Shown: in pieces, positions 1 through 40,470 of the stretch
Layout of the letters: the number at the start of each line of letters is the position of its first letter
How positions within the stretch are numbered: the first letter of the stretch is position 1
DNA from: a virus
Strand: one strand, 5' to 3'
IMG/VR virus record: IMGVR_UViG_3300005613_000154
Coordinates: 1 to 40,470 of that record
DNA: 40,470 bases
The notes under the pieces: model-generated
What the model was told of the DNA's origin: nothing
The model's database searches: none
Seen by the model: only the letters and a program-made list of their open reading frames with translations
Made by a program: the position numbers and the translations under genes

Positions 1-2
1 AC

Positions 3-254
3 TGGAAAAACGGAATTACTCCCCGGAATCTTCTTATAAGAACTGGCGAGGAATATAAAGTATGGCGTAAAAAGGTTTTTGAGCGTGATAATTACACCTG
101 CCAATACCCAGGTTGTAATCGGAAAGGCGGTAAACTTCACGCACACCATATCAAACCATTCGCTGAGTTTCCCGAACTCAGATTTGTTATCTCTAATGGT
201 ATTACCCTCTGTGAGAAACACCACAGCAAAGTAGATAAGTTTTTCACACGCTAA
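3..254 (+). CDS. HNH homing-type endonuclease (5' end outside window)
   Basis: The frame is open from the window edge to TAA at 252-254, so the N-terminus is missing. The 83 visible residues hold a complete HNH core: CQYPGC, then the His pair in HAHHIKPF, an Asn in SNGITLC, and a closing CEKHH. This is the metal-dependent DNA-nicking fold of free-standing or intron-borne phage endonucleases. The upstream WKNGIT stretch resembles the tail of a NUMOD-type DNA-binding repeat. It is the only convincing plus-strand gene in the window and converges on the Gp36-like gene with 11 bases between the stops, which suggests an inserted selfish element. An intron cannot be judged because the other flank is absent. 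Confidence 0.85.
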   Translation, partial: WKNGITPRNLLIRTGEEYKVWRKKVFERDNYTCQYPGCNRKGGKLHAHHIKPFAEFPELRFVISNGITLCEKHHSKVDKFFTR

Positions 255-265
255 GCCTGCCATTT

Positions 266-1204
266 TTAGAATTCATCCTGTAACTGAAACATACGCTCAT
301 CGTCCGTATCGTCAGTTGTGTCGTCAGGATAATATGACAAGCCTCCACCTCTGCCAGTTTCGACCTGATCAGCGTCTTCGTCTTCGTCATACAAGATATA
401 AGTTCCATCCGCAAGCCCCTTTAGCCTCTGTCTGGCTAGCTTAATTCTACTTTCTGCTGACCTTGTTTTTTCAGTACTTCCGCTATATTGATCTAACCAG
501 ATAAAACCAACGGCCAAATCCCTGACAATATTCCTCAAAAATGAGGAATTTTTGGTCAACGGAAATGTATAACGGTTCCGTAGCGTTGCCCAGACTTCTC
601 CTTGAGCGTCCTGTCTATACTCATCAATATAACTGTCTTCGATGGAGTAGTTTTCTTTGAAACCAGCCGAATACCTAATTCTATACAAAGATATCAAGTC
701 GGTTGACAGGCCACCACCCGTGATCGACTTAGCATCTTCAATACTAGATTCAACTCCACCAGCAACGCTAAGATAGGTTGCCCGATAGATGTTGCTTTGA
801 GTTCCCTCGGAATCCTCAAAGAATGTCCCTTGTGGGTTGTCAACTTCGATTTCTTTTGGAGAACCCTCCGATGATAAGTGTTCCCACGTGCCAGCCACAG
901 TACTCCAGCGGTAGAATTTTCTTTTGTTATAAAGAAGCTGAAAAACTGGGTCGTCTTGGTAGTGTGGATAAGTTGTAGCAGTATCAACGGTAACCGTCCT
1001 GTTGGCCTCGCTTATATCTGAAACTTTTCTTAGCTCTGATGTTTCCTTGCCATATTGCCCGATACAAAGATATTTATTGCCTGCAAACTTTGATGCGTTT
1101 TTAACAGGAATTTCTGTTACACCGGCTGCGATGTCCGAACGTAATTCTGACCGTTCCGTGACAGCTACATCCGGCTCTAATACTGCGTTAAACTGCATTG
1201 CCAT
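266..1204 (-). CDS. Gp36-like (DUF1320-type) head-completion/connector protein with extra N-terminal domain
   Basis: The 312-residue product has a C-terminal part (about 170-270) resembling the Mu Gp36/DUF1320 family: a helical region with SYIDEYRQDAQGEVW, RYTFPL, SFLRNIVRDLA and a final helix ending in LADGTYIL. These proteins join the portal vertex to the tail. The N-terminal 160 residues are a separate beta-rich domain that I do not recognise, so the protein is longer than the usual ~140-residue family member. It ends in a very acidic tail (DDTTDDTDDE). The start has an excellent AAGGAGGTGAG site. It is the last head gene visible; the expected neighbours (tail terminator, tube, tape measure) lie beyond the left edge. 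Family assignment is from pattern recognition. Confidence 0.6.
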   Translation of the reverse strand: MAMQFNAVLEPDVAVTERSELRSDIAAGVTEIPVKNASKFAGNKYLCIGQYGKETSELRKVSDISEANRTVTVDTATTYPHYQDDPVFQLLYNKRKFYRWSTVAGTWEHLSSEGSPKEIEVDNPQGTFFEDSEGTQSNIYRATYLSVAGGVESSIEDAKSITGGGLSTDLISLYRIRYSAGFKENYSIEDSYIDEYRQDAQGEVWATLRNRYTFPLTKNSSFLRNIVRDLAVGFIWLDQYSGSTEKTRSAESRIKLARQRLKGLADGTYILYDEDEDADQVETGRGGGLSYYPDDTTDDTDDERMFQLQDEF

Positions 1205-1251
1205 ATTTTCTCACCTCCTTGCTGTCTGATAACTCAATCGTGTATACCATC

Positions 1252-4200
1252 TTAATGCATATACTTCTGCCTAAGGAATGTCATTTGGGCAATTCTCTCT
1301 GTAACAACCCTATCAGTTTCGACTTCCTCAGTAATAGTTTCACTTGTTGCCAAACCCTTGACAACATCTTTCGTCAAGTCTTCTGCCGCAGCAATACTGT
1401 CAGAAAGCGACAACTCAGTAAACAGTAATGAAGTATCTGAGGTTGAAACTGAGTCTGAAAGACCCCTATAAAACTCAACCGCCTTGGCTAACGATTCGCC
1501 AATGCTTAAACTGTCACTTAGTGGAAGCTCAAAAACCTTTACTGAGCTGTCGGCAATAGACAGAGCGTCTGAGAACAGCTTTGTTGCTGTCTTTACCAAA
1601 GACTCTGCCATACCAACTGCGTCTGAAAGCTCGACAGCAACAGCCTCCACTTCAGCGTCCGCAAAGGCAACAGCATCTGCTAAAGTTTTAACAACTGCCT
1701 TTTGGGTAATTGCTTCAGCAGTACTGACTGAGTCTTCCAGCCCAGGCTTTGTTACTTCCTCAGTTTCGGATTCTGAAATGCTCAAAACATCCGAAAGAGA
1801 GAGTGTTGTTTGGTTCGCCAAAGACTCGGCAACAGCCAAAGTATCAGCTACCAACTTAACAATTTCCCAAGCCAAGGCCTCAGCAAACGACACAGAATCG
1901 CCCAGGGAGCGTTCAAATTGCAAACCAGCTATAATTGTCTCATTAATTCCTAAAGCGTCTCCTAAAAGCAAGGAGAGAGCCGCAGCCTCGGAATCTACAA
2001 GAGAAACCGTGTCCGATAGAACCTTGACAATTTCCTTAGCTGTTATCTCCTCTGCTGGCCCAATCGTGTCAAACAAAGCCTTAACCTGCTTCTCCACCTC
2101 GCTTTCGGCAATTGACACAGCGTCGCTTAGAGGCTTCACAAAATCTTTGGCTATAGACTCGACCGCTGCTTGAGAGTCAGTTGGGGTCCGGTAAAACTCC
2201 CTTAGTGTTACCAGGCTTTCAGATAAGACAAGGGTGTCCGAACAGGTAACAGTCTTTCGAGCCGCCAGCTCCTCAGCAATAACCAAGCTATCAGATAAGG
2301 GAATAGAAATGTCTTTTTGTTTTGTTTCCGTGAGAGAGACAGAATCATCTAAAGACTTCGTTATTAGCTTAACTAGGCTTTCCGAAATCGAAAGGCTGTC
2401 TGTGAGGCTTGGAGTAGTTACCTCTGCCTCACTTTCAACAATAACAAGACTGTCAGAAAGTGAAAGCGTAGATTGATTAGCAAGGCTTTCTAAAATAGCC
2501 AGCGTGTCAGCCAATACTTTAGTCAGGCTTGTGGCAATCTCGGCAAAAGAATCACATAAATCGGTCAGTCCTTTACCAACTCCGCTTATTGAAATTGACT
2601 CTGAAATTGAAAGACTGTCTAGGAGCTCCCGATGGATACCAAAAAGAGTAACAGGACTTTCGGCTATGGATAGAGCATCGGTGAGTCCTTGCGTAATATC
2701 TAACCCATCAAGAATCGCTTCAATAACAATGCTGTCTGTTTTTATTAACTCAGAAGTCCACGCTTTTGATTCGGCGAAGCTAATGGAATCAGAAAGATTA
2801 GGCTGTGGCTCGACTGAAACTGCCTCTATGACACTAAGACTGTCGGACAGCGGAAGCGACAAGTCCGCACTTACCGCATCGCTAAAGGTAACGCTGTCTG
2901 ATAACGAAAGATAGAACTCGGCTGTGAGAGCCAAGCTTTCTGAAATACCGAGAGAGTCGCTTAATCCAAGCGTGGGAGCTTCAACTTCGCTGTCTGCGAT
3001 TGAAACGCTATCGGAGAGTGTCTTAACCGCCCTTTGTGCTAACGCCTCCGAGATTGATAGACTGTCCGAGAGAGCCTTTACCGCTTCTTCAATCTCAGAA
3101 TCCACAATCGCCAAGGTGTCTGCCAAGGCCCTGTAATATTCCTCTGTGCTCACCAAGCTCTCGGTTATGGTTTGACTGTCTGATAAACTAAAACCCGTCT
3201 CGTTGGCAAGCGATTCAGCAATTCCAAGACTGTCGCTCAAGGCCAAGACAACGCCCTTCGCCTTGGACTCAGCAATAGATTGACTGTCAGAAAGTGCTTT
3301 CCCAGCCGCCTCTGTTTCAGATTCCGATATCGACTGGGCATCAGACAAAACTTTGCCCGTCGTCTCAGCTTCGGATTCCGCAATGCTTAGTGAATCGGAT
3401 AGGCTTCTGTAGTATTCCTTCGTAGACGACAAGCTTTCTACTATTGCCTGGTTATCTGAAACACCAAGGCTAGTTTGGTTTGCTAAGCTCTCAGACAAAG
3501 CCAAGGACTCCGATAATACCTTAGTGAAATCAATAGCCAATCCCTCTGAAACTGACAAGCTGTCACTTAGAGGCCTCCCTGACCCCTTGGATTTCGATTC
3601 AGTAATACCCAAAGAATCCGATAATCCAGCTCCAGATTTTTTGGCAAGGCTTTCAGATATGCCTAAGCTATCAGTAGGCGTTTCCTCGTGAGAAGCACCC
3701 GAAACGGTAATTGAAAGATATGGTTCCTTCCCCGATTCATCAGCATCGTAATACCATCCGCCATACCGAATACTATCGGCAGGAGCAATATCGTCTAAAT
3801 CGTGATCGTTCCTGGCGGCAAAGTAACTATTCCCCGTTTTGGAGATATTGGCTATTCCATTTGCATCAAGAGCAAATGTTGCCCAATCCGTCCAATCTTG
3901 ACTTTCAGCCCAGGAGACTCCTCCAATCTGATTATAATCACCAGTGCCCAAAACATCGCCCTGGGTCCCATCAACGATGTGCGTTTCGTCTGTGCCTTCT
4001 CCCCGATGGCCCTGGGCATACATTAAAAGATCGGCATCGGTTATTGTGTCCCCGTCATCAATGCCTGAAGTGTCAAAGATCAAAAATCCTCGGAAAAGAG
4101 AATATAACCCGCCATCATCGTCTTGAGCTGTTGCTTGTATTTGAACGTGGTCTTCTACTCCTCCATCGGTGGCATCGTGGACAGTATCCCAGCCAGCCCC

Positions 4201-5130
4201 TGCGGTAATACCAACCCTCCCGCTTTCTGAACCGGCGGTGTAGTTGGTAGCGTCTGTCCTTATCGGGAAAACCGCTTCCTCTTTCAGCCACTGAACGGGG
4301 ATTTTTTTTCCAAAATAAAGCTGGTCGTGCCGCTTTCTGAAATAAAGATCAATCAGGAGGGAAGGAAGATCTGGGTCAGAGTCAACGCTACGAACATAAG
4401 CATCCCGAACAAATGATTTTTTATCCTCTGTCTCCTCAAAAACGATTGGTTTTTTGGTAGAAACGTCGGCAACCTTATTCCAAGTCTTGCCGTTGATTTT
4501 GTGTTTGATCGGCCCTGTTGGTTTCCACTCAAACCCGATTTCCAAAAATTCGGCATTGGCTGGGATCGGCCCCAAGGCCGCGAGGCTATCAATCACAAGC
4601 TCTTTCCGCATCACTCGGTTAAGAAGGGTGACCTCGAGATGAATCCCCGGACCATAGGCGTCCTTGTAACGAATCCTGTTCCCGTCTCCGACTATTATCC
4701 CTTCAACATCCTTAACCCCATCAATAATAATCGTTTGTTGATTCTGCTTGTTGTTCCAACGCAGTCCCATCGGCATATAACCGATAGCGTGATTGTGGCA
4801 CTTGAAGGTAATTGGCTTGGAGTGTTTTATCTTTTGGGAGATTTCCGCTTGGTACGGAGCCTTCTCCATCTTGAAAGCCCCATTCGTTTTAGGAACAAGG
4901 GTGGTGTCGATTTCTTGCCAATCTGCACTCCTAACTTTTTTCCAATCTTTTTGCCACTTAGGTTTTGGGAGGTAGTGAATAGGACCAGAGTGAACCCTGA
5001 TGGTTGTACCACCATTTCTTAAATCCTTGAAGTGTTTTGTGTTCCAAGAACGCTTGGAGACAATTTCCTGAAACTGGGGGCTTTTTTTAAGATCCCGCCA
5101 ATGAAGTCCAGCAGCGGCCTTTTTATCCAT
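1252..5130 (-). CDS. Giant Ser/Asp-repeat virion protein (putative head fibre or receptor-binding protein)
   Basis: The product is 1292 residues. Residues 1-450 form a non-repetitive domain with Trp-rich beta strands and a stretch (about 295-445) resembling DNRLRE-type surface modules (AVFPIRTDATNYTAG, RGFLIFDTSGI). Residues about 450-1270 are some 42 copies of an 18-20 residue repeat with consensus LSDSLSIxESxA plus a variable linker; longer copies end in EYYR or EFYR. The Leu/Ile spacing with regular Ser/Asp suggests a solenoid or extended stalk (inference). The C-terminus is a short capping segment. The gene sits between the capsid genes and the head-completion gene, which is odd for a tail fibre. 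The same repeat occurs in three other virion genes here. The start is preceded by AAGGAAAAAATTT. Confidence 0.75.
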   Translation of the reverse strand: MDKKAAAGLHWRDLKKSPQFQEIVSKRSWNTKHFKDLRNGGTTIRVHSGPIHYLPKPKWQKDWKKVRSADWQEIDTTLVPKTNGAFKMEKAPYQAEISQKIKHSKPITFKCHNHAIGYMPMGLRWNNKQNQQTIIIDGVKDVEGIIVGDGNRIRYKDAYGPGIHLEVTLLNRVMRKELVIDSLAALGPIPANAEFLEIGFEWKPTGPIKHKINGKTWNKVADVSTKKPIVFEETEDKKSFVRDAYVRSVDSDPDLPSLLIDLYFRKRHDQLYFGKKIPVQWLKEEAVFPIRTDATNYTAGSESGRVGITAGAGWDTVHDATDGGVEDHVQIQATAQDDDGGLYSLFRGFLIFDTSGIDDGDTITDADLLMYAQGHRGEGTDETHIVDGTQGDVLGTGDYNQIGGVSWAESQDWTDWATFALDANGIANISKTGNSYFAARNDHDLDDIAPADSIRYGGWYYDADESGKEPYLSITVSGASHEETPTDSLGISESLAKKSGAGLSDSLGITESKSKGSGRPLSDSLSVSEGLAIDFTKVLSESLALSESLANQTSLGVSDNQAIVESLSSTKEYYRSLSDSLSIAESEAETTGKVLSDAQSISESETEAAGKALSDSQSIAESKAKGVVLALSDSLGIAESLANETGFSLSDSQTITESLVSTEEYYRALADTLAIVDSEIEEAVKALSDSLSISEALAQRAVKTLSDSVSIADSEVEAPTLGLSDSLGISESLALTAEFYLSLSDSVTFSDAVSADLSLPLSDSLSVIEAVSVEPQPNLSDSISFAESKAWTSELIKTDSIVIEAILDGLDITQGLTDALSIAESPVTLFGIHRELLDSLSISESISISGVGKGLTDLCDSFAEIATSLTKVLADTLAILESLANQSTLSLSDSLVIVESEAEVTTPSLTDSLSISESLVKLITKSLDDSVSLTETKQKDISIPLSDSLVIAEELAARKTVTCSDTLVLSESLVTLREFYRTPTDSQAAVESIAKDFVKPLSDAVSIAESEVEKQVKALFDTIGPAEEITAKEIVKVLSDTVSLVDSEAAALSLLLGDALGINETIIAGLQFERSLGDSVSFAEALAWEIVKLVADTLAVAESLANQTTLSLSDVLSISESETEEVTKPGLEDSVSTAEAITQKAVVKTLADAVAFADAEVEAVAVELSDAVGMAESLVKTATKLFSDALSIADSSVKVFELPLSDSLSIGESLAKAVEFYRGLSDSVSTSDTSLLFTELSLSDSIAAAEDLTKDVVKGLATSETITEEVETDRVVTERIAQMTFLRQKYMH

Positions 5131-5192
5131 AAATTTTTTCCTTAAGCTTCTCCCTTAAATTTTTTCCTTTAATTTTTTAGTCTGGCTCTTGG

Positions 5193-5798
5193 TCAAGCTT
5201 CTGACACCAGCCAAATCGACATAAAAGTGTATTGGGGACCTCTTTCGATATCAACAGTATTGCCCCCAGAATTAGACTGAGCCATCAGTTGTATGAAATC
5301 ATCTTCTTCAAAATAGACAAGGGAACCACCGCCCACACCCAAAACATTGTGGCTTCCTCCCTCTGTCGTCGAGGCGTGTCCATCAAATATCAGGGTGTCG
5401 GGGTGATTTTTTCCTTCTGCCACAAGATTCCAAACAATCCCTGATCGGTATCTTTTGTCGATAACGAGATATTGAAAAGCAACATTTATATTAACCTGGT
5501 AATACCCTGTCACGGGTACAAGAAATCCGTGGGTGGTCGTATTAAAGTGACTACCAATATTAAAGTCTGTGTTGTCCAACTCAACTACCGTCCAGGTATT
5601 GTGGACAAGATTCTCTTGGGCAACGGAAAGACCAGCCTTGGCTCCCACAGCTAGATTCGGAGCAATTAAATCTTTTATACTTTGAAGGGTTGTTTTTTTG
5701 GTTACTGGAGACCCTGAAGGATCATCAATAATAGCCAGCAAATCTTCAAGGGCAGGGGTTGCAAGTTCCACCAACTCCGTAATTTTCTTATCAGCCAC
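5193..5798 (-). CDS. Virion fibre protein with C1q/TNF-like C-terminal domain
   Basis: The 201-residue product starts with GTG after AAAGGAGAAAAGTT. Residues 1-45 (KKITELVELATPALEDLL, then TTLQSIKDL) are the short N-terminal module typical of phage fibre proteins. Residues about 70-200 look like a C1q-type jelly roll: HNTWTVVELDNTDF, then GFLVPVTGYYQVNINVAFQ, GVGGGSLVYFEEDDFIQL and a closing YTFMSIWLV. Such trimeric domains act as receptor-binding or capping heads of fibres. The gene follows the structured RNA leader at 5828-6002 and is followed by the giant repeat protein, so the two may form one appendage (inference). Confidence 0.7.
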   Translation of the reverse strand: MADKKITELVELATPALEDLLAIIDDPSGSPVTKKTTLQSIKDLIAPNLAVGAKAGLSVAQENLVHNTWTVVELDNTDFNIGSHFNTTTHGFLVPVTGYYQVNINVAFQYLVIDKRYRSGIVWNLVAEGKNHPDTLIFDGHASTTEGGSHNVLGVGGGSLVYFEEDDFIQLMAQSNSGGNTVDIERGPQYTFMSIWLVSEA

Positions 5799-5827
5799 AA
5801 CTTTTCTCCTTTAACTTCCTGTTAACA

Positions 5828-6002
5828 CCCTGAATGCCGGAGTAGAAGTAAACTCTTACCTAGGATAAACTTCTACAAGGCTGGAAGCAGTAGTTTGGAA
5901 AGCTCTGTTTATTGCCAGCCAACCCGCCTTTCCTCTGCCGAGGTGCGAAGCGGTGCCTTACCGCCCTGCATAGGCGGTTCTTCAGCCATCCAGCATTCAA
6001 GG
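5828..6002 (-). ncRNA. Putative structured RNA or riboswitch-like leader, multi-hairpin with 14-bp closing stem
   Basis: Read on the minus strand, CCTTGAATGCTGGA (6002-5989) pairs fully with TCCGGCATTCAGGG (5841-5828): 12 Watson-Crick pairs and 2 G-U pairs. Four hairpins fit inside: ACCGCC/GGCGGT with a 7-base loop; CCGCT/GGCGG enclosing CCTC/GAGG; GGCTGG/CCAGCC; and GTAGAAGT/ACTTCTAC next to the closing arm. A promoter at 6016-6044 would start transcription about 6 bases before the closing stem. Downstream there is no terminator, only the ribosome binding site of the fibre gene, so this could be a regulatory leader or an independently acting RNA processed from it. It matches no RNA family that I can name. 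Confidence 0.6.
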
Positions 6003-6015
6003 TGCTACACTTTAA

Positions 6016-6044
6016 GCTATACTTTATTCTTTCGCTTTTGTCAA
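6016..6044 (-). promoter_or_regulatory. Sigma70-type promoter for the structured RNA/fibre genes
   Basis: On the minus strand TTGACA (6044-6039), a 17-base spacer and TATAGC (6021-6016). It overlaps the last codons of the upstream glycosyltransferase gene. Predicted start is near 6009, just before the structured RNA. Confidence 0.6.
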
Positions 6045-6689
6045 TCCTTGCTTGACTCCTTCATCAAAGGTTTTCTTCAATGCCTGAACGATTGTCATTA
6101 ATGGAACTTGTTTGACGTGGTCAACCAAAACGTCCCAGTTGGCATAAACCTTAAAACCCTTTGCCTTGGCTCTTTCGCAGAAATAGTAATCGTGGCCAAC
6201 TTCTCGCGTCCCATCTGGTCTGATTTTATCTTTAAATGGAGCTTCCAAAGCTTCTAAGACTTCCCTTTTAATCATCATACAACCAGCCCCAAGCCCGTCA
6301 ACCTCGACAACCCCTTTTCTTTTGTCTCCCGGAATTGTTTTATAGTGTCCGTCTTTTTGTTTCTCCATAGCCAACCATTCAAAATGGTCAATTCTCCACA
6401 TAGGATAAACCCCACCCACAATATCTAAGTCAAGCTCAACCATTGGCAGAGGGTTATCAAACGGAACATTATCAGAATCAACGAACAAAAGATGAGTGTG
6501 TTTTGTCCTTTCAACGAAATATTTACAGACTGCGTTTCTATTGGAATAAGTAGGGTTGATGCTAGAAAAGTAAAGTTCGGCCTGATATTTACTCTCATAA
6601 ATCCAGCGTGAATACTTGGCCTCTAGCCCCGTGACGATCTCGCCCGTATGAGTGATAGCAACCAGAATACTCGGTTTTTGTTTGTCCAT
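6024..6689 (-). CDS. GT-A fold glycosyltransferase inside the virion gene block
   Basis: The 221-residue product has the hallmarks of GT-A (GT2-like) transferases: an N-terminal strand ILVAIT, a DSD metal/nucleotide-sugar motif at residues 71-73 (LLFVDSDNVPF), VDGLGAGCMMIKREV in the acceptor region, and GHDYYFCERAKAKGF. The same landmarks recur in the N-terminal half of the protein encoded at 22202-23584, so the two are probably paralogues. It lies among structural genes, between Ser-rich repeat proteins, rather than in the accessory block. A role in glycosylating a virion protein is plausible from context but not shown; substrate and acceptor are unknown. Confidence 0.75.
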   Translation of the reverse strand: MDKQKPSILVAITHTGEIVTGLEAKYSRWIYESKYQAELYFSSINPTYSNRNAVCKYFVERTKHTHLLFVDSDNVPFDNPLPMVELDLDIVGGVYPMWRIDHFEWLAMEKQKDGHYKTIPGDKRKGVVEVDGLGAGCMMIKREVLEALEAPFKDKIRPDGTREVGHDYYFCERAKAKGFKVYANWDVLVDHVKQVPLMTIVQALKKTFDEGVKQGLTKAKE

Positions 6690-6778
6690 AATAACTCTTT
6701 CCCTCCCTCCCCCACCAACGACTAAAATACAATCGTTTTTAAAGTTATCACATCGGCCTTAGCTTCTTACTTGATGCT

Positions 6779-7237
6779 TTATCCGAAAGTTACTGTCCAA
6801 GTAATCTGCAACGTGTCGGAAGCACCTTTGTTGATGACAGAGAACGTTTGTGCACAAAGCATCGTTCCCGAGTCGGCTGTGTGGCTGTTAAAGATTCCAG
6901 CCTCGGTGATAGCACCCGTTCCATCACCGGCAGCCCAGTCACCAACGTAGACCACTTTGTTGTCATCGGCACCAGCACCTTGAGTGAACGAGGTTAGGGT
7001 GTTTCTGTCCAACTCGCCACCCAACTGGGTATCACCCGCAGTCAGAGTAGTGGTAACGGTACCAATCGACATATCGGACATTGCGGATTCGTCCGGGGAC
7101 GATTCCATCTGGTCGGCAACGTGAGCATCTCCAACGTCAGTAAAGACGTTATCAAATTCACGAAGCTCCTTGATTAAACCATCCTCGCCACGAAGCAAGG
7201 CACGTCCGTGTCCTACGATATTCAATCCTGCTTTCAT
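6779..7237 (-). CDS. Phage structural protein, function unassigned
   Basis: The 152-residue protein has the look of a family common in phage structural blocks: NVFTDVGDAHVADQM, SDMSIGT, a variable middle, then GAITEAGIFNS, MLCAQTFSVINKG and a closing TLQITWTVTF. The second half reads as a beta-sandwich. It starts after AAAGGAGGTGAAAAACA. Position between the repeat protein/HeH genes and the glycosyltransferase supports a virion role. I cannot tell whether it belongs to head or appendage. Confidence 0.6.
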   Translation of the reverse strand: MKAGLNIVGHGRALLRGEDGLIKELREFDNVFTDVGDAHVADQMESSPDESAMSDMSIGTVTTTLTAGDTQLGGELDRNTLTSFTQGAGADDNKVVYVGDWAAGDGTGAITEAGIFNSHTADSGTMLCAQTFSVINKGASDTLQITWTVTFG

Positions 7238-7272
7238 TGTTTTTCACCTCCTTTCTGTCTTGGATTTTAAAC

Positions 7273-7470
7273 TTAGGGGTTCGCTCTAATTTGGGGTTTA
7301 TCTTTGACTTGCTCTACACCAAACCCGGCATCGGCCAAGTCCTTTTGGGTTATTCCCTGTTTTTGAAGTTCTTTAAAGTTATTATCCCTGACAACTGCTT
7401 TCCCGTCAAGAGAGATAATATCCAACTCCGCTTTCTTACCAGAAATGGTTTTGGTTAATTTGATACTCAC
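7273..7470 (-). CDS. Small hypothetical virion-block protein
   Basis: A 65-residue protein starting with GTG that overlaps the TGA of the preceding gene (GAGTGAG), so translation is probably coupled. The sequence starts IKLTKTISGKKAELDIISLDG and has a helical middle (FKELQKQGITQKDLADAG). No family is recognised. Its place between the HeH-domain gene and a structural gene makes a minor morphogenesis or virion role likely. Confidence 0.5.
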   Translation of the reverse strand: MSIKLTKTISGKKAELDIISLDGKAVVRDNNFKELQKQGITQKDLADAGFGVEQVKDKPQIRANP

Positions 7471-7859
7471 TCCTCCTCACCTCCTTCGTCTTGACTGTTC
7501 AATAGTTCCAAGATTTCAGCTTTAGTAGCCTTCTCTGGAACTTCAATCTTTTTTACCTCAGCTGCCTCTACCAACTCTTTCCGTGTCCACTCCATTGATG
7601 GTGCAGGAGCTTCCACTTCCGCTTCCTCCTCCGGTTTTTCTTCTGCCTTCGCTTCTTCAGCCTTTTTTGCTTTCTCGGCTGCCTCTTTCGCAGCCTTCTT
7701 TTCTGCCTTCTTTCCTGCCGGAGTTGGCTCTTTAACTTCCTCCACAGCACCTGAGGTAATCAGCTGGTTTGCCTCAACTTCGGGAAGGTTCAACGTTTCC
7801 CCAACCTTGAATTCTCCATTATTAGCACGAACGGTTCCAAGTATAACTTTAACTTTCAC
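7467..7859 (-). CDS. HeH/LEM-like domain protein with Lys/Glu-rich linker
   Basis: The 130-residue product has three parts. Residues 1-42 are a small beta module ending in LPEVEANQLITSGAVE, often seen in short phage head/neck proteins. Residues about 45-85 are a Lys/Ala/Glu-rich helical linker. Residues about 88-125 (WTRKELVEAAEVKKIEV, TKAEILELLNSQ) match the helix-extended-helix fold seen in small phage proteins and related to SAP/Rho-N modules that bind nucleic acid. It probably serves in head morphogenesis or at the neck. Start after GGAGGTGAGACAAG. Confidence 0.55.
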   Translation of the reverse strand: MKVKVILGTVRANNGEFKVGETLNLPEVEANQLITSGAVEEVKEPTPAGKKAEKKAAKEAAEKAKKAEEAKAEEKPEEEAEVEAPAPSMEWTRKELVEAAEVKKIEVPEKATKAEILELLNSQDEGGEEE

Positions 7860-7875
7860 CTTGTCTCACCTCCTT

Positions 7876-8715
7876 TCAAATAGCAGCGTGGCAGGCTGTT
7901 CTCCACTTGATATTACCCCACCACACCTCCTGAGTTACATCATATTCCTGAGTTGTGTCCGCAAAGATGACCGCATCTGTGATTATCTTATTGAAGTGCC
8001 ACCACTTAGATTCTGCGATGCTTTGATTGTCCTCTTTATACAACCCAATCGCTTTGGCAACTGCCTCGGCAATCGAGAGCGTGTCTGTCTTGCCCAAAAC
8101 AACATTTTTAGCAACTGCCTCCGCAAACGCTTGGCTTTCTGTAAGGTTTAATTGAACTGCAATCTGAGTGATAGACTCCGCAAAGCTGATGCTGTCTACC
8201 AAGAATGGCCTTATCGCTTTGGCTATTGCCTCAACAAAACTCTGGGAATCTGATGGTGTTCTGTAAAACTCAGCCACAAGAGCCTTGTCTTCAGCTACAC
8301 TCATCGCGTCAGAAACGCTTACTCCCGTCTGGTTTGCCAACGCTTCCGCAATAACAAGGCTATCTGTTTTTGGAAGAACAGCTTCCTTGGCGAGTGCCTC
8401 AGAAACTGAAAGTGAGTCGGCAAGAACCTTCTCTGGAGCTTCAATTTCAGAATCAGCAAGAGTGATGGCATCTGATAACGCTTTGTGGGGTTCTCTCGCA
8501 AGCGATTCTGAAATCGAGAGAGAATCAGAAAGAATTTTTGTCGGGGTCTCTATTTCTGAATCTGTAAAGGTTACCGCATCAGCTAAAGGCGTAACTAAGC
8601 TTTTAGCCAACGCCTCAGAAATGGCAATAGAATCAGACTTGACCAGCCCAACATCCTTAGTCTCGCTCTCGGCAATGCTAAGAGAGTCGCTTGGTGTCTC
8701 AAAAAAGTCAGTCAT
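7876..8715 (-). CDS. Ser/Asp-repeat virion protein (second copy type)
   Basis: The 279-residue protein consists almost wholly of about 14 copies of the repeat LSDSLSIxESxA seen in the 1292-residue protein, followed by a C-terminal cap with aromatic residues (WWGNIKWRTACHAAI). Its ATG lies six bases after the previous gene's stop, in the same reading frame, separated by TAA TAA CCA; the upstream gene ends with one copy of the repeat. The arrangement looks like one repeat protein split in two. Likely a surface-exposed head fibre or decoration (inference from location among capsid genes). Confidence 0.7.
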   Translation of the reverse strand: MTDFFETPSDSLSIAESETKDVGLVKSDSIAISEALAKSLVTPLADAVTFTDSEIETPTKILSDSLSISESLAREPHKALSDAITLADSEIEAPEKVLADSLSVSEALAKEAVLPKTDSLVIAEALANQTGVSVSDAMSVAEDKALVAEFYRTPSDSQSFVEAIAKAIRPFLVDSISFAESITQIAVQLNLTESQAFAEAVAKNVVLGKTDTLSIAEAVAKAIGLYKEDNQSIAESKWWHFNKIITDAVIFADTTQEYDVTQEVWWGNIKWRTACHAAI

Positions 8716-8721
8716 TGGTTA

Positions 8722-9228
8722 TTATCCCTCCACGGTAACTAGACTTTCCGTAATCGTCAATGCGTCAGTTAATGCCTTGGTCGGAATTGCTTCCACAATA
8801 TCATAACCAGGCTGGACATTAACATCTCCAACGTCGTCTAGGTTCACAAGCAGAGCAGTATTCGGTGGAAGAATCCAGTAAGAATCAATGAAGTTTGCAT
8901 TCTTCATCGAGCCATACTGGGGCATTGAGCTTTTGAATTTATCGCCTCCACCCGTCCCTGCTCTAAACGAAACCACACGCTGGTCAGCACCAACATTGTT
9001 AGCCTCAAGATATTTAATCCGAATACATTTATCAGCCCCAGGTGCAGGAATAACCTCAGTTTCCCCACTAGCGGTGGCGTTAACGGTGTCGGGATAATGG
9101 GCACTCCCTTCCGCGACAATCGCTTTCGCCACTTCACCATAACGAGGGGCACGGAAGGAAGCGTACTCCCTTCCCCTTAAACCCTTCGGTTTAAAGTCGC
9201 TGGCGTCTCTTTTTGGTTGACTCGCCAT
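8722..9228 (-). CDS. Virion protein with a single C-terminal Ser/Asp repeat
   Basis: The 168-residue protein has a beta-rich body (about 20-145) with TEVIPAPGADKCIRIKYLEA and SYWILPPNTALLVNLDDVGD, resembling small phage decoration proteins that form jelly rolls. Residues about 150-165 (KALTDALTITESLVT) are one copy of the repeat that dominates the next gene. The reading frame then meets two TAA stops and restarts at ATG 8715. The GGAGGG ribosome binding site of the next gene is encoded by its last codons. A capsid-anchoring role for the repeat proteins is an attractive inference. Confidence 0.6.
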   Translation of the reverse strand: MASQPKRDASDFKPKGLRGREYASFRAPRYGEVAKAIVAEGSAHYPDTVNATASGETEVIPAPGADKCIRIKYLEANNVGADQRVVSFRAGTGGGDKFKSSMPQYGSMKNANFIDSYWILPPNTALLVNLDDVGDVNVQPGYDIVEAIPTKALTDALTITESLVTVEG

Positions 9229-9306
9229 TTAAGTTACTCACCTCCTTAATTTTTTGTGTTTCAAGTGTCCGCAACTCAGAGGCGACTGCTTGACACTATA
9301 CTATTT

Positions 9307-9915
9307 TTACTCTGTGTAACCGCCTACTTTCTTGGGCAATTCATCGCTGATATAAACGATGACCTTGTCGGCTGAAGCATCACATTCAGTCGTCGGGTCG
9401 TAAACGTTTTTCTCAATTTCGTCTGCGTCTCTAGTAATAATCGCACCACCCGTGTCAGCAGCGTTTCCGCTGTCTTCCGAAATTACAGTCGTTGACATCG
9501 GAATGCTTTGTAGACCCAACTTGTCAAGGATACCAACCGAAATCGTTTCAGTTCCAGCGACCGCATAAACGGGCAACTGAATAGACGAAACAGTCTTAAA
9601 GGCTTTTACACCAGCCACCGTGTTAGTACCGTTGGCAGCAATCGTGTCGGTGATTGCTTCACCACGAATGTTGGTTCCAGTAATAACAACGTTTCCTGTA
9701 ACATTCCCATCGTTACCAGTTACGCTGAGTAACCTCGGAAAATCAGGGTTAGTGATTCCCGTGGTTACGGTTTGAACCGCAGTCGTTAGAAGAGTCGCGG
9801 CCAGAACCCCTGTCGCTGAAGGAGCATCAGGAGCAGTCCATTTCTGAACTACCGGGTAATGTTTCCCCTGAAACTTATGCCCCACATAGACAGCATACTT
9901 GTTTTTGATAAGCAT
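9307..9915 (-). CDS. Putative virion structural protein following the major capsid gene
   Basis: The 202-residue product is beta-rich and Thr/Val/Gly-rich (VTGNDGNVTGNVVITGTN, TNTVAGVKAFKTVSSIQLP), with a C-terminal segment (DADEIEKNVYDPTTECD, KVIVYISDELP). It lies directly downstream of the major capsid gene with its own good ribosome binding site. Proteins of this type and position are often head decoration or fibre-base proteins; I cannot name the family. Confidence 0.55.
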   Translation of the reverse strand: MLIKNKYAVYVGHKFQGKHYPVVQKWTAPDAPSATGVLAATLLTTAVQTVTTGITNPDFPRLLSVTGNDGNVTGNVVITGTNIRGEAITDTIAANGTNTVAGVKAFKTVSSIQLPVYAVAGTETISVGILDKLGLQSIPMSTTVISEDSGNAADTGGAIITRDADEIEKNVYDPTTECDASADKVIVYISDELPKKVGGYTE

Positions 9916-10021
9916 TGTTGCTTTTCACCTCCTCTCAAGAGGGTCAACACCTTTTTCGGATTGGGATATTTAATCGGGTATTGATTAGCTCACCGACCCC
10001 ACCCCGTTATCAATGTTGTCC

Positions 10022-10996
10022 TTAACTTACAACTGTCGTATACAGATATCCACAAGCAGTAGCTACGACCTTCTCGTCCCGAATTTCTCCAACCTCGAAG
10101 AAGTCACCGTCCCGTCCCTCCTCTCTCCATTTCTTGGTGCGGAAACCTCTGCTTTGGAATTGATAACCATAGGACACTCGCTTGATTCCAGGTGAAGCTT
10201 CGGCATAAACCAAAGCAACATTCTTTCCCCAAACGTATGCCAACGATTCTGTTCCGCCCTCCTGTGAGCTGTCGTAAAGAGCCTTACCAATAACATACTT
10301 GTCAACTTCGAAAAGTCGAGCCAAGATATCCTCGGTAACAACTCCTCTCTGCGTGTACTTAATACGTTCTAGAATATCGGGATGGTCGAGCAACTTGTCG
10401 TGAACCTGTTTACCAACCACCATCATATTCGGCGTTTTGCCCGAAGCTGCGTGAACTGTTGCCTTGGCGGTTCTAACGTCCCCAATGGGGTCGCTACCAG
10501 CGTAGTCATCCCATCGGTTCGCACCGGCCAATGCGGAAGTAGAGCCGTGGTTACCGCCTGCAAAGACGATGTCAGCAACTCTTTTTTCTCGCAGTAACTG
10601 GATTAAGTCGGTCAAGTTCTCAGTCGTGTCTACGTCCATACTCAATGGCTTGTCGGCGTTATCCCTAACTCTGTCTGGAAGCAAGTCTTTAAGAGCATAC
10701 TCCTCGCAGGTATAGGTTGCACTCGAAACATTCCATTCCACCTCAGCAGCTTCAGCACCAGCAGCTCTCTTGGCCTCTGGTAGCCTCCAGTTCCGGGTGT
10801 AAGTGTAATACTTGTCAGATTCCTTTTTAACAGGAACAACAGGCATTACTGAATCGGCAATTAGTTCATCGTTCTTGTACATCACGGAAACTCCGCTTAG
10901 TACAGCGTCAACGTGAACATCAGCCTTTGTGGGAGAAGTAAACTTCATCCCCTTAATTTTTCCCAATTCAATCAATTGCAACTCGTTAAGTTTCAT
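10022..10996 (-). CDS. Major capsid protein
   Basis: The 324-residue product fits the size and position of the HK97-fold major capsid protein: downstream of protease/scaffold and decoration genes and upstream of minor virion genes. The N-terminal arm (LNELQLIELGKIKGMKF, LSGVSVMYKNDELIAD, VMPVVPVKKESDKYYTY) resembles the capsid proteins of phages with GpA-type terminases, including the stretch AEVEWNVSSATYTCEEYALK. The central part carries a spine-helix-like segment (TTENLTDLIQLLREKRVADIVF), and the C-terminal part has GYQFQSRGFRTKKWREEGRDG. It begins with ATG after GAGGAGGTGAAAAA. Assembled capsids would contain hundreds of copies. Confidence 0.85.
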   Translation of the reverse strand: MKLNELQLIELGKIKGMKFTSPTKADVHVDAVLSGVSVMYKNDELIADSVMPVVPVKKESDKYYTYTRNWRLPEAKRAAGAEAAEVEWNVSSATYTCEEYALKDLLPDRVRDNADKPLSMDVDTTENLTDLIQLLREKRVADIVFAGGNHGSTSALAGANRWDDYAGSDPIGDVRTAKATVHAASGKTPNMMVVGKQVHDKLLDHPDILERIKYTQRGVVTEDILARLFEVDKYVIGKALYDSSQEGGTESLAYVWGKNVALVYAEASPGIKRVSYGYQFQSRGFRTKKWREEGRDGDFFEVGEIRDEKVVATACGYLYTTVVS

Positions 10997-11029
10997 TTTT
11001 TCACCTCCTCTCTGTCAGGATTTTCAATT

Positions 11030-11437
11030 TTAATCAGATTCGTCAGCTTGTGCGTGGCCTCCTGGAGTGATTAGAACTTCGATAAGTCCACCATCACCCT
11101 CAGCGTTAGCCGAAAGAGCAATACCGATAATAGACTTGGTATCGCCATCAGCAGGAGTCCCCTTACCACTACTAGACATAATCTTCTCGCCGATGTCGCA
11201 GTTAGCAGCCATCACGAGTCGAGAAGTCCCAGCGGTAGCAACAGAAGCTGCTTGTCCCTCCGTCGGTTTGTTCTGTAACACCCCAAGCACGTGAGTTCCC
11301 TCCGCTGCTGGAGTGCCAGCAATCTTAACCTCTCTGGGGTCAGCATCTACTTGAACAGCATAATACTGACTGGATGAAAGGTCGAGACCTGCAACCAACG
11401 ACAGAACATTCATCGGGTTGGCTTGAATTCTGGCCAT
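11030..11437 (-). CDS. DUF2190-like capsid decoration protein
   Basis: The 135-residue protein resembles the DUF2190 family of small capsid-stabilising proteins: LDLSSSQYYAVQVD near the start, HVLGVLQNKPTEGQAASVAT in the middle, then CDIGEKIMSSSGKG and a final strand GGLIEVLITPGGH. It lies between the protease/scaffold gene and the major capsid gene, the usual site for a decoration gene. Strong GGAGGTGAAAAAAT site before ATG. Confidence 0.75.
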   Translation of the reverse strand: MARIQANPMNVLSLVAGLDLSSSQYYAVQVDADPREVKIAGTPAAEGTHVLGVLQNKPTEGQAASVATAGTSRLVMAANCDIGEKIMSSSGKGTPADGDTKSIIGIALSANAEGDGGLIEVLITPGGHAQADESD

Positions 11438-11483
11438 ATTTTTTCACCTCCTATCGAGATTTAACTAACTTTACACTCCAGAA

Positions 11484-12125
11484 TTACTTTTTCTTGAATA
11501 ATTCTGGTTTTTGGTGAGCAAGCCTTTTAACAGCCTCACCATAAGTCAGGCCTTCCTCCTTCTCCATCATCTTGGTAGCTTCGGCCTGTACCCTATCTCC
11601 CTCATCTCCACCCTCGTCTTCACCTGAACCTTCCTCACGGAATAGTTTAGCTGAAACTTTGGGAAGTTCCCCAAGAAATTCCCCGAAAAGCTTAGCAACC
11701 TTCGGAGTAGAAGCCATCAAAAGCTCAACTGCTTTCTTGGAGTTCTTTGGTAGAAGAACACCAGCGGGATTGCTTTCAGAGAACACATATCCTTCCACTT
11801 GCTCCTGAACTTCCTTGAATCTAAGCTTTCTCTCAACAACACCAAACTTAGATTTCAGCTCGTTCATTTGCTTTAAGTGGTCGGCCTTGGAGATAAATCT
11901 TTCAGACGCTTTAACTCCTTCCTCTTCTTCTTCCTCGTCCTCGCCTTCATCTTCCCCTTCCTCCTCGCCCTCCTCGTCTTCATCTCCTTCTTCCGTGTCC
12001 TCAGCCTCCTTAGCTAACTCGGCCTTGGCCTCCTCGTATGCCTTTTTATCCTCATCGGTCGCATCTTCGGGAAGCTCAAAAGCCTCGTCTTCTGCCAATT
12101 TTGCTTTAAGTTCCTCTTTGGTCAT
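11484..12125 (-). CDS. Nested scaffold protein (in-frame internal start of the protease gene)
   Basis: Inside the protease gene the sequence AAGGAGGTGAGAAGAAA precedes ATG at 12125, in frame. This is as strong as any ribosome binding site in the window. Initiation here yields a 213-residue acidic, helical protein starting MTKEELKAKLAEDEAF with no protease domain, the expected form of a head scaffold. Lambda C/Nu3 and Mu I/Z use the same nested arrangement. Confidence 0.7.
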   Translation of the reverse strand: MTKEELKAKLAEDEAFELPEDATDEDKKAYEEAKAELAKEAEDTEEGDEDEEGEEEGEDEGEDEEEEEEGVKASERFISKADHLKQMNELKSKFGVVERKLRFKEVQEQVEGYVFSESNPAGVLLPKNSKKAVELLMASTPKVAKLFGEFLGELPKVSAKLFREEGSGEDEGGDEGDRVQAEATKMMEKEEGLTYGEAVKRLAHQKPELFKKK

Positions 12126-12875
12126 TTTCTTCTCACCTCCTTCCTGTTGAAATTTGCTTGTAAAACCTGCAAACATATTTTCTGAAAGAGCCACAGGTGC
12201 CAGACTCTTAAAGTATGGCCGGTTCGTCAACGCACCGCCAATTAAAACATTCTCGAAGTGTGCGTGAGTTTCCATATCCTCATAGTCAAAGTCAAACTCT
12301 GGGCTGAAATACTTAAAAATACCATCACCAATTAATTGTTGCCCTAACGGTGTCCACTCAATCGTTGCCATTAACTTAGCCTTGTCCCCGTCCTGCACTT
12401 TCTGTAATGCCCGATACCACCCGGCAGCCCCTTTTTCAGGCATATGCTCTTGGTCAACCGCCAAGTCAACCTTTCGAACACCACCATCGAACGAACGAAC
12501 GAACTTATCAATATCGTCTTCCGTGATTCGGATAGTCCCATACTGAGGGTGTTCCCACTCACCTTCGTGGAGAACCTCAATGACAGCAGTTTTTTCCTTA
12601 AATGCTTTAGAAAGCTTAATTTGTGGAACAAGTCTTTTAAGAGAAGTTTCAGAAGCCTTAATCATCTCGTTGTCTTTTTCAATATAACCGTGATTTAAAA
12701 GATAAGCCTTTTCTTCGGAAGCCTCCTTCTTGGTTTTTACCTCGCCAGCGTGGGATTTGCCATCAAGATAACAAACGTGCATATACTTGTCTTTGTGCCC
12801 CTTGACGGCAACCGTTCTAACCCTACCGCCTTTCTTGACACACCTGTCAAAATCAGCAGGGAACTTAAGAGCCAT
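11484..12875 (-). CDS. Prohead maturation protease (Mu gpI-like) with C-terminal scaffold region
   Basis: The 463-residue product combines three regions. Residues 1-60 (DFDRCVKKGGRVRTV, MHVCYLDGKSH) are a small N-terminal module. Residues about 95-240 resemble the Mu gpI protease family: VDLAVDQEHMPEKGAAGWY, IEWTPLGQQLIGDGIFKYFS, then GGALTNRPYF. Residues about 250-463 are a charged, highly acidic scaffold-like region (a run of Glu/Asp/Gly near 295-320). It would cut scaffold and capsid termini during head maturation. A strong internal start at 12125 makes a separate scaffold likely. A promoter lies just upstream (12893-12922). Confidence 0.8.
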   Translation of the reverse strand: MALKFPADFDRCVKKGGRVRTVAVKGHKDKYMHVCYLDGKSHAGEVKTKKEASEEKAYLLNHGYIEKDNEMIKASETSLKRLVPQIKLSKAFKEKTAVIEVLHEGEWEHPQYGTIRITEDDIDKFVRSFDGGVRKVDLAVDQEHMPEKGAAGWYRALQKVQDGDKAKLMATIEWTPLGQQLIGDGIFKYFSPEFDFDYEDMETHAHFENVLIGGALTNRPYFKSLAPVALSENMFAGFTSKFQQEGGEKKMTKEELKAKLAEDEAFELPEDATDEDKKAYEEAKAELAKEAEDTEEGDEDEEGEEEGEDEGEDEEEEEEGVKASERFISKADHLKQMNELKSKFGVVERKLRFKEVQEQVEGYVFSESNPAGVLLPKNSKKAVELLMASTPKVAKLFGEFLGELPKVSAKLFREEGSGEDEGGDEGDRVQAEATKMMEKEEGLTYGEAVKRLAHQKPELFKKK

Positions 12876-12892
12876 TTATTCTCCTTTCTTGA

Positions 12893-12922
12893 ATACTACT
12901 AGCACAACAGCCGACTTGTCAA
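12893..12922 (-). promoter_or_regulatory. Promoter upstream of protease/scaffold genes
   Basis: Minus-strand TTGACA (12922-12917), 18-base spacer, TAGTAT (12898-12893). It overlaps the stop region of the previous gene and sits about 20 bases before the protease start, giving extra transcription of capsid genes. Confidence 0.5.
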
Positions 12923-13201
12923 CTATCCCTTCACGGTTTTTACGCCGAAAAAGGTTGCAATTCCACTTATAATTCCACCAACCCCTCCAACAACAACCGA
13001 AACCAACTTAATATTGTCTATCCGCTTGCTCAAATTCTGGACATCCTCTTTACAAGCCTTTTCCATTAACTCTATTTTTACCTCTTTTATCTCACTATTA
13101 ATGCCGGTAATGTCTTCTTTAATATCCTCAAGGTGAGCAATGGTCTTGCCCTTAAACTCTGCCATTGAAATTTTATAATTGTTAGGGTTTCTCTCTGGCA
13201 T
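12923..13201 (-). CDS. XhlA-like small coiled-coil membrane protein
   Basis: The 92-residue product has a coiled-coil segment (about 15-65: IAHLEDIKEDITGINSEIKE, EDVQNLSKRIDNIK) followed by one hydrophobic Gly/Val/Ile segment (LVSVVVGGVGGIISGIATFF). This resembles haemolysin XhlA/holin-accessory proteins. The start at 13201 is chosen because AAGGAGAAAA precedes it; longer reading-frame extensions lack a site. It overlaps the end of the ADP-ribosyltransferase gene by 20 bases. Its location between portal/toxin and protease genes is unusual for a lysis protein; it may act with the upstream effector or be a DNA-ejection accessory (speculative). Confidence 0.6.
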   Translation of the reverse strand: MPERNPNNYKISMAEFKGKTIAHLEDIKEDITGINSEIKEVKIELMEKACKEDVQNLSKRIDNIKLVSVVVGGVGGIISGIATFFGVKTVKG

Positions 13202-13805
13202 TTTTCTCCTTCCCCTTGTCAGGTTCTTTGGATTTCTTTTTCCGATTATGTAAATATTTGGCAAACTCATCAATTCTTTTATCCTCAGCGAATCCCGCTG
13301 GTATTGGTTTATCACCACTTGTTCTTACTAAAATTTCACCCTCCCAGCCTCTTGCTCCAATGGCCTCAATCGGCTTAATATTAGTTGATATAACCTTCCC
13401 TCCATATTCTTTAGCAAAATATTCCGCTACCTTCTTAGAAGTTGTAAAGCTTTTAAAGTACTTGCTTCCATAAGTTCCCTTTTGACCTCTATAGACCGTA
13501 GTTTCTGTGTTTAACCATTCGTCAAAGGTGAAACTCGTTTTTTCGTTTGTATATAAATCAAAAAAGCCATATTCCCGAACATCTGGATTCTTTTTCATAT
13601 ATGTAATAAATTGCTTTTTACTACTCTCGTGGGGCATTTGAAAATAGCCAAGCTTATCTTGCATTTCGGCATATTTGCTCTGTGTTTCATCCCCAAATTC
13701 TTTACGTGGGTCTGTTTCTTGAGTTATACCTCTGTCGAAAATAGCCTTTTGTCTTTTAAGTCTTGTTTGTAGCTCTTTCTCCTTTTTTTTTAAGTTCCTC
13801 GTCAA
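13182..13805 (-). CDS. Putative ADP-ribosyltransferase, MuF-linked virion effector
   Basis: The 207-residue frame shows the three landmarks of R-S-E class mono-ADP-ribosyltransferases: Arg106 in TTVYRGQKG, a Ser/Thr motif in KSFTTSKKVAEYF (119-123) followed by an amphipathic helix, and an E-x-E pair (Glu155, Glu157) in GWEGEILV. Such enzymes transfer ADP-ribose from NAD to proteins or nucleic acid. The gene overlaps the 3' end of the portal-MuF gene by 50 bases in another frame. The only upstream start is a TTG at 13805 with a weak site, inside which lies an A9 run, so it may instead be made as a fusion by slippage. MuF proteins fused to toxins are known from temperate phages. Substrate unknown. 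Confidence 0.65.
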   Translation of the reverse strand: MTRNLKKKEKELQTRLKRQKAIFDRGITQETDPRKEFGDETQSKYAEMQDKLGYFQMPHESSKKQFITYMKKNPDVREYGFFDLYTNEKTSFTFDEWLNTETTVYRGQKGTYGSKYFKSFTTSKKVAEYFAKEYGGKVISTNIKPIEAIGARGWEGEILVRTSGDKPIPAGFAEDKRIDEFAKYLHNRKKKSKEPDKGKEKNAREKP

Positions 13806-16137
13806 CTTTCTTCCATTCTTCCTCTTTCCTGCTTAATTTTTCCTGCTTGCCGTTACCTCTCTCAACCGGCTTCCCCGTCTTCGGGCTGATAGGAACCCTT
13901 TTACCTCCGATTGTTCTCCAAATTGTATCCTTTGGTAAATTTCCAAACTCATCAAAAACCCCAACTCCGTAGGGCATTCTTCTCTTGCCTGAATCCGGTA
14001 AAGGATATTCCAAATCTTTAAACTCCCACGTTGGCATTTGGGATTGTGGCCTCAGGGTTGCCGGCATTCCTGTAAATGGCGGTGGGGTTTCTTCCTCTTT
14101 CATTATTGCCACCCAAATACATCGGCAGTTGAAATGGACTTCCCCTGGCTTATACTCAGAAAAAGCCTTGTCCTCAACTCCAATTATCCGGCCATCGGCA
14201 CTCCGGCAATAGTTACAGGTGTGAGTGTCCAAAATTGCCGACCATTGATACCCGTAAATATCGTTCTTGAAAGAATCAAAGGTGAGCTTTCGGCCATTGT
14301 TAATTTCGCCAGCAGTAAGCAAAGAGGCGGTCGCCGGCACGTTCTTGTTGTTAAATTTCGCAAAACCCTCTTTTACCTTCTCGACTGTGTCAACATCACT
14401 TATTCCATCGTCCATCATTCCAACCGCAGCAATCCCTTTTAGCTCCTCTAGCATCTGTTTTTCGTGTCGGCTCGCAAGGTAAAAAGCCCGCTCCGTCATT
14501 ACTTGGTTAAGCTCCGAAGGGGTAACAGGGGCTGGCCTTTTAATCTCGTAGCTTGCCCTCAGCTTGCCAAACTCAAACAGTTTTTTAATCTGTTCTTTGA
14601 AAAGGGCAGCGTACACGCTCTTGAGTTTCCACGAAATCTTTTGTAAATCAGCAAAGTCTTTTCTCCGAATCGCACTCTCGAAAAGAGGCATCAGGCCATT
14701 CTTTTCTCTAGTCAGAATCGAAATCATCTTGTTAACAACCTCACGCTCCGCAGCGTCCATAAAGTCCCGAATCTCATCAAATTTGACCCGTTGCTCTGCT
14801 TTGGTTAATGGCCTGGGAAGTCGCTCTGAAAATGTTTCTTCTTCCTCCTCTGGTTCTTCTGGTTCTCTGTCTGGTTTTGCAGCCCGTTGCAAATCTTCTC
14901 CTTCACCCTCTTCTGATTTCTCCGGAAGCTTCATCACTTTTCGGAGATAATCTTCAAGCTCCGGGTCAGGAGTAATCGCCTGAGCAAATGAGAGGGTCTG
15001 AATTGCTTCGGCCAGTTCCTTAAAGTCTCTTGTTCCTAAATCAGAGTGGGTGAGTTTTGGGTATTTATCAACTGTCCAGTTGTAATCGACAAGTTTCTGG
15101 ATTTCCTTGTTGATCACGTCCTCGACTATCTTGGCCGAGGCATCAAGGGCAGCTAAAAAGGTCTCTGTTTGTTCTTTCGCCAAAGCGTAGCTTCCAACGC
15201 TCTTGCTTCCGAGGTCAACAAACTGAGCCAGCACAGACTTTAAAATCTCACGGGTGTGATGCTCAAGCATCGGCATCGGGTCTCTAGTGCTGCTATTCTT
15301 TAAGTCCAGAAGCTCGACGCCAAACCCTGTCTTCTTGACAACATACGCTTTTTCGTGTCCTCTAAAGTTCTCACCCATTTCCTTCGCTTCATCATAATCG
15401 TCATCGGTGTATCCGTCTGGTAGAGTAATCAAGGGAACACCAATTCCTAGTCGCTCCTGGGCGACAGCGTCAATCTTGTAATATTTGTCCCTGAAAAACC
15501 AATGCTTGTAGGCTTGTCTTAAAATGGAAGTTCCGAGGTAATTATCGCCTTCTCTGCGGTGAACGAACACCATCAGCTTTTCAGCTGGAATTTCAATCAC
15601 TATGTAATTGTCGTCCTTATAGGCTCGTTGTTCAACTTTCTCCAGCTCTCCATTCTTGTCGGTGTGCCACTTCTCGATTGTCTTTGGAAGCCGAGGTGCC
15701 CACTTTCTCCACCCAATTCTGCCATCCTCGGTTAGTTTATAAACCACCTCAAAAATCATTACTCCGTAGGGGTGCATCAAGAGAATCTGCCGGAGCGTGT
15801 CTTCCCAAGGAACGACCAAGCCATTAAAAAGATTGTCTTTAACAAACTCGGCAATCTCAACGTCTTGGCCCTCTTCAGAGGCTGGCTCAATGTCCCACTC
15901 CGCGGAACGGATTGGGAGTTCACACATTAAAAGGGCAGCCTGAACAGAGGCGTCAGACCACCGCATCTTGTCAACAGTCGTGTAAAGCCTTGACCCTGTC
16001 AGGTCAGTAACATACTCATCGGTGTCAATTGTTCCAAAGAAGTTTGTGACCCCGGAGGCTCCAATTTCGGGTCGCGTGGAGGTTCTCTTTTTCTTGAACT
16101 TTTTGCTTTTCTTCTCTGCTTTCCCTTTTACTGCCAT
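13756..16137 (-). CDS. Portal protein (DUF935-like) fused to MuF head-morphogenesis domain
   Basis: The 793-residue product joins two head proteins normally encoded separately. Residues about 30-480 resemble the Mu gp29/DUF935 portal family: MRWSDASVQAALLMCELPI, WDIEPASEEGQDVEIAEFV, LLMHPYGVMIFEVVYK, then YYKIDAVAQERLGIGVPLIT. Residues about 500-700 form a MuF/SPP1 gp7-like region ending in DTHTCNYCRSADGRIIGV and EVHFNCRCIWVAI. The C-terminal ~90 residues are a proline/lysine-rich tail. The portal ring channels DNA; MuF domains sit inside the capsid and may be ejected. The reading frame ends just after an A9 run (13783-13791), where the toxin-like gene overlaps. Confidence 0.85.
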   Translation of the reverse strand: MAVKGKAEKKSKKFKKKRTSTRPEIGASGVTNFFGTIDTDEYVTDLTGSRLYTTVDKMRWSDASVQAALLMCELPIRSAEWDIEPASEEGQDVEIAEFVKDNLFNGLVVPWEDTLRQILLMHPYGVMIFEVVYKLTEDGRIGWRKWAPRLPKTIEKWHTDKNGELEKVEQRAYKDDNYIVIEIPAEKLMVFVHRREGDNYLGTSILRQAYKHWFFRDKYYKIDAVAQERLGIGVPLITLPDGYTDDDYDEAKEMGENFRGHEKAYVVKKTGFGVELLDLKNSSTRDPMPMLEHHTREILKSVLAQFVDLGSKSVGSYALAKEQTETFLAALDASAKIVEDVINKEIQKLVDYNWTVDKYPKLTHSDLGTRDFKELAEAIQTLSFAQAITPDPELEDYLRKVMKLPEKSEEGEGEDLQRAAKPDREPEEPEEEEETFSERLPRPLTKAEQRVKFDEIRDFMDAAEREVVNKMISILTREKNGLMPLFESAIRRKDFADLQKISWKLKSVYAALFKEQIKKLFEFGKLRASYEIKRPAPVTPSELNQVMTERAFYLASRHEKQMLEELKGIAAVGMMDDGISDVDTVEKVKEGFAKFNNKNVPATASLLTAGEINNGRKLTFDSFKNDIYGYQWSAILDTHTCNYCRSADGRIIGVEDKAFSEYKPGEVHFNCRCIWVAIMKEEETPPPFTGMPATLRPQSQMPTWEFKDLEYPLPDSGKRRMPYGVGVFDEFGNLPKDTIWRTIGGKRVPISPKTGKPVERGNGKQEKLSRKEEEWKKVDEELKKKGERATNKT

Positions 16138-16150
16138 AGGCTTTTGACTC

Positions 16151-17791
16151 CTAGAACTGTTTACTCATTATCCCGTGAGTAATAGGACGTGCCTTTTTGG
16201 GTACGTCTTTTCGCTCAGCCAAAGAGCCTGTTGACAGTCTATCGACTCCCATCATCGCATAGTTACACGCCATTGTCAAATGGTCAGCTCCTAGCTTCTT
16301 GTAAGCATAAATAACCCGACCATCGGGCTTTTCTTCCTTCTCTTTGGCCCAATTACAAAGATGTCTTATTAAAAGGTCAATCTTCTGTGTGTGCCGAGGT
16401 AGAATGACTTGATTGCTCACGAACTTATCGGCCATTCTGTCAAGCGACTCCACCTTGCTGGCAATCACCCGGTATTCTTTCTTCTCAACGTCTTTATACC
16501 ACTTTACCAGTTCTTTTTGATTTACATTGTAATACACCAACCAAACCTTCGCAGGATACATTAAAGCAAACTTTCTGGCAGAGTGCTTGTTGGGCAAGGC
16601 ATCAAGCATACAAAACCGCACTCCGTAAGCATCCATTAAGTCTGGCAAGTCTTCAAACTTATCATAGACCCCAACGTGAAGCAACCTAAGCTCTCCACTT
16701 TTCTCTTTCTTCCAAATAACAACGTGGAGCAAGTCCCCTTGGTCAACTCCCATCACGGTGTTTCTGCCCGAATCCTCAAGGTCATACTTGTTTTGAATAC
16801 AGGATAAAAGCAAATCCCTGTTCAATGGCTGGTTCTCCCCACCATACGCCTCACCTAAAACAAAGTTGTAAAAGTCCTTAACTCCCGAAAGCTGGGCTGT
16901 TGGCCTAACCCTTGCCCGTTCTTCCTTCCTTAGAATCTCTGTCGCTGAAATCCAAGGTGCCATAAGCTGTGAAATGTGATAGCCGGAAACTCCCCAATCC
17001 TTCTCTCCCGTGGCCTTCCACTTACCTCCTCTACGAGCATCGTCTGTAATCGTGGCTCGACAGAAAACACAAGCAAATCGGGCCTCCTTTGTGTCTCCTC
17101 TGATCGAATCAGGATATTTCAAAATCTGCTTTTGCCCACACGCTGGACACTCCACGAACCACTCTTTTTTATCAGACCGCTCAAAAAGATAGTCAATGCC
17201 AAACTTAGGAATAGTGGGAGTAGAGAGCGTGAGAAGCCACTTAAACTTCGAGTGGGACAGTCGCTCTTTATACATCTCGATTATGTCGGGCTTCGAGAAG
17301 TCAACCTCGTCGTGAATGTTGAAATCCGAGTCAACCGCAATGGCTTGACGCTCCGACCACGCACCACGGAAGTAGATAAAGGAGTTCCTGATTTGCTTTA
17401 GTTCAATCCCGCCCTGAGTTATCCGTTCGAGATATGGTGAGGACTGAATGACGGGATTTATTCTCGCCTTCGCAAAATCAGCCACATCTGAAGCGGTTGG
17501 GAAGGTGTAAATAACAGCAGCATCGTGAGTATCGCCAAACCAAAGAGCCTTGTTAATCGCAAAAGTTGACACTCCAATTTGAGCACCCTTTTTAATAACC
17601 ATTTCACGGGAAGTGTCGTTGTATAAATCGATTAAATAGGAGTGGTTGTAAAAATCAAGCTTTACACCCTTTGGGGTAATTATGTTATCTACCGCCCAAG
17701 TAAAAAAAAAGTCTTTTTTAGTCCCTGCCAGCAGGCTTGCTTTCTTTTGGTTCTCTTGGTTTTGCTCTGAGCCTTCTTTTGAGGGCTTCAT
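16151..17791 (-). CDS. terL: Terminase large subunit (GpA-like ATPase-nuclease)
   Basis: The 546-residue protein packages DNA into proheads. The ATPase part has a Walker A-like stretch KKGAQIGVST (67-76) and a Walker B-like HDEVDF (160-165). A zinc-binding pair (CPACGQ and CVFCRA, about 213-245) and the segment GKWKATGEKDWGVSGYHISQ are typical of the lambda GpA family. The nuclease part begins near VMGVDQGD (about 345). The start at 17791 is supported by AAAGGAGG six bases upstream, encoded within terS. The two genes overlap by 74 bases. Confidence 0.92.
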   Translation of the reverse strand: MKPSKEGSEQNQENQKKASLLAGTKKDFFFTWAVDNIITPKGVKLDFYNHSYLIDLYNDTSREMVIKKGAQIGVSTFAINKALWFGDTHDAAVIYTFPTASDVADFAKARINPVIQSSPYLERITQGGIELKQIRNSFIYFRGAWSERQAIAVDSDFNIHDEVDFSKPDIIEMYKERLSHSKFKWLLTLSTPTIPKFGIDYLFERSDKKEWFVECPACGQKQILKYPDSIRGDTKEARFACVFCRATITDDARRGGKWKATGEKDWGVSGYHISQLMAPWISATEILRKEERARVRPTAQLSGVKDFYNFVLGEAYGGENQPLNRDLLLSCIQNKYDLEDSGRNTVMGVDQGDLLHVVIWKKEKSGELRLLHVGVYDKFEDLPDLMDAYGVRFCMLDALPNKHSARKFALMYPAKVWLVYYNVNQKELVKWYKDVEKKEYRVIASKVESLDRMADKFVSNQVILPRHTQKIDLLIRHLCNWAKEKEEKPDGRVIYAYKKLGADHLTMACNYAMMGVDRLSTGSLAERKDVPKKARPITHGIMSKQF

Positions 17792-18299
17792 TCATTGCCT
17801 CCTTTAACTCTGGGGACGCCTCGGCCAATATCAACCCAGCGTCAGTCTCGATTTTCATTTGCTTCGGATAAAGTTCACGCTCTCCTTTCATTCCAACGTC
17901 AATCATCGTGGTTAAAGTGCCGGCGGTGATTATCTTATTGGCAATTAAGGTCTTTAAAACTTGCCTCGCTCCCGCAATGTCTTCGTTTCGCATTCTTTCT
18001 TCGACTTCGTCAAGCAAGAGTTTGAGGTTCTTTAACCCACCAACCTGTAAATACCTAGCAGCCCTTGAATGCCTAACAATCAGGTCTTTGATTGACCCCT
18101 CAACCTCCTCGATTGCCTTTTTCTCGGCACCGGCCCACCGCTTTGCTCTCTGCTCAACCCATTTCTCTTGGGCAGCCATCCTTGCTAGATAGGCATAACT
18201 GACTCCAAACTTCTCGGCCAACGACTTGTAGGTAGCCTCTTTGTTGCTGATATATTCTGCCTTAATTTTAGGCCAGTCCGCTGAGCGTTTTCTCGACAT
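17718..18299 (-). CDS. terS: Terminase small subunit
   Basis: The 193-residue product begins with a helix-turn-helix (WPKIKAEYISNKEATYKSLA, then VSYAYLARMAAQEKW), the DNA-recognition module of small terminases. A helical middle (EVEGSIKDLIVRHSRAARYL, VGGLKNLKLLLDEVEERM) would form the oligomeric ring. It would recognise the packaging site and activate TerL. It lies directly upstream of terL and is the first gene of the packaging/head block; start preceded by TTTGGAGA. Confidence 0.85.
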   Translation of the reverse strand: MSRKRSADWPKIKAEYISNKEATYKSLAEKFGVSYAYLARMAAQEKWVEQRAKRWAGAEKKAIEEVEGSIKDLIVRHSRAARYLQVGGLKNLKLLLDEVEERMRNEDIAGARQVLKTLIANKIITAGTLTTMIDVGMKGERELYPKQMKIETDAGLILAEASPELKEAMNEALKRRLRAKPREPKESKPAGRD

Positions 18300-18326
18300 T
18301 CTAAAGTCTCCAAAAAGTTGACATTA

Positions 18327-18335
18327 ACTATACCA
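18327..18335 (-). promoter_or_regulatory. Possible extended -10 promoter for the packaging block
   Basis: Minus-strand TGG followed by TATAGT, about 28 bases upstream of the terS start, with no recognisable -35 box. A late promoter is expected here, but support is thin. Confidence 0.3.
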
Positions 18336-18340
18336 CAACT

Positions 18341-18544
18341 TTACATTTCGAACCTCCAACCACGCCCTCCGGCAATTTCGTGGGGCAACGGCCTCCTTGC
18401 TCCTCTCGCCACTTCGTGAGGCAACGGATATCTACTTCTTTTTTTTCCCGTTCGATAACGGACTTCGTGTTTTGCCACTACGGGCTTACTCTTTTTCTGC
18501 CAAGGTTTTAATTTTGGAATCTTTTCTCTTTCTTTTCGGCACAT
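18341..18544 (-). CDS. Small basic hypothetical protein with duplicated PLPHE motif
   Basis: A possible 67-residue, Lys/Arg-rich protein whose ATG (18544) lies inside the preceding membrane-peptide gene in another frame. It ends in two near-copies of RxPLPHE(V/I)A(R/G)G. Ribosome binding is weak and the frame is only moderately convincing. No family recognised. Confidence 0.35.
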   Translation of the reverse strand: MCRKEREKIPKLKPWQKKSKPVVAKHEVRYRTGKKRSRYPLPHEVARGARRPLPHEIAGGRGWRFEM

Positions 18545-18635
18545 AGCGAGGAAAGTCAAAAGTGAAAGCGTACCACATCGCCCCTATGATACACCCAACA
18601 AGCAGCAAAACGAAACCGGCGATCAGTTTCATCAT
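18486..18635 (-). CDS. Tiny membrane protein (49 residues)
   Basis: Starts with ATG ATG, the first overlapping the TGA of the preceding 40-residue gene. Residues 4-24 (LIAGFVLLLVGCIIGAMWYAF) form one transmembrane helix; the rest is basic (KRKRKDSKIKTLAEKE). It is the last of three consecutive, overlapping single-span membrane peptides. No homologue recognised. Confidence 0.55.
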   Translation of the reverse strand: MMKLIAGFVLLLVGCIIGAMWYAFTFDFPRYVPKRKRKDSKIKTLAEKE

Positions 18636-18754
18636 TTCAAAACCCAACGCAAGAACCACGCAAACAGAATCGCTGCCGTGAGCAACCCAAGAAACCAATA
18701 AAGAGCGTTTTCGTCATCTCCTAAATCACGGTTCCAATCAGGTAGCCTATCCAT
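18632..18754 (-). CDS. Tiny membrane protein (40 residues)
   Basis: An ATG frame with an acidic N-terminus (DRLPDWNRDLGDDEN) and a single hydrophobic segment (ALYWFLGLLTAAILFAWFL) with basic end. It begins inside the 27-residue membrane-peptide gene and ends in an ATGA overlap with the next. Ribosome binding is weak, so coupling to its neighbours is likely. Confidence 0.5.
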   Translation of the reverse strand: MDRLPDWNRDLGDDENALYWFLGLLTAAILFAWFLRWVLK

Positions 18755-18804
18755 AGTATCAACTCAAAAAACACTATTACCGCCAACCGTTTCAAATATA
18801 TCAT
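18721..18804 (-). CDS. Tiny membrane peptide (27 residues)
   Basis: ATG overlaps the stop of the GT4 gene (AAAATGA) and is preceded by GGAGGCTCAAA. The peptide (MIYLKRLAVIVFFELILWIG and seven more) is one hydrophobic helix. It heads a chain of three overlapping membrane-peptide genes. Confidence 0.45.
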   Translation of the reverse strand: MIYLKRLAVIVFFELILWIGYLIGTVI

Positions 18805-19835
18805 TTTGAGCCTCCTTCAACAACCTTTCTAAAATACTCTTGGTATTTTGGGATTACGCTCTTCCAGCTCCTTTCTTCAAGCAGCTTGTAATTATTCTCC
18901 ACTATCTTAGCCTGACGTTCCTTGTCCGCAAGCAAATCGTTAATTCCCACCGCCACTCCGTTTTCGTTATGCTGAACCACCACGCAGTTTTGACCGTCTT
19001 TCATTGCAGCCTTGTCCGTAATCCATTTTTCGCTAACCACCGGCACGGCCTCAGCGTCCATCGCTTCCAGAAAAGTATATTGTGTCCCACCACCATCGTG
19101 CTGAATCGCAGACAAGTCAACCATAATCTTGGCCTCTTTCAAAACATCCATCGGGTTATTAAACTTGCCTCCGTAATAAGACTTCCAATCCAAATCTTTA
19201 CACTTGTGGTAGACATACATCGGATTAATGAAACCTGAGTAAATCCTGACTTCTGCCCTGATGTTCTTCGCAGCCCTCAAGAGAACGTCTTGGTGCTTGT
19301 CCCAGTCAATCCGGGCCAAATCAACCACCAAATCTCTTTTCATCTGCCCAAACTCATTGTTGGGGTTCTGCCTATGATATGGGTGAGGAAGCCATTCACA
19401 CAAACCAAACCCCTTGCCAAAATACTTGCCCAGAAACCAGTTTAAAACCGCTGGCCGGATAAAGAGAAAAGCATTAAATTTGTCGAGGCAATAGTGTAGT
19501 CCACCTTTTGTTGACAATTCAGGTGGGTCGTGGACAACAAGCATTTTCGGCTTGGTCACATAATCAAGCAAGGGAATATACTTGGCCTGAGATTTTTCGG
19601 CTTTGGCTGAGGGGTTGATAACGAGGTCAAAAGAGTTGAGAACTGCCGGGATTTTCCGTTTGTCTATCGGGCGAGTCTTAATCTTCAGCCGTTGATAAAC
19701 TTTCTTCGGTCTGGTGGCTATGTAGAAAAACTCAACCGTGTCGCCAAACTTTTCAAGTCCCGGCATCAAGTGGGACAAGAACGCCAGATAGCCTCCATAA
19801 GCAAAGTCTTTAAAGTTAATAAAAGCAATTCTCAT
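18801..19835 (-). CDS. GT-B fold (GT4-like) glycosyltransferase
   Basis: The 344-residue product has the two-domain pattern of GT4 enzymes: an N-terminal FINFKDFAYGGYLAFLSHL, a central LVVDLARIDWDKHQDVLL marking the second Rossmann domain, and a donor-binding motif near residue 270 (GGTQYTFLEAMDAEAVPVVS) with the expected Glu. It overlaps the radical SAM gene by four bases and is probably translated with it. Target unknown: DNA, virion protein or host envelope sugar are all possible. The neighbourhood (radical SAM, ParB-like, GT-methyltransferase fusion) points to one modification pathway. Confidence 0.75.
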   Translation of the reverse strand: MRIAFINFKDFAYGGYLAFLSHLMPGLEKFGDTVEFFYIATRPKKVYQRLKIKTRPIDKRKIPAVLNSFDLVINPSAKAEKSQAKYIPLLDYVTKPKMLVVHDPPELSTKGGLHYCLDKFNAFLFIRPAVLNWFLGKYFGKGFGLCEWLPHPYHRQNPNNEFGQMKRDLVVDLARIDWDKHQDVLLRAAKNIRAEVRIYSGFINPMYVYHKCKDLDWKSYYGGKFNNPMDVLKEAKIMVDLSAIQHDGGGTQYTFLEAMDAEAVPVVSEKWITDKAAMKDGQNCVVVQHNENGVAVGINDLLADKERQAKIVENNYKLLEERSWKSVIPKYQEYFRKVVEGGSK

Positions 19836-21124
19836 TTCTTGCTCCTGTTTTCATACTTCCTTCTATTAAATCTATAAACTACATCTCCATTTTTATCTAG
19901 CCCACAAGGTATCAACATTTTTGAAAAGTAATTATATGGACTATGGCTGGTCTGGGTTGGGTGATTCCAAGCCCATCTCATATAATCAAAAAGCGACTTG
20001 TGCCAATGTCTAGCAACCGTATCGTTGCCTGGATGTAAAACTCTTCTTACTGACGTCCCCTCAAAAAACTCGTGCGGGTTTTTAGTTATATCCGAAAACC
20101 GCACCTCGCCTTTCTCTTTAGCAATCGTTATCGCCTCAGTAAACTGACATTTCTGATAATTGCCGAAATACTTATCTTTTGGACAACCGCAACAGTTACC
20201 ATAAGAGCACTTTTCCTTATGATGAGCATCGCTCACAAAGAACGGAATTTGCAACTGGTCGCAAAGAGTTTGCATTTCTTCAATAAAAGGTCGCTTGATT
20301 TCATAGTTCAACCGCCAGTAACCCGAACCCCTAGTGTTTTTCTTGTAAAACCTGTAAAGGTCGTAACCGCATATTTTTGACATTTCTGCGTATCTTTTCT
20401 TGACACGCAAATCTGCTCTTGCCTCCAAACAAAAGAACTCCGTTGAAACCGAACCAGCCCCACGCTTCACAGCTTCCCGTATAAGGTCTAGGTGGGTCGG
20501 GTCTGAAACCCCAATGAAGAACGGCCTAAGCCGAAGCGTAACCCCTGCTGTTCCCCACTTGGCGACTTCTCCCATCGCCTCCAGTCGCTCTTGAGGAGAA
20601 GGCACGCCACGCTCAATCAGTCTTGCTTTTTCCTCATCAAGCGTGATAATGCTCCACTTGAAATGAAAGTTTTTAGCACCCTTAATAATATCGGAGTACC
20701 GCTTGTCCTTCACGAACCAAGTGGACTTTGTGCTGAATGCCACCGGGTAATCAATCTCTCGGAAGAACTTTAGCAACTGAAGACCAATTCCAAAATGCGG
20801 TTCAAGCAAGTCAAAAGGCTCGCTTAACCCACCCCACTGTAAAGGAATACGGGCTTTTACATAGTGCTCAAACTGAGAAGATTCCGGCTCAAGAAAAATT
20901 TGTTTTACCCTGTCAACATTTACCCAGCGGACTTTCTTTTTAGCATAGTTCTCAACATTAAAACGCTGATAAAAACTAAAACAATAGAGGCATTGATAAG
21001 AACAGAGGTTATACTGGTCGAAAGTCATTGGCATCGCACAATCCAAAAACTCATTCGACCACCTTGGAGAGCCGTAAGTGTCTTTTCGCTCAGTCTTCTT
21101 TAGCTTGTTCTTCGATTGCTTCAT
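19832..21124 (-). CDS. Radical SAM enzyme
   Basis: The 430-residue protein has the radical SAM cluster CSYQCLYC (Cys41, Cys45, Cys48; C-x3-C-x2-C) followed by YQRFN, and further TIM-barrel landmarks (IPLQWGGLSEPFDLLE, YPVAFSTKSTWF, FHFKWSIITLDEE). This resembles the spore photoproduct lyase/Elp3-like branch. A second cysteine group (CSYGNCCGCPKDKYF and a later Cys, about 315-333) could hold an auxiliary iron-sulfur cluster or zinc. It overlaps the ParB-like gene by 35 bases. Reaction unknown; radical SAM enzymes in phages occur in nucleotide hypermodification and repair. Confidence 0.8.
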   Translation of the reverse strand: MKQSKNKLKKTERKDTYGSPRWSNEFLDCAMPMTFDQYNLCSYQCLYCFSFYQRFNVENYAKKKVRWVNVDRVKQIFLEPESSQFEHYVKARIPLQWGGLSEPFDLLEPHFGIGLQLLKFFREIDYPVAFSTKSTWFVKDKRYSDIIKGAKNFHFKWSIITLDEEKARLIERGVPSPQERLEAMGEVAKWGTAGVTLRLRPFFIGVSDPTHLDLIREAVKRGAGSVSTEFFCLEARADLRVKKRYAEMSKICGYDLYRFYKKNTRGSGYWRLNYEIKRPFIEEMQTLCDQLQIPFFVSDAHHKEKCSYGNCCGCPKDKYFGNYQKCQFTEAITIAKEKGEVRFSDITKNPHEFFEGTSVRRVLHPGNDTVARHWHKSLFDYMRWAWNHPTQTSHSPYNYFSKMLIPCGLDKNGDVVYRFNRRKYENRSKK

Positions 21125-21755
21125 AAACCTTCACGATCTCTAGCAACTTTTCGCCTCTAACAATTTTCCTAAAACGATTATCTCCACTAATTATCCGTGC
21201 CGCCCTGGTGTAATCCTCCTCACTAGCAAAAACCACCTTTAAAACATAGGTGGGCTTGTCATCAGACCCAATGATCTTTTCAATCTCCTCTATGTCCACA
21301 TCTTCAGCAGGATTGTAAAGCTTCAGTTCCCAATCTTCTAGACCGGTTGTCTCTAAGTCAAGGCTTAGCTCCTCCGCACTCAACTCATAAACCATTTTCT
21401 CTAGCTTGCCGATATCCCATTTTCCAGCGATTCTGTTCAGGGCAATGTTGATTATTCTCTCCTGATTTCTGTCAACATCAATGTAGCCCACCGGGACTTC
21501 GGGCATCTCCAGCTCCTTAGCAGCTCTCCACCGCATATTTCCTCCGACAATGGTGGGCCTCTTTTCCTCCGGTTTAAAATCGCTGTGGCTTCGCTTGTTA
21601 ATCACCAATGGGTCAATGAAGCCGTGTTGAACAAGCGACAGCTTTAATTTGTCAAACTGGCTGGAATCTATTTCGCGAGGGTTCTCCGGGTAGGGAAAAA
21701 CACTATCAATCGGCACAACCTCGATTTCTCTAAGTATGGGAATTTTAACTGCCAT
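21090..21755 (-). CDS. ParB/sulfiredoxin-fold protein
   Basis: The 221-residue product contains a ParB-like N-terminal domain: EVVPIDSVFPYPENPREID, HGFIDPLVI, and the signature IVGGNMRWRAAKELEMPEVP (about 68-87), then RIINIALNRIAG. It lacks the helix-turn-helix of true chromosome-partition ParB, and there is no parA nearby, so partition is unlikely. Phage proteins of this type are often linked to DNA modification enzymes. Its overlap with the radical SAM gene suggests a joint function. Start after GAGGAGGAGGAAG. Confidence 0.75.
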   Translation of the reverse strand: MAVKIPILREIEVVPIDSVFPYPENPREIDSSQFDKLKLSLVQHGFIDPLVINKRSHSDFKPEEKRPTIVGGNMRWRAAKELEMPEVPVGYIDVDRNQERIINIALNRIAGKWDIGKLEKMVYELSAEELSLDLETTGLEDWELKLYNPAEDVDIEEIEKIIGSDDKPTYVLKVVFASEEDYTRAARIISGDNRFRKIVRGEKLLEIVKVYEAIEEQAKED

Positions 21756-22047
21756 CTTCCTCCTCCTCTACCACCCGTTCATTTAATATCATTTTCAAAT
21801 CCCTCGCAAACCGTGTGTCAAGCTCAAACTCTAACCAAGACCGCCAATGCCTCTCAAGCTCTCCTGAGCCGCCAAGCCTTTTTTTCTCCTCTTGAAAATG
21901 AATTTTCAATAAAGCTGGCTTTTTACCTTTCCCTTCTACGATATCCATTCCATAATAGGCACGCTTTGTCTTCTGCTTTACAGACTTTCCGGTCTTATCG
22001 TGAAACCAATTCGTGGTAATTTTTGGGTTATTCCTAAAAGGAAACAT
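21745..22047 (-). CDS. Hypothetical protein in the modification island
   Basis: A 100-residue protein with aromatic/basic N-terminus (NNPKITTNWFHDKTGKS), YYGMDIVEGKGKKPALLKIH in the middle and an acidic C-terminus (VVEEEEDGS). Its ATG shares a base with the preceding stop (TAATG), and its end overlaps the ParB-like gene by 11 bases, so it belongs to the same operon. No family recognised. Confidence 0.5.
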   Translation of the reverse strand: MFPFRNNPKITTNWFHDKTGKSVKQKTKRAYYGMDIVEGKGKKPALLKIHFQEEKKRLGGSGELERHWRSWLEFELDTRFARDLKMILNERVVEEEEDGS

Positions 22048-22205
22048 TATTTTTCAACCTCCTTTGTTTTATTCTTCTCATAAATTTTGTCTATTTCTGC
22101 CCTAACTTGGGCAAAATCCCCATAAAAACTAACAGAGTAATTTTTTGACTCTTGAGGCTTTTCTGTTTCATAGGCATTAACCGTAATTGAAACTCTTGTC
22201 GTCAC
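22047..22205 (-). CDS. Small hypothetical protein (52 residues, GTG start)
   Basis: GTG at 22205 is preceded by GGGAGGTGATAAAAA and overlaps the TGA of the GT-methyltransferase gene (GTGA). The peptide begins TTRVSITVNAYETEKPQES and ends in a Lys/Glu-rich helix. The coupled start and stop overlaps argue that it is real. Function unknown. Confidence 0.55.
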   Translation of the reverse strand: MTTRVSITVNAYETEKPQESKNYSVSFYGDFAQVRAEIDKIYEKNKTKEVEK

Positions 22206-23584
22206 TTTTTATCACCTCCCTTGACATTGCTACAAACTGCTAACAAAAACGCTTCCCTGCCCATAAACTTGTCAGAAGTTCTAGTGAAAAAGCTCTCGAT
22301 CTCCACATTCTTAAAAGCCTTCTTGAGAAACTTCTCAAAGCTTTTCTTGTTATACATTATCCTATGCTCGGCAACATCGTCTGGTGGCATACAATTATCA
22401 GGCACACTCAAAATTGCCCTACCCTCTTTCCTTATAATCCCGGAGATTTCCTTTATCACTTCCAACCTTGGTTTCTCGTCAAGGTGCTCTAGCAACTCAA
22501 GGCCCACCACCAAATCATAAGGGTCGGCAATATCAATCGGCGGGATTTCTCGCTTGATTGCCTTAAAACCAACTTTCTTTAACTCCTCAACCGCTACCCC
22601 TGAAATATCCAACCCCAAATACTCAACTTTCGGGAAGTTCTCCTTTACCTTTGAGGCAAAAATACCCACGCCAGCCCCTAGTTCCAAAAGGCTAAATTTA
22701 TTATCTTTTGGGTAAATCTTGCCGATCATTTTTATCAGGTGAGTATACTTTTCGGGGTAAGTCCTCCACGTGCTTCTTCCACCCTCAAGCGTGTAAATCC
22801 TGTCCCAATGCTTTTCGGTGTTCACGTTCTTGAAGTCCATCGGGTGAATACCCAAGTCTTTTCTCCAAGTGGGATATTCCCTTTTCAATGCTGCGGTTGT
22901 TCCCCTCATACTCTCACGCACCCACGCCTCCACGCTTGGTTTATGTTGCTGAATCCAATCGAAGCTGGTAATTGTGGCCTTGGTAATGTGTCCAAGCTTA
23001 ATCCCCGGGTGTGCCCATATCCTAAAACCATAATCTTTTTTAGCCTTCAGGCAAAAATACAAATCCTCGGCAATCCCACCCTTCCAATCACAATACGGAG
23101 GTTTCATTTTTTCAACAACGTGTCTCGGAATTAGCATAAAACCCATTCCAGCACCATCTACCTCAAAGGGCTGGTTGCTCCACTCCATAAACATATTGTA
23201 ACAACCGGCCTGAAGATCTAGTCGTCTAATTACGGGCAAATGGGGCTTGGCTTTTGTGAAGTAAATCCCCGTGACGATATCAACCGGTTCGTTTTGAATT
23301 AATTGATAAGCAAGCTCAAGGCTATTGGCCTCCCAAAGCATATCTGAATCAATCGTGAGAAGATAATTCATATCCGTCTTGAGAAAGTTTTTAAAAATAT
23401 CATTTCTCGCCAAATGGTGAACCTTGGTGGCGGTGAGCATTTTATAATTACAAGGATTATGCCCAAACATCTTAAAAAGCGATTCCATAAACTCGTAATG
23501 AAAGGTCGTGTCGCCTCCTCTCGGCAAACCGATGGCGATTTTCTCGCTATAAGGAATAACTGGTTCTTTCTTTTCTTCTGTCAT
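22202..23584 (-). CDS. Bifunctional GT-A glycosyltransferase / SAM methyltransferase fusion
   Basis: Residues 1-240 of this 460-residue protein form a GT-A domain: DSD at 79-81 (YLLTIDSDMLWE), VDGAGMGFMLIPRHVVEKM, AEDLYFCLKAKKDYGF and LGHI. These match the landmarks of the glycosyltransferase at 6024-6689. Residues about 265-445 are a class I methyltransferase: LLELGAGVGIFASKV (motif I), then DLVVGLELLEHLDE and GRAILSVPDN. The fusion implies transfer of a sugar-like group and then methylation of it or of a neighbouring site (inference). It starts the modification island; ATG follows CAGGAGGGAAAA. Confidence 0.82.
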   Translation of the reverse strand: MTEEKKEPVIPYSEKIAIGLPRGGDTTFHYEFMESLFKMFGHNPCNYKMLTATKVHHLARNDIFKNFLKTDMNYLLTIDSDMLWEANSLELAYQLIQNEPVDIVTGIYFTKAKPHLPVIRRLDLQAGCYNMFMEWSNQPFEVDGAGMGFMLIPRHVVEKMKPPYCDWKGGIAEDLYFCLKAKKDYGFRIWAHPGIKLGHITKATITSFDWIQQHKPSVEAWVRESMRGTTAALKREYPTWRKDLGIHPMDFKNVNTEKHWDRIYTLEGGRSTWRTYPEKYTHLIKMIGKIYPKDNKFSLLELGAGVGIFASKVKENFPKVEYLGLDISGVAVEELKKVGFKAIKREIPPIDIADPYDLVVGLELLEHLDEKPRLEVIKEISGIIRKEGRAILSVPDNCMPPDDVAEHRIMYNKKSFEKFLKKAFKNVEIESFFTRTSDKFMGREAFLLAVCSNVKGGDKK

Positions 23585-23748
23585 TTTTCCCTCCTGGGAT
23601 AATATTTTAAATGCTTACTACACCAACCCAAACCTTGAGAACTTACACAAAGCCCGGACTCTATTCTTTCTCCACAAATGCAACAATAGTTCTCAGGATA
23701 CTTTGGCTTTCTCTTTTTGCTCTGATTTATCGCCTTTGTCTGGAACAT
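23581..23748 (-). CDS. Small zinc-finger-like protein (55 residues)
   Basis: ATG 23748 is preceded by GAGGTG with seven-base spacing, inside the upstream gene in another frame. The peptide is basic (QSKKRKPKYPENY) then has Cys/His pairs in CCICGE, LC and WCSKHLKYY, a probable zinc knuckle. Its TGA overlaps the ATG of the GT-methyltransferase gene. Confidence 0.6.
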   Translation of the reverse strand: MFQTKAINQSKKRKPKYPENYCCICGERIESGLCVSSQGLGWCSKHLKYYPRREK

Positions 23749-23959
23749 CTACAAGCACCTCGCCATTGCCCAAGTCGATTTTACTAGCTTTGAACAAGTC
23801 TGGACCCAAGCCCAATCTTTTAAAAACCGTTCCTGTTAAGTATACTTTATACTTTTCCTGAATCGCCTCCCATAATTCCTTTTGGATTTCTGCAACCATA
23901 AGAAGCTGGTTTAACCTATTGCTCTCCTGCTTTGAAATTCCGTATCTTTTAATCGCCAC
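23693..23959 (-). CDS. Hypothetical protein, helical
   Basis: An 88-residue protein with N-terminal helices (SKQESNRLNQLLMVAEIQKE, WEAIQEKYKVYL) and a Lys/Asp-rich tail (DKGDKSEQKEKAKVS). Overlaps the preceding gene by 11 bases in a compact run of small early genes. No family recognised. Confidence 0.5.
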   Translation of the reverse strand: MAIKRYGISKQESNRLNQLLMVAEIQKELWEAIQEKYKVYLTGTVFKRLGLGPDLFKASKIDLGNGEVLVDVPDKGDKSEQKEKAKVS

Positions 23960-24194
23960 TCTTCACCTCCTTTCTTTCTTCCGCTATCATCTCGCCAATA
24001 ATTTTTAAAAGTTTCTCCAGGCTTTCACGCCTTGTCTTTCTTTGTTGTAAAAGCTTTTGGGCCTTTTCGTATTCACCACCCGGCTTAATAACAATCATAC
24101 CAACCTCAAGTTGCTTAATATCAATTTCTTGGGCTATCAATTGAAGAAACGCTTGTTCTTGATGATGCTCTAGTGCTTCCAACCTAGTTTTCAT
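23949..24194 (-). CDS. Hypothetical coiled-coil protein
   Basis: An 81-residue, mostly helical protein (LEALEHHQEQAFLQLIAQEI, YEKAQKLLQQRKTRRESLEK) overlapping the preceding gene by four bases (ATGA). No family recognised. Confidence 0.5.
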   Translation of the reverse strand: MKTRLEALEHHQEQAFLQLIAQEIDIKQLEVGMIVIKPGGEYEKAQKLLQQRKTRRESLEKLLKIIGEMIAEERKEVKSGD

Positions 24195-24460
24195 TTATAC
24201 CCCTCCTCTTCTTTTTTCCGTGCTTGTTCTGTTACCAACAAAAGCTTATCGCTCCCCGTAAACCACTTTTCTTCCCCTCTTTTTTTACGGGCCTCAACAT
24301 CACGCATAAACTCCTTGTAAACGTTATCCATATCTTCTTTCAACATCATCACTTCGTGGGGAAAATCCTCAACGACTTGATTCGGCACATTAAAAGTCAA
24401 AATCAAATCCTGTCCTTGTCTTAATGCCTCCACTAATTTTGGTGATAATTTAAAGGGCAT
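24191..24460 (-). CDS. Hypothetical early protein
   Basis: An 89-residue protein: a short beta segment (LSPKLVEALRQGQDLILTFN) then charged helices (MMLKEDMDNVYKEFMRDVEA). Starts two bases after the upstream HNH-like gene stop, and ends in a four-base overlap. Function unknown. Confidence 0.5.
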   Translation of the reverse strand: MPFKLSPKLVEALRQGQDLILTFNVPNQVVEDFPHEVMMLKEDMDNVYKEFMRDVEARKKRGEEKWFTGSDKLLLVTEQARKKEEEGYK

Positions 24461-24462
24461 TT

Positions 24463-24867
24463 TTACCTCACGGAAATCTTCCCACAGTTATGACAAATCA
24501 GGGTGGTTGTCAAAACCTTACAATGAACGCACTTGTGCTGCGTTTTCCACTCTGGTTTTTTCGATTTTTTCTTATCGGCCATAATATCTATTTTATATTT
24601 AAGACTATACCCTCTCGGCTTGGCAAACAGCTTTCTGTCGGCTTCATCACTTTTCTCAAAGAAAGGGTGGCACTCCCAACAAAGCAACCGTGTTCTTTCA
24701 AACGTGTGTTCCGCTTTTTGGCTACTCCGCTTCGGCCGGTGGTGAAAATCTACCTTATATCGACTCCCACAGTTCTCGCATTGAGTAACCCCTTTTTCTT
24801 TATAGATTTTAACGAGCTTTGGTTTTTCCCTTAGCCACTCCCGTGTTTTCCTGCCCACCTTCCTCAT
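24463..24867 (-). CDS. HNH-type protein with C-terminal zinc ribbon
   Basis: The 134-residue product has an HNH-like core: CENCGSRYKVDFHHRPKRSS, then RLLCWECHPFFE, with two zinc-binding Cys pairs around the His pair. A second pair of CxxC motifs at the C-terminus (CVHCKVLTTTLICHNCGK) forms a zinc ribbon. The layout recalls NinG/Rap-type recombination nucleases of lambdoid phages, though similarity is only at motif level. It overlaps the preceding zinc-ribbon gene by 59 bases. Confidence 0.6.
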   Translation of the reverse strand: MRKVGRKTREWLREKPKLVKIYKEKGVTQCENCGSRYKVDFHHRPKRSSQKAEHTFERTRLLCWECHPFFEKSDEADRKLFAKPRGYSLKYKIDIMADKKKSKKPEWKTQHKCVHCKVLTTTLICHNCGKISVR

Positions 24868-25183
24868 CGAGTCTTTTCCTTTTTGGGTTAACTATCAACC
24901 AGCAATCATCACAAAAAATATTTTCATTTGGTCTTGCTTTGAACTTAGAGTAAAATCGCCTCCCGCACCGGCTACAAATCTCGGAAAATTGAATCTTATC
25001 TGCGATTGGCGTGCCGTCTTTTAATGCCATAAGAATTTTCTTTTGTCTTTGACAGTAATGGCAGCGGACGGGATCCGGCCAACCCTTTTGTCCGAAAAAC
25101 TTTTGTTCCCTAGCTGTAAAAGGAAACTTCCTCCTACAGTCTTTACAAATCAAGATTTTATCTTTGAGAGTATCCTCTTCCAT
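24809..25183 (-). CDS. Double zinc-ribbon protein (zf-trcl-like)
   Basis: The 124-residue product has an N-terminal zf-trcl-type ribbon (ILICKDCRRKFPFTAREQKF, GWPDPVRCHYCQRQKK) and a second ribbon (CSRCGRRFYSKF and IFCDDCW). Probably a nucleic-acid or protein-binding accessory factor. Part of a run of small zinc-binding early proteins. Confidence 0.6.
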   Translation of the reverse strand: MEEDTLKDKILICKDCRRKFPFTAREQKFFGQKGWPDPVRCHYCQRQKKILMALKDGTPIADKIQFSEICSRCGRRFYSKFKARPNENIFCDDCWLIVNPKRKRLDEEGGQENTGVAKGKTKAR

Positions 25184-25443
25184 AATGGTTGCCTCGCCTC
25201 TTTCAGTACTGATCGTAATTTATAGGCATCATTCCAAGTCATTCTTTTTTTAGCATACTTTAACCAACGTGGAATTGAAGCCAGCTTCAATTTGCTTACT
25301 TTAATTGGATCCCAGCCGTATACCGCAAAAAGCAAAGCACTCACCAAGAGTAAAGCTTTTTCTTCTGGAATGCCACTCATTAAACTTTCAGGATAATGCC
25401 ACATTTTCACCCTGTCGTTATCAAAATCGTCAACTATTTTCAT
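25150..25443 (-). CDS. Hypothetical early protein
   Basis: A 97-residue protein; ATG 25443 is preferred over GTG 25449 because AGGAGGTGGAA then has correct spacing. It has a hydrophobic helix (EKALLLVSALLFAVYGWDPI) and a basic C-terminus (RQPLWKRILSKIKS). Overlaps the zinc-ribbon gene by 34 bases. No family recognised. Confidence 0.5.
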   Translation of the reverse strand: MKIVDDFDNDRVKMWHYPESLMSGIPEEKALLLVSALLFAVYGWDPIKVSKLKLASIPRWLKYAKKRMTWNDAYKLRSVLKEARQPLWKRILSKIKS

Positions 25444-25456
25444 TTCCACCTCCTCT

Positions 25457-25918
25457 CTACCTAACGGGCATTGCCTTTCTGTAAATCTTAATTAACTTGG
25501 GAAGTCTTTTTTCAATATCCATAACCCTGTCGGCTAGGTTCTGAAGCTCTGTTTTAAAATAGTCATACCGCATCGTGCCATCCAGCTTTGTTATCGTAAT
25601 ACAGGCAGTCGGCACAAAGGGTCTGGGCAAAACATAAATCGCACCAATCTGCTTGTTTTTAAGCAACGTAAAAAGAACGAAATAGTCCGCAATCTGGTGA
25701 TCTCTTTCTTTGAGCGTATAGAACCACTTAGCCTTCTTCTGGGTGGCTTTCTTCGAGGGCTTGGCAACCTTAACAATAATTTTGATATTGTTCCAGTCAA
25801 TGTCGTAGGGTGCGTAGTAACCAGTCACCGAATCCATATCAATAGCACCCGGCAGATGTTTCATCACAAGTTTAACCGCATTCTTGTGAAGCAAGTGTGT
25901 GTTTTTAGTGTCAAACAT
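25457..25918 (-). CDS. Hypothetical protein, possibly nuclease-fold
   Basis: A 153-residue protein. The stretch PYDIDWNNIKIIVKVAKPS followed by IADYFVLFTLLKNKQIGAIY has the strand pattern (D...IxVK) of PD-(D/E)XK-like folds, but the full catalytic set is not clear. It is read from its own promoter (25925-25953) whose predicted start coincides with the ATG, suggesting a leaderless mRNA. No Shine-Dalgarno sequence is present. Confidence 0.5.
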   Translation of the reverse strand: MFDTKNTHLLHKNAVKLVMKHLPGAIDMDSVTGYYAPYDIDWNNIKIIVKVAKPSKKATQKKAKWFYTLKERDHQIADYFVLFTLLKNKQIGAIYVLPRPFVPTACITITKLDGTMRYDYFKTELQNLADRVMDIEKRLPKLIKIYRKAMPVR

Positions 25919-25924
25919 AATTCT

Positions 25925-25953
25925 ATATTAGTCTACTAGCTGTCCCTTGTCAA
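25925..25953 (-). promoter_or_regulatory. Promoter giving a leaderless transcript
   Basis: Minus-strand TTGACA (25953-25948), 17-base spacer, TAATAT (25930-25925). The expected start is about 7 bases downstream, at the A of ATG 25918. Confidence 0.6.
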
Positions 25954-25954
25954 G

Positions 25955-26353
25955 CTAGAGCAAAAACTGCTGCTCGGCCTTAGCGACCTCAACCGCTCTT
26001 TTGTGCTCCTTTTTCTCATCTGCCCTTTTCTCTTGTTCCGATTTTTCTATCTTCCGACAGGCGGTTCGGGGAACCACAAGAAGTAATGTCCCGTCTCTTG
26101 CTTTGAAAAATGATTGATATTTTTGGGAAACCTCTAATGCTTTCTCGCCCACAATTTCATATCGTCCGTATTTAAACGAAATCATTATCTTTTTTTCTTT
26201 CTTTATCGCCTTTAAAATCAAATCTTCACTCAGCCCAAACCCCTCGATTCCTTTTTCCCATTTATATTTTTCCCAAGCACCCCAGTATGGTTGCTGAAGA
26301 CGAATTGTTAAATGGGTGTCAGTTTCAATTATCGGCTGGTTTTTTATCCGCAT
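25955..26353 (-). CDS. Hypothetical early protein
   Basis: A 132-residue protein with beta-rich first half (LTIRLQQPYWGAWEKYKWEK, IMISFKYGRYEIVGEKALEV) and a charged C-terminal helix (EQEKRADEKKEHKRAVEVAK). Overlaps the preceding gene by 29 bases. No family recognised. Confidence 0.5.
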   Translation of the reverse strand: MRIKNQPIIETDTHLTIRLQQPYWGAWEKYKWEKGIEGFGLSEDLILKAIKKEKKIMISFKYGRYEIVGEKALEVSQKYQSFFKARDGTLLLVVPRTACRKIEKSEQEKRADEKKEHKRAVEVAKAEQQFLL

Positions 26354-26912
26354 TTTTTTTAAACCTTTCTAGCCAGTCGGGACAACAGTCCTCTTTTGGC
26401 ACTACTATTATCCATTTTTTATGACAATCGCATCTGAAATACTCAGGTGGCGACAGATAGTCTTCAAACTCCTTCTGTTTTCCCCCGTCTTTATACTTTT
26501 TGTTAAAATCAACTGCCCTCAGTTCCTTAATGTCTGCCACCAAAAGCCCAACCCTGTTGATGGCTTTGGTTTCAGGCAAACTTTCTGTTCTTTTTACAAC
26601 TGGCAATAAGCGACAGAGCTTTTTATATCCAATGTCGGCCAACTCTTCCGGATTATACTTAAACCTCTCAACAAACCATTCGTAAATCTCAATGTAATAA
26701 TAGGCTGTCCTGTATTCAAAGCCCAACTCAGAGTTAGAAACATAAGACCGGAAAGTGTCAAAGTCGAGAACCCGAAAATACTCATTGTCTCTTATCTCTT
26801 TCAAGAGCTTCCCCATCGCCACGAAAGCCATCCCCATTTTACGCTTCAACACCAAAATCGTCTGGTGAAGGTCAAAAGCTACTTTACCCTCAGACGGTGT
26901 AATTTCAGTCAT
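26325..26912 (-). CDS. Helical early protein with C-terminal Cys-rich segment
   Basis: The 195-residue product starts at ATG 26912, after GAGGAGGAGAAAA. The helical first two thirds (LKRKMGMAFVAMGKLLKEIR, FDTFRSYVSNSELGF, YRTAYYYIEIYEWFV) resemble phage and plasmid proteins of the DUF3102-like type, in which a helical module recognises DNA. The C-terminus carries CDCHKK and CCPDW, a likely metal site. Function not established. Confidence 0.5.
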   Translation of the reverse strand: MTEITPSEGKVAFDLHQTILVLKRKMGMAFVAMGKLLKEIRDNEYFRVLDFDTFRSYVSNSELGFEYRTAYYYIEIYEWFVERFKYNPEELADIGYKKLCRLLPVVKRTESLPETKAINRVGLLVADIKELRAVDFNKKYKDGGKQKEFEDYLSPPEYFRCDCHKKWIIVVPKEDCCPDWLERFKKNADKKPADN

Positions 26913-27048
26913 TTTTCTCCTCCTCATTCTCTTTTTCGTAATAACCCCAAAGTTCTTCCTGCATAGGTGGGTCTTCTAAATCTGTAAAACCGCCAAATCC
27001 AGAAAGGAAGTTCAATATCTCTATAAAGGTTTTTTCGTCTACTTTCAT
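26905..27048 (-). CDS. Small acidic hypothetical protein (47 residues)
   Basis: ATG 27048 overlaps the methyltransferase stop (ATGA) and follows TTTGGAGGAGAAA. The peptide (MKVDEKTFIEILNFLSGFGG, ending NEEEKND) is acidic. Its last codons encode the ribosome binding site of the next gene, which it overlaps. Confidence 0.55.
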   Translation of the reverse strand: MKVDEKTFIEILNFLSGFGGFTDLEDPPMQEELWGYYEKENEEEKND

Positions 27049-27695
27049 TTTCTCCTCCAAAGATACAAATCTACGTGCTTAAAATACGGGGTCAAGTCAA
27101 ACTTGCTGATGTGCTGTGGTGCGAGCCAGTTGTATTTAATCTGGTCTGGGTTACAAAATAGCCACTCGGTATGTTTGTGGATAGCCTTGATTACTGGCTC
27201 GGGGTCTTCCAAGTGTTCGAAAACATCCATAGCCACAACAAAGTCCCAGTCCATTCCCTTAGCAAAATCAATCGGAAAGTTTTCATTTTCAATTACTATC
27301 TGTCCGGAAAGGTCGCTTTTCTTAAACCTCCACATCGCGTATTCTAAAGTCTTGCTTCTGGCAATCTCGATAAAAGTCATTCTCTCTACGCCCTGCTCAA
27401 GTGCCAAAAGAGTTTCCTCGCCTATCCCACCACCATAGTCCAACCCTGTCTTCCACCCGTGTTTTTTAATCATATACTGGAACCAATTGTCTATCTTGTT
27501 CTCTTTTAACCGCATCTGATAATAGGTTAAAGCAAAGATATACAGATCGGTTTCCCGATAAAACTTAATCGGGTCATCCTTGTATTTCTCCCATTGCCAC
27601 GCAAGCTCAACCGCTGCCGAATAAACACAGCGTTGGGTTACAAGGGTCAAATCTCGACCTGTATATTCTGCAAGTTCGGCATACAAATCTCTCAT
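27045..27695 (-). CDS. Class I SAM-dependent methyltransferase
   Basis: The 216-residue product starts at ATG 27695, overlapping the ssb stop (TGATG). It has motif I GLDYGGGIGEETLLAL, an acidic post-I residue in MTFIEIARSKTLEYA, and WDFVVAMDVFEHLEDPE typical of small-molecule or sugar methyltransferases; no DNA-methylase DPPY/NPPY motif is present. It may complement the GT-methyltransferase fusion at 22202. Substrate unknown. Confidence 0.75.
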   Translation of the reverse strand: MRDLYAELAEYTGRDLTLVTQRCVYSAAVELAWQWEKYKDDPIKFYRETDLYIFALTYYQMRLKENKIDNWFQYMIKKHGWKTGLDYGGGIGEETLLALEQGVERMTFIEIARSKTLEYAMWRFKKSDLSGQIVIENENFPIDFAKGMDWDFVVAMDVFEHLEDPEPVIKAIHKHTEWLFCNPDQIKYNWLAPQHISKFDLTPYFKHVDLYLWRRK

Positions 27696-28156
27696 CAAAA
27701 CGGAGCCTCCTCTCCTGCCGCATTAACTGTTTTGCCAACTTCTTCACTGGCTTCTTCGGCCAATTGTTCCTCCTCCCCAGAACTAAGCTCTGGCTTCTCC
27801 TCTTGGGGCTTCTCCTCACTTCCTTTCGGGGTAAGTAAAAGAAAATCCCTGCCGACAATCTCAGTTTTATATTTCTTGACGCCGGTTTCTTTGTCGTCCC
27901 AGCTCTGAGTTTGAAGTCTGCCTTGAACATAAAGCTTGTTGCCTTTTTTGACATACTGAGAGATTATCTCTGCCGCTTTTCCCCAAAAGACAACATTGTG
28001 AAAATCCGCAGCCTCTTGCTTCTCGCCAGCGTCGTTTTTCCATTCCCGGTTGGTTGCCAAACCAAAGCTGATGACCGGATTCCCATTGGGAGTATAGCGT
28101 AGCTCTGGATCACGGGTTACGTTTCCTAGTAATGTCGCCTGATTAACTGATTTCAC
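27695..28156 (-). CDS. ssb: Single-stranded DNA-binding protein
   Basis: The 153-residue protein is a canonical bacterial-type SSB: NQATLLGNVTRDPELRYTPN opens the OB fold, then VISFGLATNREW, DFHNVVFWGKAAEI, YVKKGNKLYVQGRLQTQSW and a VGRDFLLL strand. An acidic, disordered tail ends in GEEAPF, close to the DDIPF-type tip that recruits host replication and repair proteins. It starts with GTG after GGAGGTGAAAAAAG. It would coat ssDNA during replication and recombination. Confidence 0.95.
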   Translation of the reverse strand: MKSVNQATLLGNVTRDPELRYTPNGNPVISFGLATNREWKNDAGEKQEAADFHNVVFWGKAAEIISQYVKKGNKLYVQGRLQTQSWDDKETGVKKYKTEIVGRDFLLLTPKGSEEKPQEEKPELSSGEEEQLAEEASEEVGKTVNAAGEEAPF

Positions 28157-28173
28157 CTTTTTTCACCTCCTCC

Positions 28174-28473
28174 TTAAATACAAACTGGTATACCCAAATA
28201 TGTAAAATCAAAACATTTAATATATAGTTCGTAGTCAAAAAACCAAATCGCAGTCCACTTGATAAAATACCAAGCGTAAATCAAAACCAAAATTAAAGCC
28301 CCAACCCTCAAAAACTTCCTTCCAATACCCCTTCCGCTGGGAAGAGGCTTCATTATTCTCAAACTGCCACGCTTCCCACCGTCTTTTACAAGCCCCAAGT
28401 CATACCACTTGGGGTGTTCGTAAATCCTCGCCACCGTCCACCCTTTTATCCTGTCGCCAACTTTAATCTCCAT
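28174..28473 (-). CDS. Small membrane protein
   Basis: A 99-residue protein with a soluble N-terminal part (VGDRIKGWTVARIYEHPKWY) and one or two hydrophobic segments (VGALILVLIYAWYFIKW, AIWFFDYELY). Overlaps the preceding gene by 11 bases. No family recognised. Confidence 0.5.
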   Translation of the reverse strand: MEIKVGDRIKGWTVARIYEHPKWYDLGLVKDGGKRGSLRIMKPLPSGRGIGRKFLRVGALILVLIYAWYFIKWTAIWFFDYELYIKCFDFTYLGIPVCI

Positions 28474-28657
28474 TCTTTGTCTCCTTCACTTTCTCAATCA
28501 AATTTATCAAGTCCCTCTTGGTAGTTAAATACTGGTTCGCTCTATAGTCAAAAGTGTATCTTCCACATTTTCTACACAAAGATGACCACCCATCCACAAT
28601 ACAAATCTGGTTTTTCCCCTCATAACAACATTGGTTTAACCTTTTAGGCTTCTTCAC
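28463..28657 (-). CDS. Small Cys-rich (zinc-binding) protein
   Basis: A 64-residue protein with NQCCYEGKNQIC and LCRKCGRYTFDY, a probable zinc ribbon, then a charged helix. It starts with GTG after GAGGGGTTGCG. Function unknown. Confidence 0.5.
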   Translation of the reverse strand: MKKPKRLNQCCYEGKNQICIVDGWSSLCRKCGRYTFDYRANQYLTTKRDLINLIEKVKETKNGD

Positions 28658-28688
28658 CGCAACCCCTCGGTTTTATTCTGTTTGGTGG

Positions 28689-28844
28689 TCATTTTGACTC
28701 TTTCTTAAGTTCATTCTCGGCCAGCTCCATTGACCAACCAATGCCCGCAAGTATTAAAATTACTCCTCTCAAATCAACAGCGTTTCGCCAGTAGGCTAAT
28801 CCGAAGCATAAAAAAGCGTTTAGAAACAAAAATATCTTCTTCAT
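28689..28844 (-). CDS. Small membrane protein (51 residues)
   Basis: ATG 28844 is preceded by GGGAGGGAGA. The peptide has two hydrophobic stretches (KKIFLFLNAFLCFGLAYW, GVILILAGIGWSMEL) and a charged C-terminus. Function unknown. Confidence 0.5.
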   Translation of the reverse strand: MKKIFLFLNAFLCFGLAYWRNAVDLRGVILILAGIGWSMELAENELKKESK

Positions 28845-28869
28845 TCTCCCTCCCTTCTATTGTTGATAC

Positions 28870-29439
28870 TTAATCCTCAATTTCAAATCCCAATGCTCTT
28901 AGAAAGTCCTCTACTTGGTTTTTCTTTAGTTTTTGGTTTCCGCCCTTACCATCAAACTTGGCTTTCCAAAGGTCGGCTCCCCAAAACTTGGCTTCCCGAA
29001 GGTTGGCTCCCCAAAGGTTGGCTTCCCAAAGGTTGGCTTCCCGAAGGTCGGCTTCCCGAAGGTCGGCTCCCCGAAGGTCGGCTTCCCAAAGGTTGGCTTC
29101 CCGAAGGTCGGCTCCCCGAAGGTCGGCTTCCCAAAGGTTGGCTTCCCAAAGGTCGGCTTCCCGAAGGTCGGCTTCCCAAAGGTTGGCTTCCCGAAGATCG
29201 GCTCCCAGAAGGTTGGCTTCCCGAAGGTTGGCTCCCAGAAGGTTGGCTTCCCGAAGGTTGGCTTCCGCCTTAACCGCCTCCTCCACTGCCTCTTTTACAT
29301 CGTCTTTGGTGGAGACATAAACCTCCTTACTCTCGTCCCATCGGCTTTTAATGACATAGCCCTTGGGTTCTTTCCCGTCTTCCTTTGGCTGATCTTTGAT
29401 CTTCTCGTAAGTCTTATCAGAGATTTTGATCGTTTTCAT
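28870..29439 (-). CDS. Pentapeptide-repeat protein
   Basis: The 189-residue product has an N-terminal region (KTIKISDKTYEKIKDQPKED, about 1-55) then about 20 tandem pentapeptides of type A(N/D)Lxx (ANLRE, ADLWE), with Leu at the centre as needed for a right-handed quadrilateral beta-helix, and a short C-terminal helical cap (VEDFLRALGFEIED). Some members of this family mimic DNA and bind gyrase or other DNA-binding proteins; others have unknown roles. Phage location suggests protection or modulation of a DNA-handling enzyme (inference). Confidence 0.8.
   Translation of the reverse strand: MKTIKISDKTYEKIKDQPKEDGKEPKGYVIKSRWDESKEVYVSTKDDVKEAVEEAVKAEANLREANLLGANLREANLLGADLREANLWEADLREADLWEANLWEADLRGADLREANLWEADLRGADLREADLREANLWEANLWGANLREAKFWGADLWKAKFDGKGGNQKLKKNQVEDFLRALGFEIED
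28972..29270. repeat. 15-bp tandem repeat array encoding pentapeptides
   Basis: About 20 copies of a 15-bp unit close to GGTTGGCTTCCCGAA on the plus strand, varying at a few positions. Each unit encodes one pentapeptide on the minus strand. High DNA identity between units indicates recent expansion or ongoing homogenisation. Confidence 0.8.
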
Positions 29440-29471
29440 TTTTCACCTCCCTTCTATTGTTGATTGGCTTT

Positions 29472-29777
29472 TCAGCTTTCTCTTTCAACAAGTCCCTCGG
29501 CAACAGCAACATCTAGCCAGAAAGCAACACCGCTGCACTCTTTATCAAACCACTCGCAAGATGTCTTGCCGTCCTTCCACACTCCGCTTTTCTCAAGATT
29601 CTTGGCGTATTTAGCGATTCTCTTTTCAGTCACTCCAAGAAACTCAGCGACCTTCTTTCTCTCGGCTCCCACTTGTAATGCCGCCAACAGAACCGTTGCC
29701 ACAAAAAACGCCTCATCGGTCACTTTTAGCTTCGGGTCAAGCCGTTTTACTTCTCCTTTTATCTCCTCAAGTTTCAT
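29472..29777 (-). CDS. Hypothetical protein with HTH-like helix pair
   Basis: A 101-residue protein: FFVATVLLAALQVGAERKKV followed by AEFLGVTEKRIAKYAKNL reads as a helix-turn-helix of winged-helix type. The rest (GVWKDGKTSCEWFDKECSGV) is unrecognised. Starts after GGGGGTGATAAACA, overlapping the upstream gene by 11 bases. Possibly a small regulator. Confidence 0.5.
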   Translation of the reverse strand: MKLEEIKGEVKRLDPKLKVTDEAFFVATVLLAALQVGAERKKVAEFLGVTEKRIAKYAKNLEKSGVWKDGKTSCEWFDKECSGVAFWLDVAVAEGLVERES

Positions 29778-30048
29778 TGTTTATCACCCCCTTTTTGACT
29801 AATTTTCTAAAAGTTTCCAGTTCATTCTTTGCCCAATCCTTACCAAAATACTCCCACCCAATATCTTTAACAAATTGCTCTATGTAAGTAACCATATTTT
29901 TATTTTCCACCCTCAACCCCCGCAACTCTTGGGCGAGAACATCTTCCAAATCCTCGAGATAAAACTCACCCCACTTGCCAACCGCATCTTTATTGATGCC
30001 ATCCCTAGAAATTAAATCCCATTTCCGCCTTGCCTTGTTCTTGGCCAT
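29767..30048 (-). CDS. Hypothetical early protein
   Basis: A 93-residue charged helical protein (KARRKWDLISRDGINKDAVG, WEYFGKDWAKNELETFRKLV). About 120 bases of AT-rich sequence without a clear gene precede it. No family recognised. Confidence 0.5.
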   Translation of the reverse strand: MAKNKARRKWDLISRDGINKDAVGKWGEFYLEDLEDVLAQELRGLRVENKNMVTYIEQFVKDIGWEYFGKDWAKNELETFRKLVKKGVINNET

Positions 30049-30170
30049 CTTATCCCCCTCAACTTTCTATACTATTTAACTTTGGTAGTAACTTGATTAG
30101 GCTCAACCTTGTGCGTAAGTTCTATTTTTGTCTCAATTCCTTAAACCATTTACTTGTAAGTTTCATTTGT

Positions 30171-30371
30171 TTATGAATTTGGTTCGTTTAGCCCAAGCCC
30201 AGCCTTTAATTTGATATTAATTATTTTATTAAAATCTTCATCAAACCTAAAATTTATCTCGCCCTCTAATATTTCATCTGGGTCAGAAACAAAGAAACCA
30301 AGCAATTCCTTTACTTGCGAAACAAATTCCTTGCCAGTTGTTTTTTTGTTGGTTACTACTATTTTTTTCAT
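30171..30371 (-). CDS. Hypothetical early protein
   Basis: A 66-residue protein (MKKIVVTNKKTTGKEFVSQV, ending LKAGLGLNEPNS) starting one base after the initiator gene's stop, with GGAGTCGATTAA before the ATG. No family recognised. Confidence 0.5.
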   Translation of the reverse strand: MKKIVVTNKKTTGKEFVSQVKELLGFFVSDPDEILEGEINFRFDEDFNKIINIKLKAGLGLNEPNS

Positions 30372-31103
30372 TTAATCGACTCCGTTTGCAACCGTTGCAA
30401 AATTCTTATCAAATACTATTTTTCCATTTTTCCTAAATTGATGATAAGCCCAATAAACCAATTTCTCTAAGTCATCTCCACCTGAGTCAGAAGCCCACGA
30501 ACACGCTCGTTCAGCTATTCCAGAGTTTGTCTTGAACAGTTTGAACCAACTAGCCGTAGGCTTCTGACGCAGATTGAGCTTCTTCCACCACCTAACAGCG
30601 GTGTCTTGCCATTCGTGTGAAGCTCCACGCTTCGGCTGCGGTAGAATCTTTTTCTTTTGTAAAACATTTTTAATAGACCGAAGACCAGAGGCCTTAGCCT
30701 CTACTGGTATTTTTATCTTATTCTCTTTTACCTTATTATATTTAGGGCAGCGTTTTTGACTGGTCAGACCAGGCGTTTTTGACTGGTCGGACACAGCGTT
30801 TTTGCCTGGTCGGGTTTCAACCCTCAAAAACCTTATTGTCCCACCCTTGGCTTTTACCTCATATTCAGCATTTAAAAGACCGCTCTCTACTAAACTACCA
30901 ACTGCTCTCTGAATTGATGAAACAGACTTATCAAGTATTTTTCCCATTTGCTTGTTGCTAAAGTAGAAATGTTTTTCCGAGCTTGAGGTGTAAAACCTAA
31001 CAAACCCGTAAACCAACCCTTCAAGATGGTTCAATTTATACCTTTTAGCCACCCCACAGTAAAACGGGATAAACTCCGGGCTATAAATTGACGGTTTAGT
31101 CAT
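30372..31103 (-). CDS. Putative replication initiator (winged-helix, lambda O-like organisation)
   Basis: The 243-residue product starts at ATG 31103. Its N-terminal half is a winged helix-turn-helix: YKLNHLEGLVYGFVRFYTSS, HFYFSNKQMGKILDKSVSSI, QRAVGSLVESGLLNAEYEV. The middle (about 105-160) is a low-complexity basic linker encoded by the DNA that carries the iterons, and the C-terminal part (WQDTAVRWWKKLNLRQKP to WAYHQFRKNGKIVFDK) may contact host replication proteins. DnaD/lambda O-type phage initiators share this design, with the origin inside the gene. It is driven by a perfect consensus promoter and lacks a Shine-Dalgarno site. Confidence 0.6.
   Translation of the reverse strand: MTKPSIYSPEFIPFYCGVAKRYKLNHLEGLVYGFVRFYTSSSEKHFYFSNKQMGKILDKSVSSIQRAVGSLVESGLLNAEYEVKAKGGTIRFLRVETRPGKNAVSDQSKTPGLTSQKRCPKYNKVKENKIKIPVEAKASGLRSIKNVLQKKKILPQPKRGASHEWQDTAVRWWKKLNLRQKPTASWFKLFKTNSGIAERACSWASDSGGDDLEKLVYWAYHQFRKNGKIVFDKNFATVANGVD
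30706..30811. other. Candidate replication origin: three 23-bp iterons plus AT-rich flank
   Basis: GCGTTTTTGACTGGTC starts at 30750 and 30773 and, with one change, at 30796: exact 23-bp spacing. Repeat 1 also forms a palindrome CTGGTC-A-GACCAG (30760-30772). An AT-rich stretch (about 30706-30744) adjoins. Because 23 is not a multiple of 3, the copies are read in three different frames of the initiator gene, so conservation acts on DNA. Confidence 0.6.
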
Positions 31104-31117
31104 TGTTGCTTTAATCA

Positions 31118-31146
31118 ATTATAGTCTTTTGTTGTTTCCTTGTCAA
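31118..31146 (-). promoter_or_regulatory. Consensus sigma70 promoter of the initiator gene
   Basis: Minus-strand TTGACA (31146-31141), 17-base spacer, TATAAT (31123-31118). The expected start leaves a leader of only about 8 bases before ATG 31103. Confidence 0.8.
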
Positions 31147-31154
31147 GAAGCAAG

Positions 31155-31376
31155 TTAGGAAAGGTAGGCTTTCCTTTTACGCACTTTAATAGGTGTCCCC
31201 GGCACCCGCCCTGGATGCCCAACGGGGAACCCCAAGTTGCAACCTAAGCCTGCCTCCTCAAGAATCTTTTTATACTTATGGGTAACAGGAATCCACTTTT
31301 GTTTCGGTAAATCCCAAGATAAAACCACCAATCTAACTTCTCCGTGTTTTAGTTTTCTTTTGCCTTTAACTTTCAG
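31155..31376 (-). CDS. Small basic hypothetical protein (probable CTG start)
   Basis: The 73-residue frame (KVKGKRKLKHGEVRLVVLSW, ending KVRKRKAYLS) has no ATG, GTG or TTG at a sensible distance from AGGAGGGATACCAAA. A CTG at 31376 sits at the right spacing and overlaps the previous stop (CTGA), as ATGA does elsewhere. A TTG at 31406 is the alternative. No family recognised. Confidence 0.45.
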   Translation of the reverse strand: MKVKGKRKLKHGEVRLVVLSWDLPKQKWIPVTHKYKKILEEAGLGCNLGFPVGHPGRVPGTPIKVRKRKAYLS

Positions 31377-31534
31377 TTTGGTATCCCTCCTATCAAGGCT
31401 GACCAAGTGATATGAAACTTTACTCCTTGAATTTGCGTTTTATAATTAAAGACACTCCATTTCTTTACTACGCTTTTTGCAAAGGCCTCAAGGAGTTCTC
31501 GCTGTTTTTTGGTCAGTTTAATTTTCTCTGCCAC
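31373..31534 (-). CDS. Small basic hypothetical protein (53 residues)
   Basis: GTG 31534 follows AAAGGAGGTAAGG, encoded by the last codons of the nuclease gene. The peptide (AEKIKLTKKQRELLEAFAKS, ending WSALIGGIPN) is basic and helical at the start. Coupled to genes on both sides; function unknown. Confidence 0.55.
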   Translation of the reverse strand: MAEKIKLTKKQRELLEAFAKSVVKKWSVFNYKTQIQGVKFHITWSALIGGIPN

Positions 31535-31536
31535 CC

Positions 31537-32286
31537 TTACCTCCTTTTTGAATAGCTACAAATACCTTTAAAGTTACAAAATCTACAATGCCACTTGTTT
31601 GGGCAATCCCTCGTTTCTTTTCTGATAATCGCATCCAAGGACTGTTTGCAAGTATCAAAAAACAAACAGATATCTCCTAGAGTCGGCTTCAAAGACTTAT
31701 ACTCAATTCTCGGCTCTCTCCGGGTATTGCCTTTGATGAGAAAATTAAAGACAAACCTCTCCGGTAATCTTTCGAACATCTGGTAATAAGCGTAGGCATA
31801 ACCGTTGGCTTGGAAGGTGTTTTTAGCCTCGAAGAAACCGTTAGGACTCCCAGAAGCGGTTTTGTGGTCAACGACTGCCCCTTCCCTCGTTATCAGGTCA
31901 ATCTTACCCTTGAAGACGGCTGGCAGTTTTTCCTGCGTTTCGGGGTGGATTAGGGGAACTTCAAAGCGGTGTTCGACAAAGAGTGGGTCAAAGTATGGAG
32001 CTTGGCTTGGATAAATCTGGAATATCCGCTTGGCCTCCTTCTCTAGCTTTACAAGGTCGATGCCCTCTTTCGGTTCTTCGCCAACGTGTGGCTTTTCTCC
32101 AAAGAGGGCATCTTTTACACCTTGTATTGGGTCTTTACCAGAATAGTAGTTTTCAAGACCCTGATGAACAGCACTACCAAAATACAACCCCTCCGACTTC
32201 GGAGTTTTAAGATACAATTCGTATCGATACCAAAACTTCCGAGGGCAGTCAAGATAGGTAGATATTTTCGTAACGCTTAAATTCAT
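31537..32286 (-). CDS. RecB/Cas4-like PD-(D/E)XK exonuclease
   Basis: The 249-residue product has the pattern of AddB/Cas4-type nucleases: STYLDCPRKFWYRYEL at the N-terminus with a first Cys (14), GSAVHQGLENYYSG (motif I, His41), FKGKIDLI and VVDHKTASGS (the D...(D/E)xK core), a Gln/Tyr helix (FQANGYAYAYYQMFE) and a C-terminal Cys cluster (CPNKWHCRFCNFKGICSY). The Cys set would bind an iron-sulfur cluster. It lies next to the annealing-type gene, forming an exonuclease/annealing recombination pair. Confidence 0.8.
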   Translation of the reverse strand: MNLSVTKISTYLDCPRKFWYRYELYLKTPKSEGLYFGSAVHQGLENYYSGKDPIQGVKDALFGEKPHVGEEPKEGIDLVKLEKEAKRIFQIYPSQAPYFDPLFVEHRFEVPLIHPETQEKLPAVFKGKIDLITREGAVVDHKTASGSPNGFFEAKNTFQANGYAYAYYQMFERLPERFVFNFLIKGNTRREPRIEYKSLKPTLGDICLFFDTCKQSLDAIIRKETRDCPNKWHCRFCNFKGICSYSKRR

Positions 32287-32287
32287 C

Positions 32288-33109
32288 TTACTTGAAAGCT
32301 AGCTTTTCTGACTTACCAGTCCAAGCTTCTCTGAGAACAGCTTGCTGGTTCTTGTTAAACTTCGTGGCCTTCACACCAAGCTTGATTCTCTTTCCAATCT
32401 CTACCATTTCGTTTTGGTTCTTGGCGTTGTTAATCTCCTCTAGAAAGGTGGCAATATCTTTCATCTCACCCTCAGTTAACAGCTTTTCCGCCTTCACTTC
32501 TTCCTCACCAACCGCTCCGATTTCTTCTGCCGAAACAGACCCAAAGTTAACAGCAGCGTCAGCAACCAACTGCCTCTGTTTTTTATTCAACTCTCTAACC
32601 CTAGTAATGAAAGTCGAATAAAGAATAGGAGAACAAACTTTTCTGAGGCATCGGTTTTGGCTTCTGGTTTCTGCCATTTCATTCAGGAAAACCTTGATGG
32701 TGGACATCTTGATATTTCCGGCATTGGCAGAACCATAACCGTTGGCAATCACCCTGTCGTCTTTGTTGTAAAGCTTGGTTGTGAACACAGCGGTTTCTCC
32801 AGCCTGTTTCGCAAGCTCTACGGGCTTACTGAGGAAGTAGCCCCAGCCCTTCTTTTCCTTGTATTGGTCAAAGACAAACTCAAGACCAACTTTATTGATG
32901 TAAGGGTTGTCCGCTAGAATTGTTATCCCTTGGGGTGGAATATCAAAAGCAATCGAAAGAGCAATAATCATTTTCTGTTTGGCTATCTCTTTCTCGTCTG
33001 CCCCTTTTTTCATAAGGATTCCAGCGTCAGACCAGCTGGGTTTTGCTTTAGCTAACTTTGTTGCAGGTTCTTGGACAGTAACCTTCTTTTTCTTCTTAGC
33101 TTCACTCAC
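32288..33109 (-). CDS. Putative phage recombination (ssDNA-annealing-type) protein
   Basis: The 273-residue product starts with GTG after GGAGGTGAGAAAAA. The core has ILADNPYINKVGLEFVFDQY, AVFTTKLYNKDDRVIANGYG and EMAETRSQNRCLRKVCSPIL; the last stretch resembles the 'ETRAxNRALR' signature of phage proteins found beside exonucleases. The C-terminal part is helical (EGEMKDIATFLEEINNAKNQ). Together with the adjoining RecB-like nuclease it probably anneals ssDNA for recombination-dependent replication, but it does not clearly fit RecT, Erf or Sak families by eye. Confidence 0.5.
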   Translation of the reverse strand: MSEAKKKKKVTVQEPATKLAKAKPSWSDAGILMKKGADEKEIAKQKMIIALSIAFDIPPQGITILADNPYINKVGLEFVFDQYKEKKGWGYFLSKPVELAKQAGETAVFTTKLYNKDDRVIANGYGSANAGNIKMSTIKVFLNEMAETRSQNRCLRKVCSPILYSTFITRVRELNKKQRQLVADAAVNFGSVSAEEIGAVGEEEVKAEKLLTEGEMKDIATFLEEINNAKNQNEMVEIGKRIKLGVKATKFNKNQQAVLREAWTGKSEKLAFK

Positions 33110-33134
33110 TTTTTCTCACCTCCTCTCTAAACTC

Positions 33135-33163
33135 AGTTTAATCCTTTGTTGCTTCTTTGTCAA
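33135..33163 (-). promoter_or_regulatory. Early promoter upstream of the recombination genes
   Basis: Minus-strand TTGACA (33163-33158), 17-base spacer, TAAACT (33140-33135). The spacer matches that of the 35322-35350 promoter at 14 of 17 positions. Confidence 0.65.
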
Positions 33164-33171
33164 GAGGCAAT

Positions 33172-33417
33172 CTAATCTAAAGCGTCTTTGGCCTCATCGC
33201 ATTGTTTTGACATTTCACGCTTTTTCTTTTCAGACAATCCATCAAGCCACCCCTGTAAATATAATTCTGGAGTGCAAGAACCGAATTGCGGAAAAGTCAT
33301 CCGCAAAGCATTTCCGTTTTCGTTGATTACATAAGACCATTGACCCTTTGAAACAAAAGCCCTAAGGCCTTTCGGGATTTCTAGCTTAGGATTACTGAAA
33401 GTCTGACCCATATTCAT
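33172..33417 (-). CDS. Hypothetical early protein
   Basis: An 81-residue protein (KLEIPKGLRAFVSKGQWSYV, YLQGWLDGLSEKKKREMSKQ) starting after AAAGGAGAAAAAGCT with an ATGA overlap to the preceding gene. No family recognised. Confidence 0.5.
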   Translation of the reverse strand: MNMGQTFSNPKLEIPKGLRAFVSKGQWSYVINENGNALRMTFPQFGSCTPELYLQGWLDGLSEKKKREMSKQCDEAKDALD

Positions 33418-33605
33418 AGCTTTTTCTCCTTTACAATTTTAATATGCCTACAAATCTCTTTTCCGTGCCTTCCGTTAGTAACTCTCCACCAAAGATTAGC
33501 CGGACAACTACACTCATAGATTTTCTCACCACCCAACCCTTCCTTAATACTAACCTCTCTGTAAGTGCCGGGCTTCGATTTACTTGGAATCTTGATTTTT
33601 CTCAC
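33414..33605 (-). CDS. SWIM-type zinc-finger protein
   Basis: The 63-residue product contains YECSCPANLWW followed by EICRHIK, the CxCx(n)CxH pattern of SWIM zinc fingers, which bind DNA or proteins in recombination-linked factors. It lies just upstream of the recombination promoter and genes. Confidence 0.6.
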   Translation of the reverse strand: MRKIKIPSKSKPGTYREVSIKEGLGGEKIYECSCPANLWWRVTNGRHGKEICRHIKIVKEKKL

Positions 33606-33753
33606 CGTCTTTCTCCAACCAAAGGTCGTGTAAATTACCCTCGATTGCCTCTAGGTAAGTTCCATTAATCTCCGTTGCGTGGACTAGTTTTTCTATGCCC
33701 TTTGCAATACGGGTCAATACCTCTAACAAAGCCTTAAAATCTTGTGGTGTCAT
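33580..33753 (-). CDS. Small hypothetical protein (57 residues)
   Basis: ATG 33753 follows GGAGGTAAAA. The helical, acidic peptide (QDFKALLEVLTRIAKGIEKL, ending KDGEKNQDSK) overlaps the SWIM gene by 26 bases. Function unknown. Confidence 0.6.
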   Translation of the reverse strand: MTPQDFKALLEVLTRIAKGIEKLVHATEINGTYLEAIEGNLHDLWLEKDGEKNQDSK

Positions 33754-33763
33754 TTTTACCTCC

Positions 33764-34006
33764 TTAGAATTTACAGACGATTTCGTCTTTATAATCTTTT
33801 AATACCTTCTTGAAGTTGCTCTCCCAGTGCTCTGCCATTGGCTGGTTTGCCCAACCAGTAATAACTTTAAATCCGCAAATTGGGCATTTATACATATCAG
33901 TTCTCCAAAGCTTATACGGCTTGTCGCCTTGGAAAATCTCCATCACGATTGCTCCATTCTTGTCGCAGTTCATTTTAGCATTACACTCTACACAAACTGG
34001 GTGCAT
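33764..34006 (-). CDS. Zinc-ribbon protein
   Basis: An 80-residue protein with two CxxC pairs (VCVECNAKMNC and YKCPICGFKV) framing a beta segment, a probable zinc ribbon, and an acidic helical tail. Function unknown. Confidence 0.6.
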   Translation of the reverse strand: MHPVCVECNAKMNCDKNGAIVMEIFQGDKPYKLWRTDMYKCPICGFKVITGWANQPMAEHWESNFKKVLKDYKDEIVCKF

Positions 34007-34015
34007 TTTAGCCTC

Positions 34016-34207
34016 CTAGCTAATATAAGTAGCCCCACAGGGGCAGTAAGTTACCTGTTCGGAATAACCACCCTCGCGGTTTTCCCAAACCGGGTCGGGC
34101 AAGTCGTTAAAGCAATCAGGACAAATTCCACCTTCTATTAACTCCTGACTATTTTTTGCAACCAACCTACCCTTGTAAAATTTGTGAAGTTTATCTGGTT
34201 TTGTCAT
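34016..34207 (-). CDS. Zinc-ribbon protein
   Basis: A 63-residue protein with CPDCFNDLPD and YCPCGATYIS, a compact zinc ribbon. Translated just downstream of the pseudoknot-like RNA element, which could affect its expression. Confidence 0.6.
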   Translation of the reverse strand: MTKPDKLHKFYKGRLVAKNSQELIEGGICPDCFNDLPDPVWENREGGYSEQVTYCPCGATYIS

Positions 34208-34215
34208 ATTATCCT

Positions 34216-34270
34216 CTTGGTAAGGCTGGCTCGAAACCAGTCGCGGTTCGAGCCAGCCCGACTGGTGTTA
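34216..34270 (-). promoter_or_regulatory. Intergenic hairpin with pseudoknot potential
   Basis: On the minus strand a 12-bp perfect stem (GGCTGGCTCGAA/TTCGAGCCAGCC) has loop CCGCGACTGGT. The sequence ACCAGTCG just upstream of the stem is complementary over 8 bases to CGACTGGT in the loop. The two pairings cross, giving an H-type pseudoknot or a two-state switch. It lies between the stop at 34268 and the ATG at 34207. No T-run follows, so it is not a simple terminator. Confidence 0.6.
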
Positions 34271-34435
34271 CCCTTTGGTGCGACTGGCTTTTAAAATGCC
34301 CACTCTCCGTGCGACTTCCTTGAGTGGCATATAATCTCTTTGGCAGATTTCGTGTAATTCTTTCTGCCACTCCAAGACTGGTTTTTCTTTTCGGTGAAGC
34401 CAGTCTTGCTTTGCCCAATCTTTTTGTACTTTCAT
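34268..34435 (-). CDS. Small basic protein with HTH-like helix (55 residues)
   Basis: ATG 34435 follows GGAGGATAA and overlaps the previous stop (ATGA). The peptide contains MPLKEVARRVGILKASRT, resembling a helix-turn-helix. Its gene contains an inverted pair AAGACTGG/CCAGTCTT. It could be a regulator acting on the repeated CCAGTC sites around it (speculative). Confidence 0.55.
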   Translation of the reverse strand: MKVQKDWAKQDWLHRKEKPVLEWQKELHEICQRDYMPLKEVARRVGILKASRTKG

Positions 34436-34794
34436 TTATCCTCCTTTCCAAATCCTTTCCATTCAAGCTTCTGATAAACTTCGCCAGTCTCCATTAATTG
34501 CTTTAGGGTCTGGCTATCCGCTTCCTGTTGTGCTTGACATTCAACAAGGCTATTCTCAACATTGAGAATGTGGCCTTGGGCATTCTCAAGGCTTGCCCTT
34601 TGGGTACGGATAATGTAAGCCGTCAGAGCGACAGCAGTAATTACCCCTAGATAACCAAGCCCTTTCCAAGCTTGCAAAATTCCAATGGCGAGCCAAGGTT
34701 TCTTGCGATTACCAAGATAAATGCGGACTCTTGGTCTTTTCAGATTGACAATCAATCTGTCCGCTAAACCTGGAGATTTACCTTTGATGACCAT
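34432..34794 (-). CDS. Membrane-anchored coiled-coil protein
   Basis: A 120-residue protein starting at ATG 34794 (GGAGGTGAAAACT before it). A basic N-terminus is followed by a transmembrane segment (GLGYLGVITAVALTAYIIRT) and a coiled-coil periplasmic or cytoplasmic region (ENAQGHILNVENSLVECQAQ). The topology resembles spanin-type proteins, but it lies far from the lysis genes. Function unknown. Confidence 0.5.
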   Translation of the reverse strand: MVIKGKSPGLADRLIVNLKRPRVRIYLGNRKKPWLAIGILQAWKGLGYLGVITAVALTAYIIRTQRASLENAQGHILNVENSLVECQAQQEADSQTLKQLMETGEVYQKLEWKGFGKEDK

Positions 34795-35107
34795 AGTTTT
34801 CACCTCCCTTCATTTTCTCGACTTGCTTAATGTAAAATAGATAGACATTTTTTGGATAGGTTTTTCCCTCAACGCTCAAGTCATCGTCTTCGTCCTCAAA
34901 TTCTTTAATAAAGGTGATTGATTTAATTGCCTTTTCACCCTTCTTTACCCTGTAACCCAATTTGTTCCAGGTAGGCAAGGTAAAACAGTTTTTCCTCGGA
35001 TCGTAGTTTTCCGCTTCCTTCTCGCCCCACCGACTAGCAATTTCCGACATCACTATTGAGGCGGTAGTTAAAGATCCCTTCCAGACCGACATTTTTTGAT
35101 TGTCCAT
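34778..35107 (-). CDS. ArdC N-terminal-like protein (possible antirestriction/ssDNA-binding)
   Basis: The 109-residue product starts at ATG 35107 after AAAGGGCTTAAT. NCFTLPTWNKLGYRVKKGEK followed by AIKSITFIKEF is the pattern of the ArdC N-terminal (ssDNA-binding) domain; the metalloprotease part of full ArdC is absent. Such proteins protect incoming DNA from restriction. As one of the first genes read from the strong early promoter it is in the right place for that role. Confidence 0.55.
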   Translation of the reverse strand: MDNQKMSVWKGSLTTASIVMSEIASRWGEKEAENYDPRKNCFTLPTWNKLGYRVKKGEKAIKSITFIKEFEDEDDDLSVEGKTYPKNVYLFYIKQVEKMKGGENYGHQR

Positions 35108-35108
35108 A

Positions 35109-35276
35109 TTAAGCCCTTTCATACTCAACGCTAATACTACCCTGAGGCAAGGCGTCTCCTAAAGCTTTACACATTCCCAGAGCATACAAGCTTGCCTCAT
35201 TTTCATTCTTGAAGTCCTTAATTTCAGAATAATTTAAATCTTGATCTTCGTTTTTGGGTTGGATTAAATATTTCAT
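35109..35276 (-). CDS. First early-operon protein, unknown function
   Basis: A 55-residue protein with a perfect AAAGGAGGTAAAA site before ATG 35276, read directly from the consensus promoter at 35322-35350. The sequence (MKYLIQPKNEDQDLNYSEIK, ending PQGSISVEYERA) is acidic. Immediate-early position suggests a host-takeover or antidefence role (inference). Confidence 0.6.
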   Translation of the reverse strand: MKYLIQPKNEDQDLNYSEIKDFKNENEASLYALGMCKALGDALPQGSISVEYERA

Positions 35277-35321
35277 TTTTACCTCCTTTCTTTTTTTACT
35301 TTTTGTTATCATCCTAAGGCC

Positions 35322-35350
35322 ATTATAATCCTTTGTTATTCCTTTGTCAA
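35322..35350 (-). promoter_or_regulatory. Perfect consensus early promoter
   Basis: Minus-strand TTGACA (35350-35345), exactly 17 bases, TATAAT (35327-35322). It reads the early block from 35276 leftwards. Confidence 0.88.
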
Positions 35351-35423
35351 GACCCAGTTTGAGGCTGGTTTTTGGGTTTTCACGAAAACTATTATTCCAG
35401 GCTCAAGTTTTATGTTACGCCAT

Positions 35424-35481
35424 AAAAACAGCGTGGCACAGGCTCTTTGGCCGAAGAAACTGTATAAAACCACGCTGTTTT
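35424..35481. terminator. Long hairpin terminator between lysis and early blocks
   Basis: AAAACAGCGTGG (35425-35436) and CCACGCTGTTTT (35470-35481) form a 12-bp perfect stem with a 33-base apical part that itself folds (ACAG/CTGT). The stem is flanked by A and T runs on both sides, so it can end transcription in either direction. It separates the lysis genes from the early promoter. Confidence 0.75.
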
Positions 35482-35489
35482 CTAATATT

Positions 35490-35774
35490 TTAGCTGAATT
35501 TTCTTGCCAGCTTTACATCAACCTTTTTCGGTTTGAAGTATAGATTATAATACCCTTGTGAAGTTATCATTGCTGCTGCTGCCGAGCTTAGAATATTATC
35601 ACGGTCTAGCTTCCCTTCAAAGAATGCTGTAACCGCACCAACCAACAAGCACGCTCCATAGCCCAACACATAACCCAACCACTTGCCTTTGGTTTTAGGC
35701 AATTTGGCCTTGACAAACTCCACAACATAGTTCAGGAATAGGCCAGCTACTCCCGACAGGACTTCACTATTCAT
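35490..35774 (-). CDS. Putative holin
   Basis: The 94-residue product has two or three hydrophobic segments (SGVAGLFLNYVVEFV, WLGYVLGYGACLLVGAVTAF, ILSSAAAAMITSQGYYNLYF) and a basic C-terminus. It follows the amidase gene with a four-base overlap, the usual lysis cassette. It would form the membrane lesion that releases the amidase. Confidence 0.7.
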   Translation of the reverse strand: MNSEVLSGVAGLFLNYVVEFVKAKLPKTKGKWLGYVLGYGACLLVGAVTAFFEGKLDRDNILSSAAAAMITSQGYYNLYFKPKKVDVKLARKFS

Positions 35775-36646
35775 AGTTTCTCACCTCCTCTCAAAAGTTT
35801 CATAATCCCCAACCCTATTAAATCTCGCCAGCTGTAATTTTCAAGCATTGGGTTTTCGGTTTTTATCTGTTTAATGGTTTCCCTCTGGTTTTTAACTTCT
35901 TTTTTTAGGTTTGTGATTTTGCCCTCTAGCCCAAGAATGACTTTTTCGTTCTCTGTTTTATATTCCAGATGACTAATTTTCAGTTTTTTGATTTCTTCCT
36001 GTTTTTCCTTTTTATATTGCTCAAACTTGTCAATTTCTTCTTCTGGGTCTTTCTCTGGAATGTCCAAAAACTGAAGGATTGCCTTGAAGTCCCCTTGAGC
36101 GACCAGTTCGGGTTTCTGTTTCAACTCCGCACCCTTATCTGACGTGTGGTTAAAATGCTCTATTATGACCGCTGGTGTGTTCACCGGCACATAATCAAAG
36201 CAGTAATACCACAACATACCCTCGGTGATTCTATTGTCCCTATTGATCGTTTTTGTAATTTCCGGGTAGATGGATTTCCAAACAGCACAAAATCTTTCGG
36301 CTTCCCGTTGGGCTTTTTCGTTCAAGAATGCTGGCACCGCTTCTCTGGTTGGGGCAGAAATTATACAACGATTTTCTGAGCCGCCACCGTCATAGTGGAG
36401 AGAAACCCAAAGGTCAAAATCTCTATTGTAGATTTCGTCCCAAACAGAGCTTGTGATGTAGACCTGTATCCCTCTTTCTATCAACAGGTCCCTCAAAATC
36501 GGCATTACCTTATGCCAATGGTAGTCTCTTTCTCCAGAAGCACCCGTTGATTTCCGCAACAAGGCAACGTCCCTCCAGCCACGCAACCCTTTAGCGGTCA
36601 AACTTTCACATTGCCAATGACCAACTTGAATGCAGACTGATTTCAT
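35771..36646 (-). CDS. Endolysin: N-acetylmuramoyl-L-alanine amidase (Amidase_3-like) with coiled-coil tail
   Basis: The 291-residue enzyme cleaves the amide bond between MurNAc and the stem peptide. Zinc-binding landmarks are visible: IQVGHWQ (His9), DLWVSLHYDGG and TPAVIIEHFNHTSDKG. Residues about 200-265 form a Lys/Glu-rich coiled coil (EQYKKEKQEEIKKLKISHLE) in place of a known wall-binding domain, and the C-terminus is a short amphipathic helix (WRDLIGLGIMKLLRG) that could contact membrane. It is preceded by a 31-residue basic peptide gene and followed by the holin. Confidence 0.8.
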   Translation of the reverse strand: MKSVCIQVGHWQCESLTAKGLRGWRDVALLRKSTGASGERDYHWHKVMPILRDLLIERGIQVYITSSVWDEIYNRDFDLWVSLHYDGGGSENRCIISAPTREAVPAFLNEKAQREAERFCAVWKSIYPEITKTINRDNRITEGMLWYYCFDYVPVNTPAVIIEHFNHTSDKGAELKQKPELVAQGDFKAILQFLDIPEKDPEEEIDKFEQYKKEKQEEIKKLKISHLEYKTENEKVILGLEGKITNLKKEVKNQRETIKQIKTENPMLENYSWRDLIGLGIMKLLRGGEKL

Positions 36647-36653
36647 TTTTGAC

Positions 36654-36749
36654 TCACCTCCTTTTTTTACCTATATGCTTCTCGTCTTTACTAGACTTAG
36701 GCTTTGGCTGGGTTTCTTTTTCTTTATTTTTAAGTTTTTTAATTCCCAC
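36654..36749 (-). CDS. Small lysine-rich peptide (31 residues)
   Basis: GTG 36749 begins one base after the fibre stop codon and is preceded by AAGGAGGTGGACTAA. The peptide (MGIKKLKNKEKETQPKPKSS, ending IGKKRR) is strongly basic. Its last codons carry the amidase ribosome binding site. May mainly serve translational coupling. Confidence 0.5.
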   Translation of the reverse strand: MGIKKLKNKEKETQPKPKSSKDEKHIGKKRR

Positions 36750-37979
36750 TTAGTCCACCTCCTTACTTTTTTTTAATAACTTAACCTCTCTGCTTAACTC
36801 CTGGATTGCCTTAATCAAAACCGGCACTAATTCCCCATATCTAATCCCCTTAAGACCTTTTTTGTCTTTTCCCACAATCTCTGGAAAAGTTTTTTCTAAT
36901 TCCTGGGCTATCAACCCTATGTGCTTTTTTTCTTTAGCCTTTTCGTGTTTAAAATGAAACATTACTGGTCGCAAGCTATCGACCTTGGCCAATGCCCCTT
37001 TATAGTCTGATACGTTTTTCTTCAATTCTAAATCGGAGCGATAATAGTAATTGTAGGCCCAAATAGAACCAACAGAACCAAAATTATGATCTCCTGCCTC
37101 AAGGTCGTTTCCCAGCCAGAGCTTGCCGTTGTTCTCAATAAAAGTTCCATAACACATAAACGGATATCCTGAAGACATTCCGATACCAACACGGGTGAGG
37201 GCATTTAATGTTCCAGCATTGATCGTCCCAAGATTTGCCGAGATTGAGGAAAGATAAGTAACGGTAATCTTATCAGCAGTAATTGAGGGAATTCTGTCGA
37301 CGTGTAAGGTTCCAGCTGTTACCATTCCTGCGGTAATACTACCGGCTGTCATCGAGCCAAGATTGGCCGAAATTGCCGACAGGTAGGTAACGCCAATTTT
37401 ATCGGCGGTAACCGAATCGGCGGCAAGCTTGTCGGTTTCAACGGCCCCTGAGCCTATTTGTTGAGCTTTAATCGAAAGAGCCTCTATCCTGTCTGCGTTT
37501 AGGGTTCCAACCTGTATCTTTTCTCCGTGAATTGCCTGGACGGACAACCGGGAATTGATATTTACAAAAGTCCCGACCGTAATACTGCCAGCGTCTAGAC
37601 TTTGAACCGTCATTGTCCCGCAGTCCAAAATCCCGCCGGAAATTCTATCTGCTGTAAAAGTGCCAGTTACGATGTCATCAGCACTAAGATTTGCAACTGT
37701 AATAACGCCACAATCTAAAGTTCCTGCCTTGATCGCGTCTGCAACAATTGTTCCATTGGCAAGAATAACCTCAGCCCCAGTATTGTCAACAATTTTGATT
37801 CCGTAGTCGCCGTTGATTTTCCCTATGAAAACCCGATTTCTTGTCCCATCATTGACAAGCAGTGTATAAGGTAAATCTGGCGAGAAGCCAATCATCTGCA
37901 AGGCTCTCTCCAGCCTAGTCTGCCTTTCGTCTAGCTTGACAACATTGCCAACAAAATTAGGGAATGCTCTTCTTCTCAT
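36750..37979 (-). CDS. Tail fibre with C-terminal S74 intramolecular chaperone
   Basis: The 409-residue product has an N-terminal anchoring region, then a long run of short repeats of the kind ADKIxxTYLSxISANLG and ITAGMVTAGTLHVDR (about 85-265), expected to form a triple beta-helix shaft. Residues about 315-405 are a Peptidase_S74/endosialidase-type chaperone: SDLELKKNVSDYKGALAKVD, HIGLIAQELEKTFPEIV, GIRYGELVPVLIKAIQELS. This domain trims itself off after trimer folding. Host receptor recognition is the likely role. Confidence 0.85.
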   Translation of the reverse strand: MRRRAFPNFVGNVVKLDERQTRLERALQMIGFSPDLPYTLLVNDGTRNRVFIGKINGDYGIKIVDNTGAEVILANGTIVADAIKAGTLDCGVITVANLSADDIVTGTFTADRISGGILDCGTMTVQSLDAGSITVGTFVNINSRLSVQAIHGEKIQVGTLNADRIEALSIKAQQIGSGAVETDKLAADSVTADKIGVTYLSAISANLGSMTAGSITAGMVTAGTLHVDRIPSITADKITVTYLSSISANLGTINAGTLNALTRVGIGMSSGYPFMCYGTFIENNGKLWLGNDLEAGDHNFGSVGSIWAYNYYYRSDLELKKNVSDYKGALAKVDSLRPVMFHFKHEKAKEKKHIGLIAQELEKTFPEIVGKDKKGLKGIRYGELVPVLIKAIQELSREVKLLKKSKEVD

Positions 37980-37980
37980 T

Positions 37981-39411
37981 TTAGTTGCCCACCGTTAAAG
38001 TAACCTTTAACTCATCGCTTTCGTCAATCTCTATCTTTCTCTCATAAACCCACAACCACTCATCAATATCGAACTTATCGCAAACTACTACGACTCCGTC
38101 CCCAACGCTATAACTATTAATACCAGATTTTGCATCTACTCTTGACTCAAATCTTATAACGGTTGAAGGGTCTTTGAGCCATTGAATGTCCTGCCAGACC
38201 ATATCTTGTAGAAAGGCCAAAACCGACACGTCTCGGTAGTTTTTGATTGCTTCTCTACGCTTGTAGGTAGTTTGTGAAGTGGCGTCAGACCGAGAGACAA
38301 TTGCAGTATCGCCAGTCCAATGTTGCCCCAGGCCCCATTCCTGATTTACAATCCCCCAGCTGTCAACAAACGCTTCAAAATTTTCGCAGTTGCCAGGGTA
38401 GCGGAAAACCACATCGTTGTGGATTGTTCCTTTATAAGGATAGTAAACATTAAAAACTTTTAATGGGGTAATCTCAAAATCGAACCCGTAGCTCGCGGCC
38501 CCATCCTCGCCTATGTTAGAAAGTTCCTTAATCGCTTCCAGGATGTTTTTCCTATCATAAGTAACAGTTCTGTTAACTGACGCTTGAAGCGTGCCTTGCG
38601 TGATCCCAAAATCACCATTAGCAAGGCTTTGGGTTTCGTCTATTAAGGTCCACGCAACCAATCCACCGTCAGTGGTCGTGAACTCTCTCAGGCTTTCAAC
38701 CCCACAAAATCTTTTACTGAGAAGCCCGACCCAATCTTTGGCTAAAACCTCCCAGTAAATATCATCGCCTCTGGCTATCTTTTTGGCCGAAACCAGCTGC
38801 CCAGCCCACTTTAAGGCGTTATCATAATAAATGTGAAGCTCGTTGACCCCAAGATTCAAAATTGTGGAATTGCACTTGCTGTCATCGGCATCTAAAACAA
38901 AACCGGCCTCTCCTTCATCATTTAACCTTTCCACAAACCATCTTTTCCGAGCATTTACTAATGAGGCAATGATGTTTCCCGAGCTGTCTTTTATTAAAAG
39001 CCTCCAATGTGTTTTAAGAAACACTCCTTCTGCTCTCTCAATCTCTAACAGGAGTCCAAAATCAATCGAGTCAGACAATCCTAATGTCGTTTGGTTTGCT
39101 AAGGTTTCACTAATAACAACAGAATCAAGCAGTTGATGATTTTGTTCCATTGAAATGTTCTCGTTAAAACTCAGGGTGTCCGAGAGAACCAAGTAAAATT
39201 CAACAGTTCTTTCTAGAGACTCTGAAATGCTTTGGTTGCAAGTTAAGGTCTTAATATACTTATCGTCGAACTCGACTAACAGGCTTTCGGAAAGCTCAAC
39301 AGATTCTTCACCAGAAAGACAAAGTTCTTGTTCAACAAGAATTTTATCGCTGTCTTCTAGGAGAAGATAGTCACCATCTTCCTGTAGGATCTTACAACCC
39401 ACAAAATCCAT
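37981..39411 (-). CDS. Tail hub/tip-type protein (Gp37-like) with N-terminal Ser/Asp repeats
   Basis: The 476-residue product has an unusual N-terminus (1-130) with five or so copies of the LSDSLSIxES-type repeat seen in the head-block proteins. Residues about 135-470 resemble siphovirus tail-tip proteins downstream of Dit: WRLLIKDSSGNIIASLVNAR, FVLDADDSKCNSTILNLGVN, ELHIYYDNALKWAGQLVSAK, IYWEVLAKDWVGLLSKRF. These form the baseplate hub to which fibres attach. It lies between the distal tail gene and the S74 fibre gene. Confidence 0.65.
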   Translation of the reverse strand: MDFVGCKILQEDGDYLLLEDSDKILVEQELCLSGEESVELSESLLVEFDDKYIKTLTCNQSISESLERTVEFYLVLSDTLSFNENISMEQNHQLLDSVVISETLANQTTLGLSDSIDFGLLLEIERAEGVFLKTHWRLLIKDSSGNIIASLVNARKRWFVERLNDEGEAGFVLDADDSKCNSTILNLGVNELHIYYDNALKWAGQLVSAKKIARGDDIYWEVLAKDWVGLLSKRFCGVESLREFTTTDGGLVAWTLIDETQSLANGDFGITQGTLQASVNRTVTYDRKNILEAIKELSNIGEDGAASYGFDFEITPLKVFNVYYPYKGTIHNDVVFRYPGNCENFEAFVDSWGIVNQEWGLGQHWTGDTAIVSRSDATSQTTYKRREAIKNYRDVSVLAFLQDMVWQDIQWLKDPSTVIRFESRVDAKSGINSYSVGDGVVVVCDKFDIDEWLWVYERKIEIDESDELKVTLTVGN

Positions 39412-39425
39412 CTATTTTCTCAACG

Positions 39426-40211
39426 TCAAATTCCTAAATACCCATCCCTGTGATAGAGAGTTACCTTGCGGTCCCCAGAACCACCAGGGGTTCCGCCCAG
39501 AGTGATTGTATTGTTGCCTTTTGCAAGCCAGAAAAAATCGTCCTCGTCAACATAGGAATATTTGCTTGCTCCGGTTTGATCTTCAACTGTTTCCTCAAGC
39601 ATATCGACTTCGTAGTAATTCCCAGCCCCAATAGTTATACCAGTCAAAGATACCGTTCTGCTTAAAGTAGAATTTTGGATTGAAGGATCTTCAACATTTC
39701 CGTGAATTCTCACAGTTGGAAAAACTTGGGCATTGCCCGCATTGGCGACAACCCCAGAGCCAGCAGTAAAGGTAATATCGGTTTCGTGTTCCGTTTGAGA
39801 ATAAAAAACTGGGTCTTCCGCTATTAATTCAATTCTGAAGTTCCCGATTGTTGTCTCGCCAGCGGCTAAGGGTGCTTGAATGGATGCATTTAATTGCACC
39901 TGTGTTTGAAGTGCCAAGCCGCCCTGAGTGGTAAACTTTAACCAAGTTAGTCCATTTCTGGGAAAGTCAAAAGCCTCCTGAAGATCTCGCCTTTTAGTTT
40001 CATAGAGAACAGAGGTATTTGCTCTAACACCAATTACCAAACGCATTATTCTTTCTCGCCAAAAGGCTCTCGGTGTCTTAACTCCGTGAAAGCCTGGGCG
40101 GTTCCACTTCGTGACCTCAACACCGCCTGAACCAAATCCCTCTGCTTGTTTCAAGGTATAATAACTTGATGACTGCCCTATTGCCAAAGGTGCAGTAATG
40201 TTTGCAATCAT
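39426..40211 (-). CDS. Distal tail protein (Dit-like)
   Basis: The 261-residue product starts at ATG 40211 after GGGAGGATTCTAAA. WNRPGFHGVKTPRAFWRERI, VLYETKRRDLQEAFDFPRNG and FRIELIAEDPVFYSQTEHET are typical of siphovirus distal tail proteins, which join the tube to the tip and carry a galectin-like C-terminal domain (beta-rich 150-261 here). It follows the tape measure gene by one base. Confidence 0.75.
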   Translation of the reverse strand: MIANITAPLAIGQSSSYYTLKQAEGFGSGGVEVTKWNRPGFHGVKTPRAFWRERIMRLVIGVRANTSVLYETKRRDLQEAFDFPRNGLTWLKFTTQGGLALQTQVQLNASIQAPLAAGETTIGNFRIELIAEDPVFYSQTEHETDITFTAGSGVVANAGNAQVFPTVRIHGNVEDPSIQNSTLSRTVSLTGITIGAGNYYEVDMLEETVEDQTGASKYSYVDEDDFFWLAKGNNTITLGGTPGGSGDRKVTLYHRDGYLGI

Positions 40212-40212
40212 T

Positions 40213-40470
40213 TTAGAATCCTCCCTTCTGCTCCAAGGCAAACCCTGCCCGTTCCATCAGAACATCAACATCCTGCTTGCTCTGGACTGTTACATAGAAA
40301 TTCTGAACAACCTCACGGCCACCGCCACCCGACATCCCCATAGCCTTCATAATCATCGCCATTCGTTTTGGGAAATTCAAGGGCAAGACCACTTCCGCTC
40401 CGGCCTCGCCCACAACTGTTGGCCTTGAGAAAAGACCACCTTTTTGACCATATAAAAGGCCGGGTGTCGT
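40213..40470 (-). CDS. Tape measure protein, C-terminal end (rest outside window)
   Basis: The frame is open from the window edge to TAA at 40213-40215; 85 residues are visible. GGLFSRPTVVGEAGAEVVLP is the well-known C-terminal signature of tail tape measure proteins. Most of the gene lies beyond the right edge, so the protein must be much longer; it sets tail length and is ejected with DNA. Confidence 0.88.
   Translation of the reverse strand, partial: TTPGLLYGQKGGLFSRPTVVGEAGAEVVLPLNFPKRMAMIMKAMGMSGGGGREVVQNFYVTVQSKQDVDVLMERAGFALEQKGGF

What the first reader, a model, noticed from the sequence alone, without database searches (positions are those of the whole stretch)
5828..6044. Promoter-driven structured RNA with a 14-bp closing stem
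A 175-nt stretch without a gene folds on the minus strand into at least four hairpins enclosed by a 14-bp long-range stem containing two G-U pairs, which is the covariation-like pattern of a selected RNA. A TTGACA-N17-TATAGC promoter starts just before it, inside the end of the glycosyltransferase gene. It ends at the ribosome binding site of a fibre gene. It could control fibre expression or be a virion/phage RNA of unknown class.
Basis: seen in the sequence. Interest (0 to 1): 0.82.

Follow-up and report, generated by a model that had tools for sequence, protein, structure and literature searches.

The report
Phage fibre leader RNA, manA-like variant
The stretch in front of this phage's fibre gene encodes a real, evolutionarily conserved folded RNA that is a distant variant of manA RNA, a known RNA family from marine phages and bacteria whose function is still unproven.

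Summary
The minus strand of 5823-6007 folds into a five-helix RNA: a 19-bp closing stem and four arms (z = -5.55; none of 200 shuffles folds as well). It has no good reading frame. It is not of unknown class. Below the reporting threshold, Rfam's manA model (RF01745, a candidate riboswitch from cyanophages and marine DNA) matches it end to end (28.8 bits, E = 1.2e-5; gathering score 55.2). The junction order and the core loop UG-GC-UGAAKAACC...GGUAAGGC are those of manA. A close relative in an otherwise largely unrelated phage contig (L236) keeps the fold through 9 two-sided compensatory changes. A model built from these two RNAs finds Rfam-certified manA RNAs in turn (E to 2e-7). The window RNA differs from RF01745 in its long P1, the lack of the 5' hairpin, and a different P5 loop. 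I call it a manA-related variant, not a formal member. It lies between a conserved promoter-like site and the fibre gene's ribosome binding site, so it is most likely the 5' leader of the fibre mRNA. Syntenic relatives carry an unrelated stable hairpin leader or none, so the element is modular. Ligand sensing is unproven; no switch is visible.

The parts
5823..6007 (-). manA-related structured RNA (whole element)
   Evidence: RNAfold z -5.55; RF01745 full-length match 28.8 bits E 1.2e-5; model R1 match at 5817-6014
5989..6007 (-). P1 closing stem, 5' strand (19 bp)
   Evidence: pairs with 5823-5841; three pairs with compensatory change against L236
5823..5841 (-). P1 closing stem, 3' strand
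5955..5988 (-). UG linker plus P2 arm with conserved core loop (GGCUGAAGAACC...GGUAAGGC)
   Evidence: matches the conserved letters of RF01745 and of dozens of viral loci
5924..5953 (-). P3 arm (CCGCUU/AGGCGG with inner CCUC/GAGG hairpin)
5879..5920 (-). P4 arm (GGCUGG/CCAGCC; loop with CUACUG)
   Evidence: two compensatory pairs against L236
5842..5876 (-). P5 arm (GUAGAAGU/ACUUCUAC), loop UUAUCCUAGGUAAGAGUUU
   Evidence: three compensatory pairs against L236; loop nearly identical in L236
5859..5864 (-). palindrome CCUAGG in the P5 loop (possible kissing site)
   Evidence: kept in L236; UCUAGA in L108
6016..6044 (-). promoter-like TTGACA-N17-TATAGC
   Evidence: 10/12 match; same-position sites in L002, L003, L004; the consensus scan does not list it because the last T is missing
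5806..5812 (-). ribosome binding site AAAGGAG of the fibre gene
   Evidence: sequence; CAGGAAGTTAAAGGAG is shared with L002/L004
5193..5798 (-). downstream gene, 201 aa, GTG start, C1q-like (fibre or attachment protein)
   Evidence: Pfam C1q E 8.9e-5, just under its cut-off; phrog_15750, unknown function
6024..6689 (-). upstream gene, family 2-like glycosyltransferase
   Evidence: Pfam Glyco_tranf_2_3 E 1e-4, under its cut-off; phrog_12406 glycosyltransferase

Best explanation
It is a divergent manA-type RNA that forms the 5' leader of the fibre mRNA and acts in cis. Transcription starts near 6009, so P1's 5' strand would be the very 5' end of the message. The leader folds into a compact P1 plus four-arm structure and hands over to a short unpaired spacer with an exposed ribosome binding site. 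Its most likely effect is to set the level or lifetime of the fibre transcript through this stable 5' fold; regulation by a ligand is possible but unproven. Shown: the fold, its conservation, homology to manA, and position. Inferred: promoter use, action in cis, and the stabilising or expression-setting effect.
For: Fold energy z -5.55. RF01745 hits the window RNA end to end, and L236 (33.1 bits, 4.2e-7) and L108 (29.5 bits, 4.6e-6) fully or nearly so. Nine two-sided and five one-sided consistent changes between the window and L236; sliding the partners by 1-3 columns leaves 0-2. Model R1 from these two RNAs finds L108 (55.6 bits), L095, L223 twice, and Rfam-certified manA RNAs L102, L235, L197, L123 (E 2e-7 to 5e-6). 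The RNA lies just before an SD and start codon in the window, L236 (holin), L163, L170, L089 and the L123 group. A promoter-like site is kept at the end of the GT gene in relatives. The same slot in L002/L004 holds another very stable leader (z -5.48), which favours a role for leader stability.
Against: The Rfam score is below the gathering cut-off. Several family members are not leaders: they sit beside tRNA genes or are followed by terminators (10 of 30 against 2.4 expected at random positions), which suggests a free RNA. The SD is predicted accessible with or without P1, so no on/off switch at the ribosome binding site is visible. No transcript data exist.
Confidence: 0.62

Rival explanations
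1. A ligand-sensing riboswitch, as proposed for manA RNA: a metabolite (perhaps a sugar or nucleotide compound) binds the four-arm junction and changes fibre-gene expression.
For: The manA motif was described as a riboswitch candidate in 5' UTRs of sugar, nucleotide and photosynthesis genes (PMC2864571). The core loop letters are nearly invariant while the helices vary. A glycosyltransferase gene lies next door.
Against: Genes after family members in phages show no shared pathway: fibre, holin, scaffold, portal, unknown small proteins. No alternative fold covers the SD, and no terminator follows the RNA in the window. No ligand is known in the literature held.
Confidence: 0.25
2. A free-standing phage RNA (made separately or cut from the leader) that acts in trans or in a protein complex, perhaps as a dimer through the P5 palindrome.
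For: Relatives lie among tRNA genes (L108 16 nt after tRNA-Asp; L147/L248; L219) or are followed by terminators or U runs. The P5 loop palindrome CCUAGG becomes UCUAGA in L108, still palindromic. L223 carries two copies in tandem.
Against: In the window and in L236 no terminator follows, and an SD plus start codon come within about 30 nt. The palindrome rests on three sequences.
Confidence: 0.2
3. A chance fold of GC-rich sequence between two genes, without function.
For: Only one close relative (L236) was found, and closely related phages lack the element.
Against: Compensatory changes, reciprocal significant model matches, z -5.55.
Confidence: 0.01

Closest known systems
manA RNA (Rfam RF01745; Weinberg et al. 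2010, PMC2864571)
   Same: Closing stem, UG linker, P2 with the UGAAKAA...UAAG internal loop, P3, 3-nt linker, P4, short linker, P5 abutting P1; found in phages; often in 5' leaders.
   Different: P1 is 19 bp instead of 5; no hairpin 5' of P1; P5 loop AUCCUAGGUAAGAG instead of GGUAu...AAUCC; the proposed pseudoknot is not evident; 28.8 bits, below the 55.2 cut-off; gene context is structural or lysis, not sugar metabolism.
L236 RNA (IMGVR_UViG_3300005265_000009, minus strand 1432-1631 of the locus)
   Same: Same long P1, same P5 loop, same arms, same position just before an SD and start codon.
   Different: Different phage (only one shared gene, 68% identical, in the part compared); the downstream gene is a holin.
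wcaG RNA (RF01761)
   Same: Candidate cis-regulatory RNA of cyanophages, described together with manA.
   Different: No match in Rfam scans of the region.
Structured 5' leaders that protect mRNA (such as the ompA leader; from general knowledge)
   Same: Stable stem at or near the 5' end of the message, SD left open.
   Different: No sequence relation; stability effect untested here.

Membership tests
manA RNA (RF01745) | Covariance-model score at or above the gathering score (55.2 bits) | tested here: not met
   28.8 bits, E 1.2e-5; nothing at gathering level
manA RNA (RF01745) | Statistically significant full-length homology to the model | tested here: met
   Model positions 1-192, E 1.2e-5; reciprocal model R1 finds certified members at E 2e-7
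manA RNA (RF01745) | Core P2 internal loop UG-RC-UGAAUAA ... GGUAAGGY | tested here: met
   UG-GC-UGAAGAACC...GGUAAGGC at 5988-5955; U to G at one site, as in L163 and L126
manA RNA (RF01745) | Closing stem plus four arms in fixed order with short linkers | tested here: met
   Minimum-energy folds of the window and L236; helices 1-8
manA RNA (RF01745) | P5 loop GGUAu...AAUCC | tested here: not met
   Loop is AUCCUAGGUAAGAG
manA RNA (RF01745) | Hairpin 5' of P1 | tested here: not met
   That stretch forms the outer part of the long P1
manA RNA (RF01745) | Pseudoknot (marked as uncertain by its authors) | tested here: inconclusive
   I read CUGU/ACAG between the P4 and P5 loops from the consensus; only a 5-bp A-U-rich candidate was seen by eye in the window
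Riboswitch | Binds a specific ligand and changes expression | not testable with these tools
   Needs binding and reporter assays
Riboswitch | Expression platform (SD masking or terminator) | tested here: not met
   SD open with or without P1; no terminator-like site in 5100-7300
Any other Rfam family, tRNA or tmRNA | Match at gathering score, or ARAGORN hit | tested here: not met

The most novel reading that the evidence does not exclude
manA-type RNAs are not chiefly sugar-gene riboswitches but a mobile phage RNA module with a wider range than RF01745 covers. They are used as leaders of late structural and lysis genes and as free RNAs in tRNA clusters, and the window-type branch may pair with itself through a palindromic P5 loop.
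Probability: 0.2. Interest if true: 0.65.

Novelty: new variant of a known kind. Interest (0 to 1): 0.4.

Why it matters
manA RNA has been an orphan candidate riboswitch since 2010, tied mostly to marine cyanophages and sugar genes. A covarying branch in front of a fibre gene and a holin gene, in contigs whose few shared proteins give no sign of a cyanophage, widens the family. It argues against a narrow sugar-gene role and shows that the Rfam cut-off misses members. It gives testable leaders of known boundaries, including a natural swap of leaders between closely related phages.

Tried and rejected
(1) BLAST of the region against phage records: no match for the window. The search made for L236 used 3100-3400, which is not the RNA, so its null result says nothing. 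(2) Close phage relatives by neighbouring genes: L002, L003, L004 lack the RNA at the same place, and R1 finds nothing in 80 loci holding a relative of the 6779-7237 protein. (3) The loop pattern ATCCTAGGTRAGAGYTT also hits L251-L257, where the same loop sits on an A-T stem; R1 finds nothing in L251, so it is not counted as a relative. (4) GTDB pattern hits: L218, L220-L222, L224, L226 and L227 show no manA fold by eye and their genomes give no RF01745 hit; L219, L223 and L225 look real. L219 did not score with either model, L223 scored with R1 only, L225 with RF01745 only. (5) A switch that masks the SD: not seen on folding with P1 forbidden. (6) A second model hit in the WOR-3 phylum (L265, 21.3 bits) lacks the core motif and is dropped. 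(7) A MAFFT alignment of classic members misplaces P5, so no covariation claim is based on it. (8) The family search over whole records did not list the window, because its first-look filter passed no candidate.

Full report
OBSERVATION. On the minus strand, 6007-5823 forms one compact fold: a 19-bp closing stem P1 (6007-5989 with 5841-5823, three G-U pairs) around four arms P2-P5. The energy is -80.5 kcal/mol against -57.3 +/- 4.2 for shuffles, z -5.55, 0 of 200 as good. No minus-strand ORF of 60 aa or more runs through it.

IDENTITY. Rfam at gathering level finds nothing in the window, which explains why the element looks like an unknown class. With the threshold opened, one family stands out: manA RNA, RF01745, model positions 1-192 end to end, 28.8 bits, E 1.2e-5 over all 4227 families. 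The alignment places P1, the UG linker, the P2 pairs GC/GC, the internal loop UGAAGAA...UAAG, P3, a 3-nt linker, P4, a short linker and P5 abutting P1 in the manA order, which is also the minimum-energy fold.

RELATIVES. I scanned viral contigs with the core TGRCTGAAKAA(CC)...GGTAAGG. Many hits are coding chance matches. Dozens, however, carry a hairpin at the right place, and RF01745 scored on their records finds 30 of 46 (13 above the cut-off) and 16 of 27 (7 above), with scores from 122 down to 13.7 bits. Scores of 20-35 bits are thus common among members with the full core. One hit, L236 (46-kb viral contig; the part held shares one gene with the window phage at 68% identity), carries the closest relative: 33.1 bits, E 4.2e-7, same long P1, same P5 loop.

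COVARIATION. Over 61 pairs of the window fold, L236 keeps 53 of 60 comparable pairs canonical, with 9 two-sided and 5 one-sided changes; a random-substitution null gives a mean of 40 and never reached 53 in 100,000 trials. With the tool's controls: 9 two-sided changes against 4.6 in shuffles (1/500 as high) and 0-2 when partners are slid. The fold was derived from the window sequence, which favours it against slid versions on paired cells, but the two-sided changes are independent of that. Changes fall in P1 (3), P3 (1), P4 (2) and P5 (3). P2 hardly varies, as expected of a conserved core.

RECIPROCAL TEST. Model R1, built only from the window and L236, searched over 58 loci: L108 55.6 bits (5e-15), L095 48.5, L223 twice (43.6 and 42.5), then RNAs that Rfam certifies as manA: L102 (77.5 bits with RF01745; 31.2 with R1, 2e-7), L235, L197, L123. 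Loci that hold the pattern only in coding sequence gave nothing below E 5. Homology therefore runs both ways. By Rfam's own cut-off the RNA is not a member, and two features differ (P5 loop; hairpin 5' of P1 replaced by a long P1), so I file it as a variant related to manA.

SURROUNDINGS. Upstream is a glycosyltransferase-like gene (6024-6689), downstream a C1q-like fibre gene (GTG at 5798) with AAAGGAG at 5812-5806. TTGACA-N17-TATAGC spans the end of the GT gene. Alone it is a 10/12 site of a kind seen six times by chance on the other strand. But three syntenic relatives keep such a site there: L003 TTGACA-N17-TATAAA, L002/L004 TTGACA-N18-TAGTAT (read). TTGACA also encodes part of the GT protein, so this conservation is not free of a coding reason. 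These relatives do not have the manA-type RNA. L003 has a short plain leader. L002/L004 have two unrelated strong hairpins (z -5.48) followed by the same CAGGAAGTTAAAGGAG as the window. The leader is thus a swappable module between a kept promoter-like site and a kept ribosome binding site.

HOW IT MAY WORK. If transcription starts about seven bases after TATAGC, the message begins with P1's 5' strand. Folding the leader with the start of the gene leaves the SD open, with or without P1, and no terminator follows, so the two usual riboswitch outputs are not visible. A stable 5' structure that fixes transcript lifetime and isolates the SD fits the anatomy and the presence of a different stable leader in relatives. 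A ligand role stays possible, because the P2 core is nearly invariant while helices drift. Against one pathway: the next genes in members I could name are fibre, holin (phrog_9987), head scaffold (phrog_194), portal (phrog_2662) and unknown small proteins. Against a pure leader role for the whole family: L108 lies 16 nt after a tRNA, others lie in tRNA clusters, and 10 of 30 members have a terminator-like site within 150 nt against 2.4 expected at random positions of the same loci; random positions include coding sequence, so the expectation is probably too low.

LITERATURE. manA was described in 2010 as a probable riboswitch, in marine DNA, T4-like cyanophages and two gammaproteobacteria, before mannose, nucleotide, ibpA and photosynthesis genes (PMC2864571). 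Rfam 14 revised its structure (PMC7779021). A cyanophage paper repeats the proposal and says the role needs verification (PMC9964418). I found no report of a ligand in the library searched.

LIMITS. Only one close relative of the window type and one more distant (L108) were found. No expression data exist. The host is unknown; the terminase is only 25-28% identical to the nearest known phages, mostly of Firmicutes, Vibrio and Thermus.

Noticed in passing
L223 (Pacearchaeota MAG contig JAFCGI010000014.1), minus strand 4586-4394 and 4385-4175: Two manA-type RNAs in tandem on the same strand, followed by a terminator-like hairpin and then a phage portal gene; the contig is viral and its host assignment is uncertain.
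   Followed up: partly
L145, L176, L231, L185, L192, L243: A further branch with the same P2 core and closing stem that RF01745 does not detect in the four records tested (L145, L176, L185, L192) nor in L243; P1 is followed by a run of T, and in L145/L176/L231 a 357-aa protein that looks to me like a glycosyltransferase follows (a 70-aa piece gave no PHROG hit).
   Followed up: partly
L002 and L004, about 3670-3740 plus strand: The fibre-gene leader of close relatives holds two strong hairpins unrelated to manA (z -5.48), in the slot where the window has the manA-type RNA.
   Followed up: partly
L003:2067-2259 and L016:4430-4622: Group I intron (Rfam, 65.7 bits) right after the relative of the 6779-7237 gene in a close relative of the window phage.
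   Followed up: no
L251-L257: The loop ATCCTAGGTAAGAG on an 8-bp A-T stem beside a fibre-like gene, but on the strand opposite to that gene and without the manA core; chance or a separate element.
   Followed up: partly
window 35322-35350 and 31118-31146, minus strand: Two perfect TTGACA-N17-TATAAT sites; such sites are commoner on the coding (minus) strand (16 against 6), which suggests a host with ordinary sigma-70 promoters.
   Followed up: no
window 6779-7237: 152-aa gene (phrog_5417, weak tail-fibre hit) with 524 relatives in viral contigs by one scan, far more widespread than its neighbours.
   Followed up: no
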